Shown here in pieces: positions 1 to 64,000 of a stretch of 64,000 nt of DNA. Position numbers and translations under genes: made by a program. A model generated the notes under the pieces. It did no database searches. It had not been told where the DNA came from and was given only the letters and a program-made list of their open reading frames with translations. Every line of letters starts with the position of its first letter. Position 1 is the first letter of the stretch. The stretch covers positions 186,001-250,000 of the forward strand of contig NZ_LAZS01000004.1 in assembly GCF_002007205.1 (NCBI RefSeq). Direction: 5' to 3'. The DNA comes from Ensifer adhaerens (GTDB lineage Bacteria > Pseudomonadota > Alphaproteobacteria > Rhizobiales > Rhizobiaceae).

Positions 1-138
1 GGCGAGGATGCGCAGCGGCGGGAAGACTTCGGCCGCGGGCCTCGGCGGCGTCATGCGCAACAGCCACCAGATGACCGGCAGGGCGACCAGGGCGGCCAGA
101 ATGGCCGGATTGGTGAAGAGGAAGGCCAGGCCGCTCAT
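1..138 (-). CDS. BatA-like / DUF4159-type membrane protein, N-terminal part only
   Basis: Only the first 46 codons are in the window; the gene runs off the left edge. The start reads MSGLAFLFTNPAILAALVAL and continues into a tryptophan-rich hydrophobic segment (PVIWWLLRMTPP), the usual opening of the BatA/DUF4159 membrane proteins that follow MoxR and DUF58 genes in alphaproteobacteria. The ATG overlaps the TGA of the DUF58 gene by four bases (ATGA), so the two are probably translationally coupled. What is seen is the first membrane segment and the overlap; the family name rests mainly on gene order. Confidence 0.75.
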   Translation of the reverse strand, partial: MSGLAFLFTNPAILAALVALPVIWWLLRMTPPRPAAEVFPPLRILA

Positions 139-1055
139 AGCTGGCCCCCGTGGGTTGCCCGTCCCGGCATGCCCGAGAGATAGGTATGCACGGCGACGAG
201 CGCCTCGGAGGCGGGCCGGTCGGTCCTGTGCGGGGTGAAGGTCCAGCCGAGATGGCGGAGTGTCACGCCGAGCGTGTCGCGGCGGCCGACATAGGCGCGC
301 TGATAGTCTTCACGCAACACTTCGGCGCGGCCGGCGGTCAGCTTCTCGCCGGTCTCCGGGTCTGTGAACTCGGTCCGGCCGGAATAGGGAAACACCTCCT
401 CGGCCGGGTCGGCGATCTCGACCACATGGCCGCGCAGGCCGCGTCTGGCCAGCGGGCCGAGACGCTCCATGATCTTGTCCGCCGGATCGAGAAAGTCGCC
501 GATCAGCACGAGGTCGCTGGCGCTGCGGATCATCCCGGTCTCGGGAAGGCCCTCGGCGAGCGGGCTCAGCATGATCGCGGTCGCCAGCCGTTCGGCGGCA
601 TTGCGGGCCGAGATCGGTTCCATGATACCGGGGCAGCCGATCCGCTCGCCGGAGCGCGCGAGAATTTCGGCAAGCGCCAGCATCAGCACCAGCGCGCGGC
701 TTTCCTTGGAGACCGTGCCGAGCTTCGATTTGTACATCATCGACGGCGAAAGATCGGCCCACAGCCAGATGGTGTGGGCGGCCTCCCATTCGCGGTCGCG
801 GACATAGGTATGGTCGTCGCGGGCCGAGCGGCGCCAGTCGATGCGCGACATGCTCTCGCCGTCCGAATAGGGCCGGAACTGCCAGAAGTTCTCGCCGATG
901 CCGCGCTTGCGCCGGCCATGCCAGCCGGAGATCACCGTGTTGGCGATCCGCCGCGCTTCGACCAGGCAATCGGGAACGAGCATGGCGCGCTGCTGCGCTC
1001 GTGAAAGCACTTCACTGGCGGGAGTACGCGAGACTATGTGCCCGACCGTGGCCAT
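135..1055 (-). CDS. DUF58 domain protein of the MoxR locus
   Basis: A 306-residue protein with the DUF58 core: GRRKRGIGENFWQFRPY then DGESMSRIDWRRSAR at about residues 48-80, followed by a von Willebrand-like beta strand IWLWADLSPSM whose D-x-S-x-S matches a metal-ion-dependent adhesion motif. DUF58 proteins work with MoxR AAA+ ATPases and vWA membrane proteins in assembly or stress functions of the envelope; the exact substrate is unknown. It sits three bases downstream of the moxR stop and overlaps the next gene by four bases, so this is one operon. Length and start are typical for the family. Confidence 0.9.
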   Translation of the reverse strand: MATVGHIVSRTPASEVLSRAQQRAMLVPDCLVEARRIANTVISGWHGRRKRGIGENFWQFRPYSDGESMSRIDWRRSARDDHTYVRDREWEAAHTIWLWADLSPSMMYKSKLGTVSKESRALVLMLALAEILARSGERIGCPGIMEPISARNAAERLATAIMLSPLAEGLPETGMIRSASDLVLIGDFLDPADKIMERLGPLARRGLRGHVVEIADPAEEVFPYSGRTEFTDPETGEKLTAGRAEVLREDYQRAYVGRRDTLGVTLRHLGWTFTPHRTDRPASEALVAVHTYLSGMPGRATHGGQL

Positions 1056-1058
1056 GCG

Positions 1059-2078
1059 TCAGCCTCTGGCCTGCTTCACCAGATCGGCGACGACGTCACG
1101 CACGGTCATGCCTTCGGCACGGGCGGCGAAGGTCAAAGCCATGCGGTGCTGAAGCACGGGTTCGGCAAGCGCCAGGATGTCGTCGATCGACGGCGCCAGG
1201 CGGCCGTCGTAGAGCGCGCGGGCGCGGGCGCAGAGCATCAGCGCCTGGCCGGCGCGGGGACCCGGGCCCCAGGCGACGTTCTTGTCGGTCGCGGCATTGC
1301 CATTGCCCGGACGGGCGGAGCGTACCAGCGACAGGATCGCGTCGACCACCTTTTCGCCGACCGGCATCTGCCGGATGAGGGCCTGGATCTGCTGCAGCCG
1401 CGCGGCATCGATCACCGGATGGGCGGTCGCTTCGCCGACGCCTGTCGTTTCGAGCAGGATCTGCCGTTCGGCGGCAATGTCCGGATAGCCGACGTCGACC
1501 TGCATCAGGAAGCGGTCGAGCTGCGCCTCGGGCAGGGGATAGGTGCCTTCCTGCTCCAGCGGGTTCTGGGTCGCAAGCACATGGAAGGGTGCCGGCAGGT
1601 CCTTGCGCGCGCCGGCAACCGTGATGTGGTACTCCTGCATCGCCTGCAGAAGGGCCGACTGCGTGCGCGGCGATGCGCGGTTGATTTCGTCGGCCATCAG
1701 CAATTGCGTGAAGATCGGGCCGGGAATGAAGCGGAACGAGCGATGGCCGGCCGCGTCCTGGTCCATGACTTCAGAGCCGAGGATGTCCGACGGCATCAGG
1801 TCGGGTGTGAACTGCACGCGGCTGGAATCAAGCCCAAGCACGGTGCCGAGCGTGGCGACGAGCTTCGTCTTGGCAAGGCCGGGAACGCCGACGAGAAGTG
1901 CATGGCCTCCGGAGAGGACCGCAAGCAGGGTCTGCTCGACCACGCTTTCCTGGCCGAAGATGACCTTGCCGACTTCCGCACGCACCCGGGCGATTTCGCC
2001 CAGCGCACTTTCGGCCGCAGCGACAATCGCCTTCTCGTCGATCGCGTCAGCCGCGCCCTTCATCACACTCATGGTCAT
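1059..2078 (-). CDS. MoxR-family AAA+ ATPase
   Basis: A 339-residue AAA+ ATPase. Walker A is GHALLVGVPGLAKTKL (about residues 55-70), Walker B is LLMADEINRA and sensor 1 lies near LATQNPLEQEGTYPLPEAQL, all characteristic of the MoxR (AAA_3) family. These ATPases act as chaperones that remodel or activate partner complexes, usually with the vWA/DUF58 proteins encoded beside them, as here. The chosen ATG has GGGGAG just upstream; a second ATG two codons later is possible. It is the first gene of the minus-strand operon. Confidence 0.93.
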   Translation of the reverse strand: MTMSVMKGAADAIDEKAIVAAAESALGEIARVRAEVGKVIFGQESVVEQTLLAVLSGGHALLVGVPGLAKTKLVATLGTVLGLDSSRVQFTPDLMPSDILGSEVMDQDAAGHRSFRFIPGPIFTQLLMADEINRASPRTQSALLQAMQEYHITVAGARKDLPAPFHVLATQNPLEQEGTYPLPEAQLDRFLMQVDVGYPDIAAERQILLETTGVGEATAHPVIDAARLQQIQALIRQMPVGEKVVDAILSLVRSARPGNGNAATDKNVAWGPGPRAGQALMLCARARALYDGRLAPSIDDILALAEPVLQHRMALTFAARAEGMTVRDVVADLVKQARG

Positions 2079-2113
2079 ACTCCCCGGTCGCCCGTTGTTA
2101 AACCGAATCGCCC

Positions 2114-2216
2114 CTACAGCGCCGCGCGTCCTTATAGGGCGCGCCAGGCTCGCTGTAACATTTTGGCCCGCCGCATGATGTTTGTCCTCAGATCGATCCC
2201 GATTTAAGGAATCATG
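2114..2216 (-). repeat. RIME-like two-hairpin repeat, copy 1
   Basis: Read on the minus strand it begins CATGATTCCTTAAATCG, has a first imperfect palindrome, and ends with a second palindrome running from TTACAGCG through GACGCGCGGCGCTGTAG. The same layout and many of the same bases occur at 31891-31991 and 38022-38122 on the plus strand. It resembles the roughly 100-bp rhizobial intergenic mosaic (RIME) elements. It lies in the divergent region between moxR and the DUF1285 gene. Confidence 0.75.
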
Positions 2217-2348
2217 CGGTGGCTGGGATTTCAGTCGCCAAAATCCAATTTAGACCCTGCCGGACGGCTGACAAGTCGGCGCCGACGCACTATCTCGTGA
2301 GATATCAAAGGTCTCGATCTGAAAATCGGGACCAAACGGGACGGAACA

Positions 2349-2972
2349 ATGGCAGAAGCCGAAATTCAGCAAACCGGCGACGCGGCGGGACTGGCGGCCC
2401 TGATTGCGCGCGCCGCCGGGCAGACCGGCGAAAAAGCGCGCGGCCTGCCACCGGTAGACCGCTGGAATCCGCCGTTCTGCGGCGATATCGACATGGAGAT
2501 CCGCGCCGACGGCACCTGGTTCTACCTGGGTACGCCGATCGGCCGGCAGCCGCTGGTCCGGCTGTTTTCCACCGTCCTGCGCAAAGACGAGGACGGGCGC
2601 ACCTATCTCGTCACGCCTGTGGAAAAGGTCGGCATCCGCATCGTCGATGCGCCCTTCGTCGCCGTCGAGATGAGCGTGACCCAGGGAGACACGGGGCAGA
2701 TCCTGACCTTCCGCACCAATGTCGGCGACGTGGTCGAAGCCGGGCCGGAGCATCCGCTGCGTTTCGTCATTCATGGCGAGAACCGCGAGCTGAAGCCTTA
2801 TTTGCATGTGCGCGGACGGCTGGAAGCCCTGGTGTCGCGGCCTGTGATGTACGATATCGTCGAACTCGGCGAGACGGTGGCGATCGACGGCACCGAGATG
2901 TTCTGCGTGCGCTCGGGCGGCGCCATCTTCCCGATCATGCCGGCGGCCGAGCTGGAAGCGCTCTCCCGATGA
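2349..2972 (+). CDS. DUF1285 domain protein
   Basis: A 207-residue soluble protein. After a short N-terminal tail it has the DUF1285 signature PPVDRWNPPFCGDIDMEIRA, then GTWFYLGTPIGRQPLVRLFS and YLVTPVEKVGIRIVDAPFVA. The function of the family is not known. It is the first gene of a three-gene plus-strand operon; its TGA overlaps the ATG of the NUDIX gene (ATGA). Upstream are GGGACGGAACA and a RIME-like repeat. No membrane segments or signal peptide are seen. Confidence 0.88.
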   Translation: MAEAEIQQTGDAAGLAALIARAAGQTGEKARGLPPVDRWNPPFCGDIDMEIRADGTWFYLGTPIGRQPLVRLFSTVLRKDEDGRTYLVTPVEKVGIRIVDAPFVAVEMSVTQGDTGQILTFRTNVGDVVEAGPEHPLRFVIHGENRELKPYLHVRGRLEALVSRPVMYDIVELGETVAIDGTEMFCVRSGGAIFPIMPAAELEALSR

Positions 2973-3601
2973 ATGCGCATCCCTTTTCCGCCGACGAGTT
3001 TCGCCGCCGGGCGCTGACCCAGATGGGCGGCCCGATCGAGACCTCTTGGCGAGAGCACGGCGACTTCCTGCTCAATCCGGGCATCGTGCCCTATCTGGAG
3101 ACGCTGAAGCTCAAGGATGCCGCAGTCTTGGTCCCGGTCGTCGACGACGGCGACGATGCGACGGTGATCCTGACGCAACGCACGACCAGTCTGCGCAAGC
3201 ATTCCGGCCAGGTCGCCTTTCCGGGCGGTGCCGTGGACCCCGAAGACCGCTCGGTCGAGGTGGCGGCGCTGCGCGAGGCGCAGGAGGAGATCGGCCTTGA
3301 TCCGCGCTTCGTCGAAACCATCGGTCGGCTGCCGCACTACATGGCCATGTCCGGTTTCCGCATCACTCCGGTGCTTGCGGTGGTCAAACCCGGTTTCGAA
3401 CTCGTGCCCAATCCGGAAGAGGTCGAAAGCGTCTTCGAGGTGCCGCTGTCCTTCCTGATGGATCCCGGCAATCACGACCGCGGCAGCGGCCATTGGCAGG
3501 GCGAGGAACGGCATTTCTACCGGATGCCCTATGGCGGCCGCAACATCTGGGGTATCACCGCCGGGATTCTGCGCATGCTTTATGAAAGGCTCTATGCATG
3601 A
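2969..3601 (+). CDS. NUDIX hydrolase, CoA pyrophosphatase type
   Basis: A 210-residue protein. The NUDIX box reads GAVDPEDRSVEVAALREAQE followed by EIGL, and directly before it is VILTQRTTSLRKHSGQVAFP, the extra motif that marks the CoA/acyl-CoA pyrophosphatase (NudL/PCD1) branch. The predicted reaction is hydrolysis of CoA to 3',5'-ADP and phosphopantetheine. Start choice: the ATG overlaps the DUF1285 stop by four bases, and the stop overlaps the next ATG in the same way, so translation of the three genes is coupled. The frame is open further upstream but has no support there. Confidence 0.92.
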   Translation: MNAHPFSADEFRRRALTQMGGPIETSWREHGDFLLNPGIVPYLETLKLKDAAVLVPVVDDGDDATVILTQRTTSLRKHSGQVAFPGGAVDPEDRSVEVAALREAQEEIGLDPRFVETIGRLPHYMAMSGFRITPVLAVVKPGFELVPNPEEVESVFEVPLSFLMDPGNHDRGSGHWQGEERHFYRMPYGGRNIWGITAGILRMLYERLYA

Positions 3602-4857
3602 CTTCGGTTGCTGGCGAAGGCTGGTTTTCGACGCCCTCCCTGCGTCGCGTCTTTGATGTGCTCAATGTCGAAGGCGGCGAGGTCCGGGTCGTCGGTGGAG
3701 CGGTACGCAACAGCCTGATGGGCTTGCCGGCCGGCGATATCGACATGGCGACGACCTGGCGCCCCGACCAAGTCGCCGAGCGGGCGAAGGCGGCGGGCAT
3801 CAAGGTGGTGCCGACCGGCATCGACCACGGCACGGTGACGCTCGTCATCGACGGTACGCCCTATGAGGTGACGACGCTGCGCCGCGACGTTGCGACGGAC
3901 GGGCGCCGCGCCGAAGTCGCCTTCGGTAGCGACTGGAAGGCCGACGCCGAGCGGCGGGACTTCACCATCAACGCGCTCTATGCCAACGATCGCGGCGAGG
4001 TCTTCGACGATGTCGGCGGTCTCGCCGACATCGAGACCCGCACGCTGCGCTTCATTGGCGATGCCTCCGAACGGGTCGCCGAGGACTATCTGCGCATCCT
4101 GCGCTTCTTCCGCTTTTTCGCCCATTACGGCCGCGGCCGGCCGGATGCAGACGGCTTGCGCGCCTGCGCCCGTGCGCGCTCCAAGCTATCGACGCTCTCG
4201 GCCGAGCGGGTCTGGGCGGAAACGAAGAAGCTGCTTTCGGCCGAGGATCCCGGCCGCGCGCTTCTCTGGATGCGGCAGGCTGGCGTGCTCACCGAAATCC
4301 TGCCGGAAACGGAAAAATGGGGTATCGACGCGATACCGGATGTCGTTGCCGCCGAACGGGCTTTCGGATGGAAAGCAGATCCGCTTCTGCGGCTCTGCGC
4401 GATCGTGCCGCCGGACGAGGAGCGGCTTGAAGCGATGGCGGAGCGTCTGCGCCTGTCGAAGGCGGAAGCCGCCTATTTCAGCCGCTGGGCCAAGGCGCCG
4501 GCGGTGCCAGCGACCACCGTCGACACCGCTTTCGACCGTCTGCTCTATCGTCATGGCGTGGAAGGGATTGTCGTAGGACTGCGGCTGGCGCTCGCAACGG
4601 CGCGGCGAAAATCGGAAGGCGATCCGACGCTTTTGCCCGAGACCGCCTCGCTGCGCCGCCTGCTGGCGCGTGCCGAGGCCTTCAAGCGGCCAAGCTTTCC
4701 TTTGAACGGCGGCGATGTGTTGAAGGCCGGCGTACCGGCCGGCCCGCGGGTGGGCGAGATCCTCGGCGAACTCGAAAATCTCTGGATCGAGCGCAACTTC
4801 AATCTCGACCGGGCAAACCTTATCGCCCGGCTCGAAGCCATAGTGCAGCCGTCCTGA
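3598..4857 (+). CDS. CCA tRNA nucleotidyltransferase / poly(A) polymerase family protein
   Basis: A 419-residue class II nucleotidyltransferase. The catalytic head is near the N-terminus: VRVVGGAVRNSLMGLPAGDI then DMATTW supplies the G-G-x-x-R and D-x-D residues, and RRDFTINALYAN is the second conserved motif of the family. The rest is the helical RNA-binding region. The expected role is adding or repairing the 3' CCA of tRNAs. It is the last gene of the DUF1285-NUDIX operon, overlapping the preceding stop codon; this trio is a common arrangement in Rhizobiaceae. Confidence 0.92.
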   Translation: MTSVAGEGWFSTPSLRRVFDVLNVEGGEVRVVGGAVRNSLMGLPAGDIDMATTWRPDQVAERAKAAGIKVVPTGIDHGTVTLVIDGTPYEVTTLRRDVATDGRRAEVAFGSDWKADAERRDFTINALYANDRGEVFDDVGGLADIETRTLRFIGDASERVAEDYLRILRFFRFFAHYGRGRPDADGLRACARARSKLSTLSAERVWAETKKLLSAEDPGRALLWMRQAGVLTEILPETEKWGIDAIPDVVAAERAFGWKADPLLRLCAIVPPDEERLEAMAERLRLSKAEAAYFSRWAKAPAVPATTVDTAFDRLLYRHGVEGIVVGLRLALATARRKSEGDPTLLPETASLRRLLARAEAFKRPSFPLNGGDVLKAGVPAGPRVGEILGELENLWIERNFNLDRANLIARLEAIVQPS

Positions 4858-4909
4858 CTGGACGGCTCAGGCCGCTTTGGCCGGACGGCTTACGCCGCCT
4901 TGAGGACGG

Positions 4910-5095
4910 CTAAGCCGCCTTGGATTCGTCGGTGATCCGGGCCTTGATGTTGTCGATCATGTTTTCGCGGATGACGGTTTCGCCGTGCGTTTCACGCATG
5001 TGCTCGACGGCGCGGCGCACGATTTCGGCATCGTTGTCGGCGCGGGTGTGCCACTCGCAACCCGGGACGAGTGAACCGCATTCAAACAGGCGCAT
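4910..5095 (-). CDS. DUF1059 domain small protein
   Basis: A 61-residue protein, MRLFECGSLVPGCEWHTRA at the start and MRETHGETVIRENM in the second half. The spacing C-x(6)-C-x-W and the later H-x-x-x-HG region match DUF1059 proteins, whose function is unknown. The chosen ATG has GGAAGG about ten bases upstream; the open frame extends further but without a ribosome site. It is transcribed away from apt and converges with the CCA-enzyme gene. Confidence 0.85.
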   Translation of the reverse strand: MRLFECGSLVPGCEWHTRADNDAEIVRRAVEHMRETHGETVIRENMIDNIKARITDESKAA

Positions 5096-5289
5096 GGCTG
5101 CTTCCTTCCCTGTGTAAGTTTGATGCGAGAGCGCGGCGCGCCGGTCGGGCGACCGCACGATCAGAGTAGCATCAACCCCCCGGGCGGCCAATTGTTCCCG
5201 CCGAACGCGCGACAAGAAACCGTTATAGACAAGCGCGCCGATGGTGTTATGGGTTTGCGGAAACAAGAGACGCAAAGGCCCTTTTGCCC

Positions 5290-5835
5290 ATGACCTCCAC
5301 CGTTCAATCGGAACTGATCTCCGCCATCCGGAACATTCCTGATTATCCGAAGCCGGGCGTGATGTTTCGCGATATCACCACGCTGCTCGGCAACCCGCGC
5401 GCATTCCGCCGTGCGATCGACGAGCTGGTGCATCCCTATGCCGGCACCAAGATCGACAAGATCGCCGGCATCGAGGCGCGCGGCTTCATTCTCGGTGGCG
5501 CGATCGCGCACCAGCTTTCCTCGGGCTTCGTGCCGATCCGCAAGAAGGGCAAGCTGCCGCACGACACCGTGCGCATCGCCTACAGCCTGGAATATGGCGT
5601 CGACGAAATGGAAATGCACAAGGATGCGATCCGGCCGGGTGAAAAGGTGATCCTGGTCGACGACCTGATCGCAACCGGCGGCACGGCGGAAGCGGCCACC
5701 AAGCTTCTGAAGCAGATGGGCGCCGAGATCGTTGCCGCCTGTTTCGTTATCGATCTTCCCGAACTCGGCGGGCGCAAGAAGCTCGAAGCGCTCGGCGTCA
5801 ATGTCCGCACGCTGATCGAGTTCGAAGGCCACTGA
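5290..5835 (+). CDS. apt: Adenine phosphoribosyltransferase
   Basis: A 181-residue enzyme making AMP and pyrophosphate from adenine and PRPP (purine salvage). The PRPP-binding loop is [17 protein letters not shown] near residue 125, and [19 protein letters not shown] near the N-terminus is the adenine-specific signature. The start is uncertain by two codons: the ATG is used here, with AAAGG 11 bases upstream; a TTG six bases earlier is closer to that site. It is apparently a single-gene unit, divergent from the DUF1059 gene. Confidence 0.96.
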
Positions 5836-5881
5836 TCGGCCCCGGCGGGATGGGTGCGGGCGGCCGCGCCCTTCCTTCGGC

Positions 5882-6094
5882 CTACATGCGGTTGATCGTC
5901 CGCAGCATCAATTGCACCTCGCGCTGCGCTGCCGGCGACAGTGTCTCCACTTCGGTAAGCCAGAATTTTTCGGCTTCCGGAGGCTCTTCCTCCCAGCTTC
6001 TGACCGATGTTTCGTTATCGTCGATGACGACGCGGCGGTGACCGCCAAGACGCAGATATTCGTCCGCCAGTTCGCGGGCGTGGGTTCTTTCCAT
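5882..6094 (-). CDS. Small hypothetical protein
   Basis: A 70-residue, acidic and soluble protein with no recognised domain: MERTHARELADEYLRLGGHR, then a segment rich in E and W (SWEEEPPEAEKFWLTEVE). GGAGGAG lies six bases before the ATG, which supports real translation. It is the last gene of a minus-strand series, 137 bases after the MaoC pair, and converges with apt. No function is assigned. Confidence 0.6.
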   Translation of the reverse strand: MERTHARELADEYLRLGGHRRVVIDDNETSVRSWEEEPPEAEKFWLTEVETLSPAAQREVQLMLRTINRM

Positions 6095-6231
6095 AGCCGC
6101 TCCTCCGCTACCAATGGTCGCTTGCCTGGAAGCCGCTTCGGCGCGGCCGAGGTGCGCAACCTATCGCCCCATAGTCTACACCCGGCGGAAGGCGATTTTA
6201 AGAAATGATGGGTCTTGGACGGTTCGTCCGG

Positions 6232-6702
6232 TCAGACGAACTCGATGACCTTGCTTTCGAAGCGGATCACCTGTTCGCCATGCTGGTTCTCGCCTTCGCA
6301 CAGGATCGTGTTGATCCGCCAGCCGGGCTTGGAGGCAAGGGTGCGGCTTTCAAGAAACGTGACGAAGTAGGTGACCGTGTCGTCGGCATAGACCGGCTTC
6401 AGCCATTTGAGGTCGCGAAAGCCGGGCGAGGGGCCGAGGTTCGGTGCCTTCAGGCCTTCGGCGGCAAGCCGCCGTTGCTCGTTCTTCCAGAACTTGACGA
6501 AGCACTGCATCCACCCGGCGCAGGTGTGCCAGCCCGAGGCGCAGAGGCCGCCAAAGAGAGAATGCCGCGCTTTTTCTGCGTCGAGGTGAAAGGGTTGCGG
6601 GTCGAAATCGGTGGCGAAGCGGATGATGTCGTCGGCCGTAAACGTCAGACTGCCGATCAGGGTCCGGCTCTTTGCTGCGTAGAATTCTTCCATGGTCATC
6701 AT
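6232..6702 (-). CDS. MaoC-family dehydratase (second of a tandem pair)
   Basis: A 156-residue hot-dog-fold protein. ATDFDPQPFHLDAEKARHSL then FGGLCASGWHTCAG contains the catalytic D-x-x-x-x-H and the conserved glycine/serine pocket of R-specific enoyl-CoA hydratases. The predicted role is hydration or dehydration of an acyl-CoA thioester; the substrate is not evident. The start ATG overlaps by one base the TGA of the other MaoC gene (TGATG), so the pair is translated together. The two proteins are similar but clearly diverged and may form a heterodimer. Confidence 0.88.
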   Translation of the reverse strand: MMTMEEFYAAKSRTLIGSLTFTADDIIRFATDFDPQPFHLDAEKARHSLFGGLCASGWHTCAGWMQCFVKFWKNEQRRLAAEGLKAPNLGPSPGFRDLKWLKPVYADDTVTYFVTFLESRTLASKPGWRINTILCEGENQHGEQVIRFESKVIEFV

Positions 6703-7154
6703 CAGGCTTTGCCCTTGTCGCGGCAACGAAAGAGAACCGAGCATTCGGAAACTGCCACGGGTTCGCCAGCCTGGTTATTGATTTCGTTGCGGAATTTCAC
6801 GATGCCCAGATCGGGTTTCGATATCGAGCGGCGCGCTTCGACGACGAGGCTGAAACCGGAGAGCACATCGCCAGCGATGACGGGCCTTCGCCAGTCCATG
6901 AAATCGATTCCGGGCGAGCCCTGAGACGTGGAATTGCCCATAAAGGCGTCGAGCATCATGCGCATGCCGATGGCGCTGGTGTGCCAGCCGGAGGCCGCAA
7001 GACCGCCAAGAATGCTGTGTTTTCCTGCTTCCTCGTCGAGATGCATCGGCTGCTGGTCGAATTCGCTCGCAAAGGCGATCATGCCAGCCGGCTTCATCTC
7101 GACAGGCGTATAATCGAAGCGCCGTCCTGGCGAAAAATCCTCGAAATACAGCAT
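6702..7154 (-). CDS. MaoC-family dehydratase (first of a tandem pair)
   Basis: A 150-residue hot-dog-fold protein starting MLYFEDFSPGRRFDY. The hydratase motif ASEFDQQPMHLDEEAGKHS followed by ILGGLAASGWHT carries the Asp and His catalytic pair. Later residues (SPGIDFMDWRRPVIAGD) match the usual MaoC core strand. The frame is open 77 codons further upstream, but the family start is the ATG used here. It is the promoter-proximal gene of the pair and divergent from the membrane protein gene at 7336. Confidence 0.88.
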   Translation of the reverse strand: MLYFEDFSPGRRFDYTPVEMKPAGMIAFASEFDQQPMHLDEEAGKHSILGGLAASGWHTSAIGMRMMLDAFMGNSTSQGSPGIDFMDWRRPVIAGDVLSGFSLVVEARRSISKPDLGIVKFRNEINNQAGEPVAVSECSVLFRCRDKGKA

Positions 7155-7335
7155 GCTTGTCCTGTCCCGTCTGATTTGCTGTCGACTACCTACTGCAAAA
7201 TGTTGCGGAGCGGAATCGATTTGAGCGGTCTTGCCAAGGAGCGGGAGACTTCGTTTTTCCAGGTTGCGCATGCCGGGCGTTCGTGCAACCTCCTGCATGC
7301 TGCGGCATGCCGCCAAAGCTGATCGAGGACCATTC

Positions 7336-8442
7336 GTGACCGAACTGAACAGAGCGCTCGCAGGCGCTGCCGAAAAAGGGATCATCTCCGCGCATCAGCT
7401 GCGGGATCTCGAAGTCTATCTTGCCGATCGTGGCTTCCGCTTCGCCCCCGCGGCGCCGGATGCCGCCGCGGACAGGGCCGACGCAGCACTCGACGCCCTG
7501 GCGGCCGAAGACAGCGAGCAACCGCGCTTTGTCAGAGGCTTTCACGATATCCTGATCACCATCGGCATCGTGGTCGCGCTCATCGGTCTCTGGGGCCTGA
7601 CCGGTCCGCTCGCAACTCTGCCGGCCATTCTCGTGCTTGCGGAAATTCTCGTGCGGCGTCAGCGTCTGGCGCTGCCATCGGTGGCGCTGACGCTCGCGCT
7701 CGTCCATTGGGTCGCAATGACGTCGATGTGGCTCGTGGACGATCATGCGGAGACCTTGCGTCCCCTCGGCTTCATGCTCGGCTATGTTTCCGCTTTTCCA
7801 ATCCCGCTCGGACTGTTCTACCTGCGTTATCGCGTCCCGCTGGCGCTTGCCGGTTTTATTGTGTCGATCGCGCTGGTCGGCGTCGTTGCGGTGTTGTTGG
7901 GCCTCGACAAGGGCCTGGGCATCGACCTTGCCAGCGGCGATCGTTTCATGGTCCTTCCGCTCACCATGCTCGTCGGGGCACTGGCCGTTTTTTCGATCGC
8001 TATGCGCTACGACGTTTCGGACCCGCAGCGGCTCACCACACGTTCGGACATTGCCTTCTGGCTGCACCTCGCAGCCGCGCCAGCTCTGCTCTATTCGCTG
8101 ATGGGGCTGGTGTTCCTGGCCAATGGCGGTGCAACATGGTGGGACGGACAGGCAAGCTTCAATCAGGCCGCTTCCGCCATTGTGATCGTCGCCCTGTTCA
8201 TGCTGGTCGGGCTCGTCATCGACCGCCGCGCCTTCGTCACATCGGGGCTGTTGTCGCTGGGCGGCGCGATCTGGACCGTGCTGAGCAAGACCAATGCATC
8301 GCTCGACAGCTACGTCTTCATCGCCCTGGCGGTTGTTGGGGTGACCGTCTTGTTCATCGGCATCTTCTGGCAGCGGCTGCGCCGCATGGTCATCGACCTC
8401 TTGCCGGAAACGATAACGGCGCGGTTGCATGCCGCGCCGTAG
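7336..8442 (+). CDS. Multi-pass inner-membrane protein, DUF2157-like N-terminus
   Basis: A 368-residue protein with a soluble N-terminal helical part (AAEKGIISAHQLRDLEVYLA) that resembles DUF2157, then about ten hydrophobic segments from residue 70 to 350. The function is unknown. The start is GTG with GAGGA seven bases upstream; in-frame ATGs further upstream have no such site. It is a single gene between the divergent MaoC pair and the convergent ychF. Confidence 0.75.
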   Translation: MTELNRALAGAAEKGIISAHQLRDLEVYLADRGFRFAPAAPDAAADRADAALDALAAEDSEQPRFVRGFHDILITIGIVVALIGLWGLTGPLATLPAILVLAEILVRRQRLALPSVALTLALVHWVAMTSMWLVDDHAETLRPLGFMLGYVSAFPIPLGLFYLRYRVPLALAGFIVSIALVGVVAVLLGLDKGLGIDLASGDRFMVLPLTMLVGALAVFSIAMRYDVSDPQRLTTRSDIAFWLHLAAAPALLYSLMGLVFLANGGATWWDGQASFNQAASAIVIVALFMLVGLVIDRRAFVTSGLLSLGGAIWTVLSKTNASLDSYVFIALAVVGVTVLFIGIFWQRLRRMVIDLLPETITARLHAAP

Positions 8443-8501
8443 TATCAAGTTCTGATGCGCTTTGATCCCGCGCCTTGCGTGCGGGATCAGGCCGAAAGGC
8501 C

Positions 8502-9605
8502 TTACGTGTTGAAGCGGAAATGGATGACGTCGCCGTCCTGGACGACGTATTCCTTGCCTTCGTCGCGCGCCTTGCCGGCTTCCTTAGCGCCCACTTCGCC
8601 GCCAAGCGCGATGTAGTCTTCATAGGCAATGGTGTTGGCGCGGATGAAGCCGCGCTCGAAGTCGGTGTGGATGACGCCGGCAGCCTGCGGCGCCTTGGTG
8701 CCGCGCTGGATCGTCCAGGCACGGGTTTCCTTGGGGCCGACGGTGAAATAGGTGATGAGGTCGAGCAGCTTGTAGCCGGCGCGGATCAGACGGTCGAGAC
8801 CGGCTTCTTCGAGGCCGAGCGCGCTCAGGAACTCCTTGGATTCGTCTTCCGGCAGCTGGGCCACTTCCGACTCGATAGCAGCGGAGATCACGACGGACTC
8901 AGCGCCCTGGGCTTTCGCCATTTCGGCGACAGCACGAGTATGCTCGTTGCCGTCGACGGCATCGCTTTCCGCGACGTTGCAGACGTAGAGAACCGGATGG
9001 GCGGTCAGGAGGTTGAGGCCCTGGAGGATGCGCAGCTCTTCGGCGTCGAGCTTAGCCAGCAGGGTGCGGACCGGCTTGCCGTCCTGCAGGAGCTTCAGCG
9101 AGGCTTCCATGATCGGAAGCTGGGCCACGGACTCCTTGTCCTTGCCGACGGCGCGCTTGCGGGTCTGCTCGGTGCGGCGCTCCAGGCTCTCGAGGTCGGC
9201 GAGCATCAGCTCGGTCTCGATCGTCTCGGCATCGGCGACCGGGTTGATGCGGCCTTCGACGTGGGTGATGTCGTCATCCTCGAAGCAGCGCAGCACGTGA
9301 ACGACGGCGTCCACTTCGCGGATGTTGGCGAGGAACTGATTGCCGAGGCCTTCGCCTTTCGACGCGCCGCGCACGAGGCCGGCGATATCGACGAAGGAGA
9401 TGCGCGTCGGGATGATTTCCTTCGACTTCGCGATGTCGGCAAGCTTGCGCATTCGCGGGTCCGGCACCGCCACTTCGCCGGTGTTCGGCTCGATGGTGCA
9501 GAAGGGATAGTTGGCCGCTTGCGCCGCTGCCGTCTTGGTGAGCGCGTTGAAGAGTGTGGACTTGCCGACGTTCGGCAGTCCGACAATACCGCATTTGAAG
9601 CCCAT
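8502..9605 (-). CDS. ychF: Redox-regulated ATPase YchF (Obg-family)
   Basis: A 367-residue P-loop protein. G1 is GIVGLPNVGKSTLFNALT at residues 5-22, G3 is FVDIAGLVRGA and the G4 position reads NVAE rather than NKxD, the known feature that makes YchF prefer ATP. The C-terminal part (TYFTVGPKETRAWTIQRGTK) is the TGS domain. YchF binds ribosomes and is linked to stress and redox responses. In many alphaproteobacteria ychF follows rplY and pth; here it is several kilobases away from them. Confidence 0.96.
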   Translation of the reverse strand: MGFKCGIVGLPNVGKSTLFNALTKTAAAQAANYPFCTIEPNTGEVAVPDPRMRKLADIAKSKEIIPTRISFVDIAGLVRGASKGEGLGNQFLANIREVDAVVHVLRCFEDDDITHVEGRINPVADAETIETELMLADLESLERRTEQTRKRAVGKDKESVAQLPIMEASLKLLQDGKPVRTLLAKLDAEELRILQGLNLLTAHPVLYVCNVAESDAVDGNEHTRAVAEMAKAQGAESVVISAAIESEVAQLPEDESKEFLSALGLEEAGLDRLIRAGYKLLDLITYFTVGPKETRAWTIQRGTKAPQAAGVIHTDFERGFIRANTIAYEDYIALGGEVGAKEAGKARDEGKEYVVQDGDVIHFRFNT

Positions 9606-9795
9606 GGGGTCTCGTCCGTATCTTAAAAATTCCGTTGGCGTGGCTATGCGGGAAGGGCGCTTCCCGGTCAAGGGCGGACACCCCGTTCACGGTAAATAAG
9701 GGGCTTTGGCCGTTGAACGCATGGTGCAAGAGCCGCATATGCCGCTCCAAACGCCGCCTGCCTGCTGCTACGGCGTCAGTTCGAGGAGCCTCCCA

Positions 9796-10362
9796 TTGAT
9801 CGATCAGACGTTCTTGTTCCCGCGCCTGCCGGTGGCCGTCGTCGATATCGGCGATACGCTCGAGGCGCTGTTGATCCGCTCGATGCTGGAGAGCCTTGGC
9901 GCCGTCGTCACGCTGCATCTGCCGGGAACGCCCGGGGACTTTCTCACCCTGATCGGTGCCGGCGACGGCGTGCACAAGCATCTCGTCATCTGCGGTCACG
10001 GCGATGAAAACGGTTTCGTCTTCGGCGACTACATCGAGGAGATCGACACCTCGATGCTGGTCGAGGGCAGCCTGCCACCTTCGGTGGTCGCCGGGCATGC
10101 CAGGCTCGACGGCAAGATCGTTCTCAGCACGTGCTGCGAGACCGGCGGCGAGGCGTATGGCGATGCCTTCGTTCGGAAGGGAGGTGCTGCGCTCTATGTT
10201 GCACCCGATGGCTCGCCAGAAGGGGCGGATGCCCCCCTGTTCGTGCATTGCTTCTTTCATGCGCTGTTCGCGCGCAAGCAGACGCCCGAGGCTGCGCTGG
10301 AACGGGCGCGCTCCTATGACGAGGCGGCGTCGATGTTCGCCGGCCATCGGCAGGCGCGTTGA
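9796..10362 (+). CDS. Small CHAT/caspase-like protein of unknown function
   Basis: A 188-residue protein from a TTG start that has GAGGAG seven bases upstream (an in-frame ATG at 9739 is the alternative). Two motifs stand out: HLVICGHGDENGFVFGDY (GHG with His68) and KIVLSTCCETGGEAYGDAFV, near the CHAT-peptidase signature LSACETG, placing Cys113/Cys114 opposite the His. The following GGAALYVAPDG and FVHCFFHALFARKQTPEAAL also follow the CHAT pattern. This suggests a caspase-like fold, possibly a peptidase, but no substrate or partner gene is seen nearby. Assignment is by motif only. Confidence 0.6.
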   Translation: MIDQTFLFPRLPVAVVDIGDTLEALLIRSMLESLGAVVTLHLPGTPGDFLTLIGAGDGVHKHLVICGHGDENGFVFGDYIEEIDTSMLVEGSLPPSVVAGHARLDGKIVLSTCCETGGEAYGDAFVRKGGAALYVAPDGSPEGADAPLFVHCFFHALFARKQTPEAALERARSYDEAASMFAGHRQAR

Positions 10363-10508
10363 GCGTCGCCGGCGTCGTTCAATCTGCTTTTGCTTGATCG
10401 GCACCACTGCCCGTAGGATAGTGCCGCTACAGCGCCCATCCTTCGATACGCCAAGGCCGCTGCAACGCTCAAGCTTTCCTGCATTCTGTCATCAACGGGG
10501 TGGTTCCG

Positions 10509-10820
10509 ATGAGTGACAACGAGGTTGCCAAAAAAGTCAAAGTAAAGGTCAAGCCGAAGCTAGAACGGCCGAAGCTTTACAGGGTCATGCTGCTCAACGA
10601 CGACTACACGCCGCGCGACTTCGTCGTCGGCGTGCTCAAGGCCGTGTTCCACATGAGCGAGGAGGCGGGCTACCGCGTGATGATGACGGCCCACAAGATG
10701 GGTACCTGCGTGGTGGTCGTCTGTGCCCGCGACATCGCCGAAACCAAGGCGAAGGAAGCGACCGATCTGGCCAAGGAAGCGGGCTTCCCGCTGCTCTTCA
10801 CCACCGAGCCGGAGGAATAG
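10509..10820 (+). CDS. clpS: ATP-dependent Clp protease adaptor ClpS
   Basis: A 103-residue adaptor. The core KLYRVMLLNDDYTPRDFVVG binds the N-degron and docks on ClpA; AHKMGTCVVVVCARDIAETK continues the fold. ClpS hands proteins with destabilising N-terminal residues to ClpAP. The lysine-rich N-terminal extension (KKVKVKVKPKLERPK) is typical of the longer rhizobial forms. The ATG preceded by GGGGTGG is used; a GTG three codons earlier is possible. No clpA is in the window. Confidence 0.95.
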   Translation: MSDNEVAKKVKVKVKPKLERPKLYRVMLLNDDYTPRDFVVGVLKAVFHMSEEAGYRVMMTAHKMGTCVVVVCARDIAETKAKEATDLAKEAGFPLLFTTEPEE

Positions 10821-10852
10821 CGGCCGGCGCGGAGAATCTCCGGCACGGCGCT

Positions 10853-11155
10853 CTATGCCTTCCTGTGCAGGCGAAGCGGCTTGCTCGCCTCCCGCTCGAT
10901 CGTGCCCTTGGCTTCGAGATCGAGTTGGGCGGCCTTCAGCCACCATCCGGCTTTTGCGCCTTCGGGAAAGAGGTCCTGCGGCAGGAGCGGCAGCAGGCGT
11001 TCCTTGGCCTCGGCGACGGTCAGGCCCGGTGCCGCGGCAGGCAGCACGGCAAGCAGCGCCTTGCGCATGGCCTCGTACTTCACCCGGTCGACGCGGTAGA
11101 CGTGGCCGGGGGAGGTGAAATTCTCGATCTCGATCTTCTCAGCCGGGGATGCCAT
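10853..11155 (-). CDS. Conserved hypothetical protein, probably DUF6958 family
   Basis: A 100-residue soluble protein, MASPAEKIEIENFTSPGHVY then RVDRVKYEAMRKALLAVLP, followed by helices ending in a basic tail. The opening IEIENFTSPG resembles DUF6958 proteins, of unknown function. Its start overlaps the end of the upstream GFA-like gene by 17 bases, so the two are an operon under the palindrome at 11725. It converges with clpS. Confidence 0.7.
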   Translation of the reverse strand: MASPAEKIEIENFTSPGHVYRVDRVKYEAMRKALLAVLPAAAPGLTVAEAKERLLPLLPQDLFPEGAKAGWWLKAAQLDLEAKGTIEREASKPLRLHRKA

Positions 11156-11699
11156 TGGCCTCGCCTTTCACATAGTCGATCTTCGGCGCCTTGAACCCCA
11201 TGGCCGCCCAGGCAGTCAGCAATCGCCACATGAAACGGCCCGAATGGGTCTTGTAGCTCGGCAGCGTGTCGGCGAACTCGACGCCTGCCTTGCGATCCCT
11301 CGTCATCGTCCGCATTTCGAGCGGCGGCTGTTCATCGGGGGCGAAACGCTGATTGTAGACGCTCAGCCAGTGCCCGCCCTTGAATTCCAGGAACATGGCG
11401 GCGTTGCAGCAACTGGCGATCACCCTGCGCGTCGGTGCTTCGCGCGTCAACCGATGTTCGCGCAGGAGGTCGCTGCCCCGGATGCAGCGGATCCTGTCCT
11501 TGCGGTAGAGCGCAAACCGCGTCGAGCCGTCGGGCTCCAGCACCGGGGATGCCTCCGGCAGGGCCTCGAAGCGCTCGCCGGCGGTGCGGCAACTGGTGCA
11601 GTAACAGGCGGCGCCGACGATCGGCGCGCCGACGGCTTCAAAGGCAACCAGCCCGCAGCGGCAGGCGGCGATGCGATTTCTTGCTTGTGGTTTGGCCAT
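11139..11699 (-). CDS. GFA-like (CENP-V fold) zinc-binding protein
   Basis: A 186-residue protein. AACRCGLVAFEAVGAPIVGA then CYCTSCRTAGERF gives the C-x-C-G and C-x-C-x-x-C cysteine sets of the glutathione-dependent formaldehyde-activating (GFA) fold, and ASCCNAAMFLEF supplies further cysteines. Members are mostly of unknown activity; a role with thiol adducts is a family-level guess, and DUF6151 is another possible label. It is the first gene of a two-gene operon, divergent from the TetR gene and next to its likely operator. Confidence 0.75.
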   Translation of the reverse strand: MAKPQARNRIAACRCGLVAFEAVGAPIVGAACYCTSCRTAGERFEALPEASPVLEPDGSTRFALYRKDRIRCIRGSDLLREHRLTREAPTRRVIASCCNAAMFLEFKGGHWLSVYNQRFAPDEQPPLEMRTMTRDRKAGVEFADTLPSYKTHSGRFMWRLLTAWAAMGFKAPKIDYVKGEANGIPG

Positions 11700-11724
11700 G
11701 GCCCTCTCCGAAACTCATTTCGCT

Positions 11725-11746
11725 AACTAGACTGTACCGTCTAGTT
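11725..11746. promoter_or_regulatory. Palindromic operator in the GFA/tetR divergent region
   Basis: AACTAGAC - six bases - GTCTAGTT is a perfect 8-bp inverted repeat. It lies 25 bases upstream of the GFA-like start and 67 upstream of the tetR start. The size and AT-rich arms are typical of TetR-family operators, so the regulator encoded next to it probably binds here and controls both directions. Confidence 0.8.
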
Positions 11747-11813
11747 TGATTTGTCAATCCGACTGGCCTATCCTGCATCGCAAGTGATTTGGTTCAGGCA
11801 GGGGACGGCAGCT

Positions 11814-12452
11814 TTGAGCAACGGCGCCAAGACGCGCATGGAGCGCACCCGCAAGGCAATCGTGACGGCGGCAAGCGATCTCTTCCTCAAGCATGGCTTT
11901 CTCGGCACCAACATGGATGAGATCGCGGCGACTGCTGACGTGTCGAAGCAGACGGTCTATTCCCATTTCCAGAACAAGGAGGCGCTGTTTCTGGAAGTCG
12001 TGCGCAGCATGACGGGAGGCGCAGGCGACGAATTCCAGGAGCAGGTTGCCGATCCCGATGGCGACGAGCCGATCGAGGAGTTCCTGCTCGACTATGCCAC
12101 GCAACTGCTTTCGATCGTCATGACGCCGCGGCTGATGCAGGTTCGGCGTCTTGTGATTGCTGAGGTCGAGCGTTTTCCGCAGCTCGGCGAGGCGCTGCAT
12201 GAGCGCGGGCCGATGCGCTCGATCCGGCGGCTTGCGGTCGCCTTCCAGCGCTATGGCGAGAAGGGGGATATCCGGGTGAAGGACGCCGAGGTCGCCGGCG
12301 GCTTCTTCAACTGGCTGGTCATGGGCGGGCCGGTCAATGACGCCATGCTGCTCGGCCACAGCGCGATTCCCACGCCGAAGGTCCTGCGAGCCCACGCGGC
12401 GGAGGCGGTGCGGATCTTTCTCGCCGCCCATCGCAGCGATGGTCCCGCCTGA
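11814..12452 (+). CDS. TetR/AcrR family transcriptional regulator
   Basis: A 212-residue regulator from a TTG start with AGGGGACGG ahead of it; an ATG eight codons later is the alternative. The TetR helix-turn-helix is RKAIVTAASDLFLKHGFLGT and NMDEIAATADVSKQTVYSHF followed by QNKEALF. The ligand domain contains the pattern of the TetR C-terminal AefR-like group (FFNWLVMGGPVNDAMLLG). It likely represses itself and the divergent GFA-like operon through the palindrome at 11725-11746. The ligand is unknown. Confidence 0.9.
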   Translation: MSNGAKTRMERTRKAIVTAASDLFLKHGFLGTNMDEIAATADVSKQTVYSHFQNKEALFLEVVRSMTGGAGDEFQEQVADPDGDEPIEEFLLDYATQLLSIVMTPRLMQVRRLVIAEVERFPQLGEALHERGPMRSIRRLAVAFQRYGEKGDIRVKDAEVAGGFFNWLVMGGPVNDAMLLGHSAIPTPKVLRAHAAEAVRIFLAAHRSDGPA

Positions 12453-12475
12453 CATCTGGCGTCCACTCGTACGAC

Positions 12476-12495
12476 CCATCGGCCGCGGCCGATGG
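12476..12495. terminator. Palindrome between convergent genes, possible terminator
   Basis: CCATCGGCC - GC - GGCCGATGG is a perfect 9-bp inverted repeat between the tetR stop and the stop of the facing toroid-protein gene. No strong U-tract follows on either side, so the terminator role is only likely from position. Confidence 0.4.
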
Positions 12496-12525
12496 TGGAT
12501 CCGTCAGATGCGCCGGCGCCCGCCT

Positions 12526-13500
12526 TCACTGCACGTGCGAGTTCCACCATTTGAGCACACGCATCGCCTTGAGCGTCACCCACCGCGACGGGGCGTCGAT
12601 CCCGTCGTCGACGTCGAACCACACCCGTCCGGCAGGGCGCCAGTCGAGTGGCCAGGTACCGTTTTCCAGGCGTCGGGAGCAAAGATGTTCGATCGCTTCG
12701 CGAAGGCGAGGATCGGGTGCCGTGCCTGCCAGGAGCGCCGAGGCACGAAAGTAATCGAGCGCGCGCAGGATGTCGTAGTGCCAGCGGCTCGGGTGGCAAA
12801 GGCACAGGAAGCGCCTGTCTGCGGGATCGCCTGTGCTCAGCCGGCGAAAGAGGTGGCGCGTGAGCAGGTAGTCCTCGCCAGCCCGGCGCGCCGCCCTGGA
12901 CCGTGGCGTGCCGCCGGTTGCCCGTTCGAACTCCAGCAATCCTTCGAGCACGTTAATCGTGGTGGCGAAGGAGGAACGGAGCGAACCGTTTGCCCGCTCG
13001 CAGTTCCAGCCGCCATCGGCCTGGACTTCGCCGATGAGCCTTTCGACGATGGCTGAAACGTCGACGCCGAAATAGGCGCCGTCGGCGACGGTGCGGCCGT
13101 TGATGCACTCCTCGACTTCGCCATGCCAATAGGGTTGGCCGCCTTCATCCCAACGCGAGTTGGCGCCGATCAGTTCGACGGTTCGCCGGGCGCGGTCGGA
13201 CGATGGATCAAGACCGAACTCCCTCAGTTGCGAGAGCGAGAAGCAGGTTGCCGTCCAGGGCTGGCCGTTCTCGGACCACTCTTGCGGGTCGAAGCCGGCG
13301 GGTATGAAGGCGCCGCCCGCCCATTGACCGTCTGCGTCCTGCTGCGAAAGAAGTTGAGCGCCCCAGCCCTCCGTCTCCACCTTGGCGCGCTCCGCGCTCC
13401 ATTCGGGCTCGGGCGCATCGAGCAGATCGCGCATCACCTGCCAGCGGATCGACGGATCCGAGGCGAGAAGCCATTCGATCGCGGACTTGGCGTCTATCAT
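12526..13500 (-). CDS. Terpene-cyclase/prenyltransferase-like alpha-alpha toroid protein
   Basis: A 324-residue protein without signal peptide. It has spaced repeats resembling the QW motifs of squalene-hopene cyclases: LSQQDADGQWAGGAF, GEVQADGGWNCERANG and RRLENGTWPLDWRP, set among helical hairpins. The aspartate-rich catalytic DxDD of true squalene cyclases is not evident, so an enzymatic role in terpene synthesis is not claimed. Neighbours (pth, tetR) give no pathway hint. Described best as a conserved hypothetical with a toroid fold. Confidence 0.65.
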   Translation of the reverse strand: MIDAKSAIEWLLASDPSIRWQVMRDLLDAPEPEWSAERAKVETEGWGAQLLSQQDADGQWAGGAFIPAGFDPQEWSENGQPWTATCFSLSQLREFGLDPSSDRARRTVELIGANSRWDEGGQPYWHGEVEECINGRTVADGAYFGVDVSAIVERLIGEVQADGGWNCERANGSLRSSFATTINVLEGLLEFERATGGTPRSRAARRAGEDYLLTRHLFRRLSTGDPADRRFLCLCHPSRWHYDILRALDYFRASALLAGTAPDPRLREAIEHLCSRRLENGTWPLDWRPAGRVWFDVDDGIDAPSRWVTLKAMRVLKWWNSHVQ

Positions 13501-13625
13501 GGGGGCCTCTGCGCTCTTTGGACCAGTTGGTCACAATCTAGCGCTGTCCCGACGAAGGGAAACCGGCAACTAGGTTTCTTGCAGAAGGATCCCCGCCGGC
13601 CGACGCGACCGCGGAAAATCTGGGG

Positions 13626-14345
13626 TCAGTCGCCCTTCGAGCCGAACATCTTCTTCAGCATGTCGGCCATCGGGCCCGTCGCCGGCAGCTTTTTTGGCTG
13701 GGCCGAATTGCGCGCCTGGTGGATGTGCGATTGCGCGCCCTGCTTCTTCGGGCCCTCGGGCTTCTCCGCCTCCGGCTTGCCGCCGGTCGCGAGCGCGATC
13801 TTGTTTAAGAGCTGGGAATCCTCACCGCGCACCAGCATGTCGGCATTGTCGGCGATGGCGTCGAGCAGCGGCACGAGCCAGGCCTGGTCGGCCTTGGCGA
13901 AATCGCCAAGCACATGGGCATGCACGAGGTCTTTCACGCCGGGATGGCCGATGCCGAGCCGCATGCGGCGGTAATCCTTGCCGCAATGGGCATCGATCGA
14001 CTTGATGCCGTTATGGCCGCCATGGCCGCCGCCGACCTTGATGCGCGCCTTGGCGGCCGGCAGATCCAGTTCGTCATAGATGACGGTGATGTCCTTCGGC
14101 TGCAGCTTGTAGAAGCGCATGGCCTCACCGACGGCTTCGCCGGACAGGTTCATGAAGGTCTGCGGCTTCATCAACAGGACGCGTTCGCCGGCGATCTCGC
14201 CCTCGGCGATCTCGGCCTTGAATTTCTTCGACCAGGAGGCAAAGCCGTGGCGGCGATGAATGACGTCGACGGCCATGAAGCCGATATTGTGCCGGTTGGC
14301 GGCGTATTTCGAACCTGGATTGCCAAGCCCTGCGATGATCAACAT
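13626..14345 (-). CDS. pth: Peptidyl-tRNA hydrolase
   Basis: A 239-residue enzyme that frees tRNA from stalled peptidyl-tRNA. [20 protein letters not shown] at residues 6-25 holds the catalytic Asn and His; [14 protein letters not shown] and [14 protein letters not shown] are the other signatures. The body ends near residue 190, and the remaining 50 residues are a low-complexity Lys/Pro-rich tail common in rhizobial homologues. The ATG four codons inside the open frame is used because [11 protein letters not shown] is the family start. In relatives it follows rplY directly; here two genes lie between. Confidence 0.96.
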
Positions 14346-14412
14346 GGTGCTACGCATTCATGATTTCGGGGTGGTGCAATCCAAAAACATCGCGCACCCT
14401 CGAAGTCAACGC

Positions 14413-15147
14413 CTATTTCTCCGCCTGCAGGCTGGCATTGGGCTTGAGCCCGTACTGCCTGAAGATCACGTCCTGCGTGCCGTTGCCGATCAGCCGGTCG
14501 AGTTCGTACCGCATGGCGGCCACGACATCGCGCGGAAAATCGCGGTGGCAGGCGATGCCGTAGAGCTTGCCTTCCAGCACCAGCGCCGCTTCCACCGGCT
14601 TTCCCTCGGCGCGCATGCTCTCGAAGGTCTTCTCGGACGTCATCAGGAGATCGACCCGGCCGGCCATCAGCTTCTTCAAGCTGGAGTCGAGGCTGGCGGC
14701 GTAGTCGATCTTGGGGAAATTGTGCTCCTTGAGGTAGGAGGCCGAAAAATCCTCGCGCTGAGTGCCGATGGTATATTGGTGTGCGTCTCCGAGGGACGCC
14801 GGCGCAATCGCGGATCCAGCCTGCCGGACCATGACCATGTGGTCGACCAGCAGGGGTTCGACCCATTGGAATTTTCCGTCGCGCTCGGCATCGTGACCGG
14901 TGGTGAAAACACAATAGGCGGGATCGGTTTCAGCCAGCATGAAGGCCCGCGCCCAGGGCAGAACCTCGATCGTGTAGGGCAGTTTCAGGCGCTCCATGAT
15001 CAGCTTGACCTGGTCGACGGCGGCACCGCTCGGGCCGGCCTCGGTCGAAAAGTTGTAAGGCGGGTACTCCTCGGTGACGAACTTGATCGTCTGAGCCTCG
15101 GCCGTCGTTGCGAGACCGAGGAAAAATGCTGCGATCAGCGCCTTCAC
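14413..15147 (-). CDS. Periplasmic solute-binding protein, family 3, orphan
   Basis: A 244-residue secreted protein. The start is GTG with GGAGGAAAA before it; MKALIAAFFLGLATTAEA is a signal peptide ending at AEA. The mature part begins TIKFVTEEYPPYNFS, typical of family 3 amino-acid-binding proteins, with LPWARAFMLAET later. No permease or ATPase gene accompanies it. It lies 112 bases downstream of the GGDEF-EAL gene on the same strand, so a sensing role for that protein is plausible. Confidence 0.85.
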   Translation of the reverse strand: MKALIAAFFLGLATTAEAQTIKFVTEEYPPYNFSTEAGPSGAAVDQVKLIMERLKLPYTIEVLPWARAFMLAETDPAYCVFTTGHDAERDGKFQWVEPLLVDHMVMVRQAGSAIAPASLGDAHQYTIGTQREDFSASYLKEHNFPKIDYAASLDSSLKKLMAGRVDLLMTSEKTFESMRAEGKPVEAALVLEGKLYGIACHRDFPRDVVAAMRYELDRLIGNGTQDVIFRQYGLKPNASLQAEK

Positions 15148-15259
15148 ACCTTTTCCTCCTCTTCTGCGTCCGTCTTGCGACGGCTCGTTCCTGCTGTCTT
15201 CGGCCCGTGCGTGCCTTCCGGCCCTGAATTTCTCCCAATCCGGGAACCGGTGAGGGAAC

Positions 15260-17644
15260 TCATGCCCGCATGTTCGGCACAGCAGACGCCTTTGCCTCGG
15301 AGTCGCTTTCGAGCATGGTCAGCATCCGGTCGACCGGCATCGGCCGGCTGAACAGGTAGCCCTGGCCGCAATCGACGCCGAGCTTGCGCAGGAGCTGCCA
15401 CTGTTCCTTCGTCTCGATGCCTTCGGCGACGACCGTGCAGCCCATCTGGTGGGAGATCGTGCGGATGCCCTTGATCAGCATGCGGCTCTTGCGCCGGATG
15501 TCGGCGGTGCCGGAACTCAGCGACCGGGTGAAGGACTGGTCGACCTTGACGATATCGACCGGGAAACGGTTGAGGTAGCTCAGCGACGAATAGCCGGTGC
15601 CGAAATCGTCGAGCGCGATGCGGCAGCCGAATTCGTTGAGCTGCTTCAGCACGGCATGCACTTCCGGATTGTCGAGCATCAGCACGGCTTCAGTGATCTC
15701 GACGACGATCCGGCTGGGCGAAATATGGTGCTTCAGGAGCAGGGCGGCGAGCTTGTGCGGCAGGGTCAGCTCGAACTGCAGCGGCGAGAAGTTGACGGCG
15801 AGATAGGTGTTCTGGGTACCGTCGAGTTCGGAGATCGCGGCCAGATGGCGGATCGCCTTTTCCAGGATGCGGTCGCCGATGCGCGCGATCGTGCCGGTTT
15901 CCTCGGCAATGCCGATAATCTTGCCGGGCGGCATCAGGCCCTTTTCCGGGTGGTTGAGGCGCATCAGCGCCTCGAAGCCGGCGATCTGCCCGTCGGCGAG
16001 GCTGACGATCGGCTGCAGCCAGGCTTCAAAATGATCGTCCCTCAAGCCGGCCTCGATGCACTGTTCGATCTCGTGGCGCTCACGCGAGGCGTCGAGCATG
16101 CCGGCGTCGAACACCAGCAGGCCATTCTTGCCGTCGTGCTTGCGCGCATACATCGCCATGTCTGCCTTGAGCAGCAGATCGGAGGCGTTTTCGGCATGGG
16201 TCGGGTAGACGGCGATGCCGACGCTGGCGCTGACGAAAAGCTCGTTGCCGGCGATTGCCATCGGTTCGCGCAGCGCCGTGACGATGCGGTCGCCGACCTC
16301 CGCCGCCAGATCTGCGGCGTTCGGATCGGAAAGCAGGATGGCGAATTCGTCGCCGCCAAGCCGGGCCATGATGTCGCCGGGGGGGAGGGCCGCCTGGATG
16401 AGCTCGACCGTTTGGCGCAGCACTTCGTCGCCGGCGGCATGGCCGAAATTGTCATTGATCCACTTGAAGCGGTCGAGATCGATGAACAGGCAGCCGAGCT
16501 GCATGCCACATTGGTCGGCCTCGGTGATCGCCTCGTCGAGCGCGGCCTCGAAGCCCTGCCGGTTGAGGAGCCCGGTCAGGTGATCGGTGATCGCCTGGGT
16601 GTGGTTGCGGCTTTCCGCCTGCTTCAGCGCGGTGACGTCGGTCATGACGGACAGCGACAGCGTGCTCTCGCTGGTCGCCTTCGTCTCCAGGATCAGCACG
16701 GTCATCGCCTCGCCGTCCGCCTTGCGGAAGGGCACGGTCACTTCACGGATCGCATGATCGGCAACGGCGATCGTCTTGGCGTGGCTCAGATAGGTTTCAT
16801 GCCAGTGCGGATCGACGAAATCGATGAAGTCGCGCCCGATCACGTCGTCGCGGCCGTAGCCGGTCGCAAGCAGCCAATAGTCGCTGACGGCGAGCAGGCG
16901 TCCGTCGACATCCAGCGAAAACAGCATGGCCGGCGTCAGGTTATAGATGTCGGTGACGCGCTCGTGGGCATTCTTCAGTTCGGTCTCTTCGCGCTCGAGA
17001 CGGTCCTGCATCTCGTTGAAGTTGGCGGCGAGCGCGCCCATCTCGTCGTCGGAAGTCCAGTCGACGCGGTGGCGCGAGCCGAGCCTGCGCGTCGCCTCGA
17101 TCGCCGCGGTCAGGCGCATCAGCGGGCGCATCACCGTAAAGCGATTGCCGACGAGCGCCGCGGCAAAGACGATCGCGACGGCAAAGAGCAGGATGGCGAG
17201 GATCGCCAGTTCGTCCTTGCTGAACTGTGACAGCAGACCCGGCGTCGGAACCCGGACCTCGATGCGTCCGATCTCCTTCAGTCCGTCCACGGACTGATAG
17301 GAAATGGGCAGGATGAGGATCCGATCCTTGTCGCTCGACAGCGCGCCGCCCAGCGGCATTTGCGCGAGGATCGAGCCGGACTGGTCGCGGACGGTGACGG
17401 AGAGGATGTCGGTGCCGTTGATCAGCGAGCGGGCGATGTGCTTGATGCCGTCGCTGTCGAAGTCCCAGATCGGCTTGCCGAGCGCCTCGGCGCTCGCCGC
17501 CATCAGGAGCTCGATGTTGTGCAGGCGCTCGCGTGCGATGCGATCGCTGGAAATGCTGAGAAAGAGCGCCAGCAGCGGGGCAATGAAAACAAGCATCGCG
17601 CCGCAGACAATCGCAATAAACCGGTTCTCCACGGAGTGCATCAT
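15260..17644 (-). CDS. Membrane-bound GGDEF-EAL protein with HAMP and PAS domains
   Basis: A 794-residue cyclic-di-GMP protein. Order: membrane segment near residues 8-30, a periplasmic part of about 110 residues, a second membrane segment (LAILAILLFAVAIVFAAAL), HAMP, PAS (near residues 235-340), GGDEF and EAL. The cyclase motif ARLGGDEFAILL is intact, and the EAL signature GFEALMRLNHPEKG is intact, so both synthesis and breakdown of c-di-GMP are possible. The start is the ATG with GAGG about 12 bases upstream; a second ATG is adjacent. The gene leads an operon with the solute-binding protein. Confidence 0.93.
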   Translation of the reverse strand: MMHSVENRFIAIVCGAMLVFIAPLLALFLSISSDRIARERLHNIELLMAASAEALGKPIWDFDSDGIKHIARSLINGTDILSVTVRDQSGSILAQMPLGGALSSDKDRILILPISYQSVDGLKEIGRIEVRVPTPGLLSQFSKDELAILAILLFAVAIVFAAALVGNRFTVMRPLMRLTAAIEATRRLGSRHRVDWTSDDEMGALAANFNEMQDRLEREETELKNAHERVTDIYNLTPAMLFSLDVDGRLLAVSDYWLLATGYGRDDVIGRDFIDFVDPHWHETYLSHAKTIAVADHAIREVTVPFRKADGEAMTVLILETKATSESTLSLSVMTDVTALKQAESRNHTQAITDHLTGLLNRQGFEAALDEAITEADQCGMQLGCLFIDLDRFKWINDNFGHAAGDEVLRQTVELIQAALPPGDIMARLGGDEFAILLSDPNAADLAAEVGDRIVTALREPMAIAGNELFVSASVGIAVYPTHAENASDLLLKADMAMYARKHDGKNGLLVFDAGMLDASRERHEIEQCIEAGLRDDHFEAWLQPIVSLADGQIAGFEALMRLNHPEKGLMPPGKIIGIAEETGTIARIGDRILEKAIRHLAAISELDGTQNTYLAVNFSPLQFELTLPHKLAALLLKHHISPSRIVVEITEAVLMLDNPEVHAVLKQLNEFGCRIALDDFGTGYSSLSYLNRFPVDIVKVDQSFTRSLSSGTADIRRKSRMLIKGIRTISHQMGCTVVAEGIETKEQWQLLRKLGVDCGQGYLFSRPMPVDRMLTMLESDSEAKASAVPNMRA

Positions 17645-17822
17645 CGCATGCACGCCTCAGACGCTGCTACCACCCATCTCATATCAGGATTCTCTTCAGA
17701 CAGACCCCAGTTTCCCCGTCAGAAGAACATCATCAAAATCTTAAATGTTGCTGAAATCGCTACATGATAATTCGTGGGGCGCGGCGTGATGCGGCCGGGC
17801 GACGGCAGGCTGCGGCGAACGC

Positions 17823-17854
17823 AAAAAGCCCGCCCCAAACGAATGAGACGGGCT
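17823..17854 (-). terminator. Rho-independent terminator of rplY
   Basis: On the minus strand AGCCCGTC - 12 bases - GGCGGGCT is followed by TTTT. It lies about 50 bases beyond the rplY stop codon. Confidence 0.8.
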
Positions 17855-17902
17855 CTCGATGAAGTGCAGCGGACCGGCTGTCGCCGGTCAACCAGAGGCC
17901 AA

Positions 17903-18511
17903 TCAGGCTTCTGCTTCGCCTTCGGCTTCTTCCTTCACACCACCGGCCGGAGCAACGATCGTTGCAACGGTGAAGTCGCGGTCGGTGATAACCGGGGTCG
18001 CGCCCTTCGGCAGCTTGATGTTGGAGATGTGAATGGCGTCGCCGACCTTGAGGCCGGAGAGGTCAACGGTCAGGAATTCCGGAATGTCGTTGGCCGAAAC
18101 GTTGAGTTCGACGTCGTGACGAACGATGTTGAGAACGCCGCCAGCCTTGAGGCCCGGGGACTTCTCTTCGTTTTCGAAGTGAACCGGAACTGCAACGGTA
18201 ACCTGGCTGTCCTTGGAGACGCGCAGGAAGTCGACATGCATGGTGAAGTCACGGACCGGATCCAGCTGGTAGTCCTTCGGCAGGACGCGGATCTTTTCGC
18301 CGTTGACGTCGATGGTTGCGACGGTGGTCATGAAACCGCCGGCGTGGATCTTCATCGTCACTTCCTTGGTGGAGAGCGCGATGGAAAGGGGGGCCTGCTT
18401 GTCACCGTAGATGACAGCCGGGATAAGACCGTTGCGACGAAGTTCACGGGAGGACCCCTTACCAACCCGTTCGCGCGTCTCGGCCTTGAGCTCGTAGGAT
18501 GCGTGGCTCAT
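17903..18511 (-). CDS. rplY: 50S ribosomal protein L25/general stress protein Ctc
   Basis: A 202-residue, long-form L25 (Ctc type). The N-terminal 5S rRNA-binding domain is [20 protein letters not shown] then [10 protein letters not shown]; the C-terminal beta domain ends in an acidic tail ([10 protein letters not shown]). It binds 5S rRNA in the large ribosomal subunit. A strong terminator follows, so it is not cotranscribed with the GGDEF-EAL gene. In related genomes pth and ychF come next. Confidence 0.96.
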
Positions 18512-18666
18512 GGATAGACCTTTCTAATGTCTAATGCTGGAGAGTTCATCCGCCATGCGGAAGAACCGAAGCCGCAAGGACTTCATCCGCGTTGCCTCCA
18601 AGGGTGTCTACGCGGACGGGCGGTCCATAGACGAGATCCCCCGCAAATGCAAGCTTTGCCGCGGTT

Positions 18667-19848
18667 TCAGCTCTTTTTGGCGGTGAAGCGCGCAAGCGCC
18701 AGCATCAACCCGCCGGCAATCAGCCCCCAGAAGGCGCCGGAAACGCCGCCGAAGCTGACGCCGGAGGCCGTCACGAGAAAGGTGATGGCGGCCGCCTCGC
18801 GGGTCTTTGCCTCGGTAAAGGCGGCCATGGCGGAGCTTGCGAAGGCGCCGACGAGCGCAAGGCCGGCCACCGCCTCGATGAGGATCGAAGGTGCAAGGCT
18901 GACGAAGGTGGTGACGACGCCGGCAAGCAGGCCGAAGAGAATGTAGAAGGCGCCGGCATTGATCGCCGACCAGTAGCGCCGGTTGCGATCGGGATGAGAA
19001 TCGCTGCCGGCGCACATGGCGGCGGTGATCGCGGCGAGGTTGACCGCATGGCCGCCGAAGGGGGCGCTGAGCATCGAAAAGACGCCTGTTGTCGCAAACA
19101 GCGGTCCGGGTTCCGGGTGATAGTCGTTGACCTTCAGCACCGCGATGCCGGGAATGTTCTGCGAGGCCATGGTGACGATGAAGAGCGGCAGGGCGATGCT
19201 GATCATGGCCGCGACGTTGAATTGCGGCGCCACGAATTCCACGGTCGGCAGCAGCGCCGAGGACAGCGCGGAGAAGGCGCCGGCCGGGATCTCGACGCCG
19301 AAGGCGATGACGAGCACGAAGGCGATCAGTGCGGCGGGCACCGCGTAGAGTTTGTTGATGCTGCCGACGAGCGCCCAGGCAATGAGGATCGGCAGGCCGA
19401 AAAGCGGATTGAAGGCGATCACCTTCACCGGCGCGAAACAGAGGCTGAGCAGCACGCCGGCAAGCATCGCGTTGGCAAGCGGCGCCGGGATGGACGAGAC
19501 CAGCCGGCCGAGCGGTTTCCAGAGGCCGGCAATGACGACGAGCAGGCCGCAGACGAGAAAGGCGCCGACTGCGGCGTTGAAGCCACCTTCGACGACACCG
19601 GCGCTCGCAAGCAATGCAGCGCCCGGCGTCGACCAGGCGATGCTGACCGGCAGTCGCGTGACGGCGCTGATGACGATGGCGCAGAGGCCCATCGAGATCG
19701 ACAGCGCCATCAGCCCGGAGGCGGCCTGGGCTTCGCTGGCGCCGACGCCGGTCAGGCCGTGAAGCACCACGGCGAAGGAACTGGCAAACCCGACGAAGGC
19801 GATCAAGAGACCCATGAACAGGCTCTGGAGCGAAAAGTCACGAAGCAT
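18667..19848 (-). CDS. BenE-family benzoate/proton symporter-like membrane protein
   Basis: A 393-residue protein with about 11-12 hydrophobic segments. The BenE family pattern is clear: STPGAALLASAG, then ALFATTGVFSMLSAPFGGHA and NLAAITAAMCAG. The start MLRDFSLQSLFMGLLIAFVG fits; the open frame upstream has no ribosome site. BenE proteins are predicted to import benzoate or related acids, but no aromatic degradation genes are here. It is divergent from the AcoR-like regulator. Confidence 0.9.
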   Translation of the reverse strand: MLRDFSLQSLFMGLLIAFVGFASSFAVVLHGLTGVGASEAQAASGLMALSISMGLCAIVISAVTRLPVSIAWSTPGAALLASAGVVEGGFNAAVGAFLVCGLLVVIAGLWKPLGRLVSSIPAPLANAMLAGVLLSLCFAPVKVIAFNPLFGLPILIAWALVGSINKLYAVPAALIAFVLVIAFGVEIPAGAFSALSSALLPTVEFVAPQFNVAAMISIALPLFIVTMASQNIPGIAVLKVNDYHPEPGPLFATTGVFSMLSAPFGGHAVNLAAITAAMCAGSDSHPDRNRRYWSAINAGAFYILFGLLAGVVTTFVSLAPSILIEAVAGLALVGAFASSAMAAFTEAKTREAAAITFLVTASGVSFGGVSGAFWGLIAGGLMLALARFTAKKS

Positions 19849-20097
19849 GGCGGCAACCGGCTGTTGTGGGGTTGAGTCGCGGCAATTGGATCCTTTCGCG
19901 TAGCACATTCGGGCGCGCTGTCGATATCGGCGGCGTGATCCACCGATCAAACTCGTTGACGGGTGCCGGCCCTCGAACCTTCGTCTGGCTGGACCTCGAC
20001 GGAAAACGACGACTATAGTGACGCCACTTCGATGCGGCTGCTTGGGAGATCGGCTGTATCGTCTTTCCGCCGGACGACGCTTTCAGGGAGGAAGCCG

Positions 20098-21054
20098 ATG
20101 GCTGCCGTCAGGGAACATTCGGACTATGTCTACCAGGTCGCGCATCAGCCGTCGGCGGCTGCGAGCTCGCCGATCGCCGCGTCGTGGCGCCGCTGCATGA
20201 CGCTGCATGGCCTGGCGCCCGAAGAGGGGCGCCAGCCGCTCAGGCTGTCCGGTGCAGAGTTCGAGCTTGCCCGGCAAAGGTCGGCCGAGTTGATCCTGGA
20301 GGCGGGCGGTGAGCTCGATCGGCTGTTTGCGACCGTCGGCCGCGCCGGCTGCTGCCTGCTTCTGACCGACGACAAGGGCGTGGCGCTGGAGCGACGTGGC
20401 GCCGTCGGCGACGATGCCGATTTTCGCGATGTCGGGCTCTGGTCGGGGACGGTGTGGAGCGAGGCGAGCGTCGGCACCAACGGCATCGGCACGGCGATTG
20501 CCGACGAGCGCGCCGTCGTCATCCAGCGCGACCAGCATTTTCTCAGCAGCAATATCGGTTTGAGCTGCACCACCGCGCCGATCCGCGATCATCTCGGCCG
20601 GTTGGCCGCGGCCATTGACATCTCCACCTGCCGTGCGGATGCCTCCGAGATGACGATGTCGCTCTTGTCGCAGGCGGTGCGCGACGCGGCCGCGCGCATC
20701 GAGGCCGGCCTCTTCCGCCGCGCCTTTGCCGGCGCGCGCATCGTGCTGGTGCCGGTCGATCGCGCCGGGCCCGCGCTACTCGCTGTCGACCGCGACGATC
20801 TCGTGCTCGGCGCCACGCGTGCGGCTCGGCAATGGCTCGATCTCGACGACAAACGCATCGCCGCCGGCGTTCCGGCCTCCGATCTCTTGAGGGAGGATAC
20901 GTCGGGTGACGCCGCCGAGCTTCCCGATGCGGAACGCGCGGCCCTTCGCCGGGTGCTTTCGCGCGCCAACGGCAATGTCTCCATGGCCGCCGAACTGCTC
21001 GGCATCAGCCGCGCCACGCTTTATCGCAAGATGAAGCGGCTCTCGGTGAATTGA
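20098..21054 (+). CDS. AcoR-like regulator with GAF and Fis domains, no AAA+ domain
   Basis: A 318-residue regulator. The N-terminal third has the AcoR/GAF layout (SPIAASWRRCMTLHGLAPEE, then WSEASVGTNGIGTAIADERA), and the C-terminus is a Fis-type helix-turn-helix: LSRANGNVSMAAELLGISRA followed by TLYRKMKRL. The central sigma-54-interacting ATPase domain is absent. GGGAGGAAG precedes the ATG. It lies upstream of the aldehyde dehydrogenase and DUF779 genes in the same direction and probably controls them, with an aldehyde or alcohol signal as a guess. Confidence 0.85.
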   Translation: MAAVREHSDYVYQVAHQPSAAASSPIAASWRRCMTLHGLAPEEGRQPLRLSGAEFELARQRSAELILEAGGELDRLFATVGRAGCCLLLTDDKGVALERRGAVGDDADFRDVGLWSGTVWSEASVGTNGIGTAIADERAVVIQRDQHFLSSNIGLSCTTAPIRDHLGRLAAAIDISTCRADASEMTMSLLSQAVRDAAARIEAGLFRRAFAGARIVLVPVDRAGPALLAVDRDDLVLGATRAARQWLDLDDKRIAAGVPASDLLREDTSGDAAELPDAERAALRRVLSRANGNVSMAAELLGISRATLYRKMKRLSVN

Positions 21055-21407
21055 TCGTCATCACGAAGGGTTGCCCCTCATCCTAACCTTCTCCCCGCGG
21101 GCGGGGAGAAGGGACGTGCCCTTTAGCGGTCGCCGTGCTTGCGTTGGCGACGTGCTTGGGACATGGGGAGCGCGCCGCTTGCCCCTTCTCCCCGCCCGCG
21201 GGGAGAAGGTCGCGGCAGCGGGATGAGGGGCGGGCGCGGACACTCGGTTCACCCCTTGCTGCATTGCAGCACGTTCGATGGAACCAAGCTGTCTCAATTC
21301 TGAAACAGATCGCGTCGCGGGCGATCGCGCCTCCCTATCGAAGACAACCGATCCGCTCCACGCTCCTCCTCACAGCTCCATTGCTGGGTCTCAGGGAGGA
21401 ATGACCA
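21055..21407. other. Intergenic region between regulator and aldehyde dehydrogenase
   Basis: About 350 bases with no gene. It holds a large inverted repeat (given separately) and, near the right end, an AGGGAGGAATGACCA ribosome site for the dehydrogenase. No clear sigma-54 promoter was recognised by eye. Confidence 0.5.
21071..21231. repeat. Large inverted repeat with two GC-rich hairpins
   Basis: The left arm starts CCCCTCATCC, then a hairpin CCTTCTCCCCGCGGG/CGGGGAGAAGG; the right arm has the same hairpin in mirror form and ends GGGATGAGGGG. The outer arms are inverted copies of each other with about 70 unrelated bases between. This is a palindromic, non-coding element of the sort scattered in rhizobial genomes. 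Confidence 0.7.
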
Positions 21408-22916
21408 ATGTTGCATCAGAAGATCGTCGAAAGCCCGTTCAAGCAGAAATACGGCAACTTCATCGGTGGCGAATGGCGCGAGCCGGTGGCCGGGCGCTAT
21501 TTCGACAATACGACGCCTGTCACCGGCGGCGTGCTTTGCCAGGTGGCGCGCTCGGATGCGGCCGATATCGAGCTGGCGCTCGATGCCGCCCATGCGGTGC
21601 GCGAGAAGTGGGGCCGGACGTCCGCCGCCGAGCGCTCCAACATCCTGATGAAGATCGCCGGCCGCATGGAAGACAATCTCGAACTGCTGGCGCGGGCCGA
21701 GACCTTCGACAACGGCAAGCCGATCCGCGAGACCATGGCCGCCGACATTCCGCTTGCCATCGACCATTTCCGCTACTTCGCCGCCTGCATCCGCGCCCAG
21801 GAAGGTTCGATCGGCGAGATCGACCATGACACGGTCGCCTATCATTTCCACGAGCCGCTCGGGGTCGTCGGTCAGATCATCCCCTGGAACTTCCCGATCC
21901 TGATGGCCGCTTGGAAGCTGGCGCCGGCACTTGCCGCCGGCAACTGCGTCGTGCTGAAGCCGGCCGAGCAGACGCCGGCGTCGATCCTCGTCTGGGCGGA
22001 ACTGATCGGCGATCTCCTTCCGGCCGGCGTGCTCAACATCGTCAATGGTTTCGGTCTCGAAGCCGGCAAGCCGCTCGCCACCAGCCCGCGCATCGCCAAG
22101 ATCGCCTTTACCGGCGAGACGACGACCGGGCGGCTGATCATGCAATATGCCAGCCAGAACCTTATTCCGGTGACGCTGGAGCTCGGCGGCAAGTCGCCGA
22201 ACATCTTCTTCGCCGATGTGCTCGCCGAAGACGACGACTACTTCGACAAGGCGCTCGAAGGCTTTGCCATGTTCGCGCTGAACCAGGGTGAGGTTTGCAC
22301 CTGCCCGAGCCGCGCACTGGTGCAGGAGAGCATCTATGACCGCTTCATGGAACGGGCGGTAAAACGCGTCGAGGCGATCCGCCAGGGCAATCCGCTCGAC
22401 AGCGCCACGATGATCGGCGCGCAGGCGTCGAGCGAACAGCTCGAAAAGATCCTCTCCTACATCGATATCGGCAAGCAGGAAGGCGCCGAAGTGCTGACCG
22501 GCGGCGGCCGCAACGTGCTCGAAGGCGAGTTGTCGGAAGGCTTCTACGTCAAGCCGACCGTTTTCCGCGGGCACAACAAGATGCGCGTGTTCCAGGAGGA
22601 AATCTTCGGGCCTGTCGTCTCGGTCACCACCTTCAAGACCGAGGCCGAGGCGCTGGAGATCGCCAACGACACGCTCTATGGCCTCGGCGCCGGTGTCTGG
22701 AGCCGCGACGCCAACCGCTGCTACCGCTTCGGTCGCGAGATCCAGGCCGGTCGCGTCTGGACCAATTGCTATCACGCCTATCCGGCCCATGCGGCCTTCG
22801 GCGGCTACAAGCAGTCCGGCATCGGCCGCGAGACGCACAAGATGATGCTCGATCACTACCAGCAGACCAAGAACATGCTGGTGAGCTACAGCCCCAAGGC
22901 GCTCGGCTTCTTCTGA
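21408..22916 (+). CDS. NAD-dependent aldehyde dehydrogenase, ExaC/AldB/AcoD-like
   Basis: A 502-residue aldehyde dehydrogenase. [18 protein letters not shown] carries the NAD pocket; [14 protein letters not shown] carries the catalytic Glu, and [16 protein letters not shown] holds the catalytic Cys with a neighbouring Cys, a pattern of the AcoD/ExaC acetaldehyde group. It turns aldehydes (likely acetaldehyde) into acids. AGGGAGGAATGACCA precedes the ATG. With the AcoR-like regulator upstream and DUF779 gene downstream it forms a known type of aldehyde/alcohol locus. Confidence 0.94.
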
Positions 22917-23000
22917 TCGGATCTGCCTTCCCCGCCGCCTGGGGAAGGCGACAGGAGCGGGAGGGAGGGTATTCTCCTCCTTTCCCTCTCGCTCGATCAA

Positions 23001-23035
23001 CGGCTGAGGCGTGCTCTCCACCCGCGCCTCAGCCG
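23001..23035. repeat. Inverted repeat between aldehyde dehydrogenase and DUF779 genes
   Basis: CGGCTGAGGCG - 13 bases - CGCCTCAGCCG is a perfect 11-bp stem. There is no T-tract directly after it, and the DUF779 gene follows in the same direction, so an attenuating or mRNA-stabilising hairpin is as likely as a terminator. A shorter CTTCCCC/GGGGAAG repeat lies near 22928. Confidence 0.55.
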
Positions 23036-23075
23036 GCCAGTGCCAGACGACGCCCATCGGGAACAGAGGTTTGCC

Positions 23076-23471
23076 ATGTCCGCCGAAACGACGGGAGTGA
23101 CCGGGATCAACGAAGCGCGTGTGCTTGCAACCGAAGCTGCGCTCGCCTTCATCGCCGAAATTAGGCGCGACCATCCGGATATCCTGTTTCACCAGTCCGG
23201 CGGCTGTTGCGACGGCTCGTCGCCCATGTGCTACCCGGCGGACGACTACATCGTCGGCGACAATGACGTGAAGCTCGGTGAGATCGGCGGGGTGCCCGTC
23301 TATATCAGCGCCAGCCAGTTCGAAGTGTGGAAGCACACGCAGCTGATCATCGACGTGGTGCCGGGCAGGGGCGGGATGTTCTCGCTCGACAATGGACGCG
23401 AGAAACGCTTCCTGACGCGATCCCGGCTCTTTGGCGGCGAGGCCTGCGCCGTGGTTTTCCGCGGACGGTAA
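23076..23471 (+). CDS. DUF779 domain protein
   Basis: A 131-residue protein. HQSGGCCDGSSPMCYPADDY at about residues 45-64 is the conserved cysteine cluster of DUF779; YISASQFEVWKHTQLIIDVV continues the family fold. Members are routinely encoded beside ExaC/AldB dehydrogenases, as here, and are thought to help that enzyme, but the activity is unknown. The ATG used gives MSAETTGVTG; the frame is open 12 codons further without support. Confidence 0.9.
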   Translation: MSAETTGVTGINEARVLATEAALAFIAEIRRDHPDILFHQSGGCCDGSSPMCYPADDYIVGDNDVKLGEIGGVPVYISASQFEVWKHTQLIIDVVPGRGGMFSLDNGREKRFLTRSRLFGGEACAVVFRGR

Positions 23472-23570
23472 GCCGCGGACGTTCCCGCATGACTTTTGCT
23501 GCCAGGTCCAGAAAGGCCCGCAATTTCGGCTGGGTCTGAGCCCTGGCCGGGAAATAGATGAACCTGCTGC
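23472..23570 (-). pseudogene. Possible remnant of a LysR regulator C-terminus
   Basis: On the minus strand one frame reads RFIYFPARAQTQPKLRAFLD then LAAKVMRE, which fits the last strand and helix of LysR effector domains (Y-P-x-x-R...P-x-x-R-A-F-x-D). No start, DNA-binding part or stop in a sensible place exists. It looks like a fragment left by deletion. Based on pattern only. Confidence 0.4.
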
Positions 23571-23686
23571 TGACGCCGGCGGAGATCTCGGCGCTCGATG
23601 CGGAAACGGTGCCTGTGCCTGTCTATCCCAACTGGTTCATCGACAATCTCGTCGACCAGCCGCTGGCCCAGGCGCTCGGGAAGTAG
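23558..23686 (+). pseudogene. Short open frame, probable gene-end fragment
   Basis: A 42-codon frame, MNLLLTPAEISALDAETVPV then PVYPNWFIDNLVDQPLAQAL, preceded at once by a stop codon. It reads like the C-terminus of a longer enzyme rather than a complete protein; the parent family was not recognised. Together with the LysR-like fragment it suggests a decayed locus. Confidence 0.3.
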
Positions 23687-23701
23687 CCGCTTGCCGCAAC
23701 G

Positions 23702-23730
23702 AAAAACGCCGGCGCATTGGCGCCGGCGTC
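23702..23730 (-). terminator. Rho-independent terminator of prs
   Basis: ACGCCGGCGC - loop - GCGCCGGCGT is a perfect 10-bp stem; on the minus strand it is followed by TTTTTC. It lies about 30 bases beyond the prs stop. Confidence 0.9.
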
Positions 23731-23758
23731 TTCACAAATTCGCGTGCTCGCAACGACC

Positions 23759-24691
23759 TCAGTCGAAGAGGCTCGATACCGATTCTTCCTGGCTGGTGCG
23801 GCTGATGGCTTCGCCGAGCAGGCCCGCGGTCGAGATGACGCGGATGTTGTGGGCGGACTGGACGGCGGTCGTCGGCTGGATCGAGTCGGTGATGACCAGT
23901 TCCTTCAGCATCGACGAGGTAACGCGGGCAACCGCGCCGCCGGAGAGAACGCCATGGGTGATGTAGGCGGTGACGCTGGTCGCGCCGTTCTTCAGGAGCG
24001 CTTCGGCCGCGTTGCAGAGCGTGCCGCCGGAATCGACGATGTCGTCGATCAGCAGGCAGTCCTTGCCCTTGACGTCGCCGATGACGTTCATGACTTCGGA
24101 TTCACCCGGACGGTCGCGACGCTTGTCGACGATCGCCAGCAGACAGTCGAGACGCTTGGCGAGCGCACGGGCGCGTACCACGCCGCCGACGTCGGGCGAA
24201 ACGACCATGACGTTCTTGAGATCGTAGTTTTCCTTGACGTCGCGGGCCAGGATCGGGATCGCATAGAGGTTGTCGGTCGGGATATCGAAGAAGCCCTGGA
24301 TCTGCCCGGCATGAAGATCGAGGGTCAACACGCGGTCGGCGCCGGCTTCGGTGATCAGGTTGGAGACCAGCTTGGCGGAGATCGGCGTGCGCGGACCGGG
24401 TTTGCGATCCTGGCGGGCATAGCCGAAATAGGGAAGCACGGCGGTGATGCGGCGAGCGGAGGAGCGGCGCACCGCGTCGATCATGATGAGTAGTTCCATC
24501 AGGTGATCGTTGGTGGGAAACGAGGTCGACTGGATGATGAAGACATCCTCGCCGCGTACGTTTTCGCCGATCTCGACGAAGATTTCCTGATCGGCGAAAC
24601 GGCGTACCGTCGCTTTGCCGAGAGGCAGGTTGAGATAGTTGCAGATCGCTTCGGCCAGGAGCCGGTTCGAATTACCTGCGAAAACCTTCAT
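23759..24691 (-). CDS. prs: Ribose-phosphate pyrophosphokinase
   Basis: A 310-residue enzyme making PRPP from ribose 5-phosphate and ATP, feeding purine, pyrimidine, histidine and tryptophan synthesis. [20 protein letters not shown] is the metal/ATP region, [20 protein letters not shown] the PRPP-binding loop, and [20 protein letters not shown] the flexible loop. The start is [12 protein letters not shown]; upstream codons in the same frame are not supported. In relatives it is near the lipoprotein, pgeF, midA and lgt genes, as here. Confidence 0.97.
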
Positions 24692-24898
24692 TGACGGACC
24701 GCCTTGAGCTGGCGCGGTCACCGTCCGGTACTTTTCCGGCAGCGGTGTGTTCCGCGCAGATTCCGAGAGCCATTCCAATCGCGGTCATTCTTTGCGGATG
24801 GCCGCCGTTCAGAGCTGATCGGCCGCTTTTTAGCGAGACTGAACTTGAATGCAAGGGGAATGCTGCGCCGCGAAGGCCAATATCCTAAAAACTTTGTG

Positions 24899-25753
24899 TC
24901 AACCGGCCTGAGATTGCCGCCATTCGAGATAGGCGTCGATGGTTTTCGTCGCGATTCCCTGCATGGTTGTGGCGGGCACGCCGCTCCACAAATCCGTGCC
25001 GCCGCCCGGAACAGAGTCCTGTCCCTGGATGCGGTGGAGCCGGTTGCCGCTGCCGTCGAGCACGTCCCAGACATAGACGACCGTCGTCTTGTCGCCGTCC
25101 TTCAGCGCCGAGAAGTAGCCTTTAAGGATATGTTCGCTGCTGGCGTCGGCCGAGCCTTTGATCGTCAGGCCGCGGGCGCGGGCGTCCGCCCCGAGCTGCT
25201 TGGAGAGCGGGGTGACGGCCTGGACCGGTGCGCCGATGATCGGCAGGAAACGGATCGTGCCGCTGGCCGCAGCACTCGCCTTCGGCAATGCGGCGACGTT
25301 TGGCTGGCTCTGGATCTCTTCGGCCGCGGCCGCAGTCTTCTGGACCGGTGTGTGCTGAACTGGTGCCTGTTCGACCGGAGCTTGCTCGACCGGTGCCTGG
25401 CGGCTCTCGATCGTGCTCTGGGCCGGCGCCGAGCCGGCGGCAAGCCGGCTTGCCTGCCCCTCGAAGGTGCCGGCCGGATCCGTATAGGTCGCGTCGCCGG
25501 TGGCATAGGCCATCGGCGTGTTCGAACCGACGGGCTCAGGAGAATAGGCGGTGGTCTGGTTGACGGGTTCGCGGCTCACCGGAACGGTATCAGCCGACAT
25601 GGCGTCGAGGTCGGATTGCGTCACCGGCGGCGAGCGGAAGGTTCCCGCGCCGACGTCAACCTGTGGCGTCAGCATCTCGGTGCTGTTGCAGCCGGCGAGC
25701 GCAATGGCGAGGCCAAGGGCTACGATGGGCGTGGTGAGCTTTCGCATGTTCAA
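24899..25753 (-). CDS. Lipoprotein with Pro/Gln-rich linker
   Basis: A 284-residue predicted lipoprotein. The signal MNMRKLTTPIVALGLAIALA ends with the lipobox LAGC (Cys22). A Pro/Ala/Gln-rich region follows, including the short repeats QAPVEQAPVEQAPVQ near residue 120, then a folded C-terminal domain (FLPIIGAPVQAVTPLSKQLG through VYVWDVLDGSGNRLHRIQGQ). It is probably anchored in the inner or outer membrane; function unknown. It lies between prs and the M24-fold gene on the same strand. Confidence 0.8.
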   Translation of the reverse strand: MNMRKLTTPIVALGLAIALAGCNSTEMLTPQVDVGAGTFRSPPVTQSDLDAMSADTVPVSREPVNQTTAYSPEPVGSNTPMAYATGDATYTDPAGTFEGQASRLAAGSAPAQSTIESRQAPVEQAPVEQAPVQHTPVQKTAAAAEEIQSQPNVAALPKASAAASGTIRFLPIIGAPVQAVTPLSKQLGADARARGLTIKGSADASSEHILKGYFSALKDGDKTTVVYVWDVLDGSGNRLHRIQGQDSVPGGGTDLWSGVPATTMQGIATKTIDAYLEWRQSQAG

Positions 25754-25833
25754 ACCGTCCGTTTTCTTCGCGGCAGTTTCCTGAAACGTCTCCTGTCGTC
25801 TGCCAGTACGAAAGCAAGTCTAGGCGGATTTCC

Positions 25834-26985
25834 CTAAGCAGAAATGAAGTCGAGCCCATAGCGCGACAGCGCGCGCGGCGTGTCCGTCGTGGTCAGGTAG
25901 GTCTGGCCGAGCGTCATGGCGGTTCCGCTGTCGGAATCCATGATGATCATGTGCACGAACAGCGACATGTTCGGCTCGATCTCCTGGGGATTGCCGAGGT
26001 GGAACATCTGCTGCTCCATCCAAGAGGGCGAGAAGCGGGCGCCGAGCGAGTAGCCGCAGGCGTTCAGGCGATGCCGGGCAAGGCCGCGCTCGTCCATGAT
26101 CCTGGCATGGACGTCGAAGACGGTGCCGAAGGTGTTGCCGGGGCGAAGCACCATCTCGATCGCCTGGATGGTTTCGCGGCAGGCGCTGTAGAGTTCGCGA
26201 TGGCGGTTGGTCGGCTCGCCTATGACGACGGTGCGCATCATCGCCGCATGATAGTGCGCGCTGACGCCCGCCCATTCCAGCGTAAGCTGGTCCTGGCTGT
26301 CGAGCAGGCGGCGCCCCGCCTTGTAGCGGCAGAGCAGCGCATCGGCGCCGGAGCCGATGATGAATTCGTTGGCCGGATAGTCGCCGCCGCCGGCAAGGAT
26401 GGTGCCCTGCATTGCGGCCAGAATGTCGGCCTCGTTGCCGCCGGGGCGAATGAGCGGCAGGGCGGCATCAAGCGCGTCGTCCGCAAGGCTCGCGGCCTTT
26501 TCGACATGGGCGATTTCGGCGTCGCTCTTGATCAGACGCAAGCGGCCGACGAGGTGCGAGGCGTCGATCAGCTCGCCAAAGGTCTGCAGTTGCCGGTCGA
26601 TCAGCCGCGCGGCGCGGCCGGTCATGCCGTGGGTGTCGTATTCGATACCGATGCGGCAACCGAGCAGGTCGAGTTCGCTCAAGAGGTTCTTGAGGTCCAT
26701 GGTCGGGTCGGCATTGGCCCGGTCGACCCAGATCTCGATGCGCTCGATGTTGGACGTGTGACGGGCCTGGCGCAGGTCGGCCGAGCGCGTCAGAAGCACC
26801 ATCGAACCGTCCTTCTTGACCACCAGCGTCTGGAAGAAGCAGTAGCCGAAGGTGTCGTAGCCGGTCAGCCAGTACATGCTCTCCTGGGCAAAGAGCAGCA
26901 GCGCGTCCAGCTTCTCCTCGCGCATCTTCTCCGTCAGCCGCTCGAGACGGCTTGCATATTCTTCCTGGGCAAAATGAAGCGCCAT
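25834..26985 (-). CDS. M24-fold (Xaa-Pro peptidase/creatinase-like) protein, degenerate metal site
   Basis: A 383-residue two-domain protein: creatinase N-terminal domain (EEYASRLERLTEKMREEKLD onwards) and the M24 'pita-bread' domain. In metal-dependent M24 enzymes two Asp, one His and two Glu bind metals. Here the first Asp region reads LEWAGVSAHYHAAMMRT, with no Asp at the second site, and the HG-x-G-H region reads ACGYSLGARFSPSW. It is therefore more like creatinase or ectoine-hydrolase relatives than a true aminopeptidase. Its ATG is one base after the pgeF stop, so the two are coupled. Confidence 0.75.
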   Translation of the reverse strand: MALHFAQEEYASRLERLTEKMREEKLDALLLFAQESMYWLTGYDTFGYCFFQTLVVKKDGSMVLLTRSADLRQARHTSNIERIEIWVDRANADPTMDLKNLLSELDLLGCRIGIEYDTHGMTGRAARLIDRQLQTFGELIDASHLVGRLRLIKSDAEIAHVEKAASLADDALDAALPLIRPGGNEADILAAMQGTILAGGGDYPANEFIIGSGADALLCRYKAGRRLLDSQDQLTLEWAGVSAHYHAAMMRTVVIGEPTNRHRELYSACRETIQAIEMVLRPGNTFGTVFDVHARIMDERGLARHRLNACGYSLGARFSPSWMEQQMFHLGNPQEIEPNMSLFVHMIIMDSDSGTAMTLGQTYLTTTDTPRALSRYGLDFISA

Positions 26986-26986
26986 G

Positions 26987-27781
26987 TCAGGTCCCTCGTA
27001 TGCAAATGGCGGAAATCTGTCGGCCGTAGTCCGGTTCCTGCCTGTGGGTCGTGCGCCGATAGGAGAAGAAGCGCTCCTCGTCGGCATAGGTGCAGATGTC
27101 GAGATTCTCGGCGGCAACGCCCGCATCGACCAGCCGTTTGATCGTCAGCCCCGGCAGGTCGAACATGGCATGGCCGTCGCGCTCCGAAGCCCGGAAGAAC
27201 GAGGCGTAACTTTCGTTCGCCGCGACGAAGCGCTCTACGAACTCGGAGCCGACCTCATAGTTCCGGCGGCTGATCGACGGACCGAGGCAGGCGACGATGC
27301 GCTCGCGCCGGGCGCCGAGCGTGACCATCTTGTCGATGGTGCTTTCGAGCACGCCGCCGAGCGCGCCCTTCCAGCCGGCATGCGCAGCGCCGATGACTTT
27401 GGCTTCGGCATCGGCAAAGAGAATGGGGCCGCAATCGGCCGAGAGCACGCCAAGCACGATGCCTGATGTCGCAGTCACCAGCGCGTCGGCCTCGGGGCGG
27501 CTGCCGTCATAGGTTTCGTCGACGATGACAGCGTCGGGGGAGTGGACCTGGTGCACCGTCGCCAGGCGCTCGGGCGCGGCGCCGAACCAGCGGGCGACGC
27601 GGGCGCGATTCTCATTGACATGGGCACGTTCGTCCTTGGAGCCAAGCCCGACATTGAGGCCGCTATAGAGCCCTTCGGAGACGCCGCCCTTTCGGGTGAA
27701 ATAACCATGGGCGATTGCCGGCCCGGCCTTCTCGCTGAACAGCGAGCTTTGCACGGGAGAAAGCACGGCGTCATGCTGCAT
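26987..27781 (-). CDS. pgeF: Multicopper-polyphenol-oxidase-like protein PgeF (YfiH family)
   Basis: A 264-residue protein of the YfiH/PgeF family, known as peptidoglycan editing factor or purine nucleoside phosphorylase. Its metal residues are in TVHQVHSPDAV, LSADCGPILFAD and AAHAGWKGALGG (His, Cys, His). The start MQHDAVLSPVQSS is preferred, with AAAGG upstream; the frame is open 39 codons earlier to a TTG. The following M24-fold gene is one base away. In relatives midA and lgt precede it directly. Confidence 0.9.
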   Translation of the reverse strand: MQHDAVLSPVQSSLFSEKAGPAIAHGYFTRKGGVSEGLYSGLNVGLGSKDERAHVNENRARVARWFGAAPERLATVHQVHSPDAVIVDETYDGSRPEADALVTATSGIVLGVLSADCGPILFADAEAKVIGAAHAGWKGALGGVLESTIDKMVTLGARRERIVACLGPSISRRNYEVGSEFVERFVAANESYASFFRASERDGHAMFDLPGLTIKRLVDAGVAAENLDICTYADEERFFSYRRTTHRQEPDYGRQISAICIRGT

Positions 27782-27894
27782 CGGTATATTTGCCTTTACT
27801 TTATCAGGAAAATCAATGGGTTTGGGGGCGCGCTCCGGCCCGGCGACTGGCTCTTGATTTGCCGGCGCGATGTTGACCCGCGACGGCAGGGCTG

Positions 27895-28038
27895 TCAATT
27901 CCCGAACGGCAGGGGTCGGCGGCCTTGCGATTTCGAGGGGCAGTCATCGCTCGGGCACCGCCGGTACGCATTGACGACATCGCCTTCCTTCGACACCGAC
28001 ATCTGCGCGAGGCCGGCGGAAAACAAGAGCTCGGGCAT
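27895..28038 (-). CDS. Small open reading frame of unknown status
   Basis: A 47-codon frame, MPELLFSAGLAQMSVSKEGD with a cysteine-containing end (YRRCPSDDCPSKS). A GGGGGGTAAGG site lies a few bases before the ATG. Its TGA overlaps a TTG that is in frame with pgeF. It may be a real short gene, or a fragment left where the TRAP operon entered. No similarity was recognised. Confidence 0.3.
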   Translation of the reverse strand: MPELLFSAGLAQMSVSKEGDVVNAYRRCPSDDCPSKSQGRRPLPFGN

Positions 28039-28149
28039 GGCGCCTTACCCCCCGGCTTTTAAGCGAAGCTGCCTGCAATCTTTGCGTGGGGGGCCGCACA
28101 AGAGTATTATCTAATATAGAAGAAATGCTTGTGCTTTCGGGAGGAGCAG

Positions 28150-29292
28150 ATGAAGCGAAGAAACCACTGCGAGGGGCAGCCGTCGCGTCGCAAATTCCTG
28201 GGTGGGGCGGCAATGGCCGGGGTTGCAATGGTCGCTGCGCCGAGCGTTGTCAGGGCGCAGGGGCCGGTCAGCATGCGTTGGCAAAGTACCTGGCCCGCCA
28301 AGGACATCTTTCACGAGTTCGCGCTCGATTTCGCCAAGAAGGTCAATGATATGACCGGCGGCGATCTGAAGATAGAAGTGCTGCCCGCTGGTGCCGTGGT
28401 GCCGGCCTTCGGCCTGCTCGACGCCGTATCGCAAGGAACGCTGGACGGCGGCCATGGCGTCCTCGTCTACCATTACGGCAAGCAGGCGGCGCTGGCGCTA
28501 TGGGGCTCCGGCCCGGGCTTCGCCATGGACGCCAACATGCTGCTCGCCTGGCACAAATACGGGGGCGGAAAGGAGCTGCTCGCAAAGCTCTATGAATCCA
28601 TTGGCGCCAACGTGGTCTCGTTCCCCTATGGGCCGATGCCGACGCAGCCGCTCGGGTGGTTCAAGAAGCCAATCGCAAAGCCTGAGGATCTCGAGGGCCT
28701 GAAGTTCCGCACCGTGGGCATCTCGATCGATGTCTTCACCGGGCTCGGGGCGGCGGTCAACGCGCTGCCGGGTGGCGAAATCGTTGCGGCGCTCGATCGC
28801 GGCCTGCTCGACGCGGCCGAGTTCAACAACGCCTCGTCCGACCGGGTGCTCGGTTTCCCGGATGTATCGAAGATCTGCATGCTGCAGAGCTACCATCAGA
28901 ATGGCGAGCAGTTCGAAGTGATGTTCAACAAGCCGAAGTACGACGGTCTGCCTGATCAGATGAAAGCAATTATCAGCAACGCCGTCGAGGCGGCGTCTCA
29001 GGATATGGCCTGGAAGGCGATCGATCGCTATTCGACGGACTACCGGGAGATGCAGACCACCGACAAGGTCAAGTTCTACAAGACCCCGGAGGCAATTCTC
29101 AAGAAGCAGTTGGAGGTCTACGACGAGGTGGTGAAGAAGAAGGCAGCGGAAAATCCGCTGTTCAAGGAAGTGCTCCAGTCCCAGCTCGCTTTTGCCGAGC
29201 GGGCCACGCGCTGGGAACAGGACACCGTCGTCAGCCGGCGGCTGGTGTTCGACCATTACTTCGGACAGGAGGGCGTGGCGAAGGACTTCTGA
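28150..29292 (+). CDS. TRAP transporter substrate-binding protein (DctP family)
   Basis: A 380-residue periplasmic protein exported by Tat: SRRKFLGGAAMAGVAMVAAP then SVVRAQ near residue 40. The mature part begins VSMRWQSTWPAKDIFHEFAL and belongs to the mannitol/chloroaromatic (TakP/LctP-like) branch of DctP, which usually binds small organic acids. Later conserved segments are GLKFRTVGISIDVFTGLGAA and ALPGGEIVAALDRGLLDAAE. GGGAGGAG is six bases before the ATG. First gene of a three-gene TRAP operon. Confidence 0.93.
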   Translation: MKRRNHCEGQPSRRKFLGGAAMAGVAMVAAPSVVRAQGPVSMRWQSTWPAKDIFHEFALDFAKKVNDMTGGDLKIEVLPAGAVVPAFGLLDAVSQGTLDGGHGVLVYHYGKQAALALWGSGPGFAMDANMLLAWHKYGGGKELLAKLYESIGANVVSFPYGPMPTQPLGWFKKPIAKPEDLEGLKFRTVGISIDVFTGLGAAVNALPGGEIVAALDRGLLDAAEFNNASSDRVLGFPDVSKICMLQSYHQNGEQFEVMFNKPKYDGLPDQMKAIISNAVEAASQDMAWKAIDRYSTDYREMQTTDKVKFYKTPEAILKKQLEVYDEVVKKKAAENPLFKEVLQSQLAFAERATRWEQDTVVSRRLVFDHYFGQEGVAKDF

Positions 29293-29399
29293 CGCACGGT
29301 CGCTTCGCTTCAATCAGACGGGATGCCGGCGGATGACGCCTGATCCCATTTCGCACATCGGAGACACTCGAAGGATCACAGTATTCAATAAATCGAAGC

Positions 29400-29440
29400 G
29401 TTACAGCGGGCTCTGTGCGTTCTAAAGCGCGCCGTTGTAG
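29400..29440. repeat. Degenerate RIME-like half palindrome
   Basis: GTTACAGCGGG ... GCGCGCCGTTGTAG is an imperfect palindrome similar to the second hairpin of the RIME-like repeats in this window (CTACAGCG...GCGCTGTAG). Only this half is recognisable, so the assignment is weak. It lies between the dctP and dctQ genes. Confidence 0.35.
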
Positions 29441-29465
29441 CGCCCTCTTGCAGCCGGGGGCATGC

Positions 29466-30134
29466 GTGAACATTCAGCATTTTCTGCTCAGGGTCGATGC
29501 GACCAGCGTGTGGATCGGCAAAGCCGCAGCCTGGCTGATTATCGGGCTGATGACGATGGTCTGCGTCGAGGTCGTCAAACGCTACATCCTGAACATGCCG
29601 ACGGCCTGGATCTTCGATGCCAGCAACATGTTCTACGGCACGCTGTTCATGCTCGCCGGCGCATACGCCCTGGCGCAGAATGCCCATGTGCGCGGCGACT
29701 TCCTCTACAGCTCCATGAGACCGCGCACGCAGGCCGCCCTCGACCTGGTCCTCTACGTCCTCTTTTTCCTGCCCGGCGTCGCTGCGCTCGTCTACGCCGG
29801 CTACGACTATGCGGCGCTGTCCTGGCGGATCGGTGAGCATTCGACCGTCACGGCGGAAGGGCCGCCCATCTACTATTTCAAGAGCGTCATTCCGGTCGCG
29901 GGCGGCCTCGTCCTGCTTCAGGGACTGGCCGAGATTACGCGCTGCATCGTTTGCCTGCGGACCGGCGAATGGCCACGTCGGCTCAAGGATGTGGAGGAAC
30001 TCGACGTCGTTGCCGAGCAACTCGAGCATAGCGAGCACGTGGACACGGAAACGCGCGAGGCGGCGATCGAGCGTGCGCAGGAGATCGACAGGGCGGCGCG
30101 GCAGCGCGGCATGGGGGGAGACGGCGAGACGTGA
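29466..30134 (+). CDS. TRAP transporter small membrane subunit (DctQ family)
   Basis: A 222-residue protein with four membrane segments in the first 160 residues (AAAWLIIGLMTMVCVEVVKR, then WIFDASNMFYGTLFMLAGAY, and others), plus a long charged C-terminal tail of about 50 residues rich in E, R and D that is not usual for DctQ. The start is GTG with GGGGG five bases upstream. The stop overlaps the dctM GTG by four bases (GTGA), so they are coupled. Confidence 0.88.
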   Translation: MNIQHFLLRVDATSVWIGKAAAWLIIGLMTMVCVEVVKRYILNMPTAWIFDASNMFYGTLFMLAGAYALAQNAHVRGDFLYSSMRPRTQAALDLVLYVLFFLPGVAALVYAGYDYAALSWRIGEHSTVTAEGPPIYYFKSVIPVAGGLVLLQGLAEITRCIVCLRTGEWPRRLKDVEELDVVAEQLEHSEHVDTETREAAIERAQEIDRAARQRGMGGDGET

Positions 30135-31876
30135 GCGATCCACTCCTCGGACTGACGATGCTGATGCTCATCGTGGTGGTCATCATGATGGGGTTTCCGA
30201 CGGCGTTTACGCTCATGGGGCTTGGCATGCTCTTCGGCTTCTGCGCCTTCTACAATCCCGCCGAGCACTGGATCGACAATCGCGTCTTCGACCTGATGGT
30301 GCAGCGCACCTACGGGGCGATGACCAATGACGTTCTGATCTCGATCCCTTTGTTCGTGCTCATGGGCTACGTGATGGAGCGAGGGGCGCTGGTCGACAAG
30401 ATGTTCTACAGCATCCAGCTCGCTTTCAAGCGGGTGCCTGCGTCGCTCGCCGTCGCTAGTCTCATTGTCTGCACGTTCTGGGGCATCGCCAGTGGTCTCG
30501 TCGGTGCGGTGGTCGTGCTGATGGGGGTGATTGCGTTCAACCCGATGTTGCGCGCCGGCTATGACGTGAAGCTTGCCTCCGGTGTGATCACGGCGGGCGG
30601 TACCCTCGGCATCCTGATCCCGCCCTCGGTGATGATTATCGTCTATGCGGCAGTCGCGGGACAATCTGTGGTGAAACTCTACGCCGCTGCCATGTTCCCC
30701 GGGTTTTTCCTCGCGCTGCTCTACCTCGCCTATATTCTCGGCTGGGCGCTGATCAGCCCGAAGATCGCCCCGCCGTTGCCTGCGGAACAGACCAGGGTGC
30801 CGGTCAGAGCGTGGATGCGGGGGCTGCAAGCGGCGTACTCGCGCAGCAATATGCTCGCAGGGCTCTCCCGCGCACTGGTCTCACCGGCAAGGGCGCTGGC
30901 TCTCGAAACCGAGGAGGGGTCGCTCACCTATTGGGCCCTCGTCAAGAACTTCTGCGCTGCCTTGGTCCCGCTCGCGCTGACGACTTTCACGATGGCGCTC
31001 GTGTGGTGGTATGTCGTCATCCATCCGCAGGCATCGGCGGAGGCTGAGGCGCCGGAAGGGCTGGAACAGCTCGGGGCACCGGCAGCGGATGCCGCACCGG
31101 CCGCGATCAACGGGCCGGCGACAAGCTTCTACGTGTCCTTCTGGTTGATTGCCACGGTCGCTGCGGTGGTGCTTGTCCGTTACTACCGCAACATGAGTGC
31201 GGAGCGGCTGCAGGTGGTGAAGCTCTTGATCTCCTCCGTCATGCCGCTCGCCATCCTCACCATAGTCGTGCTCGGTGTAATTCTCTTCGGGATCACCACG
31301 GCGACCGAGTCTGCGGCCGTCGGTGCGGCGGGGGCTTTCCTGCTCGCATTCCAGGCCCGGACGCTCAACTGGAAGCGCACCAAGGAAGCGGTGTTTCTGA
31401 CGGCGAAGACCACGGCCATGGTGTGCTGGCTCTTCGTGGGCTCGGCTTTGTTTTCCGCCGTTTTCGCCATCCTTGGCGGCCAGGCGCTGATCGAGCAATG
31501 GGTGCTGTCACTCGATCTGACGCCGGTGCAGTTCATGATCCTCTCGCAGGCGATCATCTTCCTGCTCGGCTGGCCGCTCGAGTGGACCGAGATCATCATC
31601 ATCTTCGTGCCGATTTTTCTGCCGCTGCTCAAGCACTTCGACATCGATCCGGTGATCTGGGGCGTTCTCGTCTTCGTCAACCTGCAGGCGGCATTTCTGT
31701 CGCCGCCAGTCGCGATGTCAGCCTTCTATCTGAAGGGTGTCTCGCCGCCGCATGTGACGATCAACCAGATTTTCGCCGGCATGATGCCCTATATGCTGAT
31801 CGTCGTGCTTTGCATGGTCATCATGTATCTGTGGCCCGGGATGACCCTCTGGCTCCCGAACTATCTTTACGGCTGA
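30131..31876 (+). CDS. TRAP transporter large permease subunit (DctM family), enlarged
   Basis: A 581-residue ion-coupled permease starting with GTG. Family motifs: ISIPLFVLMGYVMERGALVD, TFWGIASGLVGAVVVLMGVI and GGTLGILIPPSVMIIVYAAV in the N-terminal half, FGITTATESAAVGAAGAFLL and AAFLSPPVAMSAFYLKGVSP in the C-terminal half. Typical DctM proteins are about 430 residues; the extra length lies between about residues 215 and 350, where a charged loop and two additional hydrophobic segments occur. Some large subunits of this branch are long, so this may be normal. Confidence 0.92.
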   Translation: MSDPLLGLTMLMLIVVVIMMGFPTAFTLMGLGMLFGFCAFYNPAEHWIDNRVFDLMVQRTYGAMTNDVLISIPLFVLMGYVMERGALVDKMFYSIQLAFKRVPASLAVASLIVCTFWGIASGLVGAVVVLMGVIAFNPMLRAGYDVKLASGVITAGGTLGILIPPSVMIIVYAAVAGQSVVKLYAAAMFPGFFLALLYLAYILGWALISPKIAPPLPAEQTRVPVRAWMRGLQAAYSRSNMLAGLSRALVSPARALALETEEGSLTYWALVKNFCAALVPLALTTFTMALVWWYVVIHPQASAEAEAPEGLEQLGAPAADAAPAAINGPATSFYVSFWLIATVAAVVLVRYYRNMSAERLQVVKLLISSVMPLAILTIVVLGVILFGITTATESAAVGAAGAFLLAFQARTLNWKRTKEAVFLTAKTTAMVCWLFVGSALFSAVFAILGGQALIEQWVLSLDLTPVQFMILSQAIIFLLGWPLEWTEIIIIFVPIFLPLLKHFDIDPVIWGVLVFVNLQAAFLSPPVAMSAFYLKGVSPPHVTINQIFAGMMPYMLIVVLCMVIMYLWPGMTLWLPNYLYG

Positions 31877-31890
31877 ACCGTGCGCTATGG

Positions 31891-31991
31891 CATGTATCCT
31901 TAGATCGTTGCCGATTTAAGGATAAGAATAAGCAGCAACTCAAAGTGCTACAGCGACCGTTGCGCGTCCGATAAGACGCGCGGCGCTGTAG
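31891..31991 (+). repeat. RIME-like two-hairpin repeat, copy 2
   Basis: It runs from CATGTATCCTTAGATCG to GACGCGCGGCGCTGTAG with a stem-loop at each end. The second hairpin is CTACAGCGACCGTTGCGCGT with GATAA in the loop. It matches the copy at 38022-38122 closely and that at 2114-2216 in reverse. It sits between the TRAP operon and the facing midA gene, at the right edge of the TRAP block. Confidence 0.85.
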
Positions 31992-31999
31992 CTGTGCCA

Positions 32000-33103
32000 T
32001 CAGGGCTTCGGTTTGCGGAACGGCGACAGCGGCACCGGCGGGCTGCTGACGGCCAGAACCTTGAAGAGTTCGCCCATCTTTCCGACGCCTGCACCGGCAA
32101 GCCTTTCGACATCCTGGCGAATGCTTTCCTGCGTCAGTGCGTCCTTGTCGCGACCGAGCGCCGCAGCGCGGTCCAGCAAGCCCAATCCCACCAGGAAGTC
32201 GCCCTGGTGGGCAAGGCCGTTGATCTGCAGGTTGTCGGTCTTGGCGCGGCGGGCAAGCTGCTCGAAGTCGACGTGGCTGGTGAGATCGGCGCGGCCCGGA
32301 TTGGCGAGCGGCGGATCATACTCATGGTCGCGGATTGCTTGCAGCGTGTCGCCGTAGCCGGTGGCCAGATGGCCGTAGTCGATGATGACGGCCGTGCCGC
32401 CGCTGATCTTCAGCCGTTCGCAAAGGGCCGACATGACGGCGTCGCGGGCGGGCGCAATCTCGAAAATGGTGCCCGCGGCGATGCTTTGGGCCGGCGTCGG
32501 CAGAAGCTCGGGATCGATGCCGGCAACACCTGCGGCAAAGGTTAGTTCGTCGTCGGCATCGAGGCCGACCATGCGCTCGCGAAAGCCTTGCGCCGTGCGC
32601 ACGAACTGCCGGATCGGGATGGCGTCGAAGAGCTCGTTGGCGGCAAGCAGCATGAAGCCTTCGGGCAAGGTCTCGAAGCTCGTGTGCCATTCCACCTTGT
32701 TGCCATGGGCGGCAAGCGTCTCGGACTGGACCTTGCGCAGCCGGTCGCTGGTTTCGACCAGATGCACGCTCGCTGTGGCGTAGAGTTCAGGTGCGACGCG
32801 GCGCACGACGCGCAGCATGTCGGCCATCATCGTGCCGCGTCCGGGGCCGATTTCGGCGATCACGGCACCTTCAGGCGTGCCGTGCTGCTGCCAGGCATGG
32901 ACGAGGAAGATGCCGATCATCTCGCCAAAGAGCTGGCTGATTTCCGGCGCCGTGGTGAAATCGCCCTCTTTGCCGAAGGGTTCGTGCACGCGATAGTAGC
33001 CGTGCTCCGGATCCGCCAGGCAAAGCGAGAAATAATCGGTGACGCTGATCGGCCCGTGGGCCTTGATCAGCGCCTTGATCTTGTCCGCAAGTGGTGTCGT
33101 CAT
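32000..33103 (-). CDS. SAM-dependent methyltransferase, MidA/NDUFAF7 family
   Basis: A 367-residue protein. The SAM-binding motif is VIAEIGPGRGTMMADMLRVV, after the family opening ISVTDYFSLCLADPEHGYYR, and LLAANELFDAIPIRQFVR follows. The mitochondrial relative methylates an arginine of complex I; a similar role in the bacterial NADH dehydrogenase is likely but not shown. The ATG giving MTTPLADKIKALI is used; another ATG four codons earlier is possible. It lies 60 bases after lgt, same strand. Confidence 0.92.
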   Translation of the reverse strand: MTTPLADKIKALIKAHGPISVTDYFSLCLADPEHGYYRVHEPFGKEGDFTTAPEISQLFGEMIGIFLVHAWQQHGTPEGAVIAEIGPGRGTMMADMLRVVRRVAPELYATASVHLVETSDRLRKVQSETLAAHGNKVEWHTSFETLPEGFMLLAANELFDAIPIRQFVRTAQGFRERMVGLDADDELTFAAGVAGIDPELLPTPAQSIAAGTIFEIAPARDAVMSALCERLKISGGTAVIIDYGHLATGYGDTLQAIRDHEYDPPLANPGRADLTSHVDFEQLARRAKTDNLQINGLAHQGDFLVGLGLLDRAAALGRDKDALTQESIRQDVERLAGAGVGKMGELFKVLAVSSPPVPLSPFRKPKP

Positions 33104-33163
33104 GCTTTCGTCCATTCACCGAGGCGCGGCTCACAAAGCCGCGCGCCCTTGCCTTATCCGCTC

Positions 33164-34000
33164 TCAGGCGGCTGCGCGCCGCCCCCGGGCAATCGCCCAG
33201 AGGCCGGCGAGCGCCATCGGCAGCGACAAAAGCATGCCCATGGTCAGCCAGCCACCGGCAAGATAGCCGATCTGCGCGTCCGGTTCGCGGAAGAATTCGA
33301 CGAAAATACGGCTCAGCGCGTAGCCGAGCACGAAGATGCCGGTGACAAGTCCCGGCGATTTCAGCGCCTTTCGACGGTAGATGAACCAGGCGAGCACCGC
33401 GAGCAGCACGAGACCTTCGAGGGCTGCTTCATAAAGCTGGCTCGGGTGGCGGGCGAAGGGGCCGCCCGTCGGGAAGACGATCGCCCAGGGCATGGTCGAC
33501 AGTCGACCCCAGAGCTCGCCGTTGATGAAGTTGGCGATACGGCCGAAGAACAGGCCGATCGGCACGACGGCCGCGACGACATCGAACAGGCTCCAGAGCG
33601 CGATCCTGTTCTTGCGCGCAAACAGGATCATCGCGAGCGTGGTGCCGAGGAAGCCGCCGTGGAACGACATGCCGCCGTTCCAGATTTCAAGCGCGCGGAT
33701 CGGATTGGCGAGCACGGAGCCGAGATCATAAAAGAGGATGTAGCCGATGCGTCCGCCAAGCACGATGCCGCCGGCTGCCCACAGCAGGAAATCGTCAAGC
33801 TGCTGCAGGGTGATCGCCGGCTTGTCGTCGCGCCAGAGCGCGGCGTTCATCGCCAGGCGCCGGGCGTAGAACCAGCCGATCAGGATGCCCGCCACATAGG
33901 CGAGCCCGTACCAGTGGATGGCAAGCGGGCCGATCTGAACGATGACGGGATCGATTTCGGGGAAGGGGAGGATGGCGAGGCGGGTCGCTAGTGTTTCCAA
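33164..34000 (-). CDS. lgt: Prolipoprotein diacylglyceryl transferase
   Basis: A 278-residue integral membrane enzyme that adds diacylglycerol to the lipobox Cys of prolipoproteins. The signature is [16 protein letters not shown], with [14 protein letters not shown] and [15 protein letters not shown] as further conserved segments; seven hydrophobic segments are seen. The start is a TTG ([13 protein letters not shown], read as Met) because the family starts here; the open frame upstream has no family match. It precedes midA. Confidence 0.96.
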
Positions 34001-34216
34001 TTTATTGTTCTCGTGCCGGGCCGGTTGTTTCGGCGGAACATGGCGAGCGAATTCACCCCGGTCAAGGGCGCCATTGCGCGCCCCGGACACAGGGTCGTGA
34101 AGGGGGACGTTATGGGGTGCGTGATTTTTCTTGCATCGAGCCGCCGCTGACCCTACCTGAAACCCATGGACCGCATCGCTCTTTCAGAGGCGATGGCTGA
34201 AATGGAGATCGCGACG

Positions 34217-34477
34217 ATGAGCACAGGCACCAACCGCATGCTGGATGACTTTGCCAAGCTGATGACCGATGCCGCAGGCGCCGCTCAAGGGGTGCGCCGC
34301 GAGGTTGAAACGGCTTTCCGGGCGCAGGCGGAGCGGGCGCTGAATTCGCTCGACGTCGTCAAGCGTGAAGAGTTCGAAATGGTCAAGGAAATGGCCATCA
34401 AGGCGCGTGAGGAAAACGATGCGCTTCTGGCCCGTATCGAGGCTCTCGAAGCGCGTCTCGTCGATGAGGGCAAGTAA
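34217..34477 (+). CDS. UbiK/YqiC-like accessory factor (BMFP domain)
   Basis: An 86-residue helical protein: TNRMLDDFAKLMTDAAGAAQ then EFEMVKEMAIKAREENDALL and a final IEALEARL coiled coil. This is the BMFP/YqiC pattern; UbiK supports ubiquinone synthesis and binds lipids. The start ATG has GGAGA eight bases upstream; earlier in-frame ATGs are less likely. Divergent from lgt, followed by a terminator. Confidence 0.85.
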   Translation: MSTGTNRMLDDFAKLMTDAAGAAQGVRREVETAFRAQAERALNSLDVVKREEFEMVKEMAIKAREENDALLARIEALEARLVDEGK

Positions 34478-34518
34478 CGCGATTCCCTTGAAATAACGGC
34501 ATTTCAGCGTTTTTACTT

Positions 34519-34547
34519 CGCCCGCGGATCTCGTCTGCGGGCGTTTT
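34519..34547 (+). terminator. Rho-independent terminator after the UbiK-like gene
   Basis: CGCCCGC - 11 bases - GCGGGCG followed by TTTT, 42 bases after the stop codon. Confidence 0.85.
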
Positions 34548-34925
34548 GCTGTCGTCAGGCAGCACGCGTCTGTAACGGCGCGATGGGTGGTTAATAAAAG
34601 CTGAAAAGTTTTCCACCTGTGGACACTGCCAAAAAACCCTTATGGCAGAGTCAGTTAAGCTCAACCGCTTCATTCATATGACAACGTGGGCGCGATTGTT
34701 CACGGCTATTTTTGGGCCGAGGGGCTGGCAGCCTGACTCCGCCATTATACACTGATTTTAAATGATGATTCGAAACGAACCACGTAAGCTCCGGGCAGGG
34801 TAAGTCAGCCAGGATGGATGTGAGTTCAGCAATCATAGTGTGTTTGTAATCGGTGTTGGGTTTGCAGCGTTGCGTCGTGTGACCGTGATGACGCATGCCT
34901 GCGCCACACCTATACAGGGTGATGC
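34548..34925. other. Gene-free stretch before the YbjN gene
   Basis: About 380 bases, AT-richer than its neighbours, with several stops in all frames. TTTCCACCTGTGGACA near 34609 resembles half of a DnaA box pair but is single. The right end must hold the promoter of the YbjN gene. Nothing else was recognised. Confidence 0.5.
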
Positions 34926-35426
34926 ATGAGCCTTTTGGAAATGGAAGTCGAGCGCCAATCCAACCCGGTCGATATGATCGAGTTCGTGGCTGCCAATAAC
35001 GACTGGTCGTTCGAACGATCCGGCGAAGACGAAATCGCCATGACGGTCGAAGGCAAGTGGGCGGACTACCACGTTTCCTTCTCCTGGATGGAGGAATTCG
35101 AGGCGCTGCACCTTGCCTGTGCCTTCGACATCAAGGTTCCGGAAAGCCGGGTCAACGAAGTCATCCGCCTGCTCTCCCATATCAACGGGCAGGTGCTGAT
35201 GGGCCACTTCGACCTGTGGCGCCAGGAGGAAGTGGTGATCTTCCGCCAGTCGCTGCTGCTTGCCGGCGGTGCCGAGCCCACCAACCAGCAGGTCGAGGTT
35301 CTGCTTTCCAGCGCACTTGACGCTTGCGAATCCTATTATCAGGCGTTTCAATTCGTCGTCTGGTCCGGCATGGACGCGCAGCGCGCCGTCGATGCCGTGC
35401 TGTTCGAAACGGTTGGAGAAGCCTGA
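34926..35426 (+). CDS. YbjN domain-containing protein
   Basis: A 166-residue soluble protein of the YbjN (PF10722) family: MEVERQSNPVDMIEFVAANN, WADYHVSFSWMEEFEALHLA and SRVNEVIRLLSHINGQVLMG. Such proteins resemble type III secretion chaperones in fold; function is unknown. It precedes proC by two bases and is likely cotranscribed with it. Confidence 0.88.
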   Translation: MSLLEMEVERQSNPVDMIEFVAANNDWSFERSGEDEIAMTVEGKWADYHVSFSWMEEFEALHLACAFDIKVPESRVNEVIRLLSHINGQVLMGHFDLWRQEEVVIFRQSLLLAGGAEPTNQQVEVLLSSALDACESYYQAFQFVVWSGMDAQRAVDAVLFETVGEA

Positions 35427-35428
35427 TC

Positions 35429-36247
35429 ATGACGAATGCCGCTTCCGGGCCCATCGTGCTCGTCGGCGCCGGCAATATGGGCGGCGCCATGCTTTCCGGC
35501 TGGCTGAAGAGCGGTGTGAAGGGCGCCGACGTTCTCGTCGTCGATCCCGGCCCGCCGCCGGCCATGGCACAACTCATCGCCGACAACGGCGTCACACACG
35601 CGACCTCGGCGCCGTCGGGCGTGCAGGCCGGCGTGATCTTCCTTGCGGTCAAGCCGCAGGTGATGGAGGCGGTGCTGCCGCCGCTGACGTCGCTCGTCGG
35701 TCCTGACACGGTCATCGTTTCGGTCGCGGCCGGCAAGACGCTCGCCTTCATCGAAACCCATCTTGGCGCGGCCGCAACCGTACGCGCCATGCCGAACACG
35801 CCGGCGATGATCGGCCGTGGCGTCACCGGTGCCTTTGCCAATGCCCGCGTCAGCGATCAGCAGCGCGCCCAGGTTCACGATCTCTTGAAGGTCAGCGGCC
35901 CGGTCGAATGGGTCCGCACCGAAGCCGAGATCGATGCCGTCACTGCCGTTTCGGGTAGCGGTCCGGCCTATGTCTTCTACCTTGTCGAGTGCATGGCGGA
36001 GGCGGGCCGCAAGGCTGGCCTTGAGGCGGACCTTGCCATGCGGCTCGCGCGGGAAACCGTCGCGGGGGCCGGCGAACTGTTGCACCAGTCCCCCGACGAA
36101 GCCGCGCGCTTGCGCCAGAACGTGACCTCGCCCGGCGGCACCACCGCTGCGGCCCTGTCCGTGCTGATGGCCGACGACGGCATGCAGCCGTTGTTCGACA
36201 AGGCGATCGCCGCCGCGCGCACACGGGCGGAAGAACTGGCAGGCTGA
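35429..36247 (+). CDS. proC: Pyrroline-5-carboxylate reductase
   Basis: A 272-residue NAD(P)-dependent enzyme, last step of proline synthesis. The nucleotide fold opens with IVLVGAGNMGGAMLSGWLKS; the C-terminal signature is ETVAGAGELLHQSPDEAARL and NVTSPGGTTAAALSVL. Start ATG two bases after the YbjN stop, so an operon with that gene. Confidence 0.96.
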   Translation: MTNAASGPIVLVGAGNMGGAMLSGWLKSGVKGADVLVVDPGPPPAMAQLIADNGVTHATSAPSGVQAGVIFLAVKPQVMEAVLPPLTSLVGPDTVIVSVAAGKTLAFIETHLGAAATVRAMPNTPAMIGRGVTGAFANARVSDQQRAQVHDLLKVSGPVEWVRTEAEIDAVTAVSGSGPAYVFYLVECMAEAGRKAGLEADLAMRLARETVAGAGELLHQSPDEAARLRQNVTSPGGTTAAALSVLMADDGMQPLFDKAIAAARTRAEELAG

Positions 36248-36597
36248 GCCTGCAAAGCCACCGGTGCGTGATGGCGCCGGTGCGGCCATGATTTATGGTG
36301 TTGGCGTGGGGGAGGCGCCTGCGCACGCGTCACGCTCACCGCGCGGTTGCCGGTTGAACAGAAGCCTTGAGATTGCCCTCGCTGTCCGGCGACACGTGTC
36401 GCGGATCGCGGCATCGCGCTGACGCCGCGCCCAGGAATGAAGCTGGTAACTCATCGGCACGTCATCGTTCCGTCGCTTGCCCATTTCCGTCACCCTTCGG
36501 CGTTGCCATCTGAGTTCCGGCTCAGAGTACAACCTATCGCCGAACGCGATAATCCATGATAATTTCCGTTCATCTGTGACGGTATGGAATAGATGCA
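36248..36597. other. Region between proC and the LysR gene
   Basis: About 350 bases. After proC there is CACCGG...CCGGTG without a T-tract. The minus strand has a possible 63-codon frame (given separately). The right end, just before the LysR start, is AT-rich (GATAATCCATGATAATTTCC) and probably carries the promoter. Confidence 0.45.
36293..36484 (-). CDS. Possible small Arg-rich protein
   Basis: A 63-codon frame, MGKRRNDDVPMSYQLHSWAR then a basic helix (RQRDAAIRDTCRRTARAISR). GAAGGG lies 11 bases before the ATG. No family recognised; it may be a chance frame in GC-rich DNA. Divergent from the LysR gene. Confidence 0.3.
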   Translation of the reverse strand: MGKRRNDDVPMSYQLHSWARRQRDAAIRDTCRRTARAISRLLFNRQPRGERDACAGASPTPTP

Positions 36598-37557
36598 ATG
36601 GATCGACAGGAAGCCATGGCGGTGTTTCTCGCCGTCGTCGAGGAGGGGGACTTCTCGGCGGCGGCGCGGCGGCTGCGCATGACGCCATCGGCGGTCAGCA
36701 AGATCGTCGGCCGGCTGGAGGCGCGCCTTGGCGTGCGCCTGCTGCAGCGCACGACGCGCAGTATCAGCCTGACGAGCGAAGGCAGCGCCTATGCGGAATC
36801 CACCCGCCGCATCCTCGGCGACATCGAGGACGCGGAGATTGCGATCCAGCCGGACGCCGTGCCACGCGGGCGGCTGCGGGTGAGCCTGCCCAGTGCCTTC
36901 GGTCATCGCCTGATCGTGCCGATGCTGCCTGGTTTCATCGAGCGGTTTCCGCAGATCGATCTGGAACTCGATTTCAGCGACGCCATCGTCGACCTCTTGA
37001 ACGGCGACGCCGATGTCGCGATACGGGTCGCGGCGCAAAGCGATAGCACGCTGGTGACACGGCGCCTGGCATCGAACCGCCGCGTCATCTGTGCGGCGCC
37101 TGCCTATCTCGAACGGCACGGCGCTCCGCAAACCCCTGATGACCTGCAACGGCATGTCTGCCTGGCTATCACCGCGCGCGGCCGCCTGAACGTGTGGGAG
37201 TTTGAGGATGGCGACGGCCGGCGTGCGATCCGTGTGCGGGGTTCCGTCGAGGCCAACAGCACCGAAGCGCTCAGGCGGCTTGCGCTTGCGGGCATCGGGA
37301 TCGTGCGGCTCTCGGAAATTCTGGTGGGCGAAGATATCAGGGCGGGCTGGCTGGTACCGCTTCTGACCGACTGCAACTATGCCGAGGCGGAACCGATCAC
37401 GGTTGTCTATCCGCACCGGCGCTTCCTGCCGCCGCGGGTGCGGGTCTTCGTCGACTTTCTTGCCGAGCAGTTCTCCCGTCGCTCGTGGGAAGAGGCCAGA
37501 TTTCGCGGGGAGCCCGCGGAGGCCGGCGCGCTTCCGGAATCTCGTCCGATGCTTTAA
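36598..37557 (+). CDS. LysR-family transcriptional regulator
   Basis: A 319-residue regulator. The winged helix-turn-helix is AVFLAVVEEGDFSAAARRLR then MTPSAVSKIVGRLEARLGVR at residues 8-48, followed by the effector domain (GRLRVSLPSAFGHRLIVPML). The end VVYPHRRFLPPRVRVFVDFL is the usual LysR close. Targets and ligand are unknown; no divergent partner is clear. Confidence 0.92.
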   Translation: MDRQEAMAVFLAVVEEGDFSAAARRLRMTPSAVSKIVGRLEARLGVRLLQRTTRSISLTSEGSAYAESTRRILGDIEDAEIAIQPDAVPRGRLRVSLPSAFGHRLIVPMLPGFIERFPQIDLELDFSDAIVDLLNGDADVAIRVAAQSDSTLVTRRLASNRRVICAAPAYLERHGAPQTPDDLQRHVCLAITARGRLNVWEFEDGDGRRAIRVRGSVEANSTEALRRLALAGIGIVRLSEILVGEDIRAGWLVPLLTDCNYAEAEPITVVYPHRRFLPPRVRVFVDFLAEQFSRRSWEEARFRGEPAEAGALPESRPML

Positions 37558-37595
37558 GTCCGGCGGCGGAGAACTTTTGATGCAAAGGGCTTGTA

Positions 37596-37937
37596 ATGGC
37601 GGAAACGATTGAATTTGCTGATTTTGAGCGCGTAGACATTCGTGTGGGGACCGTCGTCGAGGCCGAGCCTTTTCCGGAAGCGCGCAAGCCGGCCTTCAAG
37701 CTGAAAATCGATTTCGGGCCTGAGATCGGCATAAAAAGGTCATCAGCTCAAATCACGGTGCATTATCGTCCGGAGGATCTCGTCGGGCGGCAGGTGCTGG
37801 GCGTGGTCAATTTTCCGCCGCGCCAGATCGGGCCTGTGCGCTCCGAAGTGCTGACGCTGGGCTTTGCAGACGAGGCCGGTGCGATCGTGCTGGCTGCCAC
37901 CGAACGGCCGGTCCCCAACGGCAAGAAGCTGATGTGA
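37596..37937 (+). CDS. csaA: CsaA-like tRNA-binding domain protein
   Basis: A 113-residue single-domain protein: FERVDIRVGTVVEAEPFPEA, FKLKIDFGPEIGIKRSSAQI and GVVNFPPRQIGPVRSEVLTL. This is the tRNA-binding OB-fold of CsaA/Arc1p type, described as an export-related chaperone. The broken phosphatase gene starts four bases after its stop. Confidence 0.92.
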   Translation: MAETIEFADFERVDIRVGTVVEAEPFPEARKPAFKLKIDFGPEIGIKRSSAQITVHYRPEDLVGRQVLGVVNFPPRQIGPVRSEVLTLGFADEAGAIVLAATERPVPNGKKLM

Positions 37938-37941
37938 TCTG

Positions 37942-38518
37942 ATGACCATTGCAATCGAAGCGATCCCCGAGCGCGTCAAGGTGTCCTGCCTTTGGCGCGC
38001 CGCCGATGCGGCGCGCGACTGCATGTTTCCTTTAATCGTCGCCGATTAAAGGGCGAAAACATGCAGGAATTATAAGTTCTACAGCGACCTTTGCGCGTCT
38101 GATAAGACGCGCGGCGCTGTAGTGCGCAAGCCATGTGCTGTCCCTGCTCGATTCGGAACTGCCGGATACCAACGTGCCTGTCATTGCCGAGGCGAGCCAC
38201 CGGGTTGTGCGCATGCGCGACCAGGAAAACCCGACCGCCCGGCAGCATTTCCCGGATCTGGTGCTCGAGGTGTTCGAGGCGATGCGGCCTGCGGCGGAGC
38301 ATGCGGAGAGCCGCATTCTCGTGCATTGCCACGCCGGCGTCAGCCGCTCGACGGCCTTTGCCTATGGTCTGATTGCGCATCAGCTCGGCGCGGGGCGAGA
38401 GGACGAGGCTTTCCGGGCGCTGCTGACAATAACGCGCAAGCCCTGGCCGAACCGCCGCATCGATGCCTGGCACCGTTTCAACGAGTGGCGCGGCCTGACC
38501 TCGATCTACCAGCGCTAA
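37942..38518 (+). pseudogene. Dual-specificity/tyrosine phosphatase-like gene interrupted by a repeat
   Basis: The first part, MTIAIEAIPERVKVSCLWRA then ADAARDC, runs to 38022, where a 100-bp RIME-like element begins. After it the same protein continues ASHVLSLLDSELPDTNVPVI to ILVHCHAGVSRSTAFAYGLI, whose HC-x(4)-GxSRS loop is the phosphatase active site. The element carries stops and shifts the frame, and a TGC occurs on both sides of it, as if duplicated. A GTG at 38135 could still start a 127-residue truncated protein containing the catalytic loop. The ATG is four bases after csaA. Confidence 0.75.
38022..38122 (+). repeat. RIME-like two-hairpin repeat, copy 3, inside the phosphatase gene
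   Basis: From CATGTTTCCTTTAATCG to GACGCGCGGCGCTGTAG. First hairpin: CCTTTAATCGTCGCCGATTAAAGG; second: CTACAGCGACCTTTGCGCGT...GCGCGGCGCTGTAG. TGC at 38020-38022 and 38123-38125 flanks it. Near-identical to the copy at 31891 in its right half. Confidence 0.85.
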
Positions 38519-38524
38519 CGGGGC

Positions 38525-39028
38525 TCAGTTCTCCGACAGCAGCGTCTCGGCATACCGCTTGAGCGAGCGGTTGTAGCGGGGAAGGTGGCGCGACAGGCTG
38601 CCGAGCGTGAGTGCTGCCGCCTGTTGCGCCTGGCCGGTATCGACGAGGCAGAGCGCCAGGAAGGCGACGACCGCATCGTCGAGTTCGTCCGATGGCTTGT
38701 CCCGCTCGGCGGTGAGCAGGGCGACGCCTTCTTCGGCGCGGCCGAGATTGCGCAGGGTGCTCGCGAGCTGGATCGTGGCGCGCCGGCGGCGAATTCCCTG
38801 AAGGCCGCTTTCCAGCGCTTGCCGGTAGAGCAGCTCTGCCTTTGCTTCATTGCCGGTCGAATCCTGCGCCGAGGCTCTCTCGAACAGCCCGACGGCATGT
38901 CCGACCGGCAGTTCGCCGGCAAGCGCCTCGATGCGGGCGATGAAGGTTTCGGTATCCGTCGCGTCGAAGGTTGCCCAGAGTTCGGCCACCCATCGTTCCC
39001 AATCAGCCCAATCGATGGCGTCTGTCAT
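38525..39028 (-). CDS. Tetratricopeptide-repeat protein
   Basis: A 167-residue helical protein. Repeats of the TPR type are visible: AVGLFERASAQDSTGNEAKA, ELLYRQALESGLQGIRRRRA, QLASTLRNLGRAEEGVALL. GGAGAG precedes the ATG. No enzymatic domain; likely a protein-interaction scaffold of unknown partner. It converges with the phosphatase remnant six bases away and is downstream of the histidine kinase. Confidence 0.85.
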   Translation of the reverse strand: MTDAIDWADWERWVAELWATFDATDTETFIARIEALAGELPVGHAVGLFERASAQDSTGNEAKAELLYRQALESGLQGIRRRRATIQLASTLRNLGRAEEGVALLTAERDKPSDELDDAVVAFLALCLVDTGQAQQAAALTLGSLSRHLPRYNRSLKRYAETLLSEN

Positions 39029-39085
39029 GGCCCACTCTCCTCAGCCCCCGTGCGCCGCGAGCAGTGGCCGGTCCGGGCGGGAACG

Positions 39086-40468
39086 TCAAGCCGGTACGCG
39101 CACCGTTGCCCTCAAGCCCCCGAGCGGGCTGTCGCCAAGCGTGACGTTGCCGCCGTGGCTGCGGGCGATGTCGCGGGCGATCGCCAGCCCAAGGCCGGTG
39201 CCGGAGCTGTCGAGGTTGCGGGCCTCGTCGAGGCGGAAGAACGGCTTGAACACATCTTCGCGCGAACGTTCGGGAATGCCCGGACCGTCATCGTCGACGG
39301 TGATCGTCAGCCACTTGGCACTGTGGCGCGCATCGATCTTGACGGTGTTGGCGTAGCGGTAGGCGTTGGAGGCGATATTGGCGACGAGACGGGTGAAGGC
39401 GTTCGGGCGCACGCGAACCTCGTCCTCGCCCTCGATGGAGGTGGTGAGCGTCTTGCCGCGCAGCTCCGCTTCCGTCGCAAGCCGGGCCATGAGGTCGCTG
39501 AGCTTGAGCTGGCCGACATCCTCCTCCGCCTCGCTACGGGCAAAGGCCAGATAGCCTTCCAGCATGTTCTGCATGTCCTCGACGTCCTGGTTCAGGCCTT
39601 CGAGGTCGGGGTTGTTGCCGGCGAGCGCCAGTTGCAGCTTGAATCGGGTGAGGATGGTTCGAAGGTCGTGGCTGACGCCGGTCAGCATTGCGGTGCGCTG
39701 CTCGATCTGGCGCTCGATGCGCTCGCGCATCTGGATGAAGGCGAGGCCGGCGCGGCGGATTTCGTCGGCGCCACGGGGTGCGAAGTCGTCGATCTTCTGG
39801 CCCTTGCCGAAGCTTTCGGCCGCCTTGGTCAGGGCCAGGATCGGGCGGATCTGGCCACGCAGGAACAGGACCGCGATCGTGAGCAGCACCAGCGATGCAG
39901 CGACCATCCAGACGAGGAAGATGTGGGTGTTCGATGCATAGGCCTGGTTGCGCCGTGCATAGACGCGCAGGATGCGGCCATCATCGAGCTTGATGCGGAT
40001 CTCGACGAGCTTGGAGTTGCCGACCGTATCGATCCAGAAGGGGCGGCGGACCTGGTTGGAAATCTCTTCGCCGAGGATCTGGTCGAGGATTTCGAAGAAG
40101 GGGCTGGGGCGCGGCGGCGGCAGTTCTCCGGGCGGATCCACGGAGATGCTGAGATCGAGCTGTTCGCGGGCGATGCGAATGATCTCGGAGATGTCACGGT
40201 CGGCGGGGAAAGTGTCGATGAGATCGACGATCGCCGCGATGTCGCCGGTGACAGCGGCCGACAGGCGCTGCGTCACCAGCTGCCAGTGGCGCTCCATGAA
40301 GATGAAGGCGACAACCGACTGCAGGAGCACCATGGGAATGATGACGATCAGCAGCGAGCGGGCATAAAGCCCCATGGGCAGGCGACGGCGCAGCCAGCGG
40401 GTGAAACGCCTCCAGGCGTTGTCGTTCGCCCCTGTCGTTCCTTGTTCTATGCCGTCAAAGCTTGCCAT
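39086..40468 (-). CDS. Sensor histidine kinase, EnvZ type
   Basis: A 460-residue membrane kinase: first membrane segment near 38-58, a periplasmic domain of about 125 residues, second segment (IFLVWMVAASLVLLTIAVLF), HAMP, then the H-box GVSHDLRTILTRFKLQLALA with the phosphorylated His, N-box RLVANIASNAYRYA, and ATP lid DDDGPGIPERSREDVFKPFF with GTGLGLAIARDIA. It should phosphorylate the response regulator encoded 31 bases upstream. The signal is unknown. Confidence 0.93.
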   Translation of the reverse strand: MASFDGIEQGTTGANDNAWRRFTRWLRRRLPMGLYARSLLIVIIPMVLLQSVVAFIFMERHWQLVTQRLSAAVTGDIAAIVDLIDTFPADRDISEIIRIAREQLDLSISVDPPGELPPPRPSPFFEILDQILGEEISNQVRRPFWIDTVGNSKLVEIRIKLDDGRILRVYARRNQAYASNTHIFLVWMVAASLVLLTIAVLFLRGQIRPILALTKAAESFGKGQKIDDFAPRGADEIRRAGLAFIQMRERIERQIEQRTAMLTGVSHDLRTILTRFKLQLALAGNNPDLEGLNQDVEDMQNMLEGYLAFARSEAEEDVGQLKLSDLMARLATEAELRGKTLTTSIEGEDEVRVRPNAFTRLVANIASNAYRYANTVKIDARHSAKWLTITVDDDGPGIPERSREDVFKPFFRLDEARNLDSSGTGLGLAIARDIARSHGGNVTLGDSPLGGLRATVRVPA

Positions 40469-40499
40469 GGTTTGCCGTGCTCATCGGAAGGCTGCCACT

Positions 40500-41201
40500 T
40501 CAGTCCACGCTCAGCCGGTAGCCGATGCCGCGCACCGTCTGCAGCCAGACGGGGTTGGACGGGTCATCCTCGATCTTGCGGCGCAGGCGATTGATCTGCA
40601 CGTCGATCGTGCGCTCACCGACTTCGGCATCGTCGCCGATCAGTTCGTGGCGCGGGATCGTTTCACCGGCGCGCTGTGAGAAGAGTGTCATGATTTCCTG
40701 CTCGCGGTCCGTCAGGCGGATGTGATCGGCGCCCCGCCTGAGCTCCTTGCGCACCACCGAGAAGGTATAGGGGCCGAAGATGACCTGGTCGACCTTGGGG
40801 GCCTGGGTCGGCTGGTTGCGGCGCAGGATATTGTTGATGCGAAGCACCAGTTCGCGCGGGTCGAAGGGTTTTGACAGATAGTCGTCGGCGCCGGCCTCGA
40901 GGCCCTCGATGCGCGAGTTCGATTCCGCCAGCGCCGTCAGCATCAGGATCGGCACGGTCTTGATCTGCCTGAGGCTTTGGGTGAGCGAGATGCCGCTTTC
41001 GCCGGGCATCATCACATCGACGATCAAAAGGTCGAAGTCGAGGCCGACGAGCTTGCGGCGGGCTTCGTCCGCATCAGACGCGGTCGTCACACGAAAGCCC
41101 TGTTCGACCAGGTAGCGGTTGAGCAGATCGCGGATGCGCCGGTCGTCGTCGACGACCAGAAGGTGAGCCGCATCGTCCGAGACAGTCGCTTTTGTCGTCA
41201 T
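40500..41201 (-). CDS. OmpR-family response regulator (PetR/CenR-like)
   Basis: A 233-residue regulator. Receiver: HLLVVDDDRRIRDLLNRYLV, phosphorylation site DLLIVDVMMPGESG, and the conserved Lys in YLSKPFDPREL. Winged-helix output: LTDREQEIMTLFSQRAGETI to VQINRLRRKIEDDPSNPVWL. In Rhodobacter and Sinorhizobium similar regulators are named PetR (paired with a MarR protein PetP) or CenR. Transcribed between the MarR and kinase genes. Confidence 0.93.
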   Translation of the reverse strand: MTTKATVSDDAAHLLVVDDDRRIRDLLNRYLVEQGFRVTTASDADEARRKLVGLDFDLLIVDVMMPGESGISLTQSLRQIKTVPILMLTALAESNSRIEGLEAGADDYLSKPFDPRELVLRINNILRRNQPTQAPKVDQVIFGPYTFSVVRKELRRGADHIRLTDREQEIMTLFSQRAGETIPRHELIGDDAEVGERTIDVQINRLRRKIEDDPSNPVWLQTVRGIGYRLSVD

Positions 41202-41246
41202 TCCACGCTTCCCAAGTTGCAGGCCAGACCCGCGCTAAGGCGGGTC

Positions 41247-41726
41247 TCAGTCTGCGGCGTTGTTCTTCATACCGGCAAGAAAGCGCTTGACCGTTTCGCG
41301 CGCGCCCGGACCGGTTCTTGCCAATGCATCGGCTATGCGGCGGGACTGTGGCTCGGCAAGCGCACGCGCCAGCGCCTGGCCTTCCTCCGTCGTATAGAGC
41401 ATGCGCTGGCGCCGGTCTTCAGGGCCGGTTTCCTGGCGGATATAGCCGGAATCGATCAGTTGCTTCAGCACCCGGGCCAGGCTCTGTTTGGTGATCTTCA
41501 GCGTATCCAGGAGATCGGCGACCGTCATGCCGGGTTCCCGGTCGACAAAGTGCACGACGCGGTGGTGCGCCCGCCCGAAGCCGCTCTTTTCAAGGATCGC
41601 GTCCGGGTCGGAGGTGAAGTCGCGATAGGCGAAGAAGAGCAGCTCGATGATCTCGAAATCGATCGTATCGTCATCGGCGGCGGCATCGCTCAGATACCGG
41701 GTGTTCTCTTTGGATTGGCCGGCCAC
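41247..41726 (-). CDS. MarR-family transcriptional regulator (PetP-like)
   Basis: A 159-residue regulator: GFGRAHHRVVHFVDREPGMT and VADLLDTLKITKQSLARVLK form the helix-turn-helix region, then the wing TGPEDRRQRMLYTTEEGQAL. A MarR gene in front of an OmpR regulator recalls the petP-petR pair known in alphaproteobacteria. A perfect palindrome 46 bases upstream of the start (41772-41802) is its likely binding site. Confidence 0.9.
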   Translation of the reverse strand: MAGQSKENTRYLSDAAADDDTIDFEIIELLFFAYRDFTSDPDAILEKSGFGRAHHRVVHFVDREPGMTVADLLDTLKITKQSLARVLKQLIDSGYIRQETGPEDRRQRMLYTTEEGQALARALAEPQSRRIADALARTGPGARETVKRFLAGMKNNAAD

Positions 41727-41771
41727 GCGGTCATTTCCTTTCAGCCTGATTGCAACTTGCGAAACTTTCGA

Positions 41772-41802
41772 AAAAATATGTCAGCTTTGTTGACATATTT
41801 TT
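41772..41802. promoter_or_regulatory. Perfect palindrome upstream of the MarR operon
   Basis: AAAAATATGTCA - seven bases - TGACATATTTTT. Twelve-base arms without mismatch, AT-rich, in the divergent region between the MarR gene and ilvE. A plausible MarR operator with overlapping promoter elements (TTGACA lies in the right arm). Confidence 0.75.
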
Positions 41803-41995
41803 ACCATAGCATTAGCGTCCATGCTCGGTAAGCGAGACATTTGGCATTGGCAACATCTGGAAAGGATATGCCGTGCCGTTCCGATCGCAAATCCAAAATC
41901 ACGAAATTGAATTTTCCCTCAATCAGTTTGCCGATAGACTGAAAGCAGGACGATAATCAACTAAGAATGGCGCGCATGCGCCGGAGGATGACACC

Positions 41996-42886
41996 ATGGC
42001 AGCGGTTCCTTTTGATCAGTTGGACGGACAGATCTGGTTCAACGGCGAGTTCGTCGCGTGGAAGGATGCCAAGATTCACGTGCTGACCCACGGCCTGCAC
42101 TATGCCAGCGCGGTCTTTGAGGGCGAGCGCGCCTATGGCGGGCGCATTTTCAAGCTGAACGAGCACAACCAGCGCCTTCATCAGTCCGCCGAGATCCTCG
42201 GCTTCAAGATTCCCTATTCGGTGGAAGAACTGGATGCCGCCAGCGTCGAGCTGCTGAAACGGCAGGGCTTCTCCGAGGCCTATGTGCGGCCGATCGCGTG
42301 GCGCGGCAGCGAGAGCATGGGCGTTTCGGCGCAGAACAACCGCATCAATGTCGCCATCGCCATCTGGCAGTGGGGCAGCTACTTCAACCCGGCCGAGAAG
42401 CTCAAGGGCATCCGGCTCGACATAGCCGAATATCGCCGCCCCGATCCGCAGACGGCGCCGTCGAAGTCCAAGGCCGCCGGCCTCTACATGATCTGCACCA
42501 TCTCCAAGCACGCGGCCGAGGCCAAGGGCTATGCGGATGCGATGATGCTCGATTATCGCGGCCGCGTGGCGGAAGCCACCGGCGCCAACATCTTCTTCGT
42601 CAAGGACGGCGTCATCCACACACCGGTGCCGGATTGCTTCCTCGACGGCATTACCCGCCGCACGGTGATCGAGCTTGCCAAGCGCCGCGGCTATGAGGTG
42701 GTTGAGCGGACGATCATGCCGGAGGAACTGTCCGGGTTCACCGAGTGCTTCCTGACCGGCTCTGCCGCCGAAGTGACGCCGGTTTCCGAAATCGGTCCTT
42801 ACCGCTTCACGCCGGCGACGATCTCAGAAACGCTGATGAACGACTACATGAAGGAAGTCTACCCGGTTGCTGCGGCGGCCGAGTAA
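41996..42886 (+). CDS. ilvE: Branched-chain amino acid aminotransferase
   Basis: A 296-residue class IV PLP enzyme. HVLTHGLHYASAVFEGERAY is the N-terminal signature; the PLP lysine lies in TAPSKSKAAGLYMICTISKH; EATGANIFFVKDGVIHTPVP and DCFLDGITRRTVIELAKRRG follow. It interconverts valine, leucine and isoleucine with their keto acids. GGAGGATGACACC precedes the ATG. A terminator follows. Confidence 0.95.
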   Translation: MAAVPFDQLDGQIWFNGEFVAWKDAKIHVLTHGLHYASAVFEGERAYGGRIFKLNEHNQRLHQSAEILGFKIPYSVEELDAASVELLKRQGFSEAYVRPIAWRGSESMGVSAQNNRINVAIAIWQWGSYFNPAEKLKGIRLDIAEYRRPDPQTAPSKSKAAGLYMICTISKHAAEAKGYADAMMLDYRGRVAEATGANIFFVKDGVIHTPVPDCFLDGITRRTVIELAKRRGYEVVERTIMPEELSGFTECFLTGSAAEVTPVSEIGPYRFTPATISETLMNDYMKEVYPVAAAAE

Positions 42887-42914
42887 CGGCATCCACAACT
42901 GTCTCGAATGCAGA

Positions 42915-42937
42915 AAAGGCGGCCATCGGCCGCCTTT
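42915..42937. terminator. Terminator between ilvE and the glycine-rich protein gene
   Basis: AAAGGCGGCC - ATC - GGCCGCCTTT, a perfect 10-bp stem with a three-base loop, about 30 bases from both convergent stops. Usable in both directions. Confidence 0.88.
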
Positions 42938-42964
42938 CGTCTTGCTACGGATTTGATCGCGGAG

Positions 42965-43231
42965 TTAGGCGGTCTTCCCCAAGAACTGCCCGACGATGCC
43001 GCTCAACACGCCGCCGCCGACAAGGCCGCCGATGGCTTGCATGGCAAGTCCGGTCGCGGCTGCTTCGCCGCCGAGCATCTGGATGAGGAACCCGCCGCCC
43101 AGGCCCCCGATTGCGCCGACGATGGTCCGTGCGACGACACCGAATGCCTGCTGCTTCAATAGTGCGCTGGCCGCGTTGCCGCCGGCCGCCCCCGCGATCA
43201 ATTGGGTAATGATAGGCATTAATGCTTCCAT
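42965..43231 (-). CDS. Small glycine-rich hydrophobic protein
   Basis: An 88-residue protein, MEALMPIITQLIAGAAGGNA to LIQMLGGEAAATGLAMQAIG and GLVGGGVLSGIVGQFL. Glycine-zipper-like repeats suggest insertion in or packing at the membrane. Function unknown. GGAGGGAT precedes the ATG. Confidence 0.75.
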   Translation of the reverse strand: MEALMPIITQLIAGAAGGNAASALLKQQAFGVVARTIVGAIGGLGGGFLIQMLGGEAAATGLAMQAIGGLVGGGVLSGIVGQFLGKTA

Positions 43232-43549
43232 TGATCCCTCCGTGTCGTGGCTCGTCGTGGACGGGCCACTAAAAGCCGATGATCCGGCATCAATAGGTTG
43301 AAGCCTATTCTGGACTATTGTCAATTTGAGCTAAAAACCGCCCCGGCGCCTGCTTCCTAACCAATTGAAATGGCTCGATTTTAGGCGCAGGCCGCCTCTT
43401 ACAGGCAAAGCGCGAAATGACGCGGGCGCTGCGAGCGGCTGGAGGCATCGCTTGCAACTGTTGATTCGTACCGTCGGGAGGACGAGGGAGGGTAAGGCAG
43501 TCGCATCAGTGCACTCCGGCAACCGAATGGCTGCCGGAGGTATCGGCTG
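43232..43549. other. Intergenic region between two small minus-strand genes
   Basis: About 320 bases. CTCCGGCA (43514) and TGCCGGAG (43532) form a hairpin just past the stop of the SH3 protein gene. The left part should hold the promoter of the glycine-rich protein gene. Nothing else seen. Confidence 0.45.
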
Positions 43550-44173
43550 TTAGCGGTAGACGTAGACGATGCGTCGCGTTGCCGGCTCGACCAGAACGGG
43601 CTGGCCGTTGATGCTGACATAGTCGTAGCTGTAGTCGGGCACGCGCTGAACGGTCACGGTCTGCGGCAGTTCGGCGCCGACGACGACTTCGCCATCGAGA
43701 TAGATGGTCTCGCCGGGGTTGGAGGTAATGTAGGTCCGTACATTGTCCGGCGGCACGATCGGGTCGATCTGTTCGACCGGGCCGATCAATTCGTCGCCGC
43801 TGCTGACGATGACGGGGTCATTGGGCTGCGCTTCGTAGGTGACGGCGGGAATGGCCAGGTCGCTGCGGCGTTCCTGGACCACGACGGCCGAACCGCCAAG
43901 ATCCGTCGTCAGATACTGGGCGTAGACCCAGCCGCGCACGCCGCCGACGTCGATGCGGCACCACTTGCTGCCTTCGATGCAGCCGTCGATGATCGCGGTG
44001 CTGCCGCGGGCTGCAAGGCCGACCGTCGGATATTGAGGGCCCGGACCCGTACGGATGTTGAGGTCCGTCACCGTGGTCGCGGTCATGGCTGCAAAGGCGG
44101 ACGGCGTACCGATCGCCAACACCAAACCCGCGGCCGCAGCGGCTCGCAACAGGGGGCGGGTAAGCTTCACCAT
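43550..44173 (-). CDS. Secreted SH3b protein with DUF1236-like C-terminus
   Basis: A 207-residue exported protein. Signal peptide: LLRAAAAAGLVLAIGTPSAF ending AFA. The SH3b domain is VTDLNIRTGPGPQYPTVGLA to RIDVGGVRGWVYAQYLTT. The end YDYVSINGQPVLVEPATRRI then VYVYR matches DUF1236, common in rhizobial periplasmic proteins. Start ATG (MVKLTRPLL) fits the signal. Confidence 0.85.
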   Translation of the reverse strand: MVKLTRPLLRAAAAAGLVLAIGTPSAFAAMTATTVTDLNIRTGPGPQYPTVGLAARGSTAIIDGCIEGSKWCRIDVGGVRGWVYAQYLTTDLGGSAVVVQERRSDLAIPAVTYEAQPNDPVIVSSGDELIGPVEQIDPIVPPDNVRTYITSNPGETIYLDGEVVVGAELPQTVTVQRVPDYSYDYVSINGQPVLVEPATRRIVYVYR

Positions 44174-44324
44174 TGTGTTTCTCCTTATATTGACGAGGGC
44201 CAAACGCCGGCAAGCGCACGGATGTTCCCCCGGGAACGTCACGAAATATGACGCTGTGACATTCTCCAGCCGTTGCCGAGGGCAGGACACGCCAGGAGAA
44301 CAGGCAACGGGAGAGGGGACAAAA

Positions 44325-44489
44325 ATGCAGAATGCTCAGCCGGATCAGCACAATGCCGCCGCGCGCGGTCTCAAACCGGTCGTGCGGATCGTCGTTGCCG
44401 CGGAGATTGCGATTTCAGCGCTTTTGATGACCACCGTGCAGTGGCCGGCGCCGCAGCTGCCTTCGCCGCAAATAGCCTCGCTTCGCTGA
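44325..44489 (+). CDS. Small single-membrane-segment protein, hypothetical
   Basis: A 54-codon frame, MQNAQPDQHNAAARGLKPVV then RIVVAAEIAISALLMTTVQW, one hydrophobic segment. GAGAGGGG lies before the ATG. Divergent from the SH3 protein gene; short and without recognised family. Confidence 0.5.
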   Translation: MQNAQPDQHNAAARGLKPVVRIVVAAEIAISALLMTTVQWPAPQLPSPQIASLR

Positions 44490-44535
44490 TTGGCTCTGTC
44501 ACCGCCGCCAATTGCCGCTATAGGAAGATCACGAG

Positions 44536-44645
44536 AACCTAAAGCGCGTTGCGATCTTCCAGATTCGCTTCCTACGCTTTAGGTTCCTGATTTATCGCAT
44601 GTCGTTATCGCAATACCGCTCCCACACTTTTGCGCGACATGCTCT
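44536..44645. repeat. Rhizobial mosaic repeat (two nested palindromes)
   Basis: AACCTAAAGCG ... CGCTTTAGGTT forms the first palindrome (to 44585) and GCATGTCG ... CGACATGC the second (44598-44642). This combination is common between genes in Rhizobium and Sinorhizobium and differs from the RIME-like copies. It lies directly before the metallo-hydrolase gene. Confidence 0.7.
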
Positions 44646-44661
44646 AGAGAGGCAGACGCGC

Positions 44662-45357
44662 ATGTTACAGGCGGGCATCATCCCGGTTACCCATTTCGAG
44701 CAGAACTGCACCGTGCTGTTCGACAGCGAGACCAAGGAAGGCGTGATCGTCGATCCCGGTGGCGATGTCGATCTCATCCTGCAGACCATCCGCGAAAACG
44801 GCATCACGCTGAAGGCGATCTGGATCACCCATGGCCATATTGACCATGCCGGCGGCGCCAAGGAACTGAAGGACGCGCTCGGGCTCGATATCATCGGCCC
44901 GCACAAGGACGACCTGCCGCTGCTCGAAAGGCTCGAAAACCAGGCCGAGCGCTTCGGCCTGGCGATGAAGGTCCAGAACGTCGTTCCCGATCGCTGGCTC
45001 GAAGAAGGCGACACCGTCTCCTTCGGCGACCACGTCTTCGAGGTCCTGCATTGCCCGGGCCATGCGCCCGGCCACGTCGTCTACTTCAATCGGGTACAGA
45101 ATTTCGCCCATGTCGGCGACGTCCTGTTCCACGGCTCGATCGGCCGCACCGACCTGCCGGGCGGCAATCACCAGCAACTGCTCGATTCGATCCGCGACAA
45201 GATCCTGCCGCTCGGCGACAGCGTCGGCTTCATCTGCGGCCACGGCCCGGGCGGCCAGATCGGCGAGGAGCGCCGCACCAATCCCTATCTGCGTGGTCTC
45301 ACCCCGCCGGAGCAGGTCGCACCGACAGCCCGGAATGAAAAAACGCAAGGCTCGTGA
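44662..45357 (+). CDS. Metallo-beta-lactamase-fold hydrolase, glyoxalase II-like
   Basis: A 231-residue protein. The metal motif is IWITHGHIDHAGGAKELKDA (H-x-H-x-D-H), with LHCPGHAPGHVVYF and HVGDVLFHGSIGRTDLPGGN as later ligands; this pattern belongs to the small YcbL-like glyoxalase II group acting on thioesters. The ATG follows a mosaic repeat. The stop codon lies in the loop of the downstream terminator hairpin. Confidence 0.9.
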   Translation: MLQAGIIPVTHFEQNCTVLFDSETKEGVIVDPGGDVDLILQTIRENGITLKAIWITHGHIDHAGGAKELKDALGLDIIGPHKDDLPLLERLENQAERFGLAMKVQNVVPDRWLEEGDTVSFGDHVFEVLHCPGHAPGHVVYFNRVQNFAHVGDVLFHGSIGRTDLPGGNHQQLLDSIRDKILPLGDSVGFICGHGPGGQIGEERRTNPYLRGLTPPEQVAPTARNEKTQGS

Positions 45358-45370
45358 GAGCCTTGCGTTT
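45341..45370. terminator. Terminator overlapping the end of the hydrolase gene
   Basis: AAACGCAAGGCTC - GTGA - GAGCCTTGCGTTT, 13-bp perfect stem followed by TCTTT. The loop contains the TGA stop of the hydrolase gene. It also faces the BA14K gene end. Confidence 0.9.
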
Positions 45371-45397
45371 TCTTTGATTTCTTGGCTGCAGGCCTGA

Positions 45398-45844
45398 TCA
45401 GCCGGCGGTGCAGAAGTAGCTGCGACCGTCGTAGCCGCGGAAGGTGCCGCTATCCGGGTTGAACGAGCGGTAACGCTGCGAGCAGTAACGGTACCAGGAC
45501 GGGGTCCAAGGCTCGAGCGAGCGGTAGCCGCCGCCGTAGCTGTCGACGACAACCGGGCGTGCCTGGTAGACCGGGCGAGGGCGATAGACCGGACGCGGTT
45601 CGTAGTAGTCGTATTCCGGTTCCGGATCGATGTAGACGCGCTCGTTGTAACCGCCATTGTAGCGCGGCTGCGAGGCGATCGCGCCGCCGATCAGGGCGCC
45701 GGCAACGAGACCCGCTGCGCCTGCTGCCCATGCATCGTCGTTGTTGTGGTGATGCCGGCCGCCTGCCTCGGCGGCGCCAAAGGTCGGGATGACCATAGCG
45801 GCTGCGGCGATCGAGAGAACGGCGGCTTTGATGAACTTGTTCAT
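45398..45844 (-). CDS. BA14K family secreted protein
   Basis: A 148-residue protein. Signal peptide MNKFIKAAVLSIAAAAMVIP to AEA; a HHHNND stretch, then a Gly-rich membrane-like segment, a Pro/Tyr/Arg-rich part (PRPVYRPRPVYQARPV) and the BA14K end WYRYCSQRYRSFNPDSGTFR then GYDGRSYFC. BA14K proteins were first described as immunogenic Brucella proteins with lectin-like activity. Function in rhizobia unknown. Confidence 0.9.
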   Translation of the reverse strand: MNKFIKAAVLSIAAAAMVIPTFGAAEAGGRHHHNNDDAWAAGAAGLVAGALIGGAIASQPRYNGGYNERVYIDPEPEYDYYEPRPVYRPRPVYQARPVVVDSYGGGYRSLEPWTPSWYRYCSQRYRSFNPDSGTFRGYDGRSYFCTAG

Positions 45845-45964
45845 TTGGCTTCAATCCTTCGCATGGACCGGATCAACCCGGACTTCATGATGGGAGGAAG
45901 GTTAACGGCGCCAAACTGAACGGAGCCTGAACAAGGAGACCGGCACATTCCGCCGGATCGAAAA

Positions 45965-45992
45965 CAAAAAAAACCCGGCAAATATGCCGGGC
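45965..45992 (-). terminator. Rho-independent terminator of the cold-shock gene
   Basis: On the minus strand GCCCGGCA - TATT - TGCCGGGT and a run of eight T. About 30 bases after the stop. Confidence 0.88.
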
Positions 45993-46024
45993 TTCAACTT
46001 GGAATCTGTCAGCAGACTGCGGCG

Positions 46025-46240
46025 TTAGCCGGCGATCTGCAGGTTGACCGCCTTCGGGCCCTTGCCGCGGCGATCCGGTTCGGTGTCGAAGCTTACCTTC
46101 TGGTTTTCCGTCAGACCGGTCAGGCCGGAGGCCTGGACTGCGGAAATGTGTACGAAGATATCTGCACCACCGTTGTCAGGCTTGATGAAACCAAAGCCCT
46201 TGTCGGTGTTGAAGAATTTTACAGTGCCAGTTTCGGCCAT
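46025..46240 (-). CDS. Cold-shock protein (CspA family)
   Basis: A 71-residue single cold-shock domain: TGTVKFFNTDKGFGFIKPDN with RNP1 KGFGFI and RNP2 DIFVHIS. It binds single-stranded RNA and DNA. A long non-coding region lies upstream, as in many csp genes with regulated leaders. Confidence 0.96.
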   Translation of the reverse strand: MAETGTVKFFNTDKGFGFIKPDNGGADIFVHISAVQASGLTGLTENQKVSFDTEPDRRGKGPKAVNLQIAG

Positions 46241-46921
46241 GCGTCAGGTCCTTTTCTCTCCACCCGTTTGACGGACGGGCAGCATTGCAGTTTTGCCCAA
46301 ATGGGCGTTGGCAGGCAGTTCTCGACGTTTGAGGAAAGGGTCCTGGTTACCGCAGCCAGCCATTGGAAGGGTCACATCACCATGCTCCCCATCGGTCTGG
46401 CCGCCCGGAGTTTTTGCGTCTCCGGCCCGCTTTTATTTCAAGATCTTCCCGTGTTCGCAGATTGCCCGAACGGAAGTAAGATTGATGGGTTTATTTTGAA
46501 TTGGCAAGCAAAACTTTTCGGGATTGGTATTGCGTCTTGTCATTGCTCAAAAATCGGTCATTTGCGGCTTTGCGGGGCGCCGCGCAAAATATATCGCAAG
46601 CTGTTGAAATCACAGCTTTTTGAAAACAATTGCTGCAAAATTGAGTGGTTTTCGCCGATTTCCCGTGTGTCGCTCGTAAAGCAGGCCAAAAGCTTATGAT
46701 GCGTGCCGTCGGCAACTCCCTGATATGTTTGAGGCTTCTCACGTCGGCTGTTTCTTACGTGGAATTCTTGCAGAAAATCTATAGCTATCGGCGCGGGCCG
46801 AAAACGTCGGGCAAAGCCATGCCTTCGTCGCGAAGCAACGGGTCTGTTGCCCCGAGCAATAGCAAGTAAAGCTGCAGTCCAGCGTCTTGGCGGCGGGTGC
46901 TTATAGTTTCTTGAGGTGCCC
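46241..46921. other. Long gene-free, AT-richer region upstream of the cold-shock gene
   Basis: About 680 bases. Lower GC than around it, with many short frames but none with a ribosome site and protein-like composition. The part next to the cold-shock gene is probably its promoter and a long 5' leader. On the minus strand a short in-frame stretch AGLQLYLLLLGATDPLL occurs near 46850 but has no start. A small RNA cannot be excluded. Confidence 0.5.
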
Positions 46922-47818
46922 TCAGGCAGGGGCCACGGCGCGGCGGCCTTTGGTCAATTCCGGCACGATTTCGACCGTCAGCATGGCGGCAAAGATGATG
47001 GCGCAGCCGGCATAACCGATCGGGGTGATGACTTCGCCAAGCAGGAGGACGCCGAAGAGGGCGGCAAAGAGCGCTTCGCTCGACAGGAAGATCGCGGCCT
47101 GCGGCGCCGTCGTGTAGCGCTGCCCGACGACCTGAAGAATGAAGGCCAGACCGCTCGAAAAGATGCCGGCATAGAGGATCTCGAAGAGCGCGCCCTCGAT
47201 GGCGGCGAAGCTCAGCGGCTCTGTCGTGACGGCAAGGACGGATCCAAGCACGGCGCAGACGGCAAACTGCGTCATCGACAACAGCATCGGCCGGCCGCTG
47301 CTCGGCGCGAACAGGCCGATGAGCAGCATCTGCACCGCCCAGAACAGGGCGCAGACAACCGTTAGGTAGTCGCCACCCGTCAGCGCCGACAGGGTGCCGC
47401 CGCTCAACAGGAAAATGCCGAACAGCGCCATCAGCGCGCCCGGCCAGATGATCCAATGCGGCTTGCGGCGCAGGAAGACGACCATCAGCACGGGGACGAA
47501 GACGACGTAAAGGCCGGTCAGAAAACCGGAATTGGTGACGCTGGTGTCGAGCAGGCCGTATTGCTGCGTGACCGCACCGGCAAAGAGCGCCAGGCCGATG
47601 AAGATGAAGTTGCGGACTGTCGCCAGCTTGAGCGGCTCGGCCGCGCGTTTCGTTTCGATGATGGCCAAGGGCATGGCGACCAGTGTCGCGATCGCAAAGC
47701 GCAGCGCGATGAACCAGAGCGGGCTGATCGCATCCATCGCCGTCGACTGTGCAACGAAGCCGGCGCCCCAGATGGCGCCTGAAATCAAAAGCAGCAGATT
47801 GGCCTGAATGCGCGGCAT
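46922..47818 (-). CDS. DMT/EamA family transporter
   Basis: A 298-residue protein with ten hydrophobic segments in two EamA repeats (LLLLISGAIWGAGFVAQSTA; LSMTQFAVCAVLGSVLAVTT; RYTTAPQAAIFLSSEALFAA). These export amino acids or metabolites; substrate unknown. The ATG giving MPRIQANLLLL is used. Divergent from the DUF3052 gene. Confidence 0.9.
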   Translation of the reverse strand: MPRIQANLLLLISGAIWGAGFVAQSTAMDAISPLWFIALRFAIATLVAMPLAIIETKRAAEPLKLATVRNFIFIGLALFAGAVTQQYGLLDTSVTNSGFLTGLYVVFVPVLMVVFLRRKPHWIIWPGALMALFGIFLLSGGTLSALTGGDYLTVVCALFWAVQMLLIGLFAPSSGRPMLLSMTQFAVCAVLGSVLAVTTEPLSFAAIEGALFEILYAGIFSSGLAFILQVVGQRYTTAPQAAIFLSSEALFAALFGVLLLGEVITPIGYAGCAIIFAAMLTVEIVPELTKGRRAVAPA

Positions 47819-47990
47819 GTCGTTCTCTCCTCGGACAGGCGCGTCTAGCAGTTGCGTTTTCGCCGGGCAAGGCTCATCGTCGCCAAGTTTGGGCGGAGTT
47901 GGTTGCGATGAAAACGGTCGGCGATGCGGCGCTGGGAGAGGGCGGCGAGGAGGGGGCTCAGCTCCTATCACCCATCGGAGATCGGCGACC

Positions 47991-48422
47991 ATGAGCGATG
48001 CCGGCTATTCCGGCACGCCGCTCGGGCGCAAGCTGGGACTGAAGGACGGGCAGCAGGCCCTGCTTCTCGGGATTCCATCCGGGCTCGATGCGATCAGCGG
48101 GTTCACCGGCTATCGGGCTTGCGAGACGGCGATCGGCACGGTGGCCACGCGCGACGTCGACTATGCGCATATCTTCGAAACGGAGCGATCGGCATTGGAG
48201 CAGCTTGCGCCGAAGCTGGCTGCGAGGCTGAAGCCGGACGGCATGCTGTGGGTCTCCTGGCCGAAGAAGGCGTCGAAGCGGACGACGACGCTGACGGAGG
48301 ACGTTTTGCGCGAGATTTTCCTGCCGCTGGGGCTCGTCGACGTGAAGGTTTGCGCTGTCGATGCCGTCTGGTCCGGGCTGAAGTTCATGTTTCGGCGTGA
48401 GGTTCGCGACCGGCTTTCGTGA
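47991..48422 (+). CDS. DUF3052 family protein
   Basis: A 143-residue protein: AGYSGTPLGRKLGLKDGQQA, then PDGMLWVSWPKKASKRTTTL and AVDAVWSGLKFMFRREVRDR. This matches DUF3052, found widely in bacteria, function unknown. GGAGATCGGCGACC precedes the ATG. Confidence 0.85.
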   Translation: MSDAGYSGTPLGRKLGLKDGQQALLLGIPSGLDAISGFTGYRACETAIGTVATRDVDYAHIFETERSALEQLAPKLAARLKPDGMLWVSWPKKASKRTTTLTEDVLREIFLPLGLVDVKVCAVDAVWSGLKFMFRREVRDRLS

Positions 48423-48442
48423 GCGTCGGTGGCAGGCGTCGC

Positions 48443-49630
48443 CTATTGCGTCGCCGCCCTGGAGACCCTGAGCACGGCGCCGTCTTCCTCGTCCGTCACC
48501 ATCAGCAGGGCGCCGTCGGGCGCCACGACCACGTCGCGGATGCGGCCGAACTCACCGTCGAACAGCCGCTCCTCGGAGCCGATGGCACCGCTGTCGTCGC
48601 GCTCGAGCCGCGCCAGCAACTGGTACTTCAGTGCCGCCACCAGAAGGTCGCCGTCCCATTCGGGAAACATCCTGCCGCGATAGATGGCAAGCGCGCCGGG
48701 CGCGATCGAGGGATCCCAATAGAAGAGCGGCTGGTCGAGGCCTTCTTTCGCTGTGCCTTCGCCGATCTCGGCGCCGGAATAGTCCTTGCCGTAGGTGATG
48801 ACGGGCCAGCCGTAATTGTGGCCGGCCTTCGGATTGTTGATCTCGTCGCCACCGCGCGCGCCGTGCTCGACCGTCAGAAGCGTGCCGTCCTTCGGATCGA
48901 AGGCGATGCCTTGAGGATTGCGGTGGCCTTTCGACCAGATCTCCGGCAGACCGCCGGTGCCGCCGCGATAGGGGTTGGATCCGGGAATGCTGCCGTCGGC
49001 ATTGATGTGTAGGATGGCGCCGGCATGATCGCGCGGATCCTGGGCCCGCTCGCCTTGGCCGCGGTCGCCGATGCCGAAGAACAGGCTGCCATCGGGGGCG
49101 ATGGCGATGCGCGAGCCGAAATGCTGGCCCTTGCCGGTGAACTTGCTCATCCGGAAGAGTTCCTTGACGTCGGTGAGGCCAGTTGCGTCGGCGGCGAGCT
49201 TCGCCCTTACGACGGCGGTGCCGTAGCCGCCTTTGCCGTTGGCAGCCATCGTCAGGTAGAGCGTTCTGTTCTCTGCAAAACCGGGATCGAGCGCGATGTC
49301 GAGCAGGCCGCCCTGGCCGCGTTCGGCAACTTTGGGCACGCCGGTCAGCGGCTTCGAGACCTTGCCGTCGCGCACGATCCGGATCCGTCCCGGGCGCTCG
49401 CTGACGATCAGGCCGCCATCGGGAAGGGCCTCGACGGACCAGGGGTGTTCAAGGCCGGTCGCGAGCGTCTCGACGCGCAGGGTGCCGTGCTCGCTCGGGA
49501 ATTCGCGGGCTTCCTGTGCCCCGGCGCCCGAAGGGGCAAGCGCTGCCAGAGCGACGGAGATCGCCAGGATGGCGACCTTGACCGACCGTTTGTCCGCTCG
49601 TCCCGATGTTCCAGGGCCCGCTTGCCGCAT
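48443..49630 (-). CDS. PQQ-dependent sugar dehydrogenase-like protein (GSDH family)
   Basis: A 395-residue exported six-bladed beta-propeller. Signal: KVAILAISVALAALAPSGAG ending GAGA. Family segments: LEHPWSVEALPDGGLIVSER, GQGGLLDIALDPGFAENRTL, FGSRIAIAPDGSLFFGIGDR, WSKGHRNPQGIAFDPKDGTL and EHGARGGDEINNP. It is of the soluble aldose dehydrogenase (YliI) type, which uses PQQ in the periplasm. No pqq synthesis genes are near. Confidence 0.92.
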   Translation of the reverse strand: MRQAGPGTSGRADKRSVKVAILAISVALAALAPSGAGAQEAREFPSEHGTLRVETLATGLEHPWSVEALPDGGLIVSERPGRIRIVRDGKVSKPLTGVPKVAERGQGGLLDIALDPGFAENRTLYLTMAANGKGGYGTAVVRAKLAADATGLTDVKELFRMSKFTGKGQHFGSRIAIAPDGSLFFGIGDRGQGERAQDPRDHAGAILHINADGSIPGSNPYRGGTGGLPEIWSKGHRNPQGIAFDPKDGTLLTVEHGARGGDEINNPKAGHNYGWPVITYGKDYSGAEIGEGTAKEGLDQPLFYWDPSIAPGALAIYRGRMFPEWDGDLLVAALKYQLLARLERDDSGAIGSEERLFDGEFGRIRDVVVAPDGALLMVTDEEDGAVLRVSRAATQ

Positions 49631-49714
49631 TCCGTTTCTCCCGCGCCGACTCGTCCAGCAGGCAAGCTGGGGCGATCGGCGGAGCGGTTCAAGTCACTTC
49701 CGATCAAAAGCGGT

Positions 49715-50383
49715 TTATTTCGAGATCGAGCTTGTCGTCAGCGGCACCGGGCGCTGTTCGCCGATGAGCTCGGCATCGACGATGTAGCGCATCGGACCCT
49801 GCTCGATCGCGTCGAAGGGCCAGCAGGTGGCGAGCGCCAGGTGGTGGCCGGTGGCGGACGCATTGATGCCGCTTTCGTCCCAGCGGGCAACGCGGCTTTC
49901 GCCAGCCCGAAACAGGAAGCGGCGGCCGTCCTTGCGCGTCAGTACCAGCAGGTCGCCGGGGTTGACGTCCTTCAGCCAGCGGAAATGCGTGTCGCGGTGG
50001 GCGGCAATGACCGAGGTGCCCTCGTCGCCGGGCAGTGGCGTCGTCGTCAGCCAGGCGGGCCCGAAGGCAAGCGCTTCGCCGCTTGCGCCTTCGAGCACGA
50101 CCGCCGAGCGGTTGATCCGTGGCGCGGAGATTTCTGCGGCTGTCTGAAAATCGGCCCAGGGCCAGGGCTTGCCATCCGGGCTGCCGTGCAGCTGTGCTTC
50201 GAAGGTGCGTTTCAACAGCACCTGCGAGACCTCGGCCTTCGCCTTGATGTAGAAGCCCTTGCCGACCAAAAGCAGACCGGCAAGGGCAATGAGGGCGATG
50301 AGCGCGAGCACGACCGTTTCGGCCGCCGAGAGGCGGGCGAGAAAGCCCGGGCGTGGCTCGGACTGTTCCTTCTCAGCGGCCAC
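49715..50383 (-). CDS. Sortase (class GN type)
   Basis: A 222-residue membrane-anchored transpeptidase. One N-terminal membrane segment (ETVVLALIALIALAGLLLVG); catalytic His129 in GTSVIAAHRDTHFRWL, Cys187 in LALATCWPFD and Arg199 in QGPMRYIV. The start is GTG; the gene overlaps the end of its substrate gene by 11 bases. It should cleave the LPQTA signal of that protein and attach it elsewhere. Sortases are uncommon in Gram-negative bacteria. Confidence 0.92.
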   Translation of the reverse strand: MAAEKEQSEPRPGFLARLSAAETVVLALIALIALAGLLLVGKGFYIKAKAEVSQVLLKRTFEAQLHGSPDGKPWPWADFQTAAEISAPRINRSAVVLEGASGEALAFGPAWLTTTPLPGDEGTSVIAAHRDTHFRWLKDVNPGDLLVLTRKDGRRFLFRAGESRVARWDESGINASATGHHLALATCWPFDAIEQGPMRYIVDAELIGEQRPVPLTTSSISK

Positions 50384-52727
50384 GGTGGCGTACTCCCGAA
50401 AGCACGACGGCGGCGATCGGTGCGCGCCAGAAGACGAAGGTCGTGCCGGCCAAGAGGGCAAAGGCGAGCAGCATCAGGCCGATCAGGATCTGCTTGTCGG
50501 CTTCCGTTGCCGTCTGCGGCAGAGACACCTGGTTGTTGGCTTCGGCGATCAGACCAGCGGCCCGCGCCGTCGGTGCCGCCAGCATGCGATCGGCCGTGAC
50601 CATCGCAAGCTTGGTCCGGCTTTCGAGCGCGGCGTCGCGTTCGTCGACTTTACCGGGGACAGTCTCGACAGGGGCTTCGCCGAAGACCTTACCGAAATCC
50701 CAGCCGGCCGGAAGGTTGAGCGGCAGTTTCGTCTCGCTCAGGTTCTCGCCTGCGGGGCGCGAGGGCGTCGCATCGACGGCGACGAGGCTGGTGACGCGGG
50801 AGACGAGATGGTGAGCGAGCGCCACCGTCTCGATCCGCTTGTCGAGCGTGTCCGGGTCGGCAATCGTCGATGCGCTCGCTTCGAGGTCGTCGATCTTGCG
50901 GCGCGCCCAGAGCTTGGCAATGCCTTGACCGGTCGAAGCCTTGGCGATGTCCATCTCGACCCGCCAGGGCTGGTCGCCGGCCTTGCCGAGGATCTGCAGC
51001 TTGCCTTGCGGCTGCGTGCCATCGAGTTCGGCCGTCAGCACGACAGGTTCACCGCGATAGAGGTCGGGCATCGGGTTCGGCGTGAGGTCGCCGGCGGAAG
51101 CCCCCTCGAAGCTTGCGGAGATATCGGTCATTGCGGGGCTCTCGAGCTTGGTGAAAAGCTCGCCCATGCGCGCGGCGACCTCGCTCTCCGAACCGATCAG
51201 CGTGAAGGTGCCGCGGCCATATTCGGCCGCCTTGGTCATGAAGTGGCTGTTGGGTGCCGAGCCGATGCCGACGGTGAAGACGCGGGCGTCGCCACGGTTC
51301 TTCTGGATCTCGTCGAAAAGCTGCGTCTCGTTGCCGATCGCGCCATCGGTCAGGAAGACCACCTGGCGAAGCGCGCCGGCCTGAACCGGCCCTTGCGTGC
51401 GAAGTGCTGCTTCCAGCGCCGGCAGCATTTCCGTTCCGCCATCGGCCGTCAGCCCGCGAACATAGGCGATCGCATCCTCCCGTTTGTCCGGCATCGCCTC
51501 GACGAGCTCAGGGAAGTGCACAGACATGGTGTCGTCGAAGCGGATGACGTTGAAGCGGTCCTCGGGCTTCAGCCTGGAGATCGCGAGCGCAAGGCTCTCC
51601 TTGGCCTGCTCCATCGAAGGGCCGGCCATGGAGCCGGAATTGTCGATGACGAAGACGACCTCGCGCTTGACGGGCTTGGTATCGGCTGCGCTTGCGGCAA
51701 CTGGTGGCGTGACGAAGGAGAGCAGATAGGTCTTGCCGCCGACCGTCTCCCGGAAAAGCCCGGCATAGGGGCTCTTGCCCTCGATCGCCTGCCAGGTGAG
51801 CTCGAAGTCGCGGTCGGCCGGCACGCTGTCGCCTTTCAGCGTCACCCGACGGCTGAGATCGTCGAGACTGGCGATATCGACCCCGTGGTAGCCGGATTTC
51901 ACCTCGCCGAGCGGGAAGCCTGCCTTGAGGTTCACCGTCAGCGTGACGGGATTGATCCTGGCGTTCTCTTTGGGGTCGAGAACCGGCGCTTCGATCTTCT
52001 CGCGATCGGGAACCGGATCGCTGACGGCATAACCGGTGCGGCTGTCGAGATCGACGGTCTGAACGATCGGCTGCGGGTTGTAGCGGGGTGCCACCACCAT
52101 GGGGAAACGCAGCGAATAGAGGCCGTTCGATTGGCGGACTGCGCTCTGGTATTCGATCTGTATAACGATCGTCTCGCCGGGGCCGATATTGGCGACCTGG
52201 TTCGTGAAGATGTTCGGGCGCTGCTGTTCGAGCAGGGCCGCCTTCTTGCCCTCGGCCTTCGCCTGTTCGTAGATTTCCTTGGCGGCCTGGCGCGGCTTCA
52301 CCTGGCCTTCGATGAAGCGGTCGCCGATCTGCATCTTCAGCGTGTCGACGGCCGAATCCTCGGGCAGGGGAAAGACATAGGTGCCTTCGACCCAGCCCTT
52401 GCTCGGGTTCTCGAAGCGCTGGGTGACGCGGGTGCGCATGATCGGACCGTTGACGTCGATCTGGACGTCGGTTGCGAGCCTCAGCGCCTCGACGAAAAAG
52501 CCCGGTTCCTTCGACGGGAAGAGCAGGGCGCCGGTGCCGATGTCGTTGGGGCGAACGTATCCCGCCATCTGCTGAGGCTTGGCGCTGGTCGTTTCTGCTT
52601 TCGCCTGGGTCATCAGGCCGATGAACATCAGGATGCAGGCGGCAAGGGCCGCGAGCGCGAGGTACATGCCCCAGCGCGCCTCGCTCTGCCGTGTCTTCAT
52701 TGAAGCGATTTCGTCGTCGAGAAACAT
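50373..52727 (-). CDS. Sortase substrate with VIT and vWA domains and LPQTA tail
   Basis: A 784-residue surface or periplasmic protein of the 'marine proteobacterial sortase target' type. Order: N-terminal membrane segment/signal (LALAALAACILMFIGLMTQA), VIT domain (RTRVTQRFENPSKGWVEGTY to RPNIFTNQVANIGPGE), vWA domain with intact metal site REVVFVIDNSGSMAGPSM (D362-x-S-x-S), a C-terminal region, then LPQTA at about 736 followed by a hydrophobic helix (ILIGLMLLAFALLAGTTFVF) and Arg-rich end. This tail is a classic sorting signal. It overlaps the sortase gene. Confidence 0.93.
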   Translation of the reverse strand: MFLDDEIASMKTRQSEARWGMYLALAALAACILMFIGLMTQAKAETTSAKPQQMAGYVRPNDIGTGALLFPSKEPGFFVEALRLATDVQIDVNGPIMRTRVTQRFENPSKGWVEGTYVFPLPEDSAVDTLKMQIGDRFIEGQVKPRQAAKEIYEQAKAEGKKAALLEQQRPNIFTNQVANIGPGETIVIQIEYQSAVRQSNGLYSLRFPMVVAPRYNPQPIVQTVDLDSRTGYAVSDPVPDREKIEAPVLDPKENARINPVTLTVNLKAGFPLGEVKSGYHGVDIASLDDLSRRVTLKGDSVPADRDFELTWQAIEGKSPYAGLFRETVGGKTYLLSFVTPPVAASAADTKPVKREVVFVIDNSGSMAGPSMEQAKESLALAISRLKPEDRFNVIRFDDTMSVHFPELVEAMPDKREDAIAYVRGLTADGGTEMLPALEAALRTQGPVQAGALRQVVFLTDGAIGNETQLFDEIQKNRGDARVFTVGIGSAPNSHFMTKAAEYGRGTFTLIGSESEVAARMGELFTKLESPAMTDISASFEGASAGDLTPNPMPDLYRGEPVVLTAELDGTQPQGKLQILGKAGDQPWRVEMDIAKASTGQGIAKLWARRKIDDLEASASTIADPDTLDKRIETVALAHHLVSRVTSLVAVDATPSRPAGENLSETKLPLNLPAGWDFGKVFGEAPVETVPGKVDERDAALESRTKLAMVTADRMLAAPTARAAGLIAEANNQVSLPQTATEADKQILIGLMLLAFALLAGTTFVFWRAPIAAVVLSGVRHRGR

Positions 52728-54388
<1,661 letters not shown>

Positions 54389-54414
54389 GCGCGGGCGACC
54401 GTCTTTCAAAAAAG

Positions 54415-54440
54415 AACCCGCCGGCAACGGCGGGTTTTTT
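54415..54440. terminator. Terminator after aatA, bidirectional
   Basis: AACCCGCC - GGCAAC - GGCGGGTT followed by TTTT on the plus strand; the minus side has AAAAAAG giving TTTTTT. It serves aatA and the facing XRE gene. Confidence 0.9.
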
Positions 54441-54516
54441 CGTTCGCAAAGCGATTCAACCGTTGGCTATACTGATTCAAGTCAGCCGGCTAAAGCCTTG
54501 AAATCAGGTTTCATTC

Positions 54517-54822
54517 TCAGGCGCCGGGAACCTCATCGTCGCCAACGATGCCACCCTCGCTTTCGAGGATGGACAGGCGACGGGCCTCCGAACGGGTGAA
54601 CTTCAGCCGCACGCCGATGCCGCGTTCGCCCTCCGGCAGAAACACCGCGCCGGCATTTTCGAGCGCATGCTTGAGCGACAGGATGACCGCATCGCCGGGT
54701 TTCTCCAGCTTGCGTTCGAACCTGAGGATCGTGTCCTCGTCGATGCCGGAAAAGCTTGAAAGCATTTCGCGCGAAATTTCGATCAGCGCCCGGGCGGCGC
54801 GGCACTGTGGACCTGTAATCAT
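54517..54822 (-). CDS. XRE-family-like transcriptional regulator
   Basis: A 101-residue protein: QCRAARALIEISREMLSSFS and GIDEDTILRFERKLEKPGDA are a helix-turn-helix of XRE type, then VILSLKHALENAGAVFLPEG and a charged end. GGAGGTGA is five bases before the ATG. Targets unknown. Confidence 0.85.
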   Translation of the reverse strand: MITGPQCRAARALIEISREMLSSFSGIDEDTILRFERKLEKPGDAVILSLKHALENAGAVFLPEGERGIGVRLKFTRSEARRLSILESEGGIVGDDEVPGA

Positions 54823-54867
54823 CGTCACCTCCAGTTGCGGTGAGGATGCGCGAAGGGTGGCCGAGGG

Positions 54868-55803
54868 TCAACAACAAGCAGATGGCCCGCGGCGTTTCGA
54901 CCGCGGGCCATCTGCTTGTTGTTTGCTTGCGGCGCATTGGAGAGCATCATCGGCGCGCACTTGGCCGGAGGCCTCGTCGCTGCCAAAACCGGCGGCGAGG
55001 CGCTTTTTTGCCAGCCTTTCGATCGGCTCCATGAAGGCCGGATCGATGCCCAGGCTGCGGCTTGCGGCAACGATGTTGGTGATCGCCACCGATTGCATCG
55101 AGAGGTTCGACATCACGTCGCGGCTGTGGTCGCCGCTGTCGATCCGTTCGGCATAATCAGGCAGCGCCGTCATCATCGCGGCAAGCCAGGGCTCGACCAG
55201 CGGCAGGAACTGCTTCGCGGTGAAGCCGACGCTGCCGGCGAGCGCCGTTGCGTGCAGATAGCCGCCGAAGAGACCGTACATCGCCGACAGCAAGGCGAGG
55301 TCGCTGACCGCGGCGAGAACAGGATCCTCGCCGAGATAGTGGCTTTGGCCGAAGGCAGCGAGCTGTTCCCCGGCATCCCCGAATGCAGCGCGATCGCCGC
55401 TATAGAGAACGAAGGCGTGCGGCGTGCCGATCATCGGCGGCGTCGCCATGATGCCGCCGTCGAGATAGCGCGCGCCATATCCAGCAAGCCTGGCGGCGAT
55501 CGCCCGGACTTCGTGCGGACGACCATTGGTGAGATTGACGACTGTCTTGCCGGCAATCGCGGTGCCAACATCTGCCAGCGTCGTTTCGACGGCGGCGTAG
55601 TCAGTGAGGCACAGGATGAGGACATCGCTGGCCGCAATGGCCTCGGCGACCGTTGCTGCCCGGCGAGCGCCGCGGGCAACCAGCGCATCGGCCCGCGCGG
55701 ACGTACGGTTCCAGACGGTGGCGGTATCGCCCGCGTCGATGAGGGTTTTGGCAAGCGCCGTGCCCATGGCGCCGAGGCCGATGATGGAGATGGATTTGGA
55801 CAT
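54868..55803 (-). CDS. NAD(P)-binding oxidoreductase, imine-reductase-like
   Basis: A 311-residue enzyme of the 3-hydroxyisobutyrate dehydrogenase superfamily. Nucleotide motif: ISIIGLGAMGTALAKTLIDA with VWNRTSARADAL. TVVNLTNGRPHEVR, RYLDGGIMATPPMIGTPHAF and LALLSAMYGLFGG fit imine reductases, which have no catalytic Lys. The last residues (KQQADGPRSKRRGPSACC) are encoded by a perfect 23-bp hairpin, so the true end may be recent. Next to an SDR gene. Confidence 0.85.
   Translation of the reverse strand: MSKSISIIGLGAMGTALAKTLIDAGDTATVWNRTSARADALVARGARRAATVAEAIAASDVLILCLTDYAAVETTLADVGTAIAGKTVVNLTNGRPHEVRAIAARLAGYGARYLDGGIMATPPMIGTPHAFVLYSGDRAAFGDAGEQLAAFGQSHYLGEDPVLAAVSDLALLSAMYGLFGGYLHATALAGSVGFTAKQFLPLVEPWLAAMMTALPDYAERIDSGDHSRDVMSNLSMQSVAITNIVAASRSLGIDPAFMEPIERLAKKRLAAGFGSDEASGQVRADDALQCAASKQQADGPRSKRRGPSACC
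54870..54923. repeat. Perfect 23-bp hairpin at the 3' end of the imine-reductase-like gene
   Basis: AACAACAAGCAGATGGCCCG + CGG, an eight-base loop CGTTTCGA, and its exact complement to 54923. The arms are inside the coding end of the minus-strand gene and include its stop. No U-tract on either strand, so an ordinary terminator is not obvious. Confidence 0.85.
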
Positions 55804-55841
55804 CGTGTTTCTCCGCTCGTGGTTCCCCGCTCAGGCCCGCT

Positions 55842-56603
55842 TCAGGCCGCCGGCGACAATTGCTGGCCGAGGCCACCGTCGACGGTGAGGCGGGCGCCGG
55901 TGGTGAAGGTGGCATCGAAGGCGAGGAACAGCACGGCGCGGGCGACTTCGTCCGCCGTGCCGTTGCGGCCCATCGGCGTGATCGCATCGCCGAGCGCCTT
56001 GAACTCGGCACGTTCCGCATCGGTGACGCCCGCCACGCCCTTGGTCGGCGTATCGATGAAGCCGGGGCTGACCGAGTTGACCCTTATACCGCGCGGCAGA
56101 AGCTCGGCGGCAAAGACGGAGGCAAACGAGATCAGTGCCGCCTTGCTGCCGCTATAGACCGCCATTCCCGGATGGCCGCCGACATCGGCAACCGACGAGG
56201 TAAAGACGATCGAGCCGCCGTCGCGGATCAGCGGCGCCAGCCGCTGAACGGTGAAGAAGGCGCCCTTGGTGTTGATGGTGAACTGGCGATCGTAGGAGGC
56301 TTCCGTCACCTGGTCGAAGGGCTCGAGCAGCGATGTGCCGGCGTTGACGTGCAGGAGATCGATCGAACCCAGCTTCTGCCCGACCGTCGCCCCGAGGACA
56401 GCGATCTCGCCGAGATCGGCGATATCTGACTTTACCGCATGAACGCGGTCGCCGAAGCGCTGCTGGATCCGGGCGAGGTTCTCTTCGTTGTTTCCGGTCA
56501 AAAGCACCTCGGCGCCGCCGTCGACCAGCCTCTCGACCGTCGCCAGACCCATGCCATGCGTGCCGCCGATGACGACGGCTTTCTTGTCTTTATAGATACC
56601 CAT
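55842..56603 (-). CDS. Short-chain dehydrogenase/reductase
   Basis: A 253-residue SDR. Cofactor motif [20 protein letters not shown]; catalytic tetrad [20 protein letters not shown] then [10 protein letters not shown] (Ser, Tyr-x-x-x-Lys). Conserved end [11 protein letters not shown] and [11 protein letters not shown]. Substrate unknown. It is divergent from a LysR gene 115 bases away, which likely controls it and the following imine-reductase-like gene. Confidence 0.92.
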
Positions 56604-56718
56604 TGTCTCTTCCTTCGATATCAGGCTTCGATGGAGAAGAGATAATTTCATGGACGATGTTGCGTAAGGCGGGCAAACGTGGATGTATCGTTCACGCTTG
56701 TAGACATTGGAGGCCGCG

Positions 56719-57609
56719 ATGCGCAATCTCAACGACTTCATCGTCTTTGCCCATGTGGTCGATCACAAAGGCTTCGCGCCGGCGGCGCGGGCGCTGAACG
56801 TGCCGAAATCGACGCTGAGCAAGCGCGTGGCCGAGCTGGAAAAGACGCTTGGTGTCCGGCTGATCAACCGAACGTCGCGTCGCTTCACCGTGACGGAGAT
56901 CGGCGAGGATTTCTACCGGCATGCCTCGGCGATGTTGATAGAGGCGGAGGCGGCCGAAGCCATCGTCAAGGGACGCCTTGCCGAACCGAGCGGCACGGTC
57001 AGGATCACCGCCTCGGTGCCGACGGCGCAGATGATGTTGGCGGGGCTGCTGCCGCCGCTGGCGCAGACCTATCCCAAGATGCGGGTGATGCTGCACGCGA
57101 CGGACCGTTTCGTCGATGTGGTGCAGGAGGGCTTCGACATTGCGGTGCGCGATCACTTCGCACCGTTGCCCGATTCCGGCATGGTGCAGCGGCGGGTGGC
57201 AAACGATGCCATCCTGCTCGTGGCTGCACCCGCCTACCTGGAAAATCGCGGGCACCCGCGCGAACCGAGCGACCTTTCGCGCCACGACGGGCTGCTGGCC
57301 TCCCTGACATCGGAGGGATGGACGATGCGCAACGACGCGGGCGTGGTCGTCAGAGTGCGTCCCATGCCGCGGTTCCTCGCAGACGAATCCAACGTGTTGC
57401 TCGAGGCCGCCATCTCCGGCCTTGGCATCACCGCGTTGCCGAGAAAGATCTGTCGGGCGGCAATCGAGGCCGGAAGTCTTGTGCGTGTGCTTGCTGGTTG
57501 GGAGGCGGGCAGCGTGACGACGACGCTGTTGATGCCGCATCGGCGCGGGCAACTGCCGTCGGTTCGCGCCGTCGTCGACTTCATCGTCACGCATCTGCCA
57601 GGAGAGTGA
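56719..57609 (+). CDS. LysR-family transcriptional regulator
   Basis: A 296-residue regulator. [20 protein letters not shown] then [20 protein letters not shown] is the helix-turn-helix; the effector domain runs [20 protein letters not shown] to the C-terminus. GGAGG is five bases before the ATG. Divergent from the SDR gene. Confidence 0.93.
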
Positions 57610-57640
57610 GGCTGGGCGGCAGCGAAGGCGTGTATGCTCA

Positions 57641-57670
57641 AAAAGAAAAGGCCCGCTCGGAGCGGGCCTT
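57641..57670 (-). terminator. Rho-independent terminator of carA
   Basis: AAGGCCCGCT - loop - AGCGGGCCTT, 10-bp perfect stem; on the minus strand TTTTCTTTTT follows. Confidence 0.9.
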
Positions 57671-57697
57671 GGAAGCTTGTCTCGGTCGGTCGGGCGC

Positions 57698-58903
57698 TCA
57701 ACGCTCCGCGAGTGCCGGTTCGCCTTTCTTCTCGCGCACGAGGTTCATGAAGCGGCGGAAGAGATAGTGGCTGTCCTGCGGGCCGGGGGAGGCTTCCGGG
57801 TGGTGCTGCACCGAGAAGACCGGCTTGCCGTCGACGCGCAGGCCGCAATTGGTGCCGTCGAAGAGCGAAATGTGAGTCTCTTCAACGCCTTCCGGCAGCG
57901 ACTTCGAATCAACCGCGAAGCCGTGGTTCATCGAGACGATCTCGACCTTGCCCGTGGTGTGATCCTTGACCGGGTGGTTGGCGCCGTGGTGGCCCTGGTG
58001 CATCTTCTCGGTCTTGCCGCCGAGCGCCAGCGCCAGCATCTGATGGCCGAGGCAGATGCCGAAGACCGGGATGTCGGTCTTCAAGAGATCCTGGATGACC
58101 GGCACGGCATATTCGCCGGTTGCCGCCGGGTCGCCCGGGCCGTTCGACAGGAAGATGCCGTCGGGCTTCTGAGCCAGTACCTGATCGGCGCTGGTCGAGG
58201 CCGGCATGACCGTGACGCGGGCGTTGAGGCCGGCGAAGAGGCGCAGGATGTTGCGCTTCACGCCATAGTCGAGCGCCACGATGTGGTAGGCGGCATCGGT
58301 TTCGCCGAGCGTCGAATAGCCTTCGTCCCAGACCCAGGGCTTCTCGTCCCAGCGCGACGACTGGCCGGAGGTCGCGACCTTGGCGAGGTCGAGGCCTTCA
58401 AGCCCGCTCCAGGCCTTGGCTTCGGCCTTCAGCGTGTCGATGTCGAAGACACCAGAGGGATCGTGGGCGATGACGGCGTTCGGCATGCCGTGTTCGCGGA
58501 TCCAGGCGGTGAGTGCCCGGGTGTCGATGCCGCAGAGGCCGATGATGCCGCGGGCCTTAAGCCAGGCATCGAGGTGCTTGGCGGCGCGGTAGTTCGACGG
58601 CTCGGTGATGTCGGCCTTGAAGATGACACCGACCGCGCCGTGGCGGGCTGCCGGCGTCAGGTCTTCGATGTCCTCGTCATTGGCGCCGATGTTGCCGATG
58701 TGCGGGAAGGTGAAGGTAACGATCTGGCCGAGATAGGAGGGGTCCGTCAGGATTTCCTGGTAGCCGGTGAGCGCGGTGTTGAAGCAGACTTCCGCCTGCA
58801 CCTTGCCGGTCGCGCCGATGCCCTTGCCCTCGATCACGGTGCCGTCGGCCAGAACGAGCAGTGCGGTTGGTTTTTCAGTGGTCCATGCGGGTGTCGCGGT
58901 CAT
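57698..58903 (-). CDS. carA: Carbamoyl-phosphate synthase small subunit
   Basis: A 401-residue glutaminase subunit that frees ammonia from glutamine for CarB, starting arginine and pyrimidine synthesis. Catalytic Cys in VFGICLGHQMLALALGG; His/Glu in FSVQHHPEASPGPQDS. N-terminal signature VCFNTALTGYQEILTDPSYL. The ATG giving MTATPAWTTEKPT has AGGA upstream. carB is not in the window, and a terminator follows, so it is separate. Confidence 0.97.
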   Translation of the reverse strand: MTATPAWTTEKPTALLVLADGTVIEGKGIGATGKVQAEVCFNTALTGYQEILTDPSYLGQIVTFTFPHIGNIGANDEDIEDLTPAARHGAVGVIFKADITEPSNYRAAKHLDAWLKARGIIGLCGIDTRALTAWIREHGMPNAVIAHDPSGVFDIDTLKAEAKAWSGLEGLDLAKVATSGQSSRWDEKPWVWDEGYSTLGETDAAYHIVALDYGVKRNILRLFAGLNARVTVMPASTSADQVLAQKPDGIFLSNGPGDPAATGEYAVPVIQDLLKTDIPVFGICLGHQMLALALGGKTEKMHQGHHGANHPVKDHTTGKVEIVSMNHGFAVDSKSLPEGVEETHISLFDGTNCGLRVDGKPVFSVQHHPEASPGPQDSHYLFRRFMNLVREKKGEPALAER

Positions 58904-59230
58904 CGTTCCTATCCCGTTGCGGCGCGAAGCGCGGGGCTTGAAAGCCCGGCGGTTGATCGCCATTTCTGTGCTCAGGCATGGACGCGCGGAAACCCCGCGG
59001 AAAAGTGCTCTCATGCCGATGTTGTGCAGGTGCGGGAAAATACCCAAAGCGCTTAGCCGGGTCAACCGGCCGCTGTGAATTGTCGGGAAATAAAGTTCCT
59101 TATAATTCAATCAGTTGCGTATTCCGTTTGATTGCGCCTGTCACAGTGGTTTAAGACGACGACAACAATAATGGTTTCGAGCCGGTTCCGGGCAGAGCAC
59201 CGCGGGCCGGTTTCGACATGGAGTATGGAC
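58904..59230. other. Divergent region between carA and the YqeY gene
   Basis: About 330 bases. TAAAGTTCCTTATAATTCAA near 59090 is AT-rich and likely promoter DNA. No RNA gene or repeat recognised. Confidence 0.5.
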
Positions 59231-59680
59231 ATGCGCGACCTGTTCGCTAACGCACTGAAGGAAGCCCTCAAAGCCAAGGACGCACGGCGTACCTCGACCG
59301 TGCGGCTGATCCAGGCGGCGATCAAGGATCGGGATATTGCCAATCGGGGCCTCGGCAAGGACCCGGTCAGCGATGACGACATCCTGCAGATCCTCGCCAA
59401 GATGATCAAGCAGCGCGAAGAATCGGCTCGTATCTACGACGACGCCGGCCGGCCGGAGCTTGCCGCGCAGGAGCGTGAGGAAATCGTCATCATCAACCAG
59501 TTCCTGCCGGCCCAGCTTCCGGAAGCAAAGGTGAAGGAACTCTGCGCCTCGGTCATCGCCGAAACCGGCGCACATGGCCTGCGTGATATGGGCAAGTGCA
59601 TGAACGTGCTCAAGGAGCGCTATCCCGGCCAGATGGACTTCGCCAAGGCCTCCGGCGTGGTGAAGGAACTGCTCAAGTAG
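59231..59680 (+). CDS. GatB/YqeY domain-containing protein
   Basis: A 149-residue protein: LFANALKEALKAKDARRTST, VRLIQAAIKDRDIANRGLGK, AKMIKQREESARIYDDAGRP, EREEIVIINQFLPAQLPEAK. This is the YqeY family, related to the tail domain of GatB and able to bind tRNA. GGAG is seven bases before the ATG used. It converges with the next gene six bases away. Confidence 0.93.
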   Translation: MRDLFANALKEALKAKDARRTSTVRLIQAAIKDRDIANRGLGKDPVSDDDILQILAKMIKQREESARIYDDAGRPELAAQEREEIVIINQFLPAQLPEAKVKELCASVIAETGAHGLRDMGKCMNVLKERYPGQMDFAKASGVVKELLK

Positions 59681-59686
59681 TTTCGC

Positions 59687-60592
59687 TCAAGTCAGTGCTG
59701 GCGCCCGTTGCGATACGACGGGCGTCGCCACCTCGGCTTTCGCCGGAAACGTCGCTTCGAATGCGCGATCGATCAGCGCGAACTTCTCCGCCTGATAGTC
59801 CCAGTATTCGCGGATGAAGGCTTTCGACAGCCAGACCGCGCCGCGTCCGGGCGTCCGCTCCCACCCCATATTGCCCAAGAGGGCCGCCTTGTCGAAGATC
59901 CGCTTGAGGTGGGTCTTGGAGATGATGAAGCGTTCGCTGAGGTCGCCGGGTGAAATCGGGCCGATGGCGAAACGCTCCGCCTCGGGATCGAAGGCGCCGA
60001 TGCGCGAGAACAGATCGTCCATCACCACGCCGCCGGAATTGACCCAGGTGAAAAGGTCGAAGGTCGGGCCCGGGCGACGGACGGTATCGTTGCCGACCAG
60101 CGCATGGGCGACGGCGGCCTGCAACCGGCCGAATTGGTCCTGCGCCTCGTCCAGCCGCGCCAGCCGCGACTGGCCATCGAAGGCGTCGAGGATGGCGAGA
60201 TGGGATTGCATCCACTTCCAGACATAGTCGAGTGCCGCCTCCGTGGGTTCGAGCGGCCGGCTGCGCTTGTCGGGTTGCACCGAGATGTAACGGGCGAAGC
60301 GGTAGGCGACCATTTCCTGCACGAAGGAAGCTGCGGTGTTGCGGCTGGCGATCTCATGCATGACGGCATAGTTGATGAAGCGGCCGCTATAGAGGCCGCT
60401 CGACGGGTCATCCGGATCGCGGTCGTGATAGAGGGCAAGCCCGGATTGGGCCATCAGCCAGCGCTGCTGCGAGGCAAAGATCGATGCGAGCCGCGGATTT
60501 GCCGCATACATCTCCACCATGCCGCGCGCGTAGCTCAGCACCGCGGTGAAGAAGGCCGGACTGGAAGCGAGCACTTTGACGGAAATGGCCAT
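59687..60592 (-). CDS. Conserved protein with winged-helix-like C-terminus, unknown function
   Basis: A 301-residue soluble protein, ISVKVLASSPAFFTAVLSYA at the start, then helical. A probable helix-turn-helix is PISPGDLSERFIISKTHLKR followed by IFDKAALLGNMGW near residue 230. It could be a transcription factor. No family named with confidence. Convergent with the YqeY gene. Confidence 0.7.
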   Translation of the reverse strand: MAISVKVLASSPAFFTAVLSYARGMVEMYAANPRLASIFASQQRWLMAQSGLALYHDRDPDDPSSGLYSGRFINYAVMHEIASRNTAASFVQEMVAYRFARYISVQPDKRSRPLEPTEAALDYVWKWMQSHLAILDAFDGQSRLARLDEAQDQFGRLQAAVAHALVGNDTVRRPGPTFDLFTWVNSGGVVMDDLFSRIGAFDPEAERFAIGPISPGDLSERFIISKTHLKRIFDKAALLGNMGWERTPGRGAVWLSKAFIREYWDYQAEKFALIDRAFEATFPAKAEVATPVVSQRAPALT

Positions 60593-60807
60593 GGCAAGTG
60601 ATCCAATTCGAGACGGCGAATTGATGCTTTTCGGTCAGGGGGTGTCAAGCGCTACTTTTGGTCTTTAGAAAACATTCATACTCAACTGAAAATTGAACGA
60701 TGGGGTTGCGCTTCCCGTTTCGCTCCTGTGAATAGCGTGCACGCAGGATCACGGTTGTGGCGTCCGCCCGCCATGCCGCCTATATGGAGGATCGACCAGA
60801 GGTATCC

Positions 60808-62820
60808 ATGCGCTTTTCACAGTCCTTTCTCGACGAGATACGCGACCGCGTTCCGATTTCGGACGTGATTGCCAAGCGCGTTTCCTGGGACCGGCGCAAG
60901 ACCAATGTTTCGCGCGGCGACTATTGGGCCTGCTGCCCCTTTCACGGCGAGAAGTCGCCGAGCTTTCACTGCGAGGACCGCAAGGGCCGCTACCATTGCT
61001 TCGGCTGCGGCGTTTCCGGCGACCACTTCCGCTTTCTCACCGATCTCGAAGGCCTGAGCTTTCCGGAAGCGGTGCAGCAGATCGCCGACATGGCGGGCGT
61101 TGCCATGCCGCAGCCGGATCCCCAGGCCGAGCGCCGGGAGAAGGAGCGCACAAGCCTGCTCGACGTGATGGAGCTGGCGACGGCGTTTTTCGAGGATCAG
61201 CTCCAGACGGCCAATGGCGCCAAGGCGCGTGCTTATCTGCGCGAGCGCGGGCTGACGGGGCGCACGATCGAGACCTTTCGCCTGGGCTTTGCGCCCGACA
61301 GCCGCAACGCGCTCAAGGAACATCTCGCGGGCAAGGGCGTCGCCAAGGAGCAGATCGAGGCCTGCGGCCTCGTCGTGCACGGGCCGGAGCTGCCCGTTTC
61401 CTATGACCGCTTCCGTGACCGCATCATGTTCCCGATCCTGTCGTCGCGCGAAAAGGTCATAGCGTTTGGCGGCCGCGCCATGTCGCCGGATGCGCCGGCC
61501 AAATACCTGAACTCGAACGAGACCGAGCTCTTCCACAAGGGCAACGTGCTTTACAACTTCGCCCGCGCCCGCCGTGCGGCGCAGGGAGGCGCCCGCGACG
61601 CCGGCGGGGACGACGCCAGCGGAACGATCATCGCCGTCGAAGGCTACATGGACGTGATCGCGCTGCACCAGGCGGGCGTCGAGAATGCCGTTGCGCCGCT
61701 CGGCACGGCGCTCACCGAAAACCAGCTCGACCTGCTCTGGAAGATGACGTCGCAGCCGGTGCTCTGCTTCGACGGCGACGGTGCGGGCATTCGCGCCGCC
61801 AACCGCGGCGTCGACCTTGCCCTGCCGCATCTGAAACCAGGCCGCTCGGTCCGCTTCGCCATGCTTCCCGACGGCAAGGACCCGGACGATCTCGTGCGCC
61901 AGGAAGGGCGCGCGCCCTTCGACAAGGTGCTCGCCAATGCGCGCTCGCTGGCCGAGATGGTCTGGCAGCGCGAAGTCCAGGGCGGGGCGTTCGACACGCC
62001 GGAAAAGCGTGCCGAGCTCGAAGCGCGGCTGAAGCAGGTGACATCGGTCATCGCCGATGAAAGCGTGCGACGCCATTACGGCCAGGACATGCGCGACCGG
62101 CTGCACGCCTTCCTGCAGTCGTCAGGGGCAGGGCGGGGCGAGCGGCGTCCCTTCGAGCGTGGCGGCCGGCAGGGCGGTGGCGGTGGGCCGCGCGGCGCCG
62201 GCGGACCACGGGGGCCGAATGCGAGCGGACCGACCGCAATCTCCGATCGGCTGGCGCGTTCGACGCTGGTCAGCGGACAGCAGGTGGCCCCGCTTCTGCG
62301 CGAGAGCGTGCTGGCGCTCACCATCGTCAACCACCCGCAATTGCTGTTCGACGAATATGACGAGATCTCGACGATCGAGTTTGATCATCGCGAGCTGCAG
62401 CGCTGCTGGGCGGCGGTCTTGAACGCGGCTGCAGCGCAGGGGCCACGCCTGAACCGCGACGATCTGCTCGAACAGTTGCAGGCCGAGGGCTTCGGCGCGC
62501 TGATTAGCGCGATCGACCAGCAGATCCGCTATGCGCGGCTGTGGACCGCGACGACGGCAGCCGCACCCGAAGACGCTCGCGAAGGTTATCTGCAGGCGCT
62601 GGCGCTGCACCAGCGCTCAAAGGCGCTGCACTGGCAGGTGCGCGAACTCGAGCGCGAACTGGCCTATGCGACCGAGGAGGGCGACCTCGAAGCGGTGCCG
62701 CAGCTCTTGCGCACGCTTCAGGAAGTGCAGCACGAGGTGACCCGGCTTGAAAACCAGGAGGCGATCATCGAGGGCTTCGGTGTGCTTTCGGGCCGCGTGA
62801 AGGGGCCGGCAGCGCGCTAA
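60808..62820 (+). CDS. dnaG: DNA primase
   Basis: A 670-residue primase. CHC2 zinc finger: Cys43, His46 in ACCPFHGEKSPSFHCEDRKG and Cys64, Cys67 in RYHCFGCG. Toprim core: IIAVEGYMDVIALHQAG and FDGDGAGIRAANRG. A Gly/Arg-rich linker at about 440-475 precedes the DnaB-binding C-terminal domain. AGAGG is before the ATG (MRFSQSFLDEIRDRV). No rpoD is seen downstream in the window. Confidence 0.97.
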   Translation: MRFSQSFLDEIRDRVPISDVIAKRVSWDRRKTNVSRGDYWACCPFHGEKSPSFHCEDRKGRYHCFGCGVSGDHFRFLTDLEGLSFPEAVQQIADMAGVAMPQPDPQAERREKERTSLLDVMELATAFFEDQLQTANGAKARAYLRERGLTGRTIETFRLGFAPDSRNALKEHLAGKGVAKEQIEACGLVVHGPELPVSYDRFRDRIMFPILSSREKVIAFGGRAMSPDAPAKYLNSNETELFHKGNVLYNFARARRAAQGGARDAGGDDASGTIIAVEGYMDVIALHQAGVENAVAPLGTALTENQLDLLWKMTSQPVLCFDGDGAGIRAANRGVDLALPHLKPGRSVRFAMLPDGKDPDDLVRQEGRAPFDKVLANARSLAEMVWQREVQGGAFDTPEKRAELEARLKQVTSVIADESVRRHYGQDMRDRLHAFLQSSGAGRGERRPFERGGRQGGGGGPRGAGGPRGPNASGPTAISDRLARSTLVSGQQVAPLLRESVLALTIVNHPQLLFDEYDEISTIEFDHRELQRCWAAVLNAAAAQGPRLNRDDLLEQLQAEGFGALISAIDQQIRYARLWTATTAAAPEDAREGYLQALALHQRSKALHWQVRELERELAYATEEGDLEAVPQLLRTLQEVQHEVTRLENQEAIIEGFGVLSGRVKGPAAR

Positions 62821-62877
62821 TTCGCCGATTTTCCAGCCGGCGCGGCGAAAGCTGGCCTGTTCTTGACGGGGTCTCGA

Positions 62878-63717
62878 CTATTCGCGCCAATGCTCAGCCA
62901 CCCACGGCGATGGGCGAATGTAGTGCCTGAGGTAGGTAAAAGGATTCTTCTCGTAGCGGTTGGGTGCAAACAGCCCGAGAATGTGGCCGAGCGGGGTGGA
63001 GACCTTGTCCTTCTTGCCGAACCGCCCCTCGATCGCATGCTGCGGCAGGATGTTGCGCGGGAACAACACGACGCGCGCGTCCTTCGGTAGCCGCGGCGCC
63101 AGGAAGTAGTTGAGCGGGAACGGCCGGCGGCAGTCCTGCCGGAAATGCAGCACCCAGCGGCGGGGGAAGAGCTTGGCCCCGCCCGGCGCATTGCGCGTGA
63201 CGAAGCGCTGCTCGAAACGGTATTCGTCAGCAATCCCTTGCGGGTCGGAGCGGAATTTCTCCTGCAACGGCACCAGCTTGCCGACCGGGAAGCGAAACAG
63301 CGAGGTCTGGCCGAGGCGTTCGAACGGTGTCGTCTGGTTGCGGGCGAGGATGACGTCGTCAGGCTCTCCTTCCTCGAAGAAACCATCGAGCGAACCGACG
63401 ATCACCAGGTCGAGGTCCAGGAACACGACGGGGCCCTTGAGATTGCCGAGCTTCGGCCCCCAGAGCCGCGATTTCTGCCAGATGCCGGGCGTGTTCTTGG
63501 GCATCTCGCCGATGTCCAGCGGCGGCAAATCCTCGCAGAGAATTTCCGATCGCAAGCCTTCGCGATTGTCGGTGAAGCAGGTAAAGGTGAAGGGCGGGGT
63601 GATGTTGCGCGCTACCATGGCATAGAGCCGGTTGATGAACGGTGCGCCGTATTTCGTACCCCAGTTGATGCAGATGACCTGCTTGACGCCGCCGCTCGCC
63701 GCCAGAATATTTGCCAT
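62878..63717 (-). CDS. Glycosyltransferase-like protein
   Basis: A 279-residue protein without signal. VKQVICINWGTKYGAPFINR then LYAMVARNITPPFTFTCFTD, and a DxD-like motif GPVVFLDLDLVIVGSLDGFF, as in nucleotide-sugar transferases of the GT8-like group. Acceptor unknown. GGGACG is before the ATG used (MANILAASGGVK). It converges with dnaG. Confidence 0.75.
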   Translation of the reverse strand: MANILAASGGVKQVICINWGTKYGAPFINRLYAMVARNITPPFTFTCFTDNREGLRSEILCEDLPPLDIGEMPKNTPGIWQKSRLWGPKLGNLKGPVVFLDLDLVIVGSLDGFFEEGEPDDVILARNQTTPFERLGQTSLFRFPVGKLVPLQEKFRSDPQGIADEYRFEQRFVTRNAPGGAKLFPRRWVLHFRQDCRRPFPLNYFLAPRLPKDARVVLFPRNILPQHAIEGRFGKKDKVSTPLGHILGLFAPNRYEKNPFTYLRHYIRPSPWVAEHWRE

Positions 63718-63912
63718 AGTTACGTCCCGATTTCTGCGCGTCACTAAAGTACCGATGCGTTGTCAAGGTCAAGCTGTCAAAGGGGCAATCCCCGAAGAAG
63801 CGCCTGCGCGCCCTTCGGGAAAACAGCTCTTGTCTCTTCAGTTGCGGCAAGGGCTATGGCATTGCCTGCGCTTCTTGCGATGATGACAAGAGTGATTCCC
63901 GAAGGAGATGTG

Positions 63913-64000
63913 ATGGAGTTCGTCGAAAGGGCGACGCCCTCAAGAAGCGCTGCCAGCAAGCTTTTCGACGAAGCCGGCCAGGCGCCGCTTGACGTGCTGA
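63913..64000 (+). CDS. Start of a gene cut by the window edge
   Basis: 29 codons, MEFVERATPSRSAASKLFDE then AGQAPLDVL. AAGGAGA lies six bases before the ATG, good evidence for real translation. Product not recognised from this short piece. Divergent from the glycosyltransferase-like gene. Confidence 0.5.
   Translation, partial: MEFVERATPSRSAASKLFDEAGQAPLDVL

Follow-up and report, generated by a model that had tools for sequence, protein, structure and literature searches.

Whether a gene that contains a hairpin-forming repeat has been broken by it or is simply shorter than expected is the question raised by a locus in the window, the whole stretch of 64,000 nucleotides analysed here, which belongs to a 6.87-Mb genome assembled in 22 contigs, with Ensifer as the closest named relatives. 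A previous reading made from the sequence alone (the sequence-only reading) had described a phosphatase gene starting 4 bases after csaA, a RIME-like two-hairpin repeat within it, and the rest of the phosphatase in another frame behind the repeat. This arrangement is confirmed here (Table 1). The csaA stop codon (TGA, 37935-37937) is separated by 4 bases from the ATG of the phosphatase (37942), and the csaA product scored 158.2 bits with the NCBIfam profile TIGR02222 (chap_CsaA, cut-off 119.65) and 196.3 bits with NF007495 (cut-off 117). Translation from this ATG enters the element at codon 26-27 and ends at a TAA (38047-38049), yielding a peptide of 35 residues. With RNA parameters, both hairpins of the element together gave -54.8 kcal/mol. 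Since the ACTG at the left edge of the repeat is common to host and element, the left border is ambiguous.

Table 1. Features of the csaA-phosphatase locus (positions in the window) and RIME copies at polymorphic sites of S. meliloti pSymB.
Feature	Position	Strand	Basis
csaA-type tRNA-binding protein/chaperone gene, upstream, intact	37596..37937	+	NCBIfam profiles
Start of the phosphatase gene (5' remnant), codons 1-26	37942..38020	+	reading frame and alignment to relatives
RIME-like two-hairpin repeat, 105 bases	38018..38122	+	genome copies, alignment of relatives, folding
Hairpin 1 of the element	38019..38066	+	folding
Hairpin 2 of the element	38079..38122	+	folding
Downstream part of the phosphatase gene (3' remnant), in a different frame; possible starts are all late (GTG 38135 and ATG 38213, for example)	38123..38518	+	reading frame and alignment
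Active-site loop codons HCHAGVSRS, intact	38324..38350	+	read from the sequence; phosphatase profile matches
CGCCGCATC, sole repeat remaining at the 87-base in-frame deletion	38453..38461	+	alignment with G009
RIME copies at two polymorphic S. meliloti pSymB sites	W01:C1:1263479; W02:C1:1234911, 1243667; W04:C1:1167777; W05:C1:459980, 468735		

None of the 15 other genomes of the genus carries the repeat at this locus, and in all of them the gene is open; the alignment, which includes substitutions, is free of gaps on both sides of the element border. All 21 named loci retrieved by protein encode an uninterrupted product of 185-187 residues; 18 of them carry the label Ensifer or Sinorhizobium, and the others are Rhizobium, Pararhizobium and 'Rhizobiales bacterium', one each. 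Ten of these loci were taken as genomes already in the set of 15, and about 26 distinct genomes are represented overall. Nor do these relatives start at the GTG that follows the repeat in the window: all 21 have an in-frame ATG 87-93 bases upstream of the codon matching GTG 38135 (where two or three ATGs were possible, the one nearest 90 bases upstream was chosen). The two conditions under which the sequence-only reading would have fallen, a repeat present in every relative or a start behind it, were thus checked and do not apply. In an alignment of 20 homologues (the named loci except L091), the invariant residues V14, C16, L17, A20, A24 and W27 fall in the N-terminal part that is cut off. 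Because the site is empty and the protein uninterrupted in the relatives, and because the lost part holds invariant residues, the repeat is, by sequence comparison, an insertion that disrupts the phosphatase gene, as the sequence-only reading had maintained, and the gene is not simply shorter. It is true that draft assemblies like this one can misjoin repeats. However, an assembly or sequencing artefact is extremely improbable at a place that has some 29 kb of sequence or more on either side within a 253-kb contig, with flanks that run without gaps against the relatives and a repeat whose sequence is its own (the best other copy among those scored is 93% identical).

The comparison also corrected the details of the junction. 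With respect to the 15 relatives, the net gain at the phosphatase site is 100 bases, against 103 in six other clean cases (see below), and three bases seem to have been lost at the left border. The protein predicted for the empty state, in which ARDC was joined directly to ASHV, was one residue short: the relatives read ARDWRASHV (14 of 15) or AREWRASHV (one), that is, two residues (WR) before ASHV. As to the TGC noted on both sides of the repeat, it is there (38020-38022 and 38123-38125), but its left copy corresponds to the element consensus, as the left end of most copies is CTACTGCATG or close to it, and does not represent one half of a duplication. TGC was discarded as a target-site duplication on these grounds.

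The intact homologue matched the Y_phosphatase profile with 21.6 bits, just above the cut-off (20.9), and DSPc with 25.2 bits, under the cut-off (33.5); no NCBIfam match was obtained for the host phosphatase. The Root278 homologue was modelled with AlphaFold (pLDDT 85.5, pTM 0.85); DUSP19, MKP5 and slingshot 2 were the best Foldseek matches, with a probability of 1.00 and a TM by query of about 0.5. The loop HCx2GxSRS and the predicted fold of a dual-specificity-like protein phosphatase are present in the intact relatives, and such a phosphatase is the predicted product of the host gene. In the window the loop is intact, as previously noted, although the pattern given for it, HC-x(4)-GxSRS, was wrong and HCHAGVSRS should be read as HC-x2-G-x-SRS. 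The downstream part is not otherwise whole, and a second lesion, which the sequence-only reading had missed, lies there: 87 bases (29 codons, in frame) that are kept in all 15 relatives are missing at 38452|38453. In G009 there are two copies of CGCCGCATC exactly 87 bases apart where the window has one, and in G001 the first copy differs at one base. The single copy left in the window is what a deletion between short direct repeats, here of 9 bases, usually leaves. According to the model, residues 1-31, which are lost by the insertion, hold a strand (12-15) and a helix (20-27), and the 29 deleted residues hold most or all of helix 138-147 together with helix 155-164.

These data bear on whether the gene could be shortened and yet alive, as a phosphatase of 127 residues translated from GTG 38135 with its active-site loop preserved. 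The frame 38135-38518 is indeed open, and at 27.6 bits for DSPc (cut-off 33.5) and 22.6 bits for Y_phosphatase (cut-off 20.9) it scores slightly above the intact homologue. Moreover, the dN/dS of the retained part is low, with 0.065-0.139 against nine relatives (0.065-0.118 against G001, G009, G010 and G003) and 0.040-0.084 among relatives in seven pairs. On the other hand, such an enzyme would have neither the first strand and helix nor the 29 residues with their two helices, and those regions hold many residues that are invariant in the 20 homologues. Furthermore, we saw by eye no convincing ribosome-binding site before GTG 38135 or ATG 38213, and the upstream frame stops about 85 bases before that GTG, inside the hairpin element. 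Two residues private to the window stand at positions occupied by P and T in 15 out of 15 relatives. The window has three private base changes at sites where the 15 others all agree, and each of the three alters a residue, compared with 9 of 16 such changes in eight relatives, numbers that are too small to weigh. A living short enzyme is accordingly an improbable alternative. The low dN/dS makes no loss of constraint visible and is at most compatible with a recent event. Either the inactivation is recent or the remnant is still constrained; with two lesions present, a recent inactivation is the simpler of the two. Because both lesions take away parts of the predicted fold, and because few extra changes have accumulated, the phosphatase locus is very probably a recent pseudogene.

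RIME elements are about 100-110 bases long and contain two large palindromes, and the repeat described here, which may be of the RIME1 subtype, has about 105 bases, two hairpins and dozens of copies in Rhizobium, Sinorhizobium and Ensifer. The window's genome carries it in at least 41 distinct places, the phosphatase included (40 of 145 candidates were scored; of 44 rows, three were inverted matches inside places already counted). With 40 candidates scored in each, G001 yielded at least 31 matches and G003 at least 42, partial and inverted ones included. A plasmid collection contained 437 matching records, 436 of them named for Rhizobiaceae genera (Rhizobium 254, Sinorhizobium 159, Ensifer 19, Agrobacterium 2, Pararhizobium 1 and Allorhizobium 1, the remaining one being Nitratireductor); the distribution refers to plasmids and to genomes of this genus only. 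No Rfam family reached its gathering score on 36900-39600; the two weak overlaps with the element were far below it, namely BASRCI27 with 19 bits against a gathering score of 59.8 and mir-4520 with 19.2 bits against 90. The window has two more copies, at 31890-31991 (+ strand) and 2114-2220 (- strand), respectively 87% and 75% identical to the consensus, and on contig G000:C18 two copies in opposite orientation, 219221-219294 (-) and 219457-219561 (+), lie about 160 bases apart. The Rhizobium-specific intergenic mosaic element (RIME) was reported by Osteras et al. in 1995, as cited in PMC2573895 and PMC2245857, and excerpts of the former describe intergenic repeats of unknown function. Both distribution and anatomy fit RIME, to which the repeat is likened by description and not by the published RIME1 sequence. 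The phosphatase copy differs in that it sits within a coding region. Two codon-usage surveys of intragenic copies were too weak in power for a count. The first flagged 3 of 69 and missed the known phosphatase case. In the second, the threshold was exceeded by 5 of 48 copies, compared with 73% of true gene positions and 2.7% of mismatched flanks, and the positive control, for which an incorrect joint of the window had been used, failed again.

We then compared filled and empty sites elsewhere. At six loci between species (L040, L043, L045, L047, L048 and L162), four bases in the empty state, seen in at least one relative each, correspond to a unit of 107 bases in the filled one, which is the net gain of 103 mentioned above. 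Other between-species copies gave no clean junction (L039, L042, L044, L046, L050, L052, L056, L057, L131, L161 and L166) or a partly clean one only (L041, L054 and L164), and L163 was filled in several relatives. Within S. meliloti, two sites of pSymB about 9 kb apart were polymorphic among five strains: at site A, FSM-MA and GR4 have the repeat and 1021, B399 and SM11 do not; at site B, SM11 alone lacks it, and 1021, FSM-MA, B399 and GR4 have it. In both cases the empty version is CTAG and nothing else. The 20 bases that follow on the right do not differ, the 20 on the left show at most two differences, and the joined 300-base flanks are 89-96% identical. Both sites thus fit the structure C-TA-[101 bases]-TA-G, that is, a TA duplication in CTAG, and this suggests that the RIME-like repeat may be a miniature element that targets TA, as RUP does. 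The empty sites in S. meliloti, at least the one that is empty in SM11 alone, could also be precise losses. There are 10 CTAG in the window, compared with 215 expected from base composition and 65 from a Markov estimate, and a chance agreement on CTAG at both pSymB sites is very unlikely if this tetranucleotide is equally rare in S. meliloti. In the parts of the literature covered by our search, to which the founding 1995 paper does not belong, we found no description of a RIME target site.

Between species the pattern was less uniform. For 4 of 11 loci, at least one relative had an empty site with TA at its centre (6 of 34 rows, versus a background of 123 of 4046 positions, 3.0%), and L045 would be a fifth such locus by another alignment. 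At 7 of the 11, including the clean L040, L043, L047 and L162, no relative had such a TA, and at L043 and L047 up to three of the four bases would have to differ. At the phosphatase site, all 15 relatives have a TGG with no TA (CTGG in ten, TTGG in four and ATGG in one). Three readings are conceivable for the sites that lack TA: a change of the target before or after the element arrived, a requirement for TA that is not strict, or outer bases that the element brings along. One possibility for the phosphatase gene, which we consider less probable than not, is that the tryptophan codon first mutated to an amber codon, creating a CTAG that the element then used in an already dead gene. The right border would agree with this, since the element ends there in the TAG that a CTAG target would leave, and so would the exact CTAG of both S. 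meliloti empty sites. However, the TA may be element-borne, since, among 48 copies, 33 carry it at their right end, 27 at their left end and 20 at both, and since relatives have no TA at several loci; in addition, no intermediate allele was seen, and the three-base loss at the left border must be assumed too.

As to the machinery, the repeat could be regarded as similar to REPs and dependent on their associated transposase (Y1, RAYT), with CTAC...GTAG ends, hairpins and no duplication. Many copies do end in CTAC...GTAG, and a gain of 103 bases would agree with an insertion without duplication; GTAG is a tag of REPs and CT a cleavage site of TnpA-REP in the excerpts of PMC3733652 and PMC8266576. 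Nevertheless, a search for the Y1_Tnp domain that was positive in 5 of 14 control genomes was negative in all 16 genomes of the genus. The GTAG lies 3' of a hairpin in the repeat and 5' of the palindrome in REPs, and both polymorphic pSymB sites fit a TA duplication. Mobilisation by REP/RAYT is hence quite unlikely, and it was rejected on account of the absence of Y1_Tnp from these 16 genomes.

The best working analogue for a TA-targeting element of this kind would be RUP of Streptococcus pneumoniae, presented in excerpts of PMC2229807 as a 107-base unit with TA ends that inserts at TA and for which mobilisation by IS630-Spn1 was proposed. The repeat resembles it in being a miniature element of similar size, and it would share with RUP the TA at both ends and the insertion at TA. 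It differs from RUP in that, by eye, it has no clear terminal inverted repeats and in that none of the 10 DDE_3 loci described next provided an insertion sequence whose ends match. The IS630/Tc1-mariner elements likewise use and duplicate a TA target, as reported for ISY100 (PMC2170065, in part), and the title of Tenzen and Ohtsubo 1991, cited there, names a preference for TA in CTAG. DDE_3 (IS630-type) proteins were detected in three S. meliloti pSymB records (3, 3 and 1) and in G001 (2), the window's own genome has one weak fragment, and G003 has none. One of the 10 DDE_3 loci from the three genomes and three pSymB records displayed TA-flanked terminal repeats under the settings used. This is L293, a 1,053-base DDE_3 element at about 310-311 kb of pSymB in S. 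meliloti 1021, which is bordered by CTAG on both sides and whose terminal repeats match at 16 of 20 positions. Its CTAG context recalls the two polymorphic pSymB sites of the repeat, but its ends match those of the repeat at no more than a few bases. With up to two mismatches allowed, the left-end pattern of the repeat was absent from the 10 IS630-type loci, and its short right-end pattern gave 28 scattered matches that seem to be chance ones. An IS630-type partner with matching ends was rejected among these 10 loci, which differ at the ends.

The surroundings of the copies provided a further lead. From 100 loci, 68 copies were near full-length with enough flank, and 48 remained after removing alike flanks; the phosphatase site is outside these 48. 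Inverted arms of at least 8 bases flank 4 of the 48, versus 0.23 expected from mismatched flanks (p about 0.0001), and arms of at least 6 bases flank 8, versus 3.2 expected (p 0.011); these figures come from one of five settings, and p for the latter ranged to 0.04. Copies between inverted repeats include L040, L051 and L071. Of six shifted control cuts, the one moved leftwards by 30 bases found arms of at least 6 in 4 copies and of at least 7 in 3, against 6 and 3 copies for the true cut at the same settings; the other five gave 0-2 copies. A duplex-energy version with 31 copies yielded p values of 0.066, 0.024, 0.11 and 0.41 for flanks of 20, 25, 30 and 40 bases, respectively, and ranked the phosphatase site mid-range. 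Insertion into hairpin loops is suggestive only, a lead rather than a result, as the copies are few, the outcome depends on the setting and one control is close.

Considering all these data, we believe, with a probability of roughly 0.8, that the locus is best explained as a whole by a RIME-type insertion, a resulting pseudogene and TA/CTAG mobility, an explanation that is in part observed and in part deduced. A RIME-type miniature element has entered codon 26-27 of the phosphatase gene after csaA, shifting its frame and introducing a stop, and a separate deletion of 87 bases has taken 29 codons further down, so that presumably no functional phosphatase is made. As a non-autonomous DNA element of about 101 bases, the repeat would enter TA within CTAG and duplicate the TA, in the manner of RUP in S. 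pneumoniae, with the reaction supplied by a transposase acting in trans. Its usual intergenic position would follow from the near-absence of CTAG in genes: only 4 of the 10 CTAG in the window are inside ORFs, although 52 mechanical ORFs cover 89% of it, and if CTAG is preferred, RIME may be kept out of genes because this target is rare and mostly outside ORFs. At L054, compared with the empty relatives L211 and L212, the GTAG or CTAG at the insertion point seems to hold the TAG stop of the upstream gene; the element supplies a TAA there and, judging the frame by eye, the upstream gene would retain a stop. A wider proposal, which we advance very tentatively and regard as rather doubtful, is that RIME would be a CTAG-targeting, TA-duplicating element that is intergenic through target supply, to which genes would open through an amber codon after C and which would mark freshly dead genes instead of killing living ones, the phosphatase being one such case.

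Palindromic repeats inside genes are already known in other bacteria, including the Rickettsia palindromic elements and intragenic REPs (excerpts of PMC10969869, PMC2229807 and PMC3733652). The Rickettsia elements are often in frame and tolerated in these descriptions, whereas the phosphatase copy breaks the frame, in a gene that lost a further stretch. In this context, the present case is a well-documented and fairly ordinary gene-breaking event, and what it adds is a clean empty site, a second lesion and the CTAG lead. The clean insertion and the empty site in 15 relatives show that the repeat family has been mobile inside one genus, and the empty sites with CTAG in S. meliloti provide a concrete and testable rule for the targets of RIME and for its rarity in genes.
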